A stretch of 64,000 nt of DNA from Periplaneta americana (lineage: Eukaryota > Arthropoda > Insecta > Blattodea > Blattidae). The stretch spans positions 68,514,392-68,578,391 of the forward strand of contig NC_091119.1 of NCBI RefSeq assembly GCF_040183065.1, in the 5' to 3' direction. Made by a program: the position numbers and the translations under genes. This document shows, in pieces, positions 1 through 64,000 of this stretch (positions within the stretch are counted from its first letter, which is position 1; each line of letters opens with the position of its first letter). The notes under the pieces were generated by a model. That model worked only from the letters and a program-made list of their open reading frames with translations. It was not told the DNA's origin and did no database searches.

Positions 1-388
1 TTGAAGGTTTTGAGAAAGAAACAATCTAATATAATCAGGTATCCACTGATAGATGTCTGTGTACTGGAGTTGTAGGGGAGTTGATTGGAAGGGAGAGAGT
101 GAAGCAAAGACAGTTTACTGCGCTGCCCCTTCGACAGCACTATTGCTAATGATCACGATGACATTTTCTCCGATCCCTGCCATACATTCTTCAGCAACTA
201 ACCATGGCTACGTCTCGACTGACTACTTTGTCCTTCCGTGTGAACGGACCACGCTTTCCAGCAAGAAGGAACTGGCGTGGAGCAATCACGATATTTTTAA
301 ATTGACGCGAGCGTTTCACGCCCCGTGGGTACACAAGCCTGCTAAACAGTCAAATGTATTGTCGTAAGAAATGCTATGCTGCACTTGC

Positions 389-390
<2 letters not shown>
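1..390. other. Unassigned flank
   Basis: I recognise no gene, RNA or repeat here. A 104-codon open frame from 53 has no family resemblance that I can see and no splice context, so it is not called. Confidence 0.4.

Positions 391-463
<73 letters not shown>
391..463. repeat. (TTA)n microsatellite
   Basis: Uninterrupted TTA/ATT trinucleotide run of about 24 units. Similar AAT/ATT tracts occur at 28.9, 36.8, 38.7, 52.6, 58.9 and 59.7 kb. Confidence 0.98.
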
Positions 464-544
464 GTCTTTTTCCATGTCAATCGTATTATTTATATTATAT
501 TTTAAGATCTCAAAACTAAAAGAGATCAAACCTACATGCATTTT

Positions 545-1405
545 ATGGTGAAGAGATGCCTTTGTAATGTTCGAGGAGAAGGTAATGGATATTTAAGTTG
601 TCTTTTAAAATCATCGGCGTTTTAGACAGAGCTCGTAACGTGACTGCTACAGCAACATCTTCGAATTTTTCCCCCTTCAAGTTACTGCTCTTCTAGTTAT
701 TAACACGGATTTTTTTGAGGACTGAAAATGGAGGATAATTTAATACTTTCATTTTCAAAAGTCTTAATACGGGCTTCTAAGTGCATATTTTCATGTTTTA
801 ATTCCTTCAAAGTTTCTTCTAGCTCTGTAATTTGGTCCGAAAGCATCTCATTTTCGGATTTCAACATTTTTTTTTTCAAAATATCAATTTTTTCGTGTCA
901 GAGATACTAGGATTAGTGAACACTTGTTCATTTCCATTATTAATTGCAGGACAATAATTTTCTCCCGTGTTCGAGACGCTGGAATCCAACACATTTTCTA
1001 GGATCTTTTTGTTATTTCTCCTCTCCATGCGTTGGGTCCGGCGTTCTGAAGGATCATTATTTGATTCGGGATTAGAATTCGGTATAGGCCTATTTAGATG
1101 GGGTTCAGCTCATTCACGTAATATCCATTTATGTTTCAAAGTTGGAAGCTCCGTTTTAAGATCCCTTTCATAATAATTTTCACCAAAATGATAAGATCAG
1201 ACTGTTGCGTTTTCTTCATTGAAAGAATCTTCCCTTTTACACAAATATGCCCATCTTTTCCTACGCACATCTTATTTAGGGAATCTGTGGAAAGTGATAC
1301 TCGCGCGGGCAGAAATCCTTGTTGTAGGCTGTTTGAGCAGGTAGCAATAGCGCATACAAAAGGCTTTTTTTCTTGTTTTGTTTTCGCAATAGCTACTTTC
1401 AATAG
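545..1405 (-). pseudogene. P-element-like THAP transposase fragment
   Basis: Read on the minus strand, this stretch gives in order a decayed THAP-type domain (CAIATCSN near the start; later SYHFGENYYERDLKTEL, the position of the usual C-x2-H half with the Cys codon now a stop), a charged linker, a coiled coil with heptad Leu/Ile/Met (SENEMLSDQITELEETLKEL), and the start of a transposase core (EDVAVAVTLRALS, then KYPLPSPRTLQRHL). THAP, coiled coil and the 'PLPS.RTL' block in this order are typical of P-element/THAP9-like transposases. Several frameshifts and stops separate the blocks, and the catalytic part is absent. It is a dead DNA-transposon remnant, not a host gene. Exact ends are not visible. 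Confidence 0.6.
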
Positions 1406-1961
1406 TACGTCATAATGTTAGTCCTTAGAACTAGACCAATTAAATTTATATTTCAGTTATGCAATATACGGTCTTAGGACATATTTTGACTGAGAAAGAT
1501 AGCATAAACATTATTTATATTAACATTTTCCAGAAATTATTATTAAAACAAATGACCTTATGATGAAACTTACTTGTATGTACAGAATGAAGTAGCTCTA
1601 TTAAACCTAACACAAAAATATGTACAATCACTATTTACAAACACAAAAAACAAACAATTTTCACTCAAACCCTCAAACTACTGTAAGACTGGTAATCCCC
1701 GCCACTTGGAGTGTACAGTACGATTATTTAGTCCTGACAGTCGCCGGAGATGTGCGCCTAGATCAGGCGAATCCATTTAGTTACGCCAAGGGGTGTATGG
1801 GTTATTCATTCGCTTGCCTTCGAAGCGATCGGGATGTCATGCGTGCGGTGGAGCGGCATGTTTCCAGTACAATTAAGCTGTACTGCATTCCTTTACCGAC
1901 CGCTCGCCCTTATCTCTACTCCGGAACTTTTCCCCTCTTTCGCGTCGCTGAGCTGTCAGGA
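1406..1961. other. No recognisable feature
   Basis: AT-rich up to about 1,680, then more GC-rich sequence that may be the 3' flank of the mariner-type copy that follows. A plus-strand open frame at 1,620-2,147 overlaps the transposase in antisense and is treated as a shadow. Confidence 0.4.
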
Positions 1962-3143
1962 CTAAATAAGCGGTCTGTACAACGGCTGACGCCAGAGACA
2001 GAGTTTGCTACCGCGCATCCAGTTCATGACATGTACCGTGTTATACTTACAGTGGCATGTACGAACTATTTTTACCATGTTTGCGGCCACTTTTTTGAGC
2101 ACGCGCACACTGATGTTGTTAATCTCCGTTGTTATGGTACTCTTTAGTTCCTCCAGAGTGTGCGGTCTGTTTTTGTATACCCTTCCTTTAAGATAACCCC
2201 ACATAAAGAAATCTGGGGACGTCAAATAGGAGGTCATGGACGCTACAATCCTCGAAAAATGATACGCTCACCCAAAAGCTCGCGCAAAAACTGCATGGTT
2301 TCATTAGATGTGTGACATATGGCACTGTCCTGCTGGAACCAACAATCACATTCATCACTGTCAAGAAGCGCAATAAACTGTATAATGATATCTATGTACA
2401 CAACACTGGGCACTGTAGTTTCAAAGAAAGTGGAGCCCACTATACGACGACGTGAAACGGCACACTACACTCCAATTTCTTTAGAGTGTAAGGGGGTTTC
2501 ATGGAACACATGTGGATTTTCGGTGGACCAAATTCGAGAGTTTTGACTGTTCATGTAACCACTAAGGTGAAACCACGCCTCACCTGTGAAGAACACACGG
2601 TCAAGCTCTGCAATTCCATGGTTGTCAACTAATGACCGCAACCATGTAAGCTACAGTACACTACGCGATTTTGTTTATTAGGCTCCTTGAATTCTTGAAC
2701 ACTGCGTACATGATAAGCACGAAAATGTAACCGCTTCATCGCTCTCTGAGCACTTCCACATGAACTCTAAGAGTGGAGCTCAGAGTCTCCGCGAACGTTT
2801 TGAAGGCGAACGCTCCATCACATTTCTCACCTCAGCCAGTTTAGCAGGAGTTAAAATGGCCGGTCTCCCGGTTCTCTTCTTGTCTGCAACTGACGATTAC
2901 TCTCGTTATGGTCGAATTGTTGGGCACTACCACATCCGGATAATTCGTCTACAACACGTGTACAAGGACGACTGGAAAAATAATGTTCAACAACGAAACA
3001 TCGTTGCTCTTTGGAAAACGACATGTTTGCCGAGCAATAAACAAAGAACTATTGCAAGCGTCAGTGTATACATACACATCACAATGACGACAAGGTTTGT
3101 TGCTGTTAATACCCATGATGCGGTAGCCGATAGCACTTTCCAA
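1962..3143 (-). pseudogene. Tc1/mariner-superfamily transposase pseudogene
   Basis: The minus strand shows a broken DDD/E transposase. From N to C: a decayed leader (3,143-2,949), WLRSLVDNHGIAELDRVFFTGEAWFHL near 2,640-2,560, WSTENPHVFHETPLHSKEIGV, CDCWFQQDSAICHTSNE near 2,340 with the second catalytic Asp (QQD), FLRELLGERIIFRG, then SPDFFMWGYLKGRVYKNRPHT near 2,210 with the third acidic position. Frameshifts are present, and a stop stands where Trp is usual at about 2,465. The first acidic residue is replaced in FFTGEAW. The order and motifs match mariner-like transposases. It cannot encode an active enzyme. Confidence 0.8.
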
Positions 3144-3289
3144 CTGAATTACTCAATATAGACACCATAATTTTAATGTGAGCGACTTTTGGAGCGCTCG
3201 TATTAGGCAAGACCCATAGGCCTATAATCAATGCTTTTTTCTTAACGTGAAATCCTCTATAATTACTTTCTTCTCACAGGATCTGGGAG

Positions 3290-4440
3290 TTATCTTCGGC
3301 ATGGAGTTCCACCTCCTTGGCCACCAAATATCTTCATTGAGTCATTCCACTTCAAACAGGACAAATATAAAGGAAATTTAACCTTGATGTTTTTTATTTC
3401 TGTCAAATTTTTTGTTCGATTGAAGGAACAAAAATAAAATTTAAGGGATACAGGGTTACATACAATCTGTGAAATCATATCTTTGTAATTTCTCAGTCGT
3501 AGATTGGCTGTTAATTTCGCAATGTTTCCACCATCAATTAACAACTTTATATTCTCATGATGACCACACACATACAGACTGAATGAGTACTACTCGCTCC
3601 AGGAAGCACACATTGTTTTGGTCTTAGTTCCGCAAATTTTTAAAAACTAATTTGTATGTCTGAATATTTAACCTTAAAAGCTCAAAATGTTTCTTTTAAA
3701 TCTGATAACAATAATCTTTTCTGTTTCTGTACTTTGTGGCCGTCTTCTTTTACAGAAACGAAGTTTTACTTTCTCGCCATGATGCGACTTATATCATTAT
3801 TAGTGTAATGGTCAATTAAGTACTTTTTCCACTATGGATGTGTCTAAAGTTTATCCAATTCTAGATTCTGGATTTGAGAGAATTCCCCTCTCTGCAGCTA
3901 AGTTTTTTGCAACACTGATCATGTGATTAGATGCATCACAGTGTTCCCTAATTTTACTGTATGACCACTCTTCAAATATATAGTATTGACAGAAGTCAAT
4001 AGTGTTTCCGAAACACTCTGGTAGCTTATTAATTATGTCACCGCTACTCTTCTCATCTGGTGTTGTTTCTACTTCCTCTTTTCTCAACGCGAAAAATCTT
4101 TTCCTTATGTGTCTGTTTTATTTTCTGATATTTCTGTTAGGGATAATTCTTCTGTGATAATTTCTTCTTCTTAATTGATGTCTCACCCTTGACATCAAAC
4201 TTTCATTAAAATTATCAATGTCCGTCACTGACACCTCTGACACCTCTGAATTATTTATCAATTTCCGAATTGCCTGTTGTTTCTTCTTCAATGTTCTGGA
4301 CACTAGAACCGCCTAAGATATCAACACTGCTGGTTTGAACAGCACTTGATTCACTAATATTTGACATTAACAAAATTTTCTTACGACAATTTTCACAAAT
4401 CCTAAGATTGTACGACAACTTAATGTGTTGCATTTTCAAT
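3290..4440 (-). pseudogene. Decayed ORF of an uncharacterised transposon-type family
   Basis: Minus-strand blocks in order: LRICENCRKKILLMSN (a C-x2-C pair) near 4,400, a Ser/Val-rich linker, TLKKKQQAIRKLINNSEVS, then EEWSYSKIREHCDASNHMIS followed by AKNLAAERGIL near 3,900. A gap follows, then KFAELRPKQCVLPGASSTHS and the stretch GHHENIKLLIDGG at 3,640-3,520. I recall this combination from a multi-copy arthropod protein family linked to transposons, but cannot name a transposase superfamily. Stops and frameshifts separate the blocks. The Cys-rich start suggests a zinc-binding N-terminus. It is a pseudogene and lies next to the mariner-type copy without any shared boundary I can see. Confidence 0.5.
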
Positions 4441-5749
4441 TTTTAAGCATGTTGGAAGTCACGCACCTTAATTTCCCTTTCTTAAACCTACGACTATGAT
4501 TGCTTATTTTGAAAGGATTAAAACACTGATCATGTCTAGGTTCTGTTATTACTCATTGTGATTAGCCTACACACTAATTGCACCAACTAAAAACAATAAC
4601 AGAAACTACGCCACACACACTCGCGGTAATACTATAGTACAGTGTTATTAATGCCCTAACGTTTGAAAATCTCGGAACAAACTGAAGAGAATTCATTCCG
4701 CCTTGGACCTGGATTAGGTATGGTATTGTATATCCCAGCCAATCTTCTCCAGACATAAACAAAGAGGACTGACATTCGCCAGTGTGATGTCGCATGCCAG
4801 ACTTCAGCCAACAGTTAACAGTGTGCCGCTACAAGGGATTAAGAGCGCAACAGAGCTCTATGCGCGTATTTATTTAGTATTTTTTTACTCTGTCATTTAT
4901 TGCTTTTCCACTATGAAATTTTGGTCTACTTACACATAATTAAATGGAGAACATGCTGATAATTTAATGGTATTCTAAGTTTGCTAACATTATGAACAAC
5001 AAAATTAACCTATATAATAATTATGGCATAAAGTACTGTGAATACATAAAAATGGAAAGTGATTATACACAGGCTAAAAGCCTGATATTTAACCTTCCAA
5101 ATGAAACTAACCTCGATTTCATACGATACACATAATGGGAGAAACGAATGTTTGTATATGCCAATGTGTACAATTTTTCAATAATTTTGATGCTGTATAG
5201 ATCTCAAAATAACCAGAACTGGGGCCAAGAAAAATAATATGGGTCTCTTATTTTTACCCTTAGAAAGCATACAAGAAGTTTCAAACAATTCTAAAAATAT
5301 GAGATCAAAAATTTGTCCGGTCTGACGTGGAATGACTCCATTGCATATAAAGCCGACACCTTTACATTTATACTTTGCTCCAAAACATGACGCCCTTCCT
5401 TCACACCTTTCACCACTTAACTGTAGAAACGAGCAAGGGGTAAAATTTACAAGCGTCTAGCTGTAGCAAACAGGAGTCTCAATTTCTGCGTGTCTGATGG
5501 GTCGGGAGAGATTGGTCGAGATCGGTCGTCTGCCGTTGTAAGAGCCATCTCGTGTATGTGTATATATACGCGTATTAGACTGTGGTCTATATCGTGTAGG
5601 CCAATGCCATCATCCTGGCGGCAGCCTTCGAAATCTCATAGAATTGTCTGTGTTTTTTCTGTAATTTGTTAAATTTGTTTCTCTATTTATTTGTGCTATT
5701 TAGATGTGTATTGATATAATGTAACTAGTAATAACCATACTTTTTATGT
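4441..5749. other. Intergenic, with one dispersed repeat
   Basis: Mostly AT-rich without coding signal. Positions 5,461-5,530 (including GAGATTGGTCGAGATCGGTCG-like sequence) reappear in reverse orientation at about 12,500-12,565, so this is one copy of a short dispersed repeat of unknown class. Confidence 0.5.
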
Positions 5750-6710
5750 AAGTTTTGTGGTTCCTCAGTTTTCTTATAAACGTAATGTACAAACTCATAA
5801 GAAAGTAAAGCATGTTGTGAAAGTAAGCAAGTCCTTCAAGTGCGATTATTATGACGCGCAGTTCAATCATGTGAAGAATCTTAAAAGGCATGAAATTAAA
5901 AAAAAAAACAAAACAAAACAAAAAAAAAACATAATAATGTATATAATAGGTTTAAAAGTGACAAAATCTTTAAATGTGAAATGTGTGATGCTCAGTAATC
6001 AAGAAAACAAACTCTGAAATAACACGAAAGTCAGGTGCATCAGTTAGAAGCAGTGACGCGTAAGAATGTATCAAAACATCATTGCTCTCTTTGTTCATAT
6101 GAAACAACCAAATATGAATGATTCAAACATTATAATGAAATTCATAATATATCACAACTAAATCGGAAACATTTCTAAATTTAGAAGAAGTTCATAAATG
6201 GAAGAAAAACACAGAAGTGGAGACCAGAGAAAACTTTATATACAGTAAGTTAGAGCGTGTCAGAAAACAGCAAGTAACATTAAGCATCACTATTTTTCCT
6301 GTTACCACAGTTGAGTATTACATGCCTACGTGAAACAGACAAAGGCATATATACAAATACAGGGCAGCAAAAATTAATGCTTTTTGTCCGGCCAGTATGA
6401 AAATAAGAGAGTTGGAAGTTATAATTTACGGACACACATGTTGGGCATGGAAGTGACCTTGGCCATTTGTTTCTCTCTTCTTCTCAGCCCCTAGAAACAG
6501 CCAGTAAGATAGCTAACAAGATACCATTTGACACCATATTGAATGAGATACGAGACTCTGTCACAGAATCCAGTTTAGAAACAGTACATCTCTTAACTAA
6601 AAAGGACTGTATAATACTGAGAAAGCCTTCAATCTTTCGGAAGAGGGGATGCGTAATGCTGGATACAGGAAGTTACAGAAAGCAGTGATCAGTGTATTCT
6701 GTATTATAAG

Positions 6711-7565
6711 TAGGGAAAGGAAGTTCATGTATTTGCATATTTATTCTCTATCATTGTTTGAATATGCTGAAAGATTATCTACATGAATCACACATTTCTG
6801 AATACAATTATATTACTTTTATTGTGCATTAATGTGCATATTTTGCCTCTATTTATAAAAGCATCATATTTTAACATTTATGCAGGGAACCTGCTTATTA
6901 TGTATGTTTATTTGTCTTTCCCTCATTTTTAAAAGTATGTAACCTTGTAAACACGACTAATTTATGTTTATGAATTTTGAACATAACGATGGCGCCCCCA
7001 TAGGGAGCCTCTTGAGTTAGCAATTAGTATTCCTTTACTGCAGTCTTGAGCAGATTTCGATAGAACAATATCCAGTTTAACATCAGTTCCAAAAAAATGT
7101 AGGAGATAAAGTGAATGAGAAAACAGCAAATATTCTTTCCAAAAACCCTGGATATTATCAACTTAAAGAAATTCAAGATATTCTCGAAGGAAAAACACCC
7201 CAAAAACCAACAAAATGTTCTGTAGAACAGCTCACAGCTTTTGTGCAAGCCCTTCTTACTTCTTGTGACGTAGAACGAAATTTATCGCGCTACAAAGCTA
7301 TGCTGAGAGACAACAGGCAAAGAATGACAACAGAAAACATACGACACTGCTTAGTTGTGAACTGTAACAGCATAAATGGAACATTCAGCAATGAGGCTAG
7401 CATTTCAAAATCCATAGACTGAACGTAAGTTACCTATACCTTATTATTCTGTTAAAATAATCTCAGACTGATAATGAATACTTTGTAGCATATTTATCAA
7501 CAATTTTTACGGCATAAATGCATACATATTCTTCACATTTTTAGGGCATGAACTTCCTTTCCCTG
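6711..7565 (+). mobile_element. 855-bp hAT element inserted in the MULE, with 8-bp TSD
   Basis: The ends are 19-bp inverted repeats differing only at the terminal base: TAGGGAAAGGAAGTTCATG at 6,711-6,729 and its complement (starting CAGGG) at 7,547-7,565. The element is flanked by a perfect 8-bp direct repeat ATTATAAG at 6,703-6,710 and 7,566-7,573. An 8-bp duplication and a YAGGG start are typical of the hAT superfamily. Inside is only the C-terminal end of a transposase, so this is an internally deleted, non-autonomous copy. Confidence 0.9.
7111..7422 (+). pseudogene. hAT transposase C-terminal fragment
   Basis: An open stretch of about 100 codons inside the 855-bp hAT element. It contains LSKNPGYYQLKEIQDILEG, then TSCDVERNLSRYKAML and NRQRMTTENIRHCLVVNCNS. 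The (S/T)SCDVERxxSxYK block is the conserved C-terminal dimerisation region of hAT transposases, of the type common in BED/CGGBP1-like insect elements. The catalytic N-terminal parts are deleted. Its lack of stops suggests the insertion is younger than the host MULE. It should not be read as a host gene. Confidence 0.8.
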
Positions 7566-7691
7566 ATTATAAGCCACAAGGAACTGCTCCTGACATGACA
7601 GCACATTTTTTGAAAGAAGAAGATTTTGTTCTTATAATACAAAGCCCAGGGAGAAATTTTAAAAACATATGGCTCAGAGAAAGTAATAATT

Positions 7692-7934
7692 GAGGGCTTT
7701 GCCGGAAGAAAGGCGGATAGACCTATATGCCCTTCTCCGGAAAAACGGTTTAAAATGTAGTGAATAATTCGCTAATTATAATAGCGGAATTTTGTTTTGA
7801 TTGTACTGTACATACCTGCAGGACAGGGCTGCATGCGTGTATAACATTTTATTCAGGTGCGTTTTAAAATCTTAGATTGCATGTATCTCATTTAGCCATA
7901 TTGACGTATACGCCCTTTTTCCGGCAAACCCCTC
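7692..7934. mobile_element. 243-bp MITE inserted in the MULE
   Basis: About 35-bp imperfect terminal inverted repeats, GAGGGCTTTGCCGGAAGAAA at the left and, reading in from the right, GAGGGGTTTGCCGGAAAAAG. It is flanked by AATT at 7,688-7,691 and 7,935-7,938. Removing the element and one AATT rejoins the MULE frame just before THGMGDYG. The TSD length is not certain because the flank is AT-rich. No coding capacity. Confidence 0.8.
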
Positions 7935-9060
7935 AATTATTGATGGTAGGGCCTACCCATGGTATGGGTGATTATGGATTTCAACTTATCGCAATAATGA
8001 CAGTTGATGAAATGAATCAGGGATTTCCAGGGACTTTCTTAATATCTAATAGGACAGATGAAAATGTGCTATCTTTTGTTTTTTAATTGTGTTAAACAAG
8101 AAATTGGTATCCTGGCCACAAAATCTTCATGAGTGACATGAAAGAAGAATTTTATAAAGGTTTACGAAAATGTCCAGCTTTGGCATCAAATTTTTTGGAT
8201 TAGGACTCTAAATTATACCGGGAAGCTAGAAGGCGAATGAAGAACTTCCAAGTGCCTGGGCAATAGATATTACTACAGTGCGAGCGAGAAGTTTCTCCGC
8301 AGTGCTTCTGTAGCCACTGTGCAGCCGAGAATCCACCAGGCAGAGAATTCAAGTGGCAGCACTGGCCGCTAAGCATATGATTGACTGGGGATGTGAGGTT
8401 GTCAAACCGGAATTAATGGGAAAATGTCAACTTTCTACAAGATTAATTACCAGCTGTCTACAGGATTGCTACAACTAATGGAGCTGCGGAGGGACTTTTG
8501 GATCGCACTGTATAAAGCTTGGGTAACTGCGATGGGCCCTCCCGATAAACGCTTGTTTTACACCTGGCACATCGAAAAAGTATGGAGTAAGAACATTAGG
8601 AATAAAATAAACGATTTAACCTAGCAGGCAGTAACATACAAGTATTTACGAGTTCTTCACACAGAAAATGACGAGAACACTTATGCTAAACTTTTGGTAG
8701 GAATCCTTCAGTATTTAACAGGTGATACTGAATTATCATTATTTTTTTAATATTTTACTACTACTGCATGAAGAACGTAGTGTGTTGGGCCTGCTGCCGT
8801 AGGAAATAATTGTGGTATAGATATTAATATGCACATAGAACGGATGCAACGTAGTGCTCTAAAGCACATATACCTACACTGTAAAAAAAAACAAGAAGAC
8901 TAGACAAAGACATATCAACTCTCATGAAATTAACCAGAGATAGACTATTCGACAGACTGACCGTTTTGAACAAAAGAGAAATACAAAAACAAATCTGATA
9001 TGAGCAAGCCAATCCGCAAAGAAGTTCTAAATATTTCTCTGTCACTTTTGCAAAGAAATG

Positions 9061-9646
9061 AAACAGATCAATAAAATATATGTACAGTTCATGTTTCTTT
9101 AGTGTTGTTGTTTGTTTGTTATTTAGTAATATTGTATTTGTTAAGTTCGTTTCTTCATAAGACAGTTTATTCATTTTATCCTGACATTATCTATGGGTGG
9201 CAAGATTTATATACAGTGATGTACAGTTCAGCAGTGTAAAGTGAAAAACTGGTATCTACACATTCATTTGTAGATTGGATTTAAATGGTGAGTGACCTAT
9301 ATGGTATTTCATAACATACTATTAATGATGTTCTTATATTAATTATTTATGTTGGATTTAATCAATTTTTTGTGGGGATATTCATATTATGTTAGTACAA
9401 TATAGGAACCTTACATGCAGGAAACAAGCATCGAACCAAAATCACACATGCGCGACTGATTTCACTCGACCCAACAGTACAATCGTTAATGTTTTATTGT
9501 GCAATCGTTACTTATTAATTATAAATAAGATACACTTTAGAAGTGTAGGTCTAAAAGCAATTGGCGTACAAATGTATGTAACACTTATTAGACCACTACA
9601 CCTATTCATTTCAAGAGAAACACAATATCTGAGACTTAGAATAAAT
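9061..9646. other. No recognisable feature
   Basis: AT-rich spacer between the MULE and the next element. A 108-codon frame starting at 9,389 runs across the left end of that element and shows no family motif. Confidence 0.4.
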
Positions 9647-12252
9647 CGACGCCTAATGTCAAAGGACACTAACTCCAAAATCACAACTTTACAGGGGAGG
9701 CAAAAAACAGTTTAATTGTGTACATTTTATTGTTACTGCTTTAATTTAAGAGATATGTTGATAAAATTTAAATCATATATACTGTATATATATCAAATAT
9801 AAACCTAAAGACAATACAATACAGTACATATTTTCTAGAAATATTTTAGTATTGTCTTAAAAATTAACACATTTTGGAGATAGTGTTCTTTGTTACTAAC
9901 GAAGCTTTCAATTTAGTAGACAGTGTTAAAAATAAATGCCAAAATATTGAATTTAAACATTTTAATAAAAAATTATAGCTATTTGACAATGCAAATTAAT
10001 AAATTTAATTATTGTGGTGAGCAGCAAATATCAATTTCTTCTTCTTCATAAAGGAATATTATCTAAACTTAGAACATATCAGTAAGATTATAAAAATACC
10101 AGTTAATATTATTTACGCAGCATAAAAGCATAATATTATCATTATTAGATCAATTTATACTATTATCTGAAATATTAATTTTTACAGTGCATTTATAAAA
10201 TAATAAAAGAGCAAAGTTATCTTCATTTTTACATTGCATTTTAGAACATCAGTGTTTTTAAATATTGCTAATGTTACTTTAATATACCACAGCTGATGAG
10301 GGTTTGGACGAAAAAGTTATTCAATTAATGATCAATTTATTTAAAAAATAATGAATTCTACAAATTCAGTTCATTTAAAAGTCTGTCTGCACGTAATGAA
10401 AAGAAAACACACACTTAACTCAGAATTTGTGCCCTAAATGACATTGAATAAAATTATAATATGAATATATTATATTATATTTGATTCAGTATTTTATGTT
10501 TTGAATAGTATCAATATCTACACCTCTCATATAAAAATTTGAAATTTCCTCTTAATTTTATAATCACTCATTGCTCTTCATTTTGAGTACTGTATCTTAT
10601 ATTACGATTTCCTGTTCTCCATTTTTAAACTATTGTAAAAGAATTGGTAATTTCCTGGTAAAATATTCTGTTTACACAGTTGCAATAGATTTTTAATTTT
10701 CTAATCTTGTATATTTTTAGTGCTCCTTGATGCTTTGGTTTAAGCTGACGATTATCCAGCCTAAATCCAAGTGTAATCTTGCTTTGTACATTGAATTTTT
10801 GGAATTCTTCATCATACTTGTATTTAAATAATAAGTGTTCACTGTTACTTTTCCGATACTGGAACCACACTATATCCAGCCATCTTACAATGTTTCCGTT
10901 AGTGTCAACTTTCTTGTTCTTTATTAATGTCTGCTGAATTTCTCTTACATAATTAAATCACTCTGTTTCACTTCTATTTTTGATACAGCTTAAAGTATAG
11001 TGTATCACCCTGATGGATCAAATATTTCTGTATGTTTGGTTGTTTTTTTTTCAATGTTCGCGTGGACTGTGTCCATTTGTGAATGTCCTGGTTAAAAAAA
11101 ATATGTTCAATTTGAGGTATGTCAAAAACATTCGCAGCGTAGAGGAGCATGGTTGATATAAGCACATTCCTCCACAAGTATCGAACATGAAATAGAACCT
11201 TTTACCATTCTGCAGTTTTTTCATTTGAGCAAAGAGACGTGATGGTACTACTGCAGCTTCCCTTTCTGCAATTATCTCGTTTCATATAAAATTTTGTGCT
11301 GTTCTGTTGGCTACAGCATACACGGTCAAATTATATAGGCCTACAGCTAATCTACGTTTATAAAACACTCATTCCATTTTAAAACTTGGATTGTAGCGCA
11401 CAGCTTCGAAATAAAATTAAAAAAAGTAAAGAACGTTCACTGATGCCATAATTTTGTAATTTTCTTTTACTTGAGCTGCTTCCTTTCTTTCAATGTGGGA
11501 CTGACGAACTGCCTCCGTTTCTATCTTCTTAAGTTCAGACATGTGATCATATTTATAACATTTATTGCATTGATGCTTTCTGGGATTATGAAAAGCTATA
11601 TTAAAATTATTTTTGAAAATATGACGTTAATATGAAAGGTTTTCTGTCTGAACATTAGCATTCCTGAATTTCCCTCCCCCCAACATTTGGGCTCATCATT
11701 GATCCGGATGCACCGCAACCTTAGGCTTACTGTGCTACCTATGTTTTATCATTTAATACCAATTCATCAACCCTGTTACCTTGATTAAGGTGTACAGTCC
11801 AGATATAGAACGTTTATTACAAACTGTAAACTTCTTACAAACTGGATTGATTTAAGAATGCGTGTTCTATTAATAAAAAAATTATCAAATCTTTAACAAT
11901 AAACAGTATGGTGATTGTATTACATTCTTGGTTGTATGTTCTGAGGAAGTGTCACCAATAAATCTTAGAAATGTTAAATAATTTAGAGACAAAGAACACT
12001 ATCTCAACTCAGTGTTCTTCTAGTTTATATTTTATTATTGTCAAAGAAAACTAAGTCTAGATAGTGTTGTTTGACATTCAGCATCTGTCTAAATTAACAC
12101 AACACTATCTTAAAAAAAACAAAAAAAAAACTATTACTTGTAGAGACATATTACTTTCACACTATTATAAAGGCTACTTTGTACAACATGATACTACAAA
12201 TAATTCAGAAAGTCGATTTTTGGCGATAGTGTCCTTTGACACTAAGCCGTCG
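9647..12252 (-). mobile_element. 2.6-kb DNA transposon with inverted ends and subterminal repeats
   Basis: Ends match in inverted orientation over about 40 bp: the left end (9,647-9,690) contains GTCAAAGGACACTAAC and the right end (12,210-12,252, reverse strand) contains GTCAAAGGACACTATC, both preceded by CGACG and followed by a CCAAAA stretch and ACTTT. A second motif, GAGATAGTGTTCTTTGT, occurs at 9,877-9,893 and inverted at 11,989-12,005. Close variants (AGATAGTGTTGT, GATAGTGTCCTTTGAC) lie at 12,059-12,070, inverted at 12,099-12,110, and at 12,225-12,240. Such repeated subterminal motifs are typical transposase-binding arrays. The coding remnant at 10,625-11,600 lies inside. No clear TSD was found. 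Confidence 0.75.
10625..11600 (-). pseudogene. Transposon-encoded protein remnant (DUF7869-like)
   Basis: Minus-strand blocks: KHQCNKCYKYDHMSELKKIE (C-x2-C) near 11,570, VRQSHIERKEAAQVKE, then RLAVYNLTVYAVANRTAQNF near 11,330, EIIAEREAAVVPSRLF, then FYFMFDTCGGMC near 11,190, AANVFDIPQIEHIFF near 11,110, and, after a gap, the segments NIVRWLDIVWFQYRKSN and SEHLLFKYKYDEEFQKFNVQ near 10,890-10,790. The D-TCGG block after a YN-T-Y-A block, followed by P-IEH-FF, matches from memory a large insect family often labelled DUF7869, thought to be transposon-derived. Stops, frameshifts and missing segments make it non-functional. Its position between matching inverted ends links this protein family to those ends. 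Confidence 0.55.
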
Positions 12253-12975
12253 AAATGTCAAAGTGTTTTGTAACTAATTCTATAAGTGAAATGAATTACT
12301 TTATAATCGAAATTGAAACGTTTATCTCTCTTCAATAGCACAGAGCATACAGCTGATCGCGAAGCCCGACCTCTCTATGACGTCACATGGAATGTTTGAG
12401 AGCGACATTTCTATTTGTCTCCGAATCACACATTAGTCGATGGTAGCCAATAAGAACTCGACATACAATATAGCTAGCTACACCTGAAAATTTCTACTCC
12501 TCACAACGCGACCGATCTCGACCGATCTCATCCGACCCAAATTAGACGTCTCTTGTATGCTACAGATAGACACTTATATAAAATTTAGCTGAGTTGCCAA
12601 TTCCTGAAGTCATTATCACATTGTATTTATGCCACGCGCCTAAGGGTTAAGAAGATAGGGATTTACGAGGGTTTACAATTCCAGGAAGAAAGACCGTCAT
12701 ATATTTTGGTGCAAGGTATACCCTCACCATTATTACAATCTAAAAAGCGCCACATTCCAGTACAGTGCCCCGAAAACTTACATAGTGCGAACACTGGATG
12801 AAAGATTAAGTAACAAAGTTTACTCCGAAGACCGTTTAATTGCACAACTGGACAGTATTGCACAACACAGCATGACCTAATAGTCTATTGTAATGTAACG
12901 TTTATTGTTATAATTGTAACTAACAATAAAATTACAAAAATGGATAAGCAATAAAGAAAACTGGTAATGTTTTAG
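12253..12975. other. Intergenic with dispersed repeat and coding-like scrap
   Basis: A TGACGTCA palindrome lies near 12,378. Positions 12,500-12,565 are an inverted copy of the repeat at 5,461-5,530. The plus strand at 12,665-12,880 reads openly (HIFWCKVYPHHYYNLKSATF, then RTLDERLSNKVYSEDRLIAQ) and may be a scrap of an unrecognised protein. No function is proposed. Confidence 0.4.
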
Positions 12976-13150
12976 GCCCATATTCGAAAAATTCTGGGTT
13001 AAAACTCCGTGCCCAGCCAATTTGACTCATGTTTTTCATGGTTTCCCTCAGTCACGAAGGCATATACTGGATTGGAAATTTGCGTATCATGATTCATAAC
13101 ACCCTTAATCACCAATATCATGAACATTAAAATAAAATCTAAATCAATTA
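12976..13150. repeat. SINE-body-like fragment
   Basis: The stretch ending in CACCAATATCATGAAC resembles bodies of the tRNA-derived SINEs in this window (compare 28,100-28,150, CAAATATCATCTCGCTGACA). It has no tRNA-like head of its own. Confidence 0.35.
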
Positions 13151-13239
13151 CATGAACACAAGCCATTTATAACACACGACAATAAAAACAGAGTCAGAAC
13201 AAAAGTCCATGGCCTACAGATATAGCCTACCCAAAGATC

Positions 13240-14520
13240 CTACACACGTGATACGATCATAGATGTTAGTGTGTATGAATAAACTTATCAAAAGAGATGC
13301 CAACTGAGAATAAGTGAAACAGGAGAAGGTGGTTATGGGATTTTTAAGTCAGGTAGGATAAATTTAATTTTAGACAAAATGAATAACACGACCTCAGAAT
13401 GGCTCGAAATTAACATAGGAGTGAAACGGATTTGCGGTGTTTCTCTTTTTCTGTTTATAATGCACACGAAAAAAATTATTCAGGAATGGAGAGCCATGCG
13501 ATATAAAGAGTTGGAGATAAACAGATATTTAAAAATATGTTAATTAATATTTGTGGATAACCTAGTTTTAATAGCACCTACAGAAAATGATCTACAATAC
13601 TCAGTACATTAGTAAAATATCATTGCAAAATATAACATGGAAATAATACAGAAAAAGAAAGTTTCACCTTCTGGCGAAAATAGCTTGTCCCTAGTAAAAT
13701 ATGTTTGGAAGACAAAATTTTAGAAAGAGCAAATGATATTACATATATTGGCTACAAATTAACATTTGATAATTATTTAGAATAATGAGCAAAACTGTAA
13801 AACACTCCAAGACTATGTAAATGATCAATAGAGTAATGAAACCTTCCCTGGTACAGAAAAGCACTAGAATACGACTTCAACAAACCCTGTACTCTGTTAT
13901 GGCAGTTCTTTTTATTTTATTGAGTTATTTTACGACGTTGTATCAACATCTCACGTTACTTAGCGTCTGAATGAAATGGAGGTGATAATCCAGGTGAAAT
14001 GAGTCCGGGGTCCAGCACCGAAAGTTACCCAGCATTTGCTCTTATTCCCTTAAGGGAAAACTCCGGAAATACCTCAACCAGGTAACTTGCCCCGATCGGG
14101 ATTCGAACTCGGACCACTTGGTTTCGCGACCAAACGAGGTGACCGTTACTCCACAGGAATGGACTTATGGTAGTGAGGCAAATATATTAAGGGGAAAGAA
14201 CAGCTAATGAAATAAGATTTATGCGAAGAACAGTATTATATAAAAATGAGACCATAAGCGCAGCGATGAAGTAATGGAAGAACTCCGCCTGTAATCAATA
14301 CTCAATTTCATACAAAATATGAGAACAATTGCATGAGACGTTTGCGATGTATGAGATCCCACAGAATCCCAAAAGCTATGCTTCACTATCTATCTTAGGG
14401 GAAAAGATTTCTGGGAAGCCCCATAAAGAGTTTGAGAGAAAATTACTCTTTATTATGAGATCTAATAGACCACATGACCTAAAACTTGTATGGATGATGA
14501 TGAAGTCAGGTAGATAGATG
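13240..14520 (+). pseudogene. Non-LTR retrotransposon (LINE) reverse transcriptase pseudogene
   Basis: Plus-strand blocks: FKSGRINLILDKMNNT, EWLEINIGVKRICGVS, then FVDNLVLIAPTENDLQYSV near 13,550, where the RT catalytic FADD box has become FVDN, then CLEDKILERANDITYIGYKL near 13,700. After the SINE insertion comes YGSEAN at about 14,167, CMRRLRCMRSHRIPKAMLHY near 14,330 and GKRFLGSPIKS near 14,400, the usual C-terminal region of this LINE type. Stops and frameshifts are frequent, the RT active site is lost and a SINE splits the frame. It is dead. Confidence 0.7.
13905..14160 (-). mobile_element. tRNA-derived SINE inserted in the LINE
   Basis: On the minus strand the head begins near 14,160 with a pol III A-box-like GGAGTAACGGTCA and B-box GTTCGAATCCCGA at about 14,090-14,110. 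The body follows (CCTGGTTGAGG, CCGGAGTTTTCCC) and ends near 13,905 in T/A-rich sequence. The reading order of the LINE resumes after it. I recognise the consensus as a common cockroach SINE. TSDs are not clear. Confidence 0.8.
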
Positions 14521-14988
14521 TCTTTGGAAATGGTTCTTGTTGCGCAGTAGTGCAATGGAACAAATGCATAGTGTGATTGTTTTGGTTTTGCCAATCCACA
14601 TTGCATATGCAAGGAATTTCCGCCATCGAGTACAGTTAAGAGAAAAATATTATGTGCTGACAATTAAGATTATTATTGTTTTTACCAAGTATGCTAATTT
14701 GGAGCTTTATGCCATGAAGTCCTGAAAATATGCTGCATAGCATGCTCAATAGTTAATATACACAGGAACGCCTGAAATATGAAAAAAAAAGGTACAGTTA
14801 ATTTTGTATATTCGTTACTACTGTCGTTCAAAACATGTACAAAATGATTTTGTATGACTTGAAAATGGAGAGTAAATTATGCAGTTGAATACGTATCCTC
14901 GCCTTACTACTAGGTCTATGTCATTCACTGAAAGCAAGTGAATGCAGTGACACATGCATAACAATCAAGTTTATTTTGCTTCTTGCAG
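14521..14988. other. Spacer and presumed intron end
   Basis: No coding signal. The last bases, TTTTGCTTCTTGCAG ending at 14,988, are a good splice acceptor with a pyrimidine tract, in frame with the long exon that follows. Confidence 0.6.
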
Positions 14989-17900
14989 ACTTACCAGGAT
15001 ACATGGAAGACAAGCCAGGTACAATACCCCAAACCACGCCAGCTACCATGGCAGAACCAATCCCAGCTCACATGTTAGATCCCATGCCACCACCCGTGCC
15101 ACATTCCGTGCCACCACCCGTGCCTCCTCCCGTGCCACCACACGTGCCATCACCCGTGCCAGCACCATCATTACAGAACCCACCAGAAGAAGAAGATGAC
15201 AATAGAACGAAGAGTTGCTGCTGGCGTTGTTTAAGGTATTTATTTTGTGGGCTACTTCCCATGTCGAATCGCAGGCCAGCATCCATGCCAGCGCCTATGT
15301 CATCTCCCATGATAGATTCAATGCCAGCTCCCATGCAAGATACCATATCAGTACCTATTCCAGAAACCATGTCAGCTCCCATGCCAGATCCAATACCACT
15401 ACCAGTGCAAGATTCCATATCAGTGCCTATGCCAGGTCCTATGCCATTACCCATGCCAGCTTCCATGCCAGCAGAAGATAGGCACCGAAGAAGGAATGCC
15501 TGGTGGTCTTGTTTAAGATATATATTTTTTGGGCCACGTCCCGTACTAGATGACGAGACATATTACACGCCGGCACCTATGCCAACTTCTGTGACAGCAT
15601 CCTTGCCAGATCCCATGCCAGTACCCAGACCAGCACCAATTCCATATGATATGCCAGGATCCATGACAGCTCCCATGCCAGATCCAATACCACTACCAGA
15701 GCAAGATTCCATATCAGTGCCTATGCCAGGTCCTATGCCATTACCCATGCCAGCTTCCATGCCAGCAGAAGATGGGCACCGAAGAAGGAATGCCTGGTGG
15801 TCTTGTTTAAGATATATATTTTTTGGGCCACGTCCCGTACTAGATGACGAGACATATTACACGCCGGCACCTATGCCAACTTCTGTGACAGCATCCTTGC
15901 CAGATCCCATGACAGTACCCAGACCAGCACCAATTCCAGATGATGTGCCAGGACCCATGACAGCTCCCATGCCAGATCCAATACCACTACCAGTGCAAGA
16001 TTCCATGTCAGCGCCTATGCCAGGTCCTATGCCATTACCCATGCCAGCTTCAATGCCAGCAGAAGATAGGCACCGAAGAGGGAAAGCCTGGTGGTCTTGT
16101 TTAAGATATATATTTTTTGGGCCACGTCCCGTACTAGATGACGAGACATATTACACGCCGGCACCTATGCCAACTGTGACAGCATCCTTGCCAGATCCCA
16201 TACCAGTACCCAGACCAGGACCAATTCCATATGATATGCCAGGACCCATGACAGCTCCCATGCCAGATCCAATACCACTACCAGAGCAAGATTCCATGTC
16301 AGCGCCTATGCCAGGTCCTATGCCATTACCCATGCCAGCTTCCATGCCAGCTTCCATGCCAGCAGAAGGTAGGCACCGAATAAGGAATGCCTGGTGGTCT
16401 TGTTTAAGATATATATTTTTTGGGCCACGTCCCGTACTAGATGACGAGACATATTACACGCCGGCACCTATGCCAACTTCTGTGACAGCATCCTTGCCAG
16501 ATCCCATGCCAGTACCCAGACCAGCACCAATTCCATATGATATGCCAGGACCCATGACAGCTCCCATGCCAGATCCAATACCACTACCAGAGCAAGATTC
16601 CATATCAGCGCCTATGCCAGGTCCTATGCCATTACCCATGCCAGCAGAAAGTAGGCACCGAAGAAGGAATGCCTGGTGGTCTTGTTTCAGATATATATTT
16701 TTTGGGCCACGTCCCGTACTAGATGACGAGACATATTACACGCCGGCACCTATGCCAACTTCTGTGACAGCATCCTTGCCAGATCCCATGCCAGTACCCA
16801 GACCAGCACCAATTCCATATGATATGCCAGGACCCATGACAGCTCCCATGCCAGATCCAATACCACTACCAGTGCAAGATTCCATGTCAGCGCCTATGCC
16901 AGGTCCTATGCCATTACCCATGCCAGCTTCCATGCCAGCAGAAGGTAGGCACCGAATAAGGAATGCTTGGTGGTCTTGTTTAAGATATATATTTTTTGGG
17001 CCACGTCCCGTACTAGATGACGAGACATATTACACGCCGGCACCTATACCAACTTCTGTGACAGCATCCTTGCCAGATCCCATGACAGTACCCAGACCAG
17101 CACCAATTCCAGATGATGTGCCAGGACCCATGACAGCTCCCATGCCAGATCCAATACCACTACCAGTGCAAGATTCCATATCAGTGCCTATGCCAGGTCC
17201 TATGCCACTACCGATGCCAGCTTCCATGCCAGCAGAAGGTAGGCACCGAAGAAGGAATGCCTGGTGGTCTTGTTTAAGATATATATTTTTTGGGCCACGT
17301 CCCGTACTAGATGACGAGACATATTACACGCCGGCACCTATGCCAACTTCTGTGACATCATCCTTGCCAGATCCCGTGCCAGTACCCAGACCAGCAGCCA
17401 TTCCAGATGATATGTCAGGACCCATGACAGCTCCCATGCCAGATCCAATACCACTACCAGTGCAAGATTCCATGTCAACGCCTATGCCAGGATCCATGCT
17501 AGACCCCATGCTGGTTCCCATGTCTGATTCCATGGCGAATTCCTTGTCAGCAACCTATTCAGATCCCATGCCAGTACCCATAGAAGTCCCTATGCCAGCT
17601 TCCATGCCACCAACCAAGCCAGACCCCATACAAGCACCTATATTAGATCCCATGTCAGATTCCTTGCCATACCCCATTCTAGCTCCAATGGCAACACCTA
17701 TATCAGGTTCAATAACAGCACTCCTGCCAGATCCTATACAAGCTTCCATGCCATCACCCATTCCAGATTCCTTGCGAGAACGCATGCTAGCTCCAGTGTC
17801 TGATGCCATGCCGGCTCCCATGTCGGATTCCTTGCCATCACCCATGATAGATGCCTTGTCAGATTCCATCTCGCCAACCAAGCCAGACCCCATACCAGAT

Positions 17901-18905
17901 TCCATGCCTACTTCCATGCCGGATTCCTTGCCATCACCCATGCTAGATGCCTTGTCAGATTCCATGCCACCAACTAAGCCAGACACCATACCGGATCCCA
18001 TGCCTGCTTCCATGCCGGATTCCTTGGAATCACCCATGCTAGATGCCTTGTCAGATTCCATGCCACCAACCAAGCCAGACCCCATACCAGATCCCATGCC
18101 TACTTCCATGCCGGATTCCTTGCCATCACCCATGCTATGTGCCTTGTCAGATTCCATGCCACCAACCAAGCCAGACCCCATACCAGATCCCATGCCGGAT
18201 TCCTTGCCATCACCCATGCTAGATGCCTTGTCAGATTCCATGCCACCAACCAAGCCAGACCCCATACCAGATCCCATGCCTGCTTCCATGCCGGATTCCT
18301 TGTCATCACTCATGCGAGATTCTTTGCTAGAACCCATGCCATCTCCTATACCACCAACTAAGCCAGATCGCATACCAACATCCACATCATTTTCCATGCT
18401 TACTTTCATGCAAGATTCCTTGTCATCACCCATGTCAGATGCCTTGCCATCACCCAGGCCATATCCCGTGCCGGCTCCCATGTCACCAACCAAGCAACAT
18501 CCCATACCAGCATCCATATTAGATTCCATGCCTGCTTCCATGTCAGATTCCTTGCCATTACCAATATTAGCTCCAATGGTAACACCCATGCCAACTCCGA
18601 TACAAGATTCCTTGCCAGTTCCCATGCCAGAAACCAAGCTAGATCCCATGTCAAATGCCTTGTTAACGCCCATGCTAGATCCCATCCAAAATCCTTTACC
18701 AGCGCCTATGCGAGATCCCTTGATAACTCCTCTGCTTGCATCATCGATGGAAGATCCCATGCCTGAATCCTTGCCAGGTTCCATGCCTGGACCATCATTG
18801 GAGCACTTAGCAACGGAAGATGAAGATGAGGAAACAACAACGACGTGTTGGTCTTGTTTAAGGTATATATTTTGTTTGCTTTGTTGTTGTTTGAGGCGTA
18901 AGTAG
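14989..18905 (+). CDS. Giant Met/Pro-repeat exon, Cys-aromatic-basic modules
   Basis: An open frame of about 1,300 codons follows a strong acceptor; the first ATG is 15,003, so earlier coding exons are likely upstream. Composition is dominated by alternating Pro and Met (P-M-P-D/A/S), which favours an extended polyproline-like chain. The frame is punctuated by nine Cys modules: CCWRCLRYLFCG near 15,220, seven near-identical WWSC[LF]RYIFFGPRP modules preceded by basic RHRRRN-type residues, and a terminal CWSCLRYIFCLLCCCLRRK. I infer membrane contact by the Cys/aromatic/basic modules, possibly through S-acylation. All length differences between repeats (282, 294, 303 bp) are multiples of three, and no stop or frameshift occurs, which argues for selection on the frame. 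A GTAAGT donor at 18,898-18,903 overlaps the stop. The exon from 14,989 to 18,897 is 3,909 bp, a symmetric 1-1 exon, so the transcript may continue. I do not recognise the family. Confidence 0.75.
15501..17530 (+). repeat. Seven tandem ~294-bp coding repeats
   Basis: Copies of the WWSC module start at 15,501, 15,795, 16,089, 16,392, 16,674, 16,968 and 17,262. Differences are mainly single bases plus in-frame gain or loss of ASMP or one Ser codon. The high identity suggests recent amplification or gene conversion. A diverged eighth unit precedes them (about 15,210-15,500). Confidence 0.95.
17530..18790 (+). repeat. Degenerate Met/Pro/Ser coding repeats
   Basis: A second repeat type within the same exon, with units of very roughly 85-110 bp built on PDSLPSPML, DALSDSMPPTKPD and PIPDPMP. 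It is less uniform than the 294-bp array and carries no Cys module until the C-terminal tail. Confidence 0.85.
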
Positions 18906-19700
18906 TATAAATATTGTACTTCTAAGAGCCATTTTCAGATAGATTGCCCTCTGAGTGTTCCCATGTTTCTCTCCCCACTTGTTCATAGTAACGCTTCTGT
19001 TAGAGTAATAGTAATTTATATACACTCCTTAATGTTACCTATCATCAAACCTTTCATTTTATTTGGCGACCTGTTTCTTTATGTTCTAACAATATGTCTG
19101 AATATCACGCTCCGTCCCTTGGTTCCACTCAATATAGCGATAAATAGACACTTGTGGTCGCATTTTCCATTTAAATATTTTGTTTCCCGATAGGCACTTC
19201 ACGCTTAGAAACGTTTGGACCTGTACATTATGAATTAATTATATCTTTATGGCCATACAATAGGAAAGAGATTTACGTTTTTTCTTAGTTCTTTTTTTTT
19301 AACCTCAGTCCTAAGAAATCCTTTTTTCTCTTGCTGTCACTAGAGTGCACTGAAATTAATGTTTGGATGGCAATGGACTTACTGTAAGGTAAGTTCATAC
19401 ATTTGCTTTGTTTTCTTGAATGTAGTTAGTAATTATGAATGGCTAGCAGTTTTTAAAATTATGTGATATTTTGTCTGAAACTACATTAACAACTCCCTCA
19501 AAATCTGTGCTTCAGTGGCTGACCATGACAATATCTTTGAAAAATATTGGAGTGCAGGAGGTCAAGTGATTTTATTGTCAAACGCCTGGTATTAGAAAAC
19601 AACAGCAACATTAAAAACTCCATCCTAGCTTTCAGTTTAATAAGGAAACATGGTAAAAATTTTGAAATATTTTTTTCTAAACTCAATGTTTTAATATATA
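18906..19700. other. 3' flank of the repeat exon
   Basis: AT-rich. No clear AATAAA close to the stop, which again leaves room for a further downstream exon. No other feature is visible. Confidence 0.4.
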
Positions 19701-19703
19701 TTA

Positions 19704-20085
19704 TTTTAATGTACCGAAGTACATATGATATTTCCATGCAGATATTCTGCGTCATCATACGATGAAAGAGTAATGGAATGGAGAAAGATTCTCTCTAGCG
19801 CCGGGATTTGAACCCGGGTTTTCAGCTCTACGTGCTGATGCTTTATCCGCTAAGCCACACCGGATACCCAACCCGGCGTTGGACAGAATCGTCTCAGTTT
19901 AAGTTCCAACTCTTGGGTTCCCTCTAGTGGCCGCCCTCTGCACTACGTCATAGACGTCTCTGAACGTAGGACTGAAGTCCACACATATGCTGAGGTGCAC
20001 TCGTTATGAGTGACTAGTTGGTAGGGATCCGACGGAATAATCGCCGTCTTAAATCACGAAGTGATTTACGCATATCATATATATT
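19704..20085 (-). mobile_element. tRNA-derived SINE, composite copy
   Basis: On the minus strand a tRNA-like core at 19,870-19,795 has an A-box-like TGGCTTAGCGGATAAAG and B-box GGGTTCAAATCCCGG. The tail contains CATGGAAATATCATATG and ends near 19,704. The sequence AATGTACCGAAGTACATATG recurs 382 bp downstream as a second, shorter copy. Confidence 0.75.
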
Positions 20086-20090
20086 ATTCT

Positions 20091-20295
20091 AATGTACCGA
20101 AGTACATATGATATTTCCATGCAGATATTCTGCATCATAATACGATGAAAGAGTAAGGGAATGGAGAAAAATTCTCTCCGGCGCCTGGATTTAAACCCGG
20201 GTTTTCAGCTCTACGTGCTGATGCTTTATCCACAAGAGCTGAAAACCCGGCGCCGGAGAGAATTTTTCCTCTGTTCCATTACTCTTTCATCGCCA
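20091..20295. repeat. Fold-back SINE copy
   Basis: The left arm 20,143-20,211 and right arm 20,235-20,292 are complementary (CGATGAAAGAGTAA...TTTTCAGCTCT against its reverse complement), with about 11 extra bases in the left arm. The loop is only about 23 bases. This is a SINE 3' part followed directly by an inverted partial copy of itself. Confidence 0.85.
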
Positions 20296-21354
20296 ATGTT
20301 TTAAGGTAAAATTATGACCACTTAACCAAACCGAACTAATTGCCAATAATGCGGGAATATATTGGTATATTTCCCAGCAACTCTCACCACTATCCACCAC
20401 TTGAAATGGACAGAGGTGAAATTAACTTCGGGCGTCATATTTTCTTTTTTTTACGTACAGTTAATGGATTATTCTATAAACATTCAGATTCCTGCTTAAT
20501 GTTAATTAAATAAAAATAGATAAGCAATGAGAAAATAAAACTTTAATACAAAAAGAAAAGCAATATGAAAATTCATTGCAAATGCTACTTGCGATGTTGA
20601 GGAAGGAGGATGGCTTTAATATGGTGGAAAACCATTGAATGAAAAATAATGTTTTTGCTGTAAAATACACTTTAATATGTGAGAAATATATATGGCATGA
20701 AATTTAATGAGGATATATGCCCTTGTCAACTACTGCAGCGCTATCTTTAAAACTATGATGCATAGGGTTTTCAAAGAACAAGAATGGTTAAAATGTGGTG
20801 GAAAACGAGTGAATTTTTAAAAAGAAAAATTCTTTGTTTAAAATAATCTTTGAAATTTCAAAATTTCATCGCACAAAATTTAATGCACATTTATATAACC
20901 CTTTAGGCTGTCATTTTTAAAGCACAGAGTTTTTAAATTACACTAAATTTTAATTGCAATTTCTGGTAACTTTAATTTTTTGCTTCATTCTCATACAAAG
21001 AGTGAATATTTTTATATCTTCGAACTATTAATACATGGATTTTATTTGAAACACACATTCTTAGATAATTAGGAAACTTTCTGTGTAACAGAGATTTGTT
21101 ATTTTGTTGCATTTGATAAAATAATATCCTCACATGTTTCTCTAATGGTATCTCCAAAATTGATTCTTAAGATGTATTCTTTATTTTCACATTTTGAAAA
21201 CGAATATCAAATTTATGATACAACCATTTTAAAGAATGTTCTTTTAGGAGTAAAATGACAAAGAGGTTTTGAACTTATCTTAAAAATGGCTCAGATATAT
21301 TCACTATCGTGACCTACAGTGCCTTGATACTCCCCCCCCCCAACATTTCTGCCC
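20296..21354. other. No recognisable feature
   Basis: AT-rich sequence, a C9-10 run near 21,333-21,342 just before the LINE tail, and no coding signal. Confidence 0.45.
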
Positions 21355-21607
21355 CAATTATTTTTACTAAACTCAAATGGGCGACTCCAAAATGAATATA
21401 GATTGTTAGTTGAGAGGCTTGAGAGAAATAGACCTTTGGGAAGGCCGAGACATAGATTAGAGGATAATATTAAAATGGACTTGAGTGATGTGGGATATGA
21501 TGGTAGAAATTGGATTATCTTGATGAGGATAGAGGCCGATGATGAGCGTATGTGACGGCGGCCATGAATCTCTGGGTTCCTTAAAAGTCATAAGTAAGTA
21601 AGTAATC
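21355..21607 (+). mobile_element. LINE 3' end fragment
   Basis: The plus strand reads LLVERLERNRPLGRPRHRLE, then DNIKMDLSDVGYDGRNWIIL with AAMNLWVP near the end, the C-terminal tail of a LINE family I associate with cockroach genomes. It is followed by CATAAGTAAGTAAGTAA, a short 3' microsatellite tail. Only the last part of the element is present (5' truncation), as is usual for LINE insertions. Confidence 0.75.
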
Positions 21608-22084
21608 TCAAATTTAAATTGTTGCAGCAATGATATTTATATATACAAAAATGAAGAAATTATCATAAAATAGGTAAGAATTCAATTTATACAACATCTC
21701 CCCTTAAAAATAAGATTTACATGTATCGGAAATTATCTATGAAGGCCAGTGACAGCTTGTGTCTGTCGTGTGCATGGGTGGGTAAGAGTGTGTATCGGTT
21801 ATGTGAAGATTATAAAACCCGTTCCATTAGTGAATTGAGGCGTATAGTTGCAAAATCAAAACATAATTTTTCAGTACGAAGGAAAAACGTTTGCAAGGAA
21901 CTAAGGATTTGCAACCAATTCTCTTTTTCATTATACAAATCCATGTTATGTATCTGGCTTTGGAGCATAACAGTGCTATAACAGTTGTAGAATCATATGA
22001 AGATATGAAATACAACATTAACTCATTTCGGAAAAAAAGTGATGTATCTGATTTTGCAACTACACGTCTAAATTAAAGTATTAA

Positions 22085-22585
22085 ATATGTTGTTGTTGTT
22101 GTTGTTATCTAATGCCGGGCTTTGGCAACGAAGCCATTAGCGTTCTTGCTCTCCAATATTTCTCTGTGGTGGATCCATCAGGTAGAACTTCACAGATTAG
22201 CATAAGTGTAACCGTTTTTTAAGTGGGCACCAATTTTTTGTTTGTAATGGTGGTTACATCACCCACTCACGTAAACCCCCAGTATGACTGGAAGGCCACA
22301 CCTGTCGTTGGTTAATGGGTCCATCGGACCTGGCCGGGAGGAGTTTTAGAGTCCACCGACCTTTCTCACAAGTACCACTTGTGGAACATTTCTACGCAGT
22401 GGCAGGCCAGCGTAAGAGATGAAATAGCATTTCCTCTATTCCTGATGGTGTGGTTATACCGCCAATACTCGGTCCCCAGAGCCTCATCTGTAAAAGCAGG
22501 TTGCACCACGAGCAGGTTGAGGTTGGGTTTTGGATAGGAGAGGTTATGGAATGCACTTCACTGTCCCTTGCAACCCAGTATTAAA
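22085..22585. repeat. Probable dispersed repeat of unknown class
   Basis: Begins with a (TTG)n run, then more GC-rich, non-coding sequence with an abrupt composition change on both sides (CTAATGCCGGGCTTTGGCAA at the start). It looks like an interspersed element, but no terminal repeat or pol III box was found. Confidence 0.4.
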
Positions 22586-22890
22586 TATTTAAACCAGTAT
22601 AACTGATTCAGTGAGAATATCAATTCAGTTCCAGAGGGAGACGAAGACAAGAGTCACTACAGAAATTAAAAAATATATTACTATTAAGCACACGTTAGTG
22701 AGTAGCTGTTAACCGTTTTCGGAAATCACAGCACACTTAAACTTTGAGATGAGTGCAGCAAAATTCATTTTTAATAACAATTATTTTCTTTTTATTTTGG
22801 TACATTGAAAAGGGTGAACTATCTGATTATGGCTCTTAAGTCGTTTCATTGTAAAAACAAATAGAAAACAACAATTTATATTAGCAGCAA

Positions 22891-22921
22891 TAGCAGTAGT
22901 AGTTGCAATAGTAGTAGTAGT

Positions 22922-22959
<38 letters not shown>

Positions 22960-22962
22960 TTG
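22891..22962. repeat. (AGT)n/(AGC)n compound microsatellite
   Basis: Alternating AGT and AGC triplets, including seven AGC and several AGT units in series. Confidence 0.95.
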
Positions 22963-23825
22963 TAATACTCTTTATCTTCTGTCTATCCTATTCCTGATAA
23001 CTATGCAATACTTGTGTACATTATTCTTGTTTAGAAACACTCTCGGCTACAATCCAACTAATCCTCTTCTACTGTCATTGCTATCTTCTATTACTATTAT
23101 CCCTAATTTTTTATCTTCAAGCATATTTATCTCTGACTAAAATTCACTAATTTTTACGTATCTATATTCTACGTTTTACTGTACTACATTATTTTCCCTA
23201 TTTTTCACTGACATTTTCTCAGAATTTTACTCTTGCATTCATTCAATGTTACAAAATTCGAATGTTTGTAGTAACTTCCTTAGTAGTCTTCTTCAATTCA
23301 CTTATATCTCTTTCTGTTTCATTGGTATATCTTCTCCCTACTTGCACTCACTTTCATTTATTGTCTACTGCACTTCCCAGATTCTTCCTCTCTGGACTAC
23401 ATAAAACACTCAGTGTTGGTTATTTACCATTTATGACTTATTTTAACTCTCTTTACTAATTTCCCTTTCACTGGTTTATTCTATGCGTCTTCTCCTTAAC
23501 ACTTAACTAATTATTCCTAGATCTTTTCCTCAGCTCCACTTCAGTTACACTTAACGATCGAATCCTCACATTTCAGTTCTCTAGATTAGCTCGCTCAAAT
23601 TACACCACTGAAATTTATATTAGAGCAAAGGATTTTAATGAATGACATCTGAAAAACAGGGATTTTTGAAAAGTAAAAGGACGATTTCTAAGAAAATATC
23701 CCAATGTTCCCGTTCTACATAGAAACAGATAATAAGTACATTTAAATTTAGTGATACCAAGGAAAAACATAGTTTAGGCTCTTTCTCAAGTTCGCACCAT
23801 TTGTATCAATGTATTTAGAGCCAAC
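22963..23825. other. No recognisable feature
   Basis: CT-rich and AT-rich spacer. A 65-codon frame at 23,262 is composition-driven. Confidence 0.4.
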
Positions 23826-23841
23826 TGAAATTAGTTGTACA

Positions 23842-24210
23842 TCTTGATTACACAACTTTTAACACTGTATCACTTCGGAATATGTATGATAAGAACTTTG
23901 TGTTAAATATTAACGTACCTTGTTAACATGTTTCGACCTATTTTCAGCAATCTTCGGAACTGGTCGTTGTTGGTCTTGGCGCCTCTTGTTTCCTGTGTTG
24001 GTGCGTTCGTAGTGTAGAGTCAACACACAACTCAATTTCAAAACACATACACTCTTTGACTCTACACTACGAACGCACCAACACAGGAAACAAGAGGCGC
24101 CAAGACCAACAACGACCAGTTCCGAAGATTACTGAAAATAGGTCGAAACATGTTAACAAGGTACGTTAATATTTAACACAAGGAAGTTCTTATCATACAT
24201 ATTCCGAAGA
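23842..24210. mobile_element. Fold-back retroelement-like insertion with 16-bp TSD
   Basis: Two long inverted arms, 23,875-24,022 and 24,057-24,208 (about 150 bp, nearly perfect), are separated by a 34-bp loop. The whole unit is flanked by the direct repeat TGAAATTAGTTGTACA at 23,826-23,841 and 24,211-24,226. A long TSD with an inverted partial copy is typical of target-primed insertion, as in Penelope-like elements or twin-primed LINEs. The arm sequence GGTCGAAACATGTTAACAAG recalls Penelope-like element ends, from memory. No coding capacity remains. Confidence 0.75.
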
Positions 24211-24226
24211 TGAAATTAGTTGTACA

Positions 24227-24681
24227 ATCCATTCCACTCTACAAAGATGTTTTTTAAAATAAAGGTTAAGTAACTGTATTAGATGTAGTGAAACCGTTGA
24301 AAGCATACAGTTCGTACAGTTTATTTTTGCAAATTAAATAAGTTACAAAGAATAAAGAAAAGGGACTCTGTCAACTTCCCTTTACTATCATAACTAGTTT
24401 CAGAAAACTTACAAATCATTTTTATTGAACATGAGTTCCGTAATATTTTATAATTTACGAAATATCATGCAATACTCGCAGATCAATGTTTTAAAAAATT
24501 ACCCATCCATGGAGCACCACAGCGAACTCTGAGCAGCCGTTACAAAAACAATTAGATATATAGTTAAATATAAATTATTTACATAATTATGAGAAGAAAA
24601 CAGCGTCCAGAATTTTCTTTGAATATTAGGCCTATTTGGATTAAAAATCATTTAAAGTAAGTTGATAAATCTCTTTGTCAT

Positions 24682-24712
<31 letters not shown>

Positions 24713-26178
24713 TGGAAATGTAAATTAAAGGGAACAATTAAAGAGCGATTAATAGTCATAAATGTAATTTCGGACTAACAATGTTATATCAAAGGCAACT
24801 GAAGCATGTATCCTTTCGAGAAACGCTAATAAAATTAAATTATTTGCGTTTATATAATCTAAATGGTTACTGTACCAATATTTTAAGTATAACACTGGAT
24901 GTTACTTAATGTTACCGATATTAAATTTACATTGTACACAAAATATTGAGTTTTCTTGCAATTTAAAAAAAAACATACGAAATGGCTTTGGGCAGATGGT
25001 AGTGCCTGAAATAATATACAATAATCGGCATTAACATAACAACATTAGAACAGTTAAATAAATTATTATCAGCTACACAATGTAGTTTCCTATTCGTATC
25101 CATTAGGCCTACATGAGTGCATATGTATTGTACATATGTGTGAAATAATTTTGAAAAGACCAATTTAATAAAGACAAATTCTAGAAAAATTAAATCTACA
25201 GCTACAATTGTAATCGCACCTTAAATACAGGAAGATAAACTAGTTTTATAATATTATAAAATTAGTATAATGTTTGAATGTTGTTAAATCATAATTTCAT
25301 TTTCCAGATAATATTAAATGCTTTGGCATATCATAGTGTTATAGAAGTTTCCCGTTTTCTGAATTACTGTTGTGAACACTGCATCTTGCTAACTGAGAAT
25401 TAACTGCATTCTGCTATTGCCTTCTCGTGCCGTCGTAGTTCTGTAGCTAAAATTGCCCTCAATTCCACACAAGCTTCTATTCAGTAAAATTTGTAATTTT
25501 TATTTACCTTACTCTAAATTACTGTACTTCCTTGATAATTAATCTCTTAGTATTATTTCTCGAAAAACTTATTGCTATATAATTCCTAATCAATAGGGAA
25601 AACTCGGCTAATTTCGATACACGGATAATTTCCTGGTATTTATTTTTAAATTTACCATGAAATTAAACTAGAAATAAGTGTAACTTTGGTGACATATATA
25701 AGTGACAGAAGTTGTACTATAAAATAGATTTTGTTCACTGCGCTCTTGCAATAACATGAGCGGTTCTTTTGGAAATTACTTCAAGAGATTTGTAGCTTTG
25801 AATTTGTGAGTGAATACAACATCCGATTTCCTTTGTTAAATGAAGAATATTTGCTGCTTTTTGTGGTCCAAATAATTTTAAATGATAAGTATTACCATTG
25901 TATACTTCTTCGTGAAAAATATATGCTTATCAATGCACTGATTATGTAGCAGTATTATCTTGGGATGTTATTTTCTTAGCGTTTTTCTCATTCCACAAGA
26001 CCATTTTTTTTCTTTAAATTTCTTTATGGTATAACAATACTGTCTGGTGGAAGAAATAAAAACTGCATGAAACGTACTTACAAATTACAGGTAATCAGGG
26101 TAAAACGTAGAAAGAAATACAACAAAAATGATATGAAAGGGCAATTTAATATGTTTGAACAAAGGAAAACTGCTGTAT
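24227..26178. other. AT-rich spacer with T28 run
   Basis: No coding or RNA signal in about 1.95 kb. The only structure is an uninterrupted T28 run at 24,686-24,713, possibly a reversed poly(A) of a decayed insertion. Confidence 0.45.
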
Positions 26179-26832
26179 CCAGGACCAGGACCAGGACCAG
26201 GACCAGGACCAGGACCAGAACCAGGACCAGGACCAGGACCCGGACCAGGACCAGGACCAGGACCCGGATCAGGACCAGGACCAGGACCCGGGCCCGCCGG
26301 ACCAGGACCAGGACCCGGACCCGGACCAGGACCAGGACCAGGACCCGGACCAGGACCAGGACCAGGACCCGGACCAGGACCAGAACCAGGATCCGGACCC
26401 GGACCAGGACCAGGACCAGGACCAGGACCAGGACCAGGATCCGGACCAGGACCCGGACCAGGACCAGGACCAGAAGCAGGACCAGAACCAGGACCAGGAC
26501 CCGGACTAGGACCCGGACCCGGACCAGGACCAGGACCAGGACCAGGACCCGGACCGGGACCAGGACCAGGACTCGGACCAGGATCAGGACCAGGACCCGG
26601 ACCCGGACCAGGACCAGGACCAGGACCAGGACCAGGACCAGGACCAGGGCCAGGACCAGGGCCAGAACCAGGATCCGGACCCGGACCAGGACCAGGACCA
26701 GGACCCGGACCGGGACCAGGACCAGGACCCGGACCAGGACCAGGACCAGGACCAGGACTCGGACCAGGACCAGGACCCGGACCAGGACCAGGACCAGGAC
26801 CCGGACCCGGACAAGGACCAGGACCAGGACCA
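26179..26832. repeat. GGACCA hexamer satellite
   Basis: About 109 six-base units of GGACCA with interspersed GGACCC, GGATCC and GGACCT-type variants. Because the period is a multiple of three and the unit lacks stops, frames on both strands stay open (Gly-Pro, Arg-Thr and Val-Leu runs). These open frames are an effect of the satellite, not genes. Confidence 0.97.
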
Positions 26833-27194
26833 GAGATAATACATAGGCTACTTCTTTCAACCCCCCTTTTTCTCTAATATTCACTAAAATCTTAATTTCA
26901 CTTTGTCTATACATTATCATATTGTGTCATTTACCCTATTTTTTTCATTGACCTTTTCTCCTATTTTTCTTTTATATTATTTTACTGTTACAAAGTTCAA
27001 ATTTTAGCACCACTTTCTTGTTGTCACTTATTCAATTCTCTTAACACTTTTTCGCTATTATTATTCACTCTTGCTATTTGCGCTCATTTTCAGTTTTTCA
27101 CTACTCCACCTACACATAAGTTTTCTTTCTCATTATTCTCACTTCCAATAAATAGGCCTACTTATATTTTTTCTCTATTCATTTGATTCTACAC

Positions 27195-27231
<37 letters not shown>

Positions 27232-27974
27232 CTTATCGATCTTTATACAGTTCCACTTTAGTTGCATTTCTTGATCACATCCCTACATTTCTTTTATCGC
27301 ATCCTTTGCAATTTTAATATCCAAATCCTTAGTTATCGCAGATTTCTGGCCTTCCCCTACTCTTAATCTGAGCTTCATTTCTATATCTGTCTTTTTTTCT
27401 ATTTGTTTGTTTTTATGTATTGCTTGTTTGTAACTTCTGTATAAATTTATTTGTGGTAAAAATGCTGACATGTAACTTCGTGATATCTAATAATTTACGT
27501 ACATTAAATACACCCTTTATTTTAATCTGAACCTTATTTTTGCACCAAAACCTTAGTGTCTGATCTGATCTGATCTGATCTGCCCTATATTAATTTTAAA
27601 TTTCTACAATCCAGTAATGTATCATTACACAATCAGTTTTGTCGATTTAAAAATAAATTGTAGTCTTTTCAATAACTGGATCTTTATGAGATATTTTTAT
27701 TCCACTGCACGTTTCCTTTAATAAAATTGTAAACATTTCAAGTTGTGGCAGCAAAGGTACTGGGCTGCATCTGTTCTAAGTTCTTCAAGTTGAAGTTGAC
27801 TTTACTACAGTGATTACTGAGTGGACAAAAGTGCAGAGAGCTTTTACTGGACGTGTAACTGTGATAATCAGATATCGCCAATTCATATTAATATTACGCA
27901 GCTCATGAAGTAAGATTATGTAAGTAACAAAAATTACATCATATTAATTGAATGTTTTGATAAACTAAATTTGA
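26833..27974. other. Spacer with short tandem repeats
   Basis: Contains a (TC)n run at 27,197-27,228 and four to five TGATC units at 27,561-27,582. No coding signal. Confidence 0.5.
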
Positions 27975-28155
27975 AAATCGGAGGTGTGCTCAGGCGTGGG
28001 TTCGATTACCACTTGAGTTGATTATCTGTTTACTATTTTCCAGAGGTTTATACTAACTATAAAACGATTGTCAGGTAATAAAATGACAAATCTCAGAATC
28101 AACTTCGCCAAATATCATCTCGCTGACACTAATTACATTGAAGTGAAATAAATTA
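27975..28155 (+). mobile_element. tRNA-derived SINE fragment
   Basis: B-box-like GGGTTCGATTACC at about 27,999, then GATTATCTGTTTACTATTTT and GATTGTCAGGTAAT, ending CAAATATCATCTCGCTGACA. The order matches a common insect SINE with its A-box side lost. Confidence 0.6.
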
Positions 28156-28572
28156 TATTTCAAATTCTTAAAAAAAATGTGTCGTTTATTTTCTGTAACA
28201 GTTTAATAGTAATAGCTCCTTAAAAATAATTATTGTAAGGAATCTTCGGTTTATGAAGCGTCAGCTGAATATTTTGTTGCCCAGTCAATTTACCCCAAAA
28301 TGATACACACGACACAATTTTTATCAAGAATAAATCAATTCTTATTTGAAATTAAAACATACAATGGCCATCCACTTTGTGACACGATGATTTCGTCATG
28401 AAAAATAATCAGTGATATTTCATGTTATTCTTACGCATCTACCACATTTTTCGACATTCAAAGAAGTTCCTTGCAGTGTAAGCACTATTTAAGTGATCAC
28501 TTCATTTAAATTTCGGCTATTTTCATTTGTACAGACACCATTGTTTACTGCAACCCTAATGTAGAGCATAGC
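28156..28572. other. No recognisable feature
   Basis: AT-rich spacer. Confidence 0.4.
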
Positions 28573-28902
28573 TACCAGGTGGCCCATCTGCGTCCTCTTT
28601 TGTTGAACGTGACTTCCTTTCGTACATAAAACGCTAAATAGCTGCCTAGTTCTGAGGCTTAGGGAACGGATTGACTCGACTGTCCTACTGGTTGAAATGT
28701 CAAGTACAACTAGTAACAGGATTATGAGCCCGGTCCATTTACTTTGTTCCTGTTTTGTTACTAATAAATGATAAAAACGAAGATCCTGGTGCGTTTACGA
28801 ATGATGAGGACACTGACTTTGTTCTGCTCTACGGTGAAACAAAGCAAAATGCAACTGCAACTCGAAGGCTTTACCGGCAGTAGCTTGAAAGTGATGTTAA
28901 TA

Positions 28903-28951
<49 letters not shown>

Positions 28952-29004
28952 GTGATAATAATAACAATAATAATAATGATTATAATAATAAACATAATAA
29001 TAAT

Positions 29005-29037
<33 letters not shown>

Positions 29038-29211
29038 TACAAACTACAATTCTTTTTCGGTATATTTAGCCATGGATCTAAACCAGCAACAATCGCTATC
29101 ACATTGATTTAATGAAAGCATTGTCCCTGAAATTTAGAAAATCCTTTGTGCTCTCTTGTTGATAGGTTTTCTATAACCGTTTTCAAAACGGCGCAGATGG
29201 GACACCTGGTA
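28573..29211. mobile_element. 639-bp candidate MITE with 20-bp inverted ends
   Basis: TACCAGGTGGCCCATCTGCG at 28,573-28,592 and its complement with one mismatch at 29,192-29,211. An AAT microsatellite fills the centre. No TSD was found, so the class is undecided. Confidence 0.55.
28904..29036. repeat. (AAT)n microsatellite, interrupted
   Basis: AAT units with short breaks (GTG, CAT, TTA). Confidence 0.95.
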
Positions 29212-32200
29212 TAATTCTCTTCAAATATGTTGATCGATAGCGATCGTTATAGTGAAAGTGGTTGGTACCTACTGCGAATGCGTTACATTTACATCTACAT
29301 TAGCTACAATACTTCAGTTGAAGTATGTACTATTTAAGTTTACAATATGTACTTGATGGTAAGCTGTTAATAAATTAAACTGACTCTTTTATAGTGTCTA
29401 GTTTCTTTGGATACGACTGTACGATCGATAAAGGAAAGAGTGTAATGCTTTTGTTTTCACATGGACGAGTAATAGTAAACTGCAGAGTTAACTTCAGATA
29501 ATGGTTTACAATTCCGCTCTCTAAATTATTTCATCGAGTATTCACTGAATAGTCACTGTCACTGCAATTTTGTAACAAAAAAATTTGTTTACCTAAATTT
29601 TGAGGAATGACTTCAAGAAATCTCATTACATGTTATACAAATGTATTAATCTTGTATTCGAGAACACTTATTTTACTGAAGAAATATATGGACGTAATAA
29701 CGGAAATTGGAATAAGAAACAGAACTAAAATTGTACCCAACAGAGACATACAATTCACAGTGTATACAACTTGAAATATTAAACAGTTGATCATTTATCG
29801 ACCTACACCATCGCAATGCAAACTTTAAACTTTGATATTGCAACACCATAATAAAGGACATAATCGTAATTTCTAAAATTACAATAAATTTTACTATTGT
29901 CTGCAATAATCAATAATCTTTTATGCTACAAGAATGCAGAAATTTTAGATACAAATAATTATTATTAATACATCCGTCTACCATGATAGATGACCATATA
30001 GGTCCGGAAAACAATGCCAGAAAAATACATATATGGAATGGAGACAAATAAGGGATATATCAGTACAATAGGTGGTTATCATAGTAGCCCACAATATGCA
30101 ATTTAGAAAGTTTAAAAATTAAATATTATATAAATGATTATGTAAAATGCCTATGGATTTAAGAATATTAATTTTTTTAATCAGTATCATTTGCATCATC
30201 AAGAAAGTTAGAATATCTAACATTGAAGATTTGTTCGAAATTTTATACTTGCAATCGAAAATTACGATTCTTCTGCTGAAACAGAAAAATCACAAGAATT
30301 TATTAAACGTGTAACTAATTCTGAATTTGGACTGAACTGCTATAATGTTCAACGGAAATGTGACTTACGAAAGAGAACAAATGAACTCTGGATGAAAGAT
30401 TGTTGTAAAACAAGGAGAGACTTCGTCGTTTTATTCATAATGACAAAATATAGTGTGAACTACATGGAAAACATCTTCATCGTCTCAATATAACATACTC
30501 TGAAAGTAACTCCTGATGGTATTGTGATTAGGACCATCTTGTACAGTACGACAACCTGGATCAGTAATAAAAGGAATTAAACTTACCTAAATTCATGTAA
30601 AAAATATTGTCCATCGTACCGAAAGTTACCTTACATTTAATTATGGTGTATACATTTATATGCACGGTCCTACAGAAGGGAAACAAATATATGACAGACT
30701 AAAAGCATGACATCAAGCATTTCTTCATATTTTTCGTTGTACTGACATGCAGTGCTTGATTATAGTACCTTAATCATGTGACTTTTATAAATTGAAACAA
30801 AAAAGATATGAAATGGAAACCTAAATACTGATTCAAGTCGAACATTAATTGAAAATGACAAAGAAGGAATGATGGAGTGCACTTGCCCACATGGTAGGGA
30901 GGTTGGGATGGGCAGGGCGGGACTCGACATGCAGCCACCTCCACGTGGTGAGTTCTGGGTTGTTTCAGTTCAAGAGAATGAAACAAGCAAAGAGCTGCAT
31001 CTCTTCTGTGAATGGTGGTACGAAAATTCATGCAGAGTGGAAGGTGTTCAATAACAGTAACTTCTCACAGTAATTCCTTAAGATAAGAGGAATAGGATCT
31101 TCCTTCGCCAATATGTGTTCTTTTTTTATTTACTACGAAATCGATTTTGTTTCTAGCAGTATTCTTCCTTTCTTTCCTTTTTATCTTTTTCCTTCAACAA
31201 CAACAAACAAGGTTTATTTTTATTTAAATTTGTTTTGCACCACATTACTACTTAAGCATTTATGTTGCACATATCAGGATGCAATAGAAACTCGCATTTT
31301 AAGATTATCTGTCAAGAAAATTGTCAGCGATGCTGTAGGTATCTCGGTAAGCTATATCTTTATTTAAAACTTCCTTTCTTTCAATATAATTTCTTATCGA
31401 AAAAGGACACTCTAACAATGGATTAAATACATCATCATTATTCCTAGCGTCTATTTCTGTTTATATTTTCCGAAACACATAACAACATTGAACCACCTCA
31501 CTACTGTACTATGAAATACAATAGTACAACACTCTCGCTTAAGTCATAAACTAAGACATAACGGGTGAGAACAATGTGGGTCTCTGCCTGCTAAAAAGCG
31601 GAAATTTTTATGTTCTTTATGGCCTATTTAGGAAGACAAGTCGTCACTGCTATACCCAATCCATTCCACCCTTGAGACAGTCCATGGATGGGAGGAGGGA
31701 AAGCTGACCAGGCCACGAGGCCAGACGAATTGTTTCTCAGATACAACGTTTCAATTTCAACCACAAAGCCCGCGAAAACTTATGAAATGCAGAAGTCAGA
31801 GTCGACACGAGCGATTCTGGCCGCAGGAACAAATTTTTACTGCAAAACAGGTCTATATACATCACAAAGTTTTCAAATACTTCTGCAGCAATATATGCTT
31901 CATTCAAATGACTAATACAGAATATTATATAAAAACACAAAATTTCATTTCAGTTAAGCCAATTGACTGAGGCCTGGCCTCACTTGCCTCAGTTAATCAG
32001 CAGCCACTGGTTTATAGAAAAAACTGCTACATGGCAGTGAATTCAGTAGCACTTGCCACTAGACGGAAACAATCTTCCCTGCAGCATTGATGGCAGTGAT
32101 GAGGAGACTGCCATTACACTCTGTCCCCGCGGTACTCTGGCTTAGGGTGAAGTACGCATCTTGTAACAGCGTTGCAAACTGTTCATTACTTAAACTGAAT

Positions 32201-32383
32201 TATTATTAATGAAAGTATTAAAATAGTTACTCTTAAAGGCCTTGTCAACTTAAAAAAAATGCACTTTTAGGTAGAAAATTATTCTAACAGAGTAGGTGTA
32301 GAGATTAGTTTCTGTGAAAACCCGAGCGTCGTACTATTAATAGTACAGCGACAATCCACAGTTAAAACCCCGGAGTTACAGAA
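29212..32383. other. Mostly featureless; one coding-like scrap
   Basis: The plus strand at about 30,270-30,500 reads AETEKSQEFIKRVTNSEFGL then NELWMKDCCKTRRDFVVLFI before breaking, likely an eroded transposon ORF that I cannot assign. Positions 30,870-31,060 are GC-richer and open in several frames without a family match. The rest is AT-rich. Confidence 0.35.
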
Positions 32384-34173
32384 GTGACGTCACAACTCCA
32401 CTATGCCGAGTATGCCAGGCCCTGAGTAGCAGCAAACGGTAATTGTAAGCTTCTTCCCGCATCAGTCTCTTCCTATTATTAGTGTAAATTTCTGGTGTCT
32501 GGTGTCATGTCTTACATGAAATAGTTATTTCCATGAATCACGGCTGGAATCAGGCCATATCAATTTGAGCCCAGGAAATATAAAATTGTAAGAATATGGA
32601 AAGAAAGCAGTGAGAATATGGAGCGGACTGGTGTTTCTTCAGCAACTCATCGAGAGTGTTTCTGTTGCTGTGGAAGTGCAATGGTAAGGTATGTAAAGGA
32701 AAGTGTTGAGTGTACGAGTATTATGAGTACATAATTTTCATAATGCATTTCACGCTGTTGTACTAAACAGAGACACGTTGAATACTACTAGGCATGTTAT
32801 GATGGTGAGGACGAAGTCTTAATTTTGAAAGGGAAGATTTACGGGAGGTAAATAACAGGAACATACGATATGTAGCTTACAAACTGTTTACTGGATTAAT
32901 TATTGGAATCCCCTCGGAATAGGAAACAGAAAAGTCATACCTTCATGTGTAATAAAATAAATTCGTCACGAATACCCCGACCTGACAATGAGTAGAGAAA
33001 CTTTCAAACTGCCGATAGAAGGGAAATTTAGAATTTTTATTAATTAGAAATTGTTCTTAATTTAAAAAAATCACCATAATTTATTATATTTTGCAACCAA
33101 CACTCAGAACATTAAAAAATTACCTTAATTCATACATTTTTAACCAATAAATTGCTCCTTCCATTTATAAGGTTTTAATAACTTTACCTCCTATAAACAT
33201 ATTGTTGGCCATTTATAATAATTGTTTCAATGTTAGTGTTAACTCGATCAGAAAAAAGTAATCAATTTCAAAAACTTGTTACAACCTGCATTTTTTAAAG
33301 CAAATTCAAAGTTTTAACTGATAAATTTGTATCAATATACACATCGAAATTTTTATTGGACAAAGGCCGAATAGAGAGAATAAACATTTCTACACAATAA
33401 AAAATATGGCACTCTTGTCTATTTTTAAATTGTTATATTTCGGTAAAACCTCTTCTCCTATGGAGTCAGTGCACTCGTCACTACTGCTACTAGTTGTTTC
33501 ACAGAACGATACATCCTTATCATTTACTTCCTCACTTTCACAGTTTGAAATACCCCTAAAAATTTCACTCCCCAGCCCACACTGCACACCTAATTCATTG
33601 CAATTTGTATGTGTGTTTAAATTGGTATCATCACTTGTTGGTCCCTGCTTCTTCGTTCACTGCCTCACAAAGTTCGCTGCATGAACTTGTAAATGACTAG
33701 TCTATTGCTTGTTTTATAATCTTCTTCCTTACATATGCACCAGTCTTTCTCTGGCATTGATGAGGTCCATTAATTTCATCCGGTTTCAATTTTGAAAGAA
33801 GGAATTGCACTTTTTTTAAACCGATCTACTTATTTTGATACGCAGAAGTTCATTTCTAAGCCGAGATGTAATTTCAAAATCTTCTGGTGTGAAGTGTTCA
33901 GAATAAACGACAGAATTCCGGGTGGGTTCGAAATTACACCGATTTATTCGATTCACACACGCTTTGAATCTAATCGGTGATCTTTGGCGATTAGAAAATA
34001 CATGAATGTGTTCGTAATATTTGAACACCCAAAAATAAGACAATGAGGCATTTCCGATAGAATAGCACACAAACTTATATATAAAATAATAAGGCACTAG
34101 TTGCTTCACCGTACGAAACGCTATTGAGTGAAGCTCAAGAATCGCAGTGAACTACCTGGAGTTGTGACGTCAC
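32384..34173 (-). mobile_element. Candidate THAP-bearing DNA element
   Basis: GTGACGTCACAACTCCA at 32,384-32,400 recurs inverted at 34,157-34,173 and brackets the THAP remnant. Ten of its bases are themselves a palindrome, so the match is weaker evidence than its length suggests. No TSD was seen. Confidence 0.35.
33390..34109 (-). pseudogene. THAP-domain protein remnant
   Basis: Minus-strand start MKQLVPYYFIYKFVCYS is followed by a basic stretch, RINRCNFEPTRNSVV, then YSEHFTPEDFE, which is the C-x2-H-F half of a THAP zinc-binding domain with the Cys changed to Tyr; an AVPxx-like region is not preserved. Further on come CESEEVNDKDVSFCETTSSS and SDECTDSIGEEVLPKYNN. THAP domains bind DNA and head P-element-type transposases. 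Stops between the blocks and the lost zinc ligand make this a pseudogene. It lies within the candidate inverted ends at 32,384 and 34,173. Confidence 0.65.
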
Positions 34174-34184
34174 GACTACAGTCT

Positions 34185-35683
34185 GTGTATCATTATACCA
34201 ACGAGTTAGATACTATAGAGAGGACAAAGACCTCAGAAAGTTGAAGATAATTGAACATTGGTCCGCCATGTTTCGGTTAGTCAAAACAAAGGGGCGTGGC
34301 TCGGATGTTGTAGGAAATGACTGTGATGAAGTTAGTATTATTGTGAATTGAGTTACATATTAAGACTATGTTAATAAGTAAAAAGTAAAATACACACAAA
34401 ACTTTACGTTTTATAACAGCTGTAGGCCTATGTTTTATTAGTTTCGCTAAATATAGCCCTGATATTAAATGACAAGATATACTCGATGCAATCAAAGCAA
34501 AGCACCTAAAGAGGATGAATTTAATCGGCAGAAGAAAAATAAATAATTTTTTGACTTCGTCACAAATTTAATTACCTTACAGCTAATCTAACTTAATATG
34601 AAATTATGTAATTCTGTGCTCACCAGGTGATTTCAAGAGAGACGACGTATGTAACTAATAGGAGTAAAATATAGGAAAGGTAGTGGCGAAAATTAAAAAA
34701 AAATATCCAGTAATTAAGTTATTGAGAAAAATTCGTTTGAAATTGGAATTAAGACAGAGAACTTTTGAAAACTGCAATTATTAAAACTACAAATAACCTC
34801 TTAGCATGCAACATAATAATTAAAGAATGACACTAATAGAAAGTTACTCATGATCATAACTCACCACATTTATTGAAACGATAAGATACTTACGATTAAC
34901 ATTGTTATCGGAAACAACAGTAGCCACAGATAGGTACACTTCTTTTTGCGTGATGGAGACATCATGTGGTCTAATATAATTTTAAACAAATATTGTCGCG
35001 TGATGGAGACATCGTGTAGTCTAATATAATTTGAAACAAACATTGATCTCACACGTGTCTCGCAACTAGGCAGAGACTTTTGCAGAATAAAACTGTTCTT
35101 ACATTATTTTGAACAATAATGACAAATTGTGTGTGATGCAAGTACTAACTTTCCTCTTTGTTAACAAAAAGAGCCCTACGCATTAATAAAAAGAAAATTG
35201 GAGCAGGCCCTATAAACACAATAAATACTAAACTCTTGATGGTACAAACTTATTAATACAGATATTTCGCTTATGCTCAGTCCGTCTTATCTTATAATTC
35301 TCTGCGGCAATGGTACCTGTATTGAGAGGGTTTAATTATCCAGCAACGAATATTATGATTTACGGTACATTTCATTTAAATCCGAGGGAATGAGACATTT
35401 TTGGAAATTTTAAAGTCTTAATTATTACTTTTTCATTTATAAATCAGCTTTTTACAAAACCTATAGCGAAATGTTTAAATTAAATATTGATGTATCTGAA
35501 ATATATAATACATGTACCAACTCGTTGCAGTGTACCTTTGATAAGCACTCCTTGCGGAGGCTGGCGGTACTATAGACCGCCATGTTTTTTAGGGAACGAT
35601 CCATAGTACCGTTGGCCTCCGCAGGGAGCGCTTATCAGAGGTCTTCAGCCTCTCTATAGTATCTAACTCGTTGCATTATACAC
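34185..35683. mobile_element. 1.5-kb non-coding element with ~45-bp inverted ends
   Basis: A perfect 24-bp inverted pair lies at 34,200-34,223 and 35,649-35,672 (containing ACGAGTTAGATACTATAG), extended outward by GTGTAT...ATTAT and inward by AAGACCTC. The interior is AT-rich without an ORF, so this is a non-autonomous element. Confidence 0.75.
35539..35637. repeat. Strong hairpin near the element's right end
   Basis: TGATAAGC...TGCGGAGGC...CGGTACTAT pairs with ATAGTACCG...GCCTCCGCA...GCTTATCA: a stem of about 35 bases with few mismatches and a ~30-base loop. Confidence 0.85.
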
Positions 35684-36177
35684 GCAGTTTTAAGAGAACG
35701 GAAAGTCGTAGAAACTTGCGATTTTCACTGTTATATTTCTCTAAACGAAACCTTTATTTTGAACACCTCTTTATTTTTAAGTTAACAGGGCTTTTAAGCC
35801 ATAAATGTAACAAAACCATTATGAAAAATTATTTTGTTGCAACTTAAAAGTGTTATATAGACGTAAATGTGTTTAAAAAAAAAAGGCCCGGTTAAGGAAG
35901 TAACTGACATGTGATTTCCCCTGTTTGGACGACCCTGCGACATAACCACTTGGACGGACAGTAGTATGACAACATGTACGTCACCAAACTGTTAACAATA
36001 AGTGAATCATAAAAGTAAAGTCTGAAAAGGAATCAAAAGATGAATTACACAATAACGGTTACTTCTAGTATAGGTACAGTATAACCTAAAAGAAAAATAA
36101 ATTCAGGGAACTGAAATAAAGGAAGTTTAGACTTTTATTTAAAAAATGAAATTAATTTATCCATATTCTTTTATTTA
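35684..36177. other. No recognisable feature
   Basis: AT-rich, ending in TTTTATTTACAG just before the THAP ORF, a possible splice acceptor. Confidence 0.4.
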
Positions 36178-36830
36178 CAGATGACTCCTAAATGTTGTGT
36201 GCTTGTGTGTACCAGCAATTACAGAGCGTACTGTGAGACTGTTATGTCACAGTTCTCAAATTTCCAAATGAAAAGGATAAGTTATGTGGCTAGAAGCTAT
36301 TTGTATACCACGAAATGTCTTCACTTCAACAAAGCATTCAATTGTGTGTATTAAACTGTTTGGAGTAAATGAAGTATCCCTATTAGAATACCATCACTAT
36401 GGAATAAAAGAAACAATAAAAAAATTCCAAGCAAGAAAATAATTGACTTATTTTTAAAGTAGCTTTATTGAGAGATAGTAGTATTCAATGTCTTTATACT
36501 TGTAGAATAAAGAAACAACTTCAACAAATCAAAATTTCAGAAAATATAGAAAAAGAATGGAAGAACTTAACAGATATTTAAAAAAAGGCTGCAGTTGAAA
36601 GTATTGGCCTAAAATATTCTAGGCAGAAGAGAAAATGAAGTATACTAAAATGGGTTGAGGATATCAAAAATGATAAAGCAGAAGCATATCTCCGATTTTT
36701 ACAATAAAAAATTAAAGATGAAATAGAAAATAAAAGAAAGTGGGCAATTGCATCGATTAATGCACAAAATCACTTTATCCCGCCAGATATGCAATAGCTC
36801 TCTCTGCATAATCTGCGGCCCTTTACCGAA
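36178..36830 (+). pseudogene. Second THAP-type transposon remnant
   Basis: After ATTTACAG the plus strand reads MTPKCCVLVCTSNYRAY, giving the first zinc pair. A frameshift follows, then FKFPNEKDK-like sequence and a degraded I-P-R-N-VFTSTKHSIVC region near 36,310-36,350. Further on come IKKQLQQIKISENIEKEWKN (coiled-coil-like) near 36,500 and AAVESIGLKYSRQKRK near 36,590. The order THAP, then helical region fits P-element-like transposon proteins. Several frameshifts and stops are present. It differs from the minus-strand THAP copy at 33.4-34.1 kb, so it is a separate insertion. Confidence 0.55.
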
Positions 36831-36834
36831 ACAA

Positions 36835-36890
36835 AATAATAATAACAATAATAATAATAATAATAGTAATAGTAATAATAATAATAATAA
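36835..36890. repeat. (AAT)n microsatellite at LINE 3' end
   Basis: Read on the minus strand this is the (ATT)n tail that directly follows the LINE 3' UTR. Confidence 0.9.
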
Positions 36891-38743
36891 TGTATGTATG
36901 TGTGTATTTATTTACACTGCAAGTGGGCAAGCACCCGGTGGCAGTGATATACACAATATAAACAATACACAAAAAAAAATGATAAGCAATACACAATAAA
37001 TTTACAATACACAATACAATTATACAATACACAATACAATTTTATACACAATACAATAAGAATACACAATATAATTTAACACAATAATAATAAAACATAA
37101 ATAAAATACCTAATTTTACATTACAACCTACATAATTATGTATAGGCCCTACATAAGTTTCAATAGTCTTTCACTTTATTCTCATCTCACTCACTGTAGT
37201 GGCACTTTGACGCATTTCACTGACACTTTAGGGCACATTTCACTGACACACTATAACACATTTCACTGACACTATAGAACACATTTCATTGACGCTATAA
37301 ATTATCACTGATAGGAACTATTCACTGCACTATAAAACCATAACTTCACTGACTCACCTCGCTTCACTGATACAACAGTTCAAATAAGTAAAATAATTAC
37401 ACCCTTATGCATACTGTACATATAAACAGAACTACATTTAAACTAAACATTTCTAGTCTAAGGCCCTCTTACACGCTTTTTTTTTAAATAATTTACAATT
37501 CAAACCAAGGAAGTAACTCGTCAGGCTAAATAAATATATGTCACCTTAAAAAATTAAAGTTAAATGTCACCTTAATTTTAATTTGCACTTGATACACAAC
37601 TTTTTAAATTATTCTTGAAACTCCTTAAGGAAGGACAGCCGTCAAAGACCGATGCAGGTAGGTCATTCCAATCATTTATAGTTCTATTTAAAAATGAGAA
37701 TTTACCTACATCCGTTTTCTGTTTCCTACATTTGATTTTAAAATCATGATCGTTCCTACCATAGTACGTTGGCTTTTCTAACCGAGCCGTTATGTCTACC
37801 CATGCTTTCTGACCTAGATGTGCTCTATACAATGCTGTTATTCTAGTTTTCCTACGTCTGTTTTCCAAAGTTTCCCATTTAAGTTCTTTTATCGTATCGT
37901 TTCCATCTTCTCTTTTACCTTTAACAAATTTAGCTGCCCTATACTGGATTCTTTCTAAGGAATTTATCTGATATATTCTATAGGGATCCCAACATGTAGT
38001 TCCGTATTCCATTAACGGTCGCATTAACGTTAGATATGCTATTTCCCTCGATTTGGGGCTAGCCTTTCTCAAGATTCTCATAATAAAGTGAAGTGCCATC
38101 CATGCTTTGCCTGTAACATTATCAACATGCTCTCCCCAAGAAAGTTTGGAGTTTAAATACACTCCTAGGTATTTACAACATTGTTCTTGCGGAATTACAA
38201 CACCACTGAATTCGTAATTAAGACTAGTTTCCCCTCGGGTTTTACAAAATGTTATAGATTTACTTTTAGAACCATTTATTTTCATCTTATGCATTAACGC
38301 CCAGTTATAAATTTTATTCAAGTCTGTTTGAATAGCATCTACATCTGAATTATTTCTAATCTTTCTATAGATAATGCAGTCATCTGCAAATAGCCTCACA
38401 TTTGATGTAATATTCTGGCATAGGTCATTTACGTATATTATAAAGAGTAATGGACCCAGAACGCTGCCCTGTGGCACCCCTGAACTTATATTTCCAATTT
38501 CCGATATTACATGACCTACTCTAACTCTCTGGGTTCTACCTTTTAAGAATTCTTGGATCCATAGCACCACTCTTTTATCTATTCCTAGCCTACTTAACTT
38601 ATCTATTAATATGTCATGTGGCACCAAATCAAATGCTTTCGAAAAATCAATCACAACTGCATCGATTCTTCCGCCTCTATCTACCCCTTCAGCTAGATCC
38701 TGAACCAGCGACGTAATTTGACTATCACGTGAGAAGCCTTCCC

Positions 38744-38744
<1 letters not shown>
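36891..38744 (-). mobile_element. 5'-truncated LINE with ATT-type tail
   Basis: Contains the intact C-terminal half of a reverse transcriptase, a 3' UTR of about 690 bp, and a terminal (ATT)n tail. The upstream limit is abrupt, at another AAT tract (38,745-38,792). Confidence 0.8.
37578..38743 (-). CDS. LINE reverse transcriptase, C-terminal part
   Basis: The frame is uninterrupted from the truncation point to the stop. RT palm motifs are all present: motif A (VVIDFSKAFDLVPHD), motif B (SSGVPQGSVLGPLLF, INVNDL-like FIIYVNDL), motif C with the catalytic pair (VRLFADDCIIYR), then thumb-like GVYLNSKLSWGEHV and LMRPLMEYGTTCWDPYR, ending in INDWNDLPASVFDG. This is the layout of Jockey/CR1-type non-LTR reverse transcriptases. 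The N-terminal RT fingers and any endonuclease domain are missing because the copy is 5' truncated. Preserved active-site residues and the lack of stops suggest a fairly recent insertion. Confidence 0.88.

Positions 38745-38792
<48 letters not shown>
38745..38792. repeat. (AAT)n microsatellite
   Basis: Sixteen AAT units abutting the 5' break of the LINE. Confidence 0.95.
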
Positions 38793-38793
<1 letters not shown>

Positions 38794-38885
38794 TATAAAC
38801 TACTAAAAATAGGGATATTGCAATATCAATTACTTCCAAATATTTTCTCGAAATAATTATGGTATTATCATAGTCTAATATCATA

Positions 38886-39091
38886 CAGTCACGAAGCTTG
38901 AGGTGAATTTTTGCATTTCTCTCGATACAACGCTCCAAGCGGTTAGCAACTGAGAGTATTAGGAACAATAGACTCCGCCGGTACTATTTCGTATTGTCTG
39001 TGATGAGGCGATAGTATCGACCCTAGTGGCTAGCAACTAAAGTACAACTGTTATTTGCTAAATATTCCCTACGTATTAAGCTTCGTGACTG
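38886..39091. mobile_element. 206-bp Tc1/mariner-type MITE, copy 1
   Basis: Inverted ends CAGTCACGAAGCTT flanked by TA on both sides (38,884-38,885 and 39,092-39,093). A CAGT start with a TA duplication is the Tc1/mariner signature. No ORF. Confidence 0.85.
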
Positions 39092-39290
39092 TATAGCCTA
39101 TACTAGACTGTGGTGTTTGGATATGAAAACAACTGAATGTTGCATATCAACAAGAATTTGAAGCCTGATTCAATTGTTTATTTGTAAATAATCACAATTT
39201 GTGCCATCAGATTTCACACATCCAAGTTCTAATTTAATTTTAAATTGTGTTTTAACATCAAGATTGCTGTTTTTCATTAATATGCTTTGA

Positions 39291-40520
39291 ATGAACATGC
39301 AGAGGCATCATTTGTCAAGCGATCAGATAGAAATGGTAGTTCGATTAGAGCAGCGAGGTGAACGTCAGGTTGATATAGCAGATTTGATAGGTACATCCCA
39401 GAGTGTGATTTCTAGAGTAGGCCTACTTTCTCGTTTTCGGGGGACAGGTTTGGTAACCAGAAGACCTGGCAGTGGATAAAATCGTAAGGCTACGCCTCGA
39501 CAGGACCAGCAAGAAGAACACAATTTGCTACAGCTAGACATATACAACAAGACCTTCAGAACGTCACTGGCCTTTTGGTATCTGATCAAAAGATTAAGAA
39601 ATAGATTCTGGGAAGAAGGTTTGACGTCCTATAGACCGCTAAGATGTCTATCACTTGAACCTATACATCGCAGACAAAAATTAGCATGGGTCAATCAGAG
39701 GATCGAAGAAGGTATTCTTAGGGGAAATGTCCTTTATACTGGCGAGTCCAGATATTGCCTCTTTAATGACAACAGACGTCAGAGAGTATACAGGTCTGCT
39801 GGCAATCGCAGTTAGCCGCAATATGTCCAACGAGTAGTTTCTTATGGTGGAGAAGGTGTTATGGTTTGGGCAGGTTTGTCCTTAGGCTGTCGAACTGAAC
39901 TTCATATAAACGATGGAGCACTGAGAGGTCAAAGTACGCAGAAGAGATGGCGAGGGAGTGCATTTTTAACAGGCGTGATGCCGTTGGTCAAGAGAGATTT
40001 ATATTTCTTGATGATGATGCACGTGCACATCGAGCTGCAGTAGTTATGGAAGCCCTGGAAGATTTTCAGATCAAAATAAATTAAATTATGATTTATTTAA
40101 AGACGCTCGCAACTGCCGAGTTTATACCAGCGTCGCCGATGTGCCGGGATTTTGTCCCGCAGGGGTTCTTTTACATGCAGTAAATTTACTGATATGGGCC
40201 TGTCGCATTTAAACACACTTAAATGCCATCGACCTGGGCCTGGATCGAACCCGCAACTTCGAGTACAGAAGGCCAGCGCTATACTAACTGCGCTACCCAG
40301 GTCGACTCTTCAGATCAATCATCTTCTACTTCCACCTCGCCCAGACCTAAATGCAATTGAACATGTCTGAGAATTTGCTTCAGAGGCAACTTGACAACCA
40401 TCTACCACACGCAGCTATCATCAGAGATACTACCCATAGCATTCAATGAAATGTCATAAGACCAGATTGATAATTGCATTCGAAGCATGCCAAAGAGATG
40501 TCAAGCTGTTGCAAATGCCC
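39291..40520 (+). pseudogene. Tc1-like transposase pseudogene with nested SINE
   Basis: The plus strand gives an N-terminal helix-turn-helix (LSSDQIEMVVRLEQRGERQV, then TSQSVISRV), QRIEEGILRGNVLYTGESRY where the first catalytic Asp is replaced by Gly, GGEGVMVWAGLSLGCRTELH, then in a shifted frame LDDDARAHRAAVV with the second Asp, EALEDFQ, and after the SINE INHLLLPPRPDLNAIEHV with the catalytic Glu. Layout and spacing fit Tc1 DD34E transposases of about 340 residues. A stop at about 39,478, a frameshift near 40,000, the Asp loss and a stop after IEHV show that it is dead. Terminal repeats were not found. Confidence 0.82.
40074..40308 (-). mobile_element. tRNA-derived SINE nested in Tc1 copy, 9-bp TSD
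   Basis: Minus strand: GTCGACCTGGGTAGCGCAGT (A-box region) at 40,305, B-box GGGTTCGATCCAGG near 40,250, body, then an A/T-rich tail near 40,080. Flanked by TTCAGATCA at 40,065-40,073 and 40,309-40,317. Removing the SINE and one repeat restores the transposase frame EDFQINHLL exactly. Confidence 0.93.
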
Positions 40521-40758
40521 GAGTAAATCAAACTAGTTAATAATGTGACAAAAGACCTGTCAATCTGGTTCTTATTGTAATAAATACTTAACACAGATAC
40601 ATCCCAACTTTTGTCCCTTGTTTTTTTTTTCTTTCTGTTTGGTAGTATTGTGTAACAAATACTCTAGAAAACCTTCAATTTAGTTTATTATTTAATTAGC
40701 CTATATGTAAAAATAAATAACAAGTGATTAAGATTTTTATTTTGATTGCAATGTCCCT

Positions 40759-40816
40759 ATTCATTCATTCATTCATTCATTCATTCATTCATTCATTCAT
40801 TCATTCATTCATTCAT
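40759..40816. repeat. (ATTC)n microsatellite
   Basis: About 14 ATTC units. On the minus strand they form the 3' tail of the adjoining LINE fragment. Confidence 0.97.
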
Positions 40817-41270
40817 TGTTCTGCCCAAGGCCAGGTATTTCACTGCAAAACTAGCGTGTTCCCCAATCTTTCCTATTTCCTGCCTTCCACTTTATTTCCT
40901 CATATGATCCGTATATCTTAATGTCGTCTACCATCTGATATCTTCTTCTGCCCTGAACTCTTCATCCGTTCACCATTTCTTCCAGCGCATCTTTCAGTAG
41001 ACAGTTTCTTCTCAGCCAGTGACCCAACCAATTTCTTTTTCTCTTCATGATCAGTTTCAGCATCATTCTTTCTTCGTCCACTCTTTCCAACACAGCTTCA
41101 TTTCTTATTCTGCCTGTCCAATTCACACTTTCCATTCTTCTCCATATACATATTTCAAATACTTTTCTCTTCACTTCGTCGTAATGTCCATGTTTCTGCC
41201 CTATACAATGCCACACTCCATACGAAACACTTTACAAGTCTCTTCCTGAGTTTTTTTTTTCAGAGGTCCG
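40817..41270 (-). pseudogene. LINE C-terminal fragment, copy 1
   Basis: The minus strand reads FEICIWRRMESVNWTGRIRN then RMMLKLIMKRKRNWLGHWLR and NCLLKDALEEMVNG before breaking, followed by the 3' region and a (GAAT)n tail. I recall this tail as very abundant in cockroach annotation. A second copy is at 50,060-50,520. Only the last about 85 residues are readable. The RT itself is missing through 5' truncation. Confidence 0.75.
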
Positions 41271-41324
41271 CAGAAGATGTTCCTTTTTCTATTAACAATT
41301 TCCTTGGAGAATACATAAAGCTCT

Positions 41325-41363
<39 letters not shown>
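41325..41363. repeat. (ATC)n microsatellite
   Basis: About 13 ATC units preceding more complex repeat-like sequence (41,364-41,480) that is probably the 3' UTR of a further LINE in reverse orientation. Confidence 0.95.
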
Positions 41364-41365
<2 letters not shown>

Positions 41366-41489
41366 TAGCTCGACAACCCATCATGGGTCCTGGCTGTCCA
41401 TAGGAGTTTCCGCCATTCATCCCTATTTCTAGCAACACTCATCCAGTTTTAACCCAATAGTTCTGGCAAGCTCTATCATTAATTATACG

Positions 41490-41951
41490 AAAACTACTTT
41501 CATGGTCCTAACTCGAAGAGGACAATCGGTACCAACTAGATTTACTAATGTCAATAAAATGAAAATTTTAGGGATGGTATTTACATCCAATGTCATGGAT
41601 GTTATACAGATAAACTGGAAGGATATTGTTAGAAAAGTCAGATATGGAATCCAAAGATATCTCAGTCGAAATTTAAATGTTATTCAAAAAGTGTGGCATA
41701 TAAACACGTTTATTTTATCCAAAATATGGTACCTTGGACAAGTTCTTCCGATATCCGAACATACAGCTCAACAAATTGAAAAGATTTTAGGATTCTATTT
41801 ATGGAAAGTTTTCGTATTTCGTATCGCCCGACCTCAGTGCAGATTGTCGATCAAGGAAGGAGGTTTACAGTTGATTAATGTAAAATCTAAATGTGATGCT
41901 GTATTTATAAAAGATATATTACGTGCTGACCACAATATAGACACAGTATAG
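41490..41951 (+). pseudogene. LINE reverse transcriptase, C-terminal region
   Basis: An open plus-strand frame with KMKILGMVFTSNVMDVIQIN, WKDIVRKVRYGIQRYLSRNL, WHINTFILSKIWYLGQVLPI and RIARPQCRLSIKEGGLQLIN. This is the region after the RT palm in several LINE clades: a helical W-x-I block, then a V-x-x-R-x-x-L-P-x-x-x-G-G-L motif. Neither the catalytic FADD box nor the endonuclease is present. The frame is open for 150 codons, which may be chance or youth. The LINE clade is unsure. Confidence 0.6.
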
Positions 41952-43299
41952 TCGGGTAGGCGCTCGGATTTTTCCGTTTGGGGCTCAATTTATTGTTGAA
42001 ATAACAACAGTCAGCTTTCCTTTTATATGGTATCTATGAATCTTTGTTTATTAACCTGTAAGTTAAGAATTAAAATGTATTGTGAAAAACTCATTAATCT
42101 CGTGGAGAAATATTCATTTTTATGACGAAATTTGGTAAATTGTTTTATGAAATTAGGTTCAAGAAAATTACACAGTTCTTGAAACTCAGCTATGATTATA
42201 CGAACAAAACAATAGTGATACAATATTAATAGGCCAAATCTTCATTTCATATAAGGTGACTCAGTATAATCAACGAACACAACACAAAATACTTTCGCGC
42301 CCCGACCACTGATTGGTTCCTATGTTCCCATCTCCTGTGTTTGAGTTATATTGTGAGTGGTGTCGCAGCTGCATGTCATGTCATCATACCTCATTTCCAA
42401 CAACAGTTCGTTCTTGCCCCACCTGCAAATTATATTCTTTCTTCACAGACATATTAATTAGTTTTCGGGTTTTCATATATTATATTTAATTTCCGTGTTT
42501 AGAAAAACAGTACGTTTCCTATTAGGTCTTCATAAAAATATTGGGAACTAATTAACTTAGCGTTCTGTGTGCCACAGAGAGATTTTTTTTGGCTCTGCAG
42601 CCAAGAGGATTCTATTCAAACATTTGTTTACATGCGGAGTCACGTTGTATGGAATGATGATTATATTCTTAATATATTGAGTATTTATCACAAATAATAG
42701 TAACCCCAACACAAACAAGAAATTTAATTGAATGATTACAAAATGTAATCGAACATAGTATATTAGAGAAGTGCGCTAAATTTATTAAGCTAATGGGTTC
42801 GTCTAGTATCGTGCGTTACTGGCGCTATGTTCGTTTCAAGTTTGTCGAGTACGGTAAAGTTCGATGTTCACTCTGCAGGAGGAGGAGATCTGTCGTATTT
42901 GTTTCAACCTGTTATAAAAATATTCGCTATCTTCCATTTCCACCCCTTGCCCTTAACCACACACCAGAAAAAATTTTGGAAATATTCAACAGTTTTTCCC
43001 TCCATTACTGTATCTTGTACAACAATGAAAATTTGTATGTGTAAAAAACTGTCCTTCTGCTATATTAAAAATTATTTTTGCGATTTAAATATATATATAC
43101 ATATATATATTTTTTTCAAAATTCATAATGATGGCCAGTCGTGAAATCTGTTCTGCTCTATACTGTTCACCCAGTATATTAAGAAATTAGGTATGGATAC
43201 TTTCTATAAATAGAGGAAACAGTACGTATATACTGCAAATTGTATCATATGATAGACATAAATATTGTATTCAGAGACTTTCTTACAGTGAAAGACACC
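41952..43299. other. No recognisable feature
   Basis: AT-rich with a GC-richer island at 42,290-42,430 that may be repeat-derived. Open frames at 42,793-43,144 lack motifs. Confidence 0.4.
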
Positions 43300-43764
43300 G
43301 TGAAGATCCAAATATGAAGACATAGGATCACTTTCTCAAGCAGTTTCGCTTAGTCAGAAAGACTTGTGCGATATGATGGTACATGCTAATATTCCGTTCA
43401 ATAAGGTGGAGAAAAAACATTTAAAAGAATTTCTTGAAAATTTCGAGAGTCAACAATATGGAAAAACGTGTTTACCCGCTTGCTATGACGACACTCTAAA
43501 TAACTTGTGTGCGGCTGTAGGGGGAGACGGTAAAATTTGGATTTCTATGAATAAAACGGAAGTTGTTTGTGTCATACTTATCCCAAATCTTATAATGTGT
43601 ATATTGTCACCTTATCGTGCTGCTATTACAAGATCGAGAATGAAAGTCGAAAATATTTTGAAGAAAATGTTGGCAATGCAACTCTGTGCGATATTCCTTA
43701 TTCCCGATATGTACCAGTACCGTCATGTGATATAGAGAGAAGTTCTTCTCGATACAGTGTTTAA
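43300..43764 (+). pseudogene. Internally deleted hAT transposase remnant
   Basis: An N-terminal block (DLCDMMVHANIPFNKVEKKH, then LPACYDDTLNNL and GKIWISMNKTEV) corresponds to the start of the hAT catalytic domain. The usual acidic residue in the IW-S-DET block is replaced by Asn. In another frame, directly after it, comes NVGNATLCDIPYSRYVPVPS with CDIERSSSRYS, the C-terminal dimerisation block. About 300 residues between them are missing, so this is an internal deletion derivative. It resembles the fragment at 7,111-7,422 in family type but is more decayed. Confidence 0.7.
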
Positions 43765-44284
43765 GGGATAATAGGATACTTTTAATACAACAATATATTG
43801 TAACTCATCGTAATTAATTTCATTGTAAGGCAATCAGCACTAAGTGAGCATTATTTTTTCAATATATTAACTTATAATAAGTAAGTTTCTGTAGAAAAGT
43901 ACAAAGTTATGCCTTATAAAGTTAAATATCCAACAAGAAGTAAAATTTGTATTGAAAACAGAATCCTACAAAAAGTGAACACATTTAACTGTTTAGGGTA
44001 CCACCTTTCATACGAAAAAAAAAAAAAAGGATGTTGATACTAAAATTACTAATTTTGTAGAAGTTATCGGCATTAACTTATAAATTCAGTTTTGAAATCT
44101 AATTTTGTACAGAAACATACAAGATTAAAGGTGTAGAACATTTTAGCACGACTTATAGATCAGAAACTTGAACCCGTGGGGGGGGGGGGAGATTCATAGG
44201 AAAATGGTGGGATAAACACTTTGCGATATAAAACGAAATACAGAAATTTTGGAAGAATTGAACGTCCAACTTTATAAAATTGTA
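43765..44284. other. No recognisable feature
   Basis: AT-rich, with an A13 run near 44,018-44,030 and a G10 run near 44,180-44,190. Confidence 0.4.
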
Positions 44285-44410
44285 ATGAATAATTTCAATA
44301 ATTTCAAGGGAAAAATTTTTCCGGGGCCGGGTATCGATCCCGGGACCTCTGGTTGAACGTACCAGCGCTCTACCAACTGAGCTAACCGGGAACTCCACCC
44401 AACACCGTCT
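44285..44410 (-). mobile_element. tRNA-derived SINE-like copy, minus orientation
   Basis: Minus strand: GTTCCCGGTTAGCTCAGTTG, GTAGAGCGCTGGTACGTTCA, then GGTCCCGGGATCGATACCCG and CCCCGGAAAAATTTTTCCCT. A- and B-box-like elements are present. A T-loop of ATCGATA and a missing U33 argue against a working tRNA. Confidence 0.7.
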
Positions 44411-44571
44411 CAACTTTTCCCTTTATATCCACACAACTCTTTATATCCACACAACTCGCGTGGGCTGACGAAACGCCAGAGACCCACATCGAGTGCACAC
44501 AATCTCTGTGTGACTTGGAATTGTGGTTTTCTGTTAACGTACACAGTGACGTATATATTATGCAAATCTAG

Positions 44572-44771
44572 TCTTTCAGGTAAAGCTCCCTGTAAAGCAG
44601 ATTTGAATAATTTCAAGGGAAAAGGTGTCGGGTGGAGTTCCCGGGTAACTCAGTTGGTAGAGCGCTGGTACGTTCAACCAGAGGTCCCGGGATCGATACC
44701 CGGCCCCGGAACAATTTTTCCCTTGAAATTATTCAAATCTGCTATTCAGGGAGCTTTACCTGAAAGACTAG
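44572..44771 (+). repeat. tRNA-like sequence inside a 200-bp palindrome
   Basis: A tRNA-like segment (44,635-44,711), the same family as the copy at 44,285, sits between inverted arms 44,572-44,625 and 44,716-44,771 (AGTCTTTCAGGTAAAGCTCC and AATAATTTCAAGGGAAAA against their complements). Arms of about 54 bp are almost perfect. Confidence 0.85.
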
Positions 44772-45309
44772 ATCTGCTTTATAAAACTGTATTCAAAACT
44801 ACAGAATTAATTGGAAATAGCATGTCGAGAGAGTGCCAACAGAAAGATGGTCAAAGGCGGTAGTGCTACATTACCGCCCTTCTGGACGACGATCTGTTAG
44901 AAGACCATTAAAAGTATTGCATGAGACCATTGAGACCGCAGTAAACTATGCTGGGTTGCAAGAAAGCATTTATAGGTTCGTTAAACACTATCGGTTCTAA
45001 CTGTTCATTTAGCGTCAGTAAGCGATGCAAGAATGATCTTTAAAGCTATTGGTTCGTTAAAGCACTCTGTAAACTATAGGTCGAAAATCGGAGCTGTAAA
45101 CTGTTAGTGAATCGTTAGCCGCCATATTGTACGTAGGCCTATATTTCTTGTTTTTGTGTCTGACAGTATTAAGTAAATTCGTGGAAATCATCAGAAACAG
45201 GTAAGTAAAATGTAATATAACTTACATATCACAATGAACCCGAGATTCATGTGTGTATAGGAAAAGTTTTGTGAATAAAACAATTTTATTACTATTATAG
45301 AATCGTCTG
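44772..45309. other. Possible 5' region of a Harbinger copy
   Basis: GGTTCGTTAAA occurs twice (about 44,978 and 45,049). It might be the element end of the following Harbinger fragment, but a matching right end is only weakly suggested (TCGTTAAAT near 46,555, reverse strand). Confidence 0.3.
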
Positions 45310-45905
45310 ACGTAGAGGTTATGTTTGATATGGTACAACATCTAACAAAACCAAGAATACTGAGAGACAGATCGAATCCTCTAGAAGAATACGATAATAT
45401 TGATTTTAAGGTTACATTTAGATTATCGAAAGACACATTCATGACTCTCTTGAATGAAATAGGGCATCATATTGGAAAACAAAGCGCACGCAGTAAGACA
45501 GTATCAGTAAGTAACAGCTGTTGAGTGCCTTGCGCTATTACGCAATAGGAGCGTTTCAGAATGTGAAAGTGGATCATATTCACGTTTATAAATCTACAGT
45601 TTGTAGAATAATAAGATGTGTGACTGCATTGAAGAATGAGAGAACAATACATTACTATGCCTCAAGGAAATTCTGTACAAACAGTAAAACAGAATTTCTT
45701 CTCAATTTGCAATTTTCCCAAGTTATTGGTGCATAGACTGTAGCCACATGAAAATTCAAAGCCCTAATGGACACTTGAATGAGATGTACCGAAACAGGAA
45801 GGGTTATTTCTCTATCAATCTGTACTAAGAATCGTTGCAAGTTGGCCTGGGTCAGTATTTGAAGCCTGTCTTCTACTTGCGAAGTTTGAAAACAATGAAT
45901 ATCCA
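45310..45905 (+). pseudogene. PIF/Harbinger (HARBI1-type) transposase fragment
   Basis: The plus strand reads PRILRDRSNPLEEYDNIDFK then VTFRLSKDTFMTLLNEIGHH, then in a shifted frame LLSALRYYAIGAFQNV, HVYKSTVCRIIRCVT, QFSQVIGA and KIQSPNGHLNEMYRNRKGYF-like sequence. These are the N-terminal helical region and the first part of the DDE nuclease of Harbinger transposases. The block carrying the first catalytic Asp (VIGA-x-D) has a stop. At least two frameshifts are present, and the C-terminal two thirds of the nuclease is lost. Confidence 0.8.
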
Positions 45906-45936
45906 AAAACACAATATTACCACAGTCTAGTATATA

Positions 45937-46087
45937 CAGTCACGAAGCTCAATACGAAGTAAATATGCATCCATAGATAGTTGCTAACTACTAGGATCGC
46001 TACTATCGCCTCATTACAGACAATGCGAAATAGTATCTGCACAGCCTATTGTTCCTAGTACCCTCATAAACTCAAGCTTCGTGACTG
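45937..46087. mobile_element. Same MITE family, copy 2 (151 bp)
   Basis: Inverted ends CAGTCACGAAGCT, flanked by TA at 45,935-45,936 and 46,088-46,089. The interior (TAGTTGCTAACTACTAGGAT, GCCTCATTACAGACAATG) matches copy 1 in reverse orientation, with a roughly 55-bp length difference. Confidence 0.85.
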
Positions 46088-46620
46088 TATATACTGTCGG
46101 TGACTCGGGAGAAGACAAGAGCGGACTGAGGAGGAAGGGATGTGAACAGATAACGTATGACAACACGTGCAATATTTGTATTGCAGTAAGCGGAAACATT
46201 AGGTCTCCTTCTGTTCAACTTAGCTATAATTTCCATACGCATTGTTACTCATGTTTCCTGCACGAGTAATAACCTGGCTACTGGGATGCTTATCTGAGAG
46301 ATGTTTATAATAATCAACAGCGATAATCAAGAAGGTCACATTCTTTCCGCTCGTCTTCTCCTGAGTAACGGACAGTAGGAGACTGTGATATTACCATAGC
46401 GACACGCACGTATAATAAGGGAATTATTTGCACCGGCTACGATGGCTCTGTCGTTTTGATTTTTTTCCGTTTAAAGATGAAATAGCTAACAGATCGTTAA
46501 ATATCACATTTGCAATTACCTATACTTTAAAGACTGAAATAGTTTAAAGGTCATTTATTTAACGAGAGAATAGCAATTTATGGAACAGTATAGATCTCAG
46601 TATAGATCTAGTGCTTGAAT

Positions 46621-46655
<35 letters not shown>

Positions 46656-46889
46656 AAAGTAAGTTTAAGAACTTGGAAAGTTGTTTTCGGGTGTTTAATA
46701 TAATATATACAGAATGTAGCGAAAATAGTGGGTAAAACTTGAGGTAACGCTTCCTCATATGTAGAGAAGAAAAAAAGGTTATATAAACATAAGTCCGGAA
46801 ATGCCTGGTTGCCGCTCTATAGGGGTTACAAGGAGGATTATTTGGAACTACAAAACTGATGTATTAGTTTCAGTTTCTGTATATTTGTT
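46088..46889. other. Spacer with (GAT)n
   Basis: A (GAT)n run at 46,623-46,655; otherwise no assigned content. A GC-richer block at 46,790-46,850 may belong to the following mariner-type element. Confidence 0.45.
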
Positions 46890-47025
46890 TACAGGAACTG
46901 TTCAATATGTCACCTCCTGCCTGAATACAGGCACCAGTTCGTCGCATTGACATCTGGACCTGCTCCCAAATTCCTGGCGTAGCACGTATTGTCCGACAGT
47001 GTTGCTCCATTAGCACACATTTCAG
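46890..47025 (-). pseudogene. Mariner-type transposase, C-terminal end, inverted
   Basis: Minus-strand EQHCRTIRATPGIWEQVQMS followed by MRRTGACIQAGGDI is the extreme C-terminus of a mariner-like transposase. It lies head to head with the preceding part of the same type of protein, which reads on the plus strand from 47,027. Confidence 0.65.
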
Positions 47026-47026
47026 T

Positions 47027-47230
47027 TTGGATGTACGTAGACATCTTAATGCAACATTCCCTGGCCGATGGATAGGGCGAGGTGGAACTGCTTGGCCTCC
47101 ACGCTCACCAGATCTCAACTCACTGGACTTCTACTTGTGGGGACACTTGAAGTTGCTTGTGTATTCGACTCCTGTGAACGATGTAGAAACTCTCCGCCTG
47201 CGAATTGAACATTTTTGCTCGATTTTAAGT
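47027..47230 (+). pseudogene. Mariner-type transposase, third-acid region
   Basis: Plus strand: VRRHLNATFPGRWIGRGG, then AWPPRSPDLNSLDFYLWGHL (third catalytic acidic position) and TPVNDVETLRLRIEHF. The protein should continue with the block found on the opposite strand at 46,890-47,025. Confidence 0.75.
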
Positions 47231-50059
47231 CCTCTACACATTCCTCAAAATTTTTGCACATATTTGTTAACACACTGTATATGCGTGTATGTGTATGTAG
47301 TGGACAGATGGACAAGGGTCTTACTGATTTAACACAGCTATTATGTGAGGCTGGGTTGATTCTCAGAACCTCACTCTTTATTATGCTAGTACACATTCTA
47401 ATTTAAACTCTACAGTAAAGTTCTGTTATTACTTTTCTTCGGCTTCTTTCGAAGCTTTAGTCTTTTCCCGGAATTCTTCCTAAATTAAAGGAAGTTTTTG
47501 TTGATAAGGTTTCACGTGTGTCCTACTTTTCGAATACTCTAGTCACTCCTAACTATCCTATCTCTGTGAGCGCAGCGACACTTTAAGCTTTTTCCTTTCA
47601 TGCCAACTTCAGCTGAGTTTGAGGATAAAATGCGTGAAACAAAAGTTTCTGCCAAACTTAAGGAAGCTGTACTTCGCTATTCTTGGCAAGATTCCAGAAC
47701 TTACAGTACATACACTCAAATTATTTTTCTTCCTTCTCTTGTTCCGAACATAATAGGCCTAACTTGTAAATTACAATTTATCATGATGTGTCAAGGTTCT
47801 CTTGCAACTCAATCGTCTCACAAATTCCAATTATAAAACCGAGATCCTATCAGTAGAAATATTTATCAAACATGTGGTTAAAAGAAGTGCTTCATATCAT
47901 AAAATTCTCTTCATGTAATGAGAATCTCAAAGGCAGACAAAATTTTAGACAAAAATTTTGAAATTTGTGGAAAGAGTAGCGATTTTCCAAGATGCCATTT
48001 AAATTTACAAAAACGTTAGTAATTCTTATATTTCTTAACCAGATTCGATTAAACTTTCTACAGAGAATATTTATACAGCATTATAACTGTAAAAATATTC
48101 AGGTCTTTAGTTTGAAAATTTTAGGAAATTGAAACTGCACTTCAATGTATTCTTAAGTTAATATTTAATTTAAATATACATTTATTAATTTATTACAATT
48201 ACAGTTAGTAAAATAAGAAAACCACAAAAATACGTATAAAATGTAACAGACACAAAGACACATTAAAACTATTAGATACATAAAACAGAAATATGAGTTA
48301 AAGAATTTATCCCCGTATGAAGAAACGCTCATGGTCGGGAGTTCAAATCCGCGCTGCAGATAAGCAGAAAGAAGAAGACAAAATAAACAAATTAATATAA
48401 GCAATAAAATAGCACAGATTACACAAACAAGAGCCTATATGATAAAGAGTATTCACAATTGAAAACGTTCATAACCAATATTTACTAGTATAATAATATA
48501 AGACTAATATTAACAATTAATTATCTAACCTTATGTTAAGTTCTCTTAATAATTTCTTTAATTTTAAGTTTAAATTTAATCATACTTATGTTAATTGAAA
48601 TAGGGTACTGAGAACTTAATTTGCTGTAAAATTTTAAGCCGCAATTGAAGCCATGTTTAATATCAGCAGCCGCTGAACTTTTGGATACTGGTAAAATGAA
48701 ATAATATGTTTCTTCTCGCATTATAATCATGCAAATATTTGTTGAAAATTTTCTTTTTCTTATGAAAGAAAGTCAGTAATGTATATTTATATATCAGCTC
48801 AAATTTGAAAACGTAAAAATCCAAATAATGAAGTTTAGTAGGGTAATCAAGTAGTTTTTTTCAGACAAATTTTGATTATTCTCTTTTGTAGTAAATCCAT
48901 CGACTTTCTTATGGATTTAGAAACACTGCTCCAACCAACATGCCATAACGTAATACAGATTGCACCAAGGATAAATAAAATTAATCTTAAAATATTAATA
49001 AGAAGGTACGCACGAAGCATAACAAATCTATATACAGGGACATCATTTTATTTTTACTAACATTTTTAATATTAACCTGGCTATACCTTTAGAGAACCGG
49101 AAACACCGTTCGCTACGCCCTTCCACTACTGGAGTTCGATATACTGGCGGAAAACACAAACAAATCACTTTACTAGGTATAGGAGGGAAGAAAAGTACTT
49201 CCACCATATACGTAAACTAGGAAATATCGCGATTTTGAGTTCGATCATTTTCATTAGGTTTTTGTTTAATCAAAATGCAGTACTATATTAACAATGAGTG
49301 TTTTAACTCACGAATTGAGTTAACCATGCGGACGTATTCATTATGCAGTATATATTATACTGTCTACAGCACATTAGCGTACAATTTAGAGAATGAATTT
49401 AAATTGAAAAATAATCATAATATGGATATTTAAACACATTTTTTAAAATGGTGGCCATTCATTTCGATACAGGCTTCAGTTCTAATGTGCATATTATCGC
49501 ACTGTAGAATATTGTACAGCTGTAAAAAGAAAAGGTGGCCGCTCTCCTGAAACAAAGTTCCCTTCGGGTATCTTCGCTACAATTCGGAGACAGGCGATGT
49601 TACATGTTGTTGGACCACGTTGCCTGATATCTACAGTTATAACTGAAGTATTTTGTATATGCCTCTTATTCATGAGGTCCTGCGTTCGACTACAACCTCG
49701 TGCTTTTTATGTTCTTTTTGTTCTGTTTTTGAGAGAGGCAAACCATACATAATGGCTCCTTTCTCTTTTACAATTATTTTAGTAATTAACATCAGGTTCA
49801 TTAATATATTATACCATGACTTTATCATTATGATATTGTGGCTGCAAATGGAAAGAAAAAATATTTTATTCTCAATAAAAATATCTTTCGTGGCATAAAC
49901 AAAACAAATTTACTGGCGTCGGCCTCAAAACATTCAAACAATTAAGCGTTCAGAAAAGAAAACAAAAAACTATAATTCAATACTTAGTCTATCTTCCTCT
50001 TATCTCGATCATATTGTAGTCGAGTGGGCATGGAATTGACTAGTCTTTGCAAATAACGA
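47231..50059. other. Largely featureless stretch
   Basis: No convincing gene in 2.8 kb. An open frame at 47,600-47,836 has no motif. GGGAGTTCAAATCCGC at about 48,340 is B-box-like and could be a SINE scrap. A GC-richer patch at 49,540-49,700 also has a B-box-like GCGTTCGACTACAAC. Neither has an A box that I can defend. Confidence 0.4.
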
Positions 50060-50520
50060 CTGTTCTTAGACACGATATTCCAGGCATTCTGAACATACAT
50101 AGGTGTTCTGTCCATTGGCATGTCTTTCATTGCAAACCCAGCAATCTCCAATCTTTCCTATTTTCTGCCTTCCTCTTAGTCTCCGCATATGATCCACATA
50201 TCCCAATGTCGTCTATTATTCTTTTCAACCAGAGACCCAACCAATTCCTTTTTCTCTTTCTAATCAGTTTCAGCATCATTCTTTCTTCACTCACTTTTTC
50301 AAACACAATTTTATTTCTTATTCTGTCTGTCCACTTCACACGCACCGTTCTTCTCCACATCCACATTTCAAATGCTTCAATTCATTTCTCTTCATTTCGT
50401 CGTAATGTCCATGTTCCTTCCCCATACAATGCCACACTCCACACAAAGCACTTCACTAGTCTCTTCCTTAGTTCTTTTTCCAGAGGTCCGCAGAATATCC
50501 TTCTTCTTCTATTAAAAGCT
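50060..50520 (-). pseudogene. LINE C-terminal fragment, copy 2
   Basis: Minus-strand VKWTDRIRNKIVFEKVSEER and RMMLKLIRKRKRNWLGLWLK, then IDDIGICGSYAETKRKAENR and KDWRLLGLQ. This is the same family as 40,817-41,270, with a deletion between LWLK and IDDI. 5' truncated. Confidence 0.75.
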
Positions 50521-50867
50521 TCCTTTGTTCATGTTTGCAGATTTTTCTTGGGAAGGATAGGCCTAAATGCGGTAACATCCCGTTGCATTCCGCACACCAC
50601 TATCTCTTTCGCATCTTATTAAATTCCAGGGGGCCCAAGCGTGGAGATGAGGAGAGTGGATTTGACTAATTGGGCCCTCCGGACTTCACCGAAAGTCACG
50701 GCAAGGGCTAAATATTAATTCTATCAGGATGTTTGACCCGATCAGAGACCGGGAAATCTGAATTAGCCTTTGCCCCCCGCATCCTGGACTAGCTTCTACG
50801 AATCATCAGAAAATCTTAGAGTGTGATTGGGCCAATTTTTCCGAAAATGTTTCCACACTTTTGCCCT
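50521..50867. other. GC-rich repeat-like block
   Basis: The composition changes sharply at about 50,630. The content (CCAGGGGGCCCAAGCGTGGA, TTTGACCCGATCAGAGACCG) is non-coding and probably the 5' or body part of a larger interspersed repeat linked to the tRNA-like sequence that follows. Confidence 0.35.
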
Positions 50868-50940
50868 CGTAGCTCAGCGGACGAACGTCGGAACTGAGAT
50901 GTCAACGCCTCAGGTTCAATTCCTCGTTACTCCTTTTCAT
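50868..50940 (+). mobile_element. tRNA-derived SINE head
   Basis: GCCCTCGTAGCTCAGCGGAC carries an A-box-like TAGCTCAGCGG. CAGGTTCAATTCCTCG at about 50,911 is B-box-like. CTCCTTTTCATTTT follows and would act as a pol III stop. The T-arm does not pair well enough for a tRNA gene. Confidence 0.6.
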
Positions 50941-50984
50941 TTTATTCTGGTTCAAGATAGTATAAGTAGATAAGAAATGATGGG

Positions 50985-51480
50985 GAGTGACAGGCTCCCA
51001 CAGGCTCCCACAGGCTCCCCATGTGACGTCACAGGGGGCGTGGCCAAAGTATTACGTCGGACGTGGGCGTGGCCAAATTATTGCGTTATGGAGGGGGCGG
51101 GGCTTAAGTTATGACGTCACGGAGGGGGTGGGGGGCTTAAATTATGACGGAAGAAAGGGGTATAACTTAAATTACGTCATAAATGGCAATCTAAGAGTTC
51201 AAGGTGAAAGTGTGACGTCATGCACACGTGCAGGTATGTAATTGAAGTTGTGGCATGACATGTTCATACAAGTTGGGGGGGGTGAAATAAACAAGTTCAT
51301 ACATGTTTATCTCCTCAATGCAGATGCAATGTCTGCTATGTGTGCATATATTATGCTGATTCACGATTGTTCTTGCAGCATCTTATGTTATACAAGGGTG
51401 GAGGTAGGGAGTGACTGGTGGTAGGGAGTGACTGGCGGTAGGGGGTTTTATGTGACGTCAGAAGTGGGCGTGGTGAACGT
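50985..51480. promoter_or_regulatory. Cluster of TGACGTCA palindromes and GC boxes
   Basis: Exact TGACGTCA (CRE/ATF-type) at 51,024, 51,112, 51,213 and 51,453, with near copies at about 51,522. GGGCGTGGCC occurs twice (51,037 and 51,064 regions) and GGGGGCGGGGC once. Preceded by three CAGGCTCCCA units. Dense bZIP and GC-box sites suggest an enhancer- or promoter-like end of the element; function is inferred. Confidence 0.55.
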
Positions 51481-52154
51481 CACATGTGGCTTTTCACGAA
51501 GGGACGTAACTTAAAAGTGTGATGTCATAAATGGCTATCTGACAAGTTCATACATGTTTGAACATCCCATCTGCTACGTGTGCAAATATTATGCAAGCTC
51601 ACATCCGGCGAGTGTGTGAATTGCTGATTAAAGAATTCACTTGTAAATTAAACACATACATTCTTCTTCTTAAGATTCTAATGTAATGGTAATTTAATTG
51701 ATGGGGGAGGGTTGGGTGTTGGAAATTTGAATGGAGGGCGTAAATGGTTGTACTTTCCGATAAAAAATTAATCTAGCACACTTGTAAATTAAACAGGATG
51801 TGGCTGAAGTGATGTTATAAATTTGTAATTGAAGTTAGAAATGGGGGAGGGGGGGGGGTAAAAATTTGAAATACGAACGGCATAACTTAAAGTGTGGCGT
51901 CATAAATTTTTAATTGAAGTTGGAAATGTAATAATTTGAAATGCACATGTTCATACAAGTTTGTATAGTGGGGGGGGGGGAATAGACAAGTTCATACATG
52001 TTTGTATATTTGAAAGTCAACGTGTCATATTACACAAATATTGCATGATGCAAATAATATGCAAGCTGTTAATTCACATCCGGTGAAGACGCAAGTGCTG
52101 AATAATGGTCAGCTATCCAATGGATGTCCTGAAACTGGTTGTACTTTAAGCCAA

Positions 52155-52583
52155 TTGTTGAGTAATTGATAAAAAATATTAAGATTCTAATGTACTGGTA
52201 ATTGAATTGATAAATAGTAATGGGAAATGGAAATTGGAATGCGGGAATTATTGATGGCGTAAATGGTTGTACTTTAAGCCAATTTATAAAAAAAATTAAT
52301 CTAGCACACTTGTAAATTAAACACATACATTCTTCTCATATTATTATTATTCCAATGTAATACATTTAATGTAGATGTATATGTTGTGTAATGCATAAGT
52401 GTGCAAATATTATGCAAGCTTGCTGAATCACTTCCGGCGACGATGCAATTGCTGAGTAATGATAAAAGCATGTTCTTTAAGCACCTGTAACGTGTCATAT
52501 TACACAAATATTGCATGATGCAAATAAAATGCAAGCTGTTAATTCACATCCGGTGAACACGCAAGTGCTGAATAATGGCCACC

Positions 52584-52626
<43 letters not shown>

Positions 52627-53310
52627 GGCTCCAATTTAATACATTTTGAAGTAACATTTATTGGATTGATTAATAATTTAATACACTTTGAAGTAACATT
52701 TATTTGATTTATTTTAAGCCATACATTATTACCGAAGCAGTTCGTAATATAGTAATTGCTTCTTCTTCGTCTCATTATTATTATTATTCGTCATAAAGAA
52801 GATTAAAGTGTGACGTTATAAATTTGTAATTGAAGTTGGAAATGGGTGAGGGCTGTTTATAATTTGAAATACATACGTCATAACTTAAAGTGTGATGTTA
52901 TAAATTTGTAATTCAAGTTGGAAATGGGGGGGGGGGAAATTTGATAAAATTCTAATGTAATAGTAATTTAATTGATAAATAGTAATGGGTAAGGGAAATT
53001 CGCAAGTGTTAATTGAAATTGGAATGGGGGAATTATTGATGGCGTAAATGGTTGTACTTTAAGCCAATTGATAAAAAAATTAATCTAGCACACTTGTAAA
53101 TTAAACACATACATTCTTCTCATATTATTCCAATGTAATACATTTTGAGTGCTTTGTTTAGCGTATTTAATACATTATTACCCACATTCAGAATGTGACA
53201 TTATTATTTCGTAATACATTAATTGTAGCAGATAAATCAATGTAGATGTATATGCATAAGTGTGCAAATATTATGCAAGCTTGCTTAATCACTTCCGGCG
53301 ACGATGCAAT
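52155..53310. repeat. Left inverted arm
   Basis: Matches the reverse complement of 58,980-60,176 almost base for base, from TTGTTGAGTAATTGAT to CACTTCCGGCGACGATGCAA. Differences are mainly microsatellite lengths. The arm itself consists of two about 780-bp degenerate tandem modules. Confidence 0.93.
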
Positions 53311-53812
53311 TTAATATTACATAACAAAACTCTTATCACATTATGCTTTTAAGGTGATATTTGTGAGAAACTTCCAATCATCAGAATATTAAATTATTTT
53401 CTCGAAATCTGCTGAAGCATTTTCGATATCTGCTATGTGATGCAACTCTACATTAACATCCTGTGATTGTTTGACGATTGCCTGCAATGGATTATATTAC
53501 ACAAATTCTGCATGCACATAATAGCTATCTACTATTTTCAGCAAATATTATGCTAGCTTGCAATACCATATCCAACAATTGTTCGAATTGTTGAGTATGG
53601 GAGAATTATTGTGGCGTAGAATAATTTACATTGAAAAAGTTTAGACCTTGGTTGGGATAAGAAGACGCATACGGTGCAAATCTAGCGGAAGAATTATTAG
53701 TTAAAAAATACTATACTCTGACATAAACTGAAATGTGATATGTGTTTGCGAGACATGCAATAACAAGACATGTATGCGATCTGCCCCACGCTAGGATATA
53801 AGGAAGCTTACA
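53311..53812. other. Upstream region of the plus-strand element gene
   Basis: AT-rich. Contains further GCAAATATTATGC-like motifs. No coding block precedes the ATG at 53,813. Confidence 0.5.
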
Positions 53813-55580
53813 ATGAATGCAACCTTATTCGCAATAATGAATTATCTTCAACATTGCAGCGCATATCACATCGAAAGATGCGATGGGTATTTACACATAG
53901 TAACCTGCCTCAACCCCGATCCACGGGAACCTGTGGTTGCAATATACAAGTGCGCGGAGATGTGCCTTGTATATCAGACACGTCATCGCGAAAATGTAAG
54001 CATATTTAACTATTATTAATGTATATTATATATGTACTTTTGTTTTATTCCATATTTACTATATTGATTTTTTATGTTTTTTTCGAATGGTATATTTTAT
54101 TGTTTTATTTTATATCTATTGAAATTATATTATGTATGGCTTAATTCATTTTTAAAAATACATGTTCATGTAGAGTGCTATTGTAATAGCAGCCATTGGA
54201 TTAATATTTCTTTTATTTTAATTTAGATGATGCAGGAGCCGTTGCCTCGGGACGAGAACATGTGGCAGCCAAGGATTGATCATGCAAACGTAAGCACATT
54301 CAACTATATATCTTTATTTCATATTTATTATATTGATTTTTTATGTTTTTTTTCGAATGGTATATTTTATTGTTTTATTTTATATCTATTGAAATTATAT
54401 TATGTATGGCTTAATTCATTTTTAAAAATACATGTTCATGTAGAGTACTATTGTAATAGCAGCCATTGGATTAATATTTCTTTTATTTTAATTTAGATGA
54501 TGCAGGAACCGTTGCCTCGGGACGAGAACATGTGGCAGCCAAGGATTGATCATGCAAACGTAAGTACATTCAACTATATATTTTATTTCATATTTACTAT
54601 ATTGATTTTTTATGTTTTTTTTCGAATGGTATATTTTATTGTTTTATTTTATATCTATTGAAATTATATTATGTATGGCTTAATTCATTTTTAAAAATAC
54701 ATGTTCATGTAGAGTACTATAGTTATTTACTATATTGATTTTTTATGTTTTTTTTCGAATGGTATATTTTATTGTTTTATTTTATATCTATTGAAATTAT
54801 ATTATGTATGGCTTAATTCATTTTTAAAAATACATGTTCATGTAGAGTGCTATTGTAATAGCAACCATTGGATTAATATTTCTTTTATTTTAATTTAGAT
54901 GATGCAGGAACCGTTGCCTCGGGACGAGAACATGTGGCAGCCAAGGATTGATCATGCAAACGTAAGCACATTCAACTATATATCTTTATTTCATATTTAC
55001 TATATTGATTTTTTATGTTGTTTTCGAATGGTATATTTTATTGTTTTATTTTATATCTATTGAAATTATATTATGTATGGCTTAATTCATTTTAAAAATA
55101 AAGGATTGATCATGCAAACGTAAGCACATTCAACTATATATCCTTATTTCATATTTACTATATTGATTTTTTATGTTTTTTTCGAATGGTATTTTTATTG
55201 TTTTATTTTATATCTATTGAAATTATATTATGTACGGCTTAATTCATTTTTAAAAATACATGTTCATGTAGAGTACTATTGTAATATTTTTGTTTTATTT
55301 TATATCTATTGAAATTATATTATGTTTTATGTATGGCGTCATTCCAAAATTCACATGCATTAATAGGTAATAGAAGCCATAATATTTGTTTTTTTCAATT
55401 TAGATTTGTTGCAATCGTATGAACAAACACTTCATCGCGAAAGTGTAAGCACATTTACCTATATATTATTATCTCATATTTACTATATTTATTTTTTATG
55501 TTTTTCAGATGACAGTATCGATGACTAATGATGATGACATAATACCCTGCATTTGTAAAATGTGTAAACAAGAGGTATAA
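53813..55580 (+). CDS. Spliced element gene with triplicated mini-exon
   Basis: Exon 1 (53,813-53,995) encodes 61 residues rich in Cys and His (ERCDGYLHIVTCLNPDPREP, YKCAEMCLVYQTRHREN) and ends at GTAAGC. Three copies of a 63-bp exon follow, each after TTTTAATTTAG and before GTAAGC or GTAAGT: 54,227-54,289, 54,497-54,559 and 54,899-54,961 (begin MMQEPLP, end RIDHAN). A possible 39-bp exon at 55,404-55,442 is in phase only with the weaker GTGTAA donor. The last exon 55,509-55,580 ends DDDIIPCICKMCKQEV and stop, with two close Cys pairs. AATAAA lies at 55,595. All main introns are phase 0, giving about 150-160 residues. I do not recognise the family. Whether all three mini-exons are used is unknown. 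Confidence 0.65.
54021..55270 (+). repeat. Tandem intron-exon duplications
   Basis: Intron plus mini-exon units of about 270 bp repeat; the unit ending at 54,961 is about 402 bp because an extra exon-less part copy lies at 54,590-54,722. A further copy at 55,101-55,119 keeps only the last 19 exon bases and its donor. Confidence 0.9.
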
Positions 55581-55926
55581 AAAGGTCAAATTTTAATAAA
55601 TGCTTTTTCGGAAATAGTGTTGCACTGCAATTTCTTCTATATTAACCATCCATTTCCATCTGACATAGCCAAAGGGTTGGGTTCATTTAGAGTTCCATAT
55701 GGGGAATGGGTTATTAACCTATAACACTTTCCTTTCAAATATTAGTAATCCTTTTCCAATATTAAGAATCGGTATATAGGTTTTCAAATACTAATAATCC
55801 TTAAGAATTGGCGTATATGTTGAGATTATTCTAGACATATAAGTCACAAGAATATATAATTCCAGTAGTAGCTTATTGATTTGGGAGTGGTGGATTCATT
55901 ACATGTTTGTATGATAAAACCCGAAG

Positions 55927-56223
55927 ATGAATGAGAGAATGTTAATGATTAAACTGAACCTAGTCATTGGGGATGGGGATGTGCTTGGTAAAAGGAATGA
56001 ACTTACGTTTGAAGATTATGCAACATGTCGTGAGTCTGATGTCACTACTTAAAAAAAAAAAAATGCTATTACATCATATTTTCACAATGTGTTTACAATG
56101 TGTGTAAATAAAGTGACTTTAAATTCTTTCGATGATAAGAGAGTTGTATTACAAGATGGGATTAATACAGTACCGCATGGATTTTATGAACCCTCATGTA
56201 AAAGAAGGCGTGTGCAAGAGTAA
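55927..56223 (+). pseudogene. 98-codon ORF broken by one stop at an A13 run
   Basis: From ATG 55,927 the frame runs to TAA 56,221-56,223 with one internal TAA at 56,050-56,052, at the start of a 13-A tract. The first part reads IGDGDVLGKRNELTFEDYAT. The second has TLNSFDDKRVVLQDGINTVP and ends EPSCKRRRVQE, a basic tail that could be a nuclear localisation signal. The single lesion next to a homopolymer could be a real nonsense change, a sequencing error, or the end of one ORF. The DDKR-xxx-DG-x-T block faintly recalls C-terminal blocks of proteins of large self-synthesising elements, but I cannot confirm this. Confidence 0.45.
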
Positions 56224-56381
56224 AATGTGTGTATGTAAATAATAATAATGTTGTAATTTATATAGTTTTGATTTAAATGTGTGTATGTAAATAATAATAA
56301 TGTTGTAATTTATATAGTTTTGATTTAAATGTGTGTGTAAATAATAATAATAATGTAGTAATTTATACAGTTTTGATTTAA
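56224..56381. repeat. Three ~52-bp tandem repeats
   Basis: Units beginning AAATGTGTGTATGTAAATAA, the last slightly changed. AATAAA near 56,385 follows and may serve transcripts from the plus-strand genes. Confidence 0.9.
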
Positions 56382-56531
56382 TCACAATAAACCTACAGTG
56401 CTTGTGTATAAATTTGTTTTCATTTCAATACATCACCCTCATCAATCCAACCGATATGTCGAATCGTAATCTTGCGACATATATGCAACCACTTGTCGAA
56501 AATCGTAATCTTGCGACATATATGTAGCAAC

Positions 56532-57350
56532 TTCGACATGGTGTTGCATTATCGCAACACGAATACGATTTTCGACATGGTGTTGCATTATCGCAACACG
56601 AATACGATTTTCGACATGGTGTTGCATTATCGCAACACGAATACGATTTTCGACATGGTGTTGCATTATCGCAACACGAATACGATTTTCGACATGGTGT
56701 TGCATTATCGCAACACGAATACGATTTTCGACATGGTGTTGCATTATCGCAACACGAATACGATTTTCGACATGGTGTTGCATTATCGCAACACGAATAC
56801 GATTTTCGACATGGTGTTGCATTATCGCAACACGAATACGATTTTCGACATGGTGTTGCATTATCGCAACACGAATACGATTTTCGACATGGTGTTGCAT
56901 TATCGCAACACGAATACGATTTTCGACATGGTGTTGCATTATCGCAACACGAATACGATTTTCGACATGGCGTTGCATTATCGCAACACGAATACGATTT
57001 TCGACATGGTGTTGCATTATCGCAACACGAATACGATTTTCGACATGGTGTTGCATTATCGCAACACGAATACGATTTTCGACATGGTGTTGCATTATCG
57101 CAACACGAATACGATTTTCGACATGGTGTTGCATTATCGCAACACGAATACGATTTTCGACATGGTGTTGCATTATCGCAACACGAATACGATTTTCGAC
57201 ATGGTGTTGCATTATCGCAACACGAATACGATTTTCGACATGGTGTTGCATTATCGCAACACGAATACGATTTTCGACATGGTGTTGCATTATCGCAACA
57301 CGAATACGATTTTCGACATGGTGTTGCATTATCGCAACACGAATACGATT
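56532..57350. repeat. 21-copy 39-bp array with hairpin in each unit
   Basis: Twenty-one 39-bp units, nearly identical (one base change in unit 12). Each contains GTGTTGC-ATTATC-GCAACAC, a 7-bp stem with a 6-base loop, followed by CGAATACGATTTTCGACAT. Degenerate units flank both sides (TTCGACATACTGTTGCGTTA; AATCGTAATCTTGCGACATA). The unit length is a multiple of three without stops, so long frames run on both strands; I treat these as by-products, since no splice site or start context supports them. Confidence 0.95.
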
Positions 57351-57604
57351 TTCGACATACTGTTGCGTTATTGCAACGTTTTCGACATAATCCACAATGA
57401 CAAGGACTTAAGGTGAGGTTACTCTCCCATCCCCAATGACAAGGAATTCAGGTTCATTCCAAATAATAACTCATTAAATTCATTTTTTATTATTACTATT
57501 CTCATATTATGCACACTACATACATGTATTGTCTTAACAACCACTTTTGTCCTTGCATCTCACTTGATCACAACCATGAAAATGTCACATTTATTTTCTA
57601 TTTT
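57351..57604. other. 3' flank of the minus-strand element gene
   Basis: Two CCCAATGACAAGGA-like repeats near 57,395 and 57,432. On the minus strand AATAAA at 57,590-57,595 is about 10 bases after the stop. Confidence 0.6.
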
Positions 57605-58542
57605 CTATACACTCAATTGTTGAACAATGGCTTCAATATCCATCACCTCCTCCTTCAATGCGCTATGTTTCCTCTTTTCTCCTCTTTTAGTTGTCTTCTG
57701 AAAACAATAATGTAAATTAGTCATGTATATGCTCTACATAATCACCATTCAATATCAGAACACAAAACATACACTCACCGCTTTATAGTTGGGGCATGTT
57801 TCAATGCATGTCTCCCGCCACAATCTGTTTTTCCTCCTTTTTCCTCTTTTCTCAACACTTTCCGACTTCTGTTAAACAAAAACAATCACAAATATAGCCA
57901 TTTTGAATCACAAATATAGACATACTTCATGTAGGGGAAAAAAACTTACTGCTTTGTAGTTGGGGCAAGCTTCATCACATCTCTTCCGATAAAATCTCAT
58001 TTTAGGTGCTTTGGCAACAATCTCTGGTTTCTGCACAAAAACAAAATAACAAATATCACCATTAAATATATCATAATATTATAATTAATAAAAGCAACAT
58101 AAACTGTACTCACCTCTTTGTAAGTAAGACAGCTGGGATCACACACTTCCCGCCACACATGTAAGCTGGACTCTTTGGGATCTGTGCATTCAATGCGATG
58201 TTCACCGTTACCCAAACAGATATTGTGGTGATATGTGTCCTCATGTGTTGAAGGTGCATTTATAAAACTCATTTCCGTATTACCACAAGGCAACACCAAT
58301 GACCAATCCGTATGTAACTGATTAGCACCATAAATTTTTCTTACCACCTCAGTGTATACTTTCTCAGAATTTATTATATTGTATTTGCGTGTTATTGCAT
58401 ATGGTTCATTTAACCACTCATCTCTCACATCTGGAAAATATGCGTACGTTACCTCAAATGGTACTTTATATCTTTCTTCTTTCAATATTAGTGGATTATC
58501 AATGGCTAGCGCCACATCGTTTCCCATAATTGTGCTATCCAT
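57605..58542 (-). CDS. Four-exon element gene with repeated Cys motif
   Basis: Exons on the minus strand: 58,542-58,114 (143 codons), 58,030-57,950 (27), 57,868-57,779 (30) and 57,697-57,605 (30 plus stop). Every donor is GTGAGT or GTAAGT, every acceptor is AG, and all introns are phase 0, giving a 230-residue protein. The first in-frame ATG (58,542) follows an upstream stop. Exons 1-3 each end in the same motif, [WY]R-x2-C-x3-C-x2-YK: WREVCDPSCLTYKE, YRKRCDEACPNYKA and WRETCIETCPNYKA. Exon 4 is basic, then acidic (KTTKRGEKRKHSALKEEVMD). Exon 1 has DVRDEWLNEPYAITRKYNI and LPCGNTEMSF. No signal peptide or membrane segment is evident. The repeated Cys pairs suggest a metal-binding or disulphide module duplicated exon by exon. 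Family unknown. Confidence 0.75.
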
Positions 58543-58590
58543 AACTGTCAATTATGTTTTCATATCCTCAGCTTTTATATCATTCACCAT

Positions 58591-58730
58591 ACAAACATGT
58601 ATGAACTTGTATATTTCAAACCCCCCACTCCAATTGTAATTACAAACATGTATGAACTTGTATATTTCAAACCCCCCACTCCAACTGTAATTACAAACAT
58701 GTATGAACTTGTATATTTCAATCTCATAAC
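58591..58730. repeat. 51-bp tandem repeats upstream of the minus gene
   Basis: Units starting ACAAACATGTATGAACTTGT at 58,591, 58,642 and 58,693. The same motif, inverted, is found outside the left arm (about 51,290 and 51,985). Placed just upstream of the minus-strand gene start, it may hold promoter elements. Confidence 0.85.
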
Positions 58731-58862
58731 ACATATTTATATTACGAACAGTTTCGGTAATAATGTATGGCTTAAAATAAATCCAATAAATGTTACTTCA
58801 AAATGTATTAAATTATTAATCAATCCTATAAATGTTACTTCAAACTGTATTAAATTGGAACC

Positions 58863-58863
<1 letters not shown>

Positions 58864-58936
<73 letters not shown>
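58864..58936. repeat. (AAT)n microsatellite
   Basis: About 24 AAT units with one break, at the inner border of the right arm. Confidence 0.95.
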
Positions 58937-58979
58937 CGTTCCAGGTGTTTAAAGAACATGCTTTTATCATTACTCAGCA

Positions 58980-59662
58980 ATTGCATCGTCGCCGGAAGTG
59001 ATTCAGCAAGCTTGCATAATATTTGCACACTTATGCATATACATCTACATTGATTTATCTGCTACAATTACTGTATTATGAAATAATAATGTCACATTCT
59101 GAATGTTGGTAATAATGTATTAAATACGCTAAACAAACCATTCAAAATGTATTACATTGGAATAATATGAGAAGAATGTATGTGTTTAATTTACAAGTGT
59201 GCTAGATTAATTTTTTTATCAATTGGCTTAAAGTACAACCATTTACGCCATCAATAATTCCCCCATTCCAATTTCAATTAACACTTGCGAATTTCCCTTA
59301 CCCATTACTATTTATCAATTAAATTACTATTACATTAGAATTTTATCAAATTCCCCCCCCCCCATTTCCAACTTGAATTACAAATTTATAACATCACACT
59401 TTAAGTTATGACGTATGTATTTCAAATTATAAACAGCCCTCACTCATTTCCAACTTCAATTACAAATTTATAACGTCACACTTTAATCTTCTTTATGACG
59501 AATAATAATAATAATGAGAAGAAGAAGAAGCAATTACTATATTACGAACTGCTTCGGTAATAATGAATGGCTTAAAATAAATCCAATAAATGTTACTTCA
59601 AAGTGTATTAAATTATTAATCAATCCAATAAATGTTACTTCAAAATGTATTAAATTGGAGCC

Positions 59663-59735
<73 letters not shown>

Positions 59736-60176
59736 GGTGGCCATTATTCAGCACTTGCGTGTTCACCGGATGTGAATTAACAGCTTGCATTTTATTTGCA
59801 TCATGCAATATTTGTGTAATATGACACGTTACAGGTGCTTAAAGAACATGCTTTTATCATTACTCAGCAATTGCATCGTCGCCGGAAGTGATTCAGCAAG
59901 CTTGCATAATATTTGCACACTTATGCATTTTACAACATATACATCTACATTAAATGTATTACATTGGAATAATAATAATAATAATAATAATATGAGAAGA
60001 ATGTATGTGTTTAATTTACAAGTGTGCTAGATTAATTTTTTTTATAAATTGGCTTAAAGTACAACCATTTACGCCATCAATAATTCCCGCATTCCAATTT
60101 CCATTTCCCATTACTATTTATCAATTCAATTACCAGTACATTAGAATCTTAATATTTTTTATCAATTACTCAACAA
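58980..60176. repeat. Right inverted arm
   Basis: Reverse complement of 52,155-53,310, including the same microsatellite positions (AAT tract 59,664-59,735). Similarity ends abruptly at 60,176, after CAATTACTCAACAA, where unrelated sequence begins. Confidence 0.93.
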
Positions 60177-60499
60177 CTTTGATTATTCCGTCGGTTCGGT
60201 TTTTTTTTGCCACTACTGTACATATTTTTAATACTTTGTACCATAGGGATTATGATAATATGTCATTTGTCTTAAAGATATTATTTTTTTGTAATTAAAG
60301 AATTTTTCATATTTTTATTTATTGCTTTATAGTACATGAAATATCTCATTAATGAGATATTAAAAAATGGCTATGTTACAAAGTGTAATTTAGCGTTATA
60401 TATAAACCCTGTAAATTTCAAGTCTCTAGCTCTAATGGTTTACAAGAAAATTTTCCTTATGCATGAAAAAAATTAACTTGTGGGAATTGAGGTTCAAAC
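60177..60499. other. Flank of the large element
   Basis: AT-rich, unrelated to the left flank. No target-site duplication could be identified against any candidate left end. Confidence 0.45.
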
Positions 60500-60725
60500 T
60501 TTCAACTGCATTTTAGTGGAGTTCTGCACAATATGACGAGTTTTTGTACTATAGCATAATTTAGATGGCAGTGTCCGGTCAAAATTCCAGTTAACCATCT
60601 TAAAATTTCTCCTTTCCAAGCCCAGAAATTGTTCAGTTGATTCAGGTTTAGATTCTCAATAAGGAGTTTAGCCTGTAATATGGTTGGTGTAGATCTACAG
60701 GCTCCTAGTAAACCTTTCATCAGGC
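60500..60725 (-). pseudogene. LINE RNase H-region fragment
   Basis: Minus strand: MKGLLGACRSTPTILQAKLL, then GEILRWLTGILTGHCHLNYA and QKLVILCRTPLKCS. The W-LTG-LTGHC-LN block is typical of the region after RNase H in some LINE polyproteins, usually followed by C-x2-C. Only this piece is present. Confidence 0.55.
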
Positions 60726-60779
60726 TCTCCTTTAGGACTTATTTGATTATACATTTAGAGATGTCAACATACTTGACCT

Positions 60780-61180
60780 TTTTTGGATGAATTTTATCCC
60801 AAACTAACAGAAGAGGAGCGTAATTACTGCTTCATTAAACAAGATGGGAGCAACATCTGACACATCTGAGAGGTCACTTACGCGTATTCATCAGATGTTC
60901 ACTAAAGAACGGACTGTGAGCAAAAGCTTATGGCTACTGCGGTCACCAGATTTGTAGACGTGTGACTTTTATTTATGCGGGTACTTGAAGGGGAAAGTGT
61001 ACGAGCAGAATCCCCATACTATTGATGAACTGAAGAATAATATCAGGAATAGCATCTGCACTATCACCCGTGAGGAATTGGCACGTGTCTATATGAAGCT
61101 GTTAAGACGTGTACAGAAGTGTCTACATGTTGGTGGACGGCACTTTCAACATCTATTACGAAGGTTAGAACTGTACACGT
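60780..61180 (+). pseudogene. Mariner-type transposase C-terminal pseudogene
   Basis: Plus strand: a decayed QDGATSDTSERSL-like block with the second Asp (near 60,840), RIHQMFTKERTVSKSLW, LLRSPDL followed by a stop, then TCDFYLCGYLKGKVYEQNPH, TIDELKNNIRNSICTITREE and LLRRVQKCLHVGGRHFQHLL. The layout is like the copy at 1,962-3,143 but from a different subfamily. One in-frame stop interrupts the third-acid region, and the N-terminal half is missing. Confidence 0.75.
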
Positions 61181-62424
61181 TTAGTTATTCATTTTATTCC
61201 ATTTCTTTGAAAAAAGTTTGTTTCGAATCAAATGAAAAGAGACGGGCCGATTTTATCTGCCAAACCCCGTAGTTACTGATACCGAAAAAAATGGGTAAAA
61301 TATTGACAGTGAATACTGAGATGTTTGTTTTCATATTTTCTTCACAATTTCCAATTCAAATGCTATTTGTGTAGAGTATTTCAAGAGTATAAAGAGAGAA
61401 ACTTCAATAAATATAAAAATGACAGAAAGGAAATGGAAGAAAGAGAAAAAAACCACATAAGAACATGTAGTAAAAATTTCTTACTTTGTAGCATAACATT
61501 TGTGGCTTCCTTAGCAATGTGAATGCAGAAACGTGTGTTAAAAAGTTCGGGAGAATGACTTTAAAAGTTGCTATAAGTTTTATAGGCGTACATAATGAGC
61601 ACAGACTTTCTAAAGATGGCGTAAATGAAACAACCGTCGTATGGTTCTAAAACTTAACCAAAGTGTAAAGTAGGCACTATAGCTTCATTTTCTACGAACA
61701 ATTTAAAAATGTGATTTCGGACAAAAAATTACTTAATTTTCATCCATCTCGTCCTTAAGAGCCAAATTCCCTACAGAAACAATCAAACTTAAGTTACAAA
61801 TCAATAGGTCTCCTTGCAAGACAGAAGCAGCGAGGGTCTTAGATCAGCCACGCTTGCGAACCTCCTCTCCCCCGTCGCATGCATAAACTCGCGCGTCATG
61901 CATGTTATATTTTATGCACTATTAAGTAAAAATGTGCTTTCTCGTAAATTTAGAAACACAGAATGAAAAAGAATTGTGTTGATGGTTAGTAAATTAGGCT
62001 AATAATGAGTGAGCAACAAAAAATAATGAAATGAAGAAAAGAAAAGTTACGCTAAGCTTCTGGTGTTATATTATTTAGTTTTCTTTATTGCATAAATTTG
62101 CAATTAAATACCGAGCTTAAAACTTCTAACGTAATATTTGGGTGGCGGAAAATCGAGAGTTAAAGAGGGCATGGTTTGCGTTGAAAACCACTTAAACTGA
62201 AAACCTTTTCTGCTATTTTGGAACTCGGCTTATGCTAGGGCTCTATATTATACGGACAAGATTGATGCCGTGATTAATCCGCCACTGCAGAGAAGAATCC
62301 TTCTGTTCAAGGTAATTCACAGAAAAAACATTAAACTAGTGAGTGACAACAGACTCGTCTCAACGTCTTGGCTGCGGTGTGCGTAAGCAATAATGCATTC
62401 ACAACAGACTCCAGGTGGTCCGTC
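61181..62424. other. Presumed upstream region of the 62.4-kb gene
   Basis: No coding block. Sequence becomes GC-richer from about 62,260. A transcription start is not identifiable. Confidence 0.4.
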
Positions 62425-62437
62425 GTTGCCTGGAAAC
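62425..62437 (+). promoter_or_regulatory. X-box-like RFX site
   Basis: GTTGCC-T-GGAAAC fits the X-box form RYYNYY-N-RRNRAC bound by RFX factors. It lies 22 bp upstream of the ATG at 62,460, within the range usual for ciliary and sperm-flagellum genes. A single site can occur by chance. Confidence 0.4.
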
Positions 62438-62459
62438 GTTCTTCAAATTAACGTCAAAG

Positions 62460-62879
62460 ATGTGGGGCGCAAGATTTGTTTTTAATACCGTTTTAAAAGC
62501 GTATGCCGGCGCCGGGCCCGCTACAAAGCTGGCAATGGCAGGTGGCGCCGCAGGAGGTGCGTGCTACCTCTGTTATATGTATCAACATGACGGAATGATA
62601 CCAGAAGAGACATTAAAACGTCTTACAGTCATCGAACACGAGCCAAGCACCTCCGGGACGAACAACGAGAAAGAAAACTGCCCTTCAACATCAAAACAGG
62701 CAGACGAGGACGATAAAGGTGAAAATAAAGAAAAGAGACGAGTAACTTTCGCAGATCCCCTTGTCAAAGAAGAAATTGAACCGGAAGAAACACCAGAGCC
62801 GGAGTCGGAGCCGGAAGAACAGAAAAAGTGCGGAATGTTTGACTCCATCCGCCGAATATTCGGTATCCGCAGAGACTGA
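62460..62879 (+). CDS. Small membrane-anchored protein with RVxF motif
   Basis: Encodes 139 residues from MWGARF; AAG before the ATG gives an acceptable start context. Residues about 20-44 (ATKLAMAGGAAGGACYLCYM) form a Gly/Ala-rich hydrophobic segment that could cross a membrane. The middle is acidic and low-complexity. KEKRRVTFADPLV holds a canonical RVxF docking motif for protein phosphatase 1. The tail, KKCGMFDSIRRIFGIRRD, is a Cys, aromatic and basic amphipathic end that recalls the SCLRYIF modules of the 15-19 kb exon. A GTAAGT donor at 62,884, four bases after the stop, implies an intron in the 3' UTR or an alternative 3' end. I do not recognise the family. The function (a PP1-recruiting membrane protein, perhaps in cilia or sperm) is inferred from motifs only. 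Confidence 0.7.
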   Translation: MWGARFVFNTVLKAYAGAGPATKLAMAGGAAGGACYLCYMYQHDGMIPEETLKRLTVIEHEPSTSGTNNEKENCPSTSKQADEDDKGENKEKRRVTFADPLVKEEIEPEETPEPESEPEEQKKCGMFDSIRRIFGIRRD

Positions 62880-63074
62880 ACAGGTAAGTGAAGACCCTGT
62901 TTCGTAATTGCTCCCCAAAGCAGGGATCGTCAGCTCGGAGCATCTGCAATGTTTCGGAGCCGGCTTGCTCTGCATTTGGAAGGGCGGAAAAAGCGTTCAG
63001 AGCAGTGAAGGGGAAGTGGTGACGCGTTCCCGAACATTTTTAAACCATTATTCCTAACATCTGCTTTATCTACC

Positions 63075-63360
63075 ACTGTGTGTTAGCACGTTTGACTATG
63101 AAACGAGCGGACCGGGTTCAAATCCTGGTTAGGACAAGTTACCTGGTTGGGGAGATGAAGATGATTTGGAGATATTAACTCGATCATCAGGTACGATCTT
63201 TTTCAATAAAATAGTAGTAACGTAATTAACAGCTGATTGTTGTTGAGTTAATTGTCCGAAGACAGGTTTGCACCTCATAAGTGACACCAATAAGGCACCA
63301 CTCATGAGGCAACTAAGCCAGGAGTTAATTGGGTAGAGTGGCAGTTCCTTTGCCCTCAAT
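63075..63360 (+). mobile_element. tRNA-derived SINE-type repeat
   Basis: B-box-like CCGGGTTCAAATCCTGG at about 63,113, preceded by GTGTTAGCACGTTTGACTAT as a degenerate A-box region. It is followed by GTTACCTGGTTGGGG, and then GGCACCACTCATGAGGCAAC, a body I recall from other insect repeats. It lies within the presumed intron after the 62.4-kb exon. Confidence 0.6.
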
Positions 63361-64000
63361 TGCGTATATCGCTAATAACATATTGATGAAATGTGGGAAA
63401 GTATTGTTGGAATTGTAGAAGAAACGGAAGTACTTCGAAAAAATATCTTTGCAATATATGCTTTTTCCATCACTTCGATCTGACAGAGATCGAGCTCGTG
63501 TCACCTAACTGGAAGACCAACTAAACTATATGCGGCACTCAGAAGCAAAGTGATACAAGTGACATTTTTTTAAAAATGTGAGATAAGTGTCTATTCTAAA
63601 TCTTTAACGTCACTTCTGTTCAGAGAAAAAGTAATATAAGTGCAGTTGCAGTCAGTGCTGTTCCATGTTGGCCTTACTATTGTATTACAATGCATATAAA
63701 GTTTTGGCTGAGAGGCAAACTAATACAAGTGCGTTGTTTACATATTGTTGTTGCGTTTCTTCTGTGTATGACTAATTCATTTGCCATAATGGAGAGAGGT
63801 AATATATTACAGCGCTGACTTCTCGAAACATCTTCGTGGAAGGCCTGCACACATTGAGCTGGACCAACTATAGGCACCGTGCAAGCTCCTCTGGTGGCGA
63901 CTGTTGCTACTAACTGCGGGACAGCAGCGATAGAGTTGTGCTTGAAGCGTATGAATATACTTAACATCTCAGGTTAAATGATTAGAAATATGGATGATCC
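63361..64000. other. No recognisable feature
   Basis: Mixed composition, possibly the remainder of the intron. Open frames here lack motifs or splice context. Confidence 0.4.

Follow-up and report, generated by a model that had tools for sequence, protein, structure and literature searches.

The closest described systems are the Polintons or Mavericks (polintoviruses, adintoviruses), which, like the family reported here, have inverted ends, duplicate 6 bp of their target and encode a DNA polymerase B, a capsid of the double-jelly-roll type and an integrase-like protein. In the present family, however, these genes are divided over two elements of about 11 kb, the arms are longer and there are palindromic derivatives. 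AG..CT ends are a mark of Polintons, as is protein priming, and there are parallels with adenoviruses. A literature search of titles and abstracts found no segmented or bipartite Polinton.

Bidnaviridae (Bombyx mori bidensovirus) are described as segmented viruses with two linear segments, inverted ends and a polymerase B whose source is held to be Polintons (PMC4061559). They have single-stranded DNA and a parvovirus-type capsid, whereas the lineage here, known from the sequence of one genome, has a Polinton-type capsid that fits the double-jelly-roll model, an integrase-like gene and integrated copies. The bidna-like Drosophila Vesanto virus is segmented as well, with inverted ends that resemble one another and several homologues of polymerase B; its segments number up to twelve, each 3.3-5.8 kb long, as against two here, and the portion of that account drawn on here mentions no Polinton capsid or integrase among them (PMC8363768). 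Palindromic partial genomes are described for adeno-associated virus, as snap-back defective genomes (PMC8235507); this virus belongs to another replication family, and the palindromes here are integrated in the host genome.

The element described here lies in a 64,000-nucleotide stretch of the Periplaneta americana genome (the window). It is probably derived from a bipartite Polinton/Maverick lineage that consists of two separately integrated elements, here called segment 1 and segment 2, and is itself non-autonomous and truncated at one end.

The element in the window

The element starts at position 50965 (AGTAGATAAGAAATG) and can be followed to 60176 (Table 1). The preliminary description had placed the left bound at 50985 and had taken 60176 for the end of the element; the latter is a truncation, the right arm lacking the outermost 1.19 kb (50965-52154 on the left), and both ends are present in 13 other copies (A-M), unlike in the window copy. 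The near-identical opposite arms seen in that description are real: the stretches 52155-53311 and 58979-60176 match in inverted orientation over four blocks (385, 358, 288 and 197 nt) at 98-100% identity, and its reading of them as a sign of recent origin or gene conversion was judged right.

Table 1 Features of the element, in window positions.
Feature	Position	Strand	Basis
Left target hexamer AGTATA	50959..50964	.	Flank comparison with copy C20:2577015-2581061
Left arm (terminal inverted repeat), outer end complete	50965..53311	+	Self-pairing, copy comparison
Spliced left gene with triplicated 63-nt mini-exon	53813..55580	+	Exon reading, copy comparison, genome search
DNA polymerase B C-terminal remnant	55993..56220	+	Protein match at genome C3:68570384-68570611
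39-bp hairpin array between convergent genes	56532..57377 (about)	.	Tandem repeat reading
Right gene, 184-aa open frame with first exon	57997..58551	-	ORF reading
Right arm, outer end truncated	58979..60176	-	Self-pairing

The copy at C20:2577015-2581061 keeps both ends, shares the window's flank on one side and has TATACT, the complement of the window's hexamer, as an exact duplication on both sides. The left flank of the window copy (49500-50964) is also common to C3:102.26M (1.46 kb) and C12:10.42M (1.14 kb) at about 98.6-98.9%, so the locus has been duplicated along with the insertion. Adjoining the insertion, the region of about 50867-50935 looks tRNA-like by eye and is perhaps a SINE; ARAGORN found no tRNA in 50000-61000. 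Elsewhere in the window, 15001-19000 and 26001-27000 are GC-rich (0.48-0.55, against a background near 0.35), and the latter has an AT skew of 0.37.

The spliced, convergent genes of the preliminary description were recovered, on opposite strands with the array between them. The left gene has a candidate exon 1 of 183 nt (53813-53995), three copies of a phase-0 mini-exon starting at 54227, 54497 and 54899, and further candidate exons at 55404-55444 and 55509-55580. A simple join of these loses the frame after the 41-nt exon, which means that the copy has decayed or that parts are missing from the gene model. By eye, AATAAA follows the stop after 15 nt, within the 10-15 bases first reported. 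The 63-nt mini-exon, with its intron, varies in number: three in the window and at C12:10.42M, two in copy B and seven at C3:102.26M. Genome-wide, the gene gave 12 longer matches (at least 190 bp) and four short ones.

The left gene occupies the position held by the polymerase in segment 1. Of a Polinton-type DNA polymerase B gene the window copy retains, downstream of the left gene, only 76 C-terminal codons, which show 92% identity and contain one stop. Left gene and remnant are also common to copy B, so the window copy belongs to a small sub-family that had its polymerase replaced. Neither integrase nor capsid was found in the window copy itself, in agreement with the earlier reading.

The right gene, found in many segment 1 copies, has an open first exon of 143 aa (58114-58542, minus strand), with further small exons downstream recognised by eye only. 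Its 184-aa frame had no match in Pfam; the first exon gave a single weak PDB match (E=0.11) and a structure prediction with a mean pLDDT of 33.9, a useless model. Weak relatives of this gene (32-42% identity) are clustered at C1:203.25-203.31M and C3:54.29-54.46M, perhaps as a host family or old elements. The hairpin array is a tandem repeat of a 39-bp unit. Folded as single-stranded DNA, three units do better than shuffled sequences (z -3.0), with 2 of 200 shuffles equally good.

A genome-wide family with 6-bp target duplications

The search space was the host genome, whose 91 sequences add up to 3,231,669,367 bases; the published assembly is described as 3.23 Gb in 91 scaffolds, built from HiFi long reads (PMC12774602). 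The left arm gave at least 393 matches (40 of 646 candidates scored), and with 380 occurrences the end motif exceeds chance, its reversed control giving nine. Copies A-M (n=13, two ends each, read in pieces) measure 8.3-11.7 kb, and 12 of them have exact 6-bp target duplications (13/14 with the C20 copy; the other has one mismatch). Ends were located in 10 of the 12 segment copies tried, and all 10 have exact duplications. An undivided Polinton of 16.8 kb, C2:102457245-102474059, is flanked by AGCAGC (by eye). Pooled over all complete copies, 24 of 25 have exact 6-bp duplications and one has a single mismatch. The inverted repeat of this undivided element is at least 0.54 kb, against arms of 1.5-4.9 kb in the family; undivided Polintons and the family have similar terminal sequences over the first 15 bases.

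The preliminary description had allowed for the inverted structure being an assembly artefact, and long palindromes are indeed hard to assemble. We reject this explanation as scarcely credible: many separate copies lie in different flanks with exact duplications of their own, and the assembly was, by the published account, made from HiFi long reads (PMC12774602).

Polinton genes apparently divided over two segments

Segment 1 elements (10.1-11.7 kb, copies C, E and H included) carry DNA polymerase B, and C, E and H also carry the right-hand gene. Segment 2 elements (10.8-11.4 kb, copy I included) carry capsid, ATPase-like and integrase-like genes; copy I encodes a capsid, protease-like and ATPase-like proteins, three other proteins and an integrase-like protein. 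Counting located copies only, the lengths are 10.5-11.5 kb for segment 1 and 10.8-11.3 kb for segment 2. Both have the same plan, an arm, one or more genes, the 39-bp array, one or more genes in the opposite direction and an arm, and a search for polymerase B (polB) in the segment 2 elements I and C2, both covered in full, gave no match. Undivided Polintons of the same genome have polymerase, integrase and capsid together, with the integrase about 0.8 kb and the capsid about 6-7 kb from the polymerase.

The polymerase matches DNA_pol_B_2 (E=1.4e-15) and the capsid of copy I the double-jelly-roll model PF21738 (E=1.4e-46). The integrase matched the Pfam models rve (E=0.015) and chromo (E=0.045) below the cut-off, and the ATPase-like and protease-like proteins gave weak matches only (Pox_A32, E=0.011; S273R protease, E=0.11). 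A 930-aa part of the polymerase matched only Endonuclease_7 in Pfam and nothing in the PDB, where the capsid had no significant match either; viral_contigs, searched with capsid and polymerase, held no relatives. The Endonuclease_7 match (E about 1e-5) lies in the N-terminal part of the polymerase, at L014:1-2790 and L017:3154-4920.

The partition of genes was scored within 20 kb, the rows examined being, out of all matches, 76 of 154 for polB, 54 of 100 for integrase and 37 of 77 for capsid, with short or weak ones left out; candidates scored were 150 of 289 for polB, 150 of 860 for integrase and 95 of 95 for capsid. Among the rows examined, polB lay within 20 kb of none of the 17 capsid rows at least 91% identical to copy I and of 15 of the 17 at 84-90%, and neither integrase nor capsid lay within that distance in any of the 23 polB rows at least 93% identical to copy E. 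For integrase rows at 84-89% over at least 229 aa, polB was present within 20 kb in all 16. Two capsid rows at 84-90% are without polB, and 17 polB rows at 92% or below have neither integrase nor capsid nearby. Two loci without polB are C3:94.05M, which bears a capsid and an integrase 76% identical to that of copy I, and C14:64.53M (capsid 83%, integrase 93%). In the rows examined, complementary gene sets reside on separate elements with shared ends, as in a segmented genome; all Polinton genes are found on one element in the undivided Polintons and not in the divided sublineage.

The arms belong to a Polinton lineage, since complete relatives in this genome have, besides 6-bp duplications, a DNA polymerase B, an integrase-like gene and a capsid of the double-jelly-roll type. 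These genes bear out the virus-like inverted-arm element, kin to DNA viruses, of the preliminary description, and led us to abandon the new class of element that it had proposed. A match of the arms to Polintons had been named there as counting against a new class: the Polinton kinship stands through the relatives' genes, while BLAST of the family arms against the arms of the one undivided Polinton read gave no similarity. A transposon of another kind, such as a foldback or some other cut-and-paste DNA element without kinship to Polintons that picked up Polinton fragments, would account for the very long arms and for palindromes without recognised genes. The same ends flank elements with the Polinton polymerase, or with capsid and integrase, and with 6-bp duplications; target duplications and shared ends largely refute such a transposon, and we reject it as very improbable.

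Segments compared with undivided Polintons

A further explanation is that the segments are unrelated deletion derivatives of an undivided Polinton, which do not cooperate and are sustained by surviving undivided elements. Undivided Polintons with open frames are present in the same genome and resemble the family in end bases 1-15, and deletions and palindromes are frequent in the family. However, polB is open over 1217-1221 aa in seven segment 1 copies (49 of 550 candidates scored), and capsid (401 aa) and integrase (310 aa) are open in four segment 2 copies. The polB dN/dS since the split is about 0.17, a constraint on amino-acid change for which a simple parasite would have no need. In segment 1 the array lies between the polymerase and the right gene, which point towards it, whereas the matches are on one strand in undivided elements, so segment 1 is not a plain internal deletion.

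The two parts also agree in their divergence. For the C-terminal 234 aa of polB, divided and undivided elements differ by a mean dS of 0.38 and dN of 0.063 (88 pairs), and for integrase by dS of 0.31-0.36 and dN of 0.05-0.06 (12 pairs); both segments thus appear to have diverged equally from the undivided lineage, which argues against unrelated derivatives. In the polB tree (234 aa) the undivided clade has support of 100/99, and 10 of the 11 segment 1 rows form a clade at 87/83, the remaining row (C9) falling outside it; in the integrase tree four segment 2 rows and three undivided rows stand apart at 94/92 and 97/94.

Arms and array are likewise common to the segments and absent from the undivided element. 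Arm modules are shared by segments 1 and 2 at 80-98%; within elements, the arms are identical across all 2963 bp read in segment 1 C3 and 99.85% identical across 1973 bp in segment 2 C2. The array unit is near-identical in the window, segment 1 and segment 2 copy C2, with 98% identity between the C2 unit and that of the other two; the unit differs in segment 2 copy I, and the undivided Polinton has its own, different 38-bp unit, adjoining the ATPase gene. On this evidence we regard unrelated deletion derivatives as unlikely.

Segment 1 copies vary among themselves: at C3:20.3M, C7:64.4M, C1:198.8M and C13:4.0M the right-hand gene is not listed. In these four copies, where the polymerase frame is intact or partial, the other arm contains an open, inverted second N-terminal part of polB, of about 610 aa (C3:20338874, C13:4029343, C1:198780767 and C7:64412453); this inverted part is possibly a separate product.

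Palindromes and swapped ends

Near-perfect palindromes make up 7 of the 13 copies, with arms of 4.2-4.9 kb at 95.7-99.8% identity, the pairing in J and K reaching the end of the piece read. Eleven protein queries had no match in palindromes A, D, F, G, J, K, L and M. Inverted pairs also occur with genes: of the polymerase in segment 1 (C10:89.60M), of the capsid in segment 2 (C4:129.66M and C1:115.60M), and in an undivided-type pair at C14:82.86M, whose centre is 98.6% self-complementary over 2695 bp.

Comparison of 95-bp ends showed exchanges between components: the right end of segment 2 C4 is 98.9% identical to a segment 1 end and its left end 97.9% identical to palindrome M, and an end of palindrome J is 100% identical to segment 1 C7b and C16b. 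Five of the 13 ends compared, without gaps, resemble none of six references. Together, the palindromes and the exchanged ends suggest that satellites form by copy-back and that replication takes place in trans, and the graded extension of the arms is what would be expected from copy-back replication of a linear, end-primed genome.

Discussion

We favour a bipartite lineage whose parts work together. The segment 1 polymerase, presumably protein-primed, would start at the ends of every component with these arms, and the segment 2 integrase would insert the components, giving the 6-bp duplications. Packaging of the components may fall to the capsid and ATPase of segment 2, and snap-back (copy-back) replication could generate the long-armed palindromes, which would act as satellites. 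The window copy has lost nearly all of the polymerase gene and has another spliced gene in that position.

That segments 1 and 2 really cooperate seems to us likely; trans-replication, packaging, satellite behaviour and a role of the array are inferences. Undivided Polintons, whose first 15 end bases are similar, could supply proteins in trans, and an undivided member of the divided sublineage may exist among unscored candidates or be lost. The further step, that a transmissible two-segment Polinton virus with copy-back palindromic satellites is, or recently was, present in the cockroach germ line, we put at even chances.

If this is true, genome splitting would have taken place in the lineage from which the bidnavirus polymerase came, and integrating viruses of the Polinton group would have partners resembling defective interfering genomes. 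A single genome assembled from long reads, in which the insertions are dated, contains the undivided lineage, its divided sister and the palindromic by-products, so that splitting, end exchange and satellite formation are open to direct study. Annotation that expects all Polinton genes on one element would class both halves as decayed debris.
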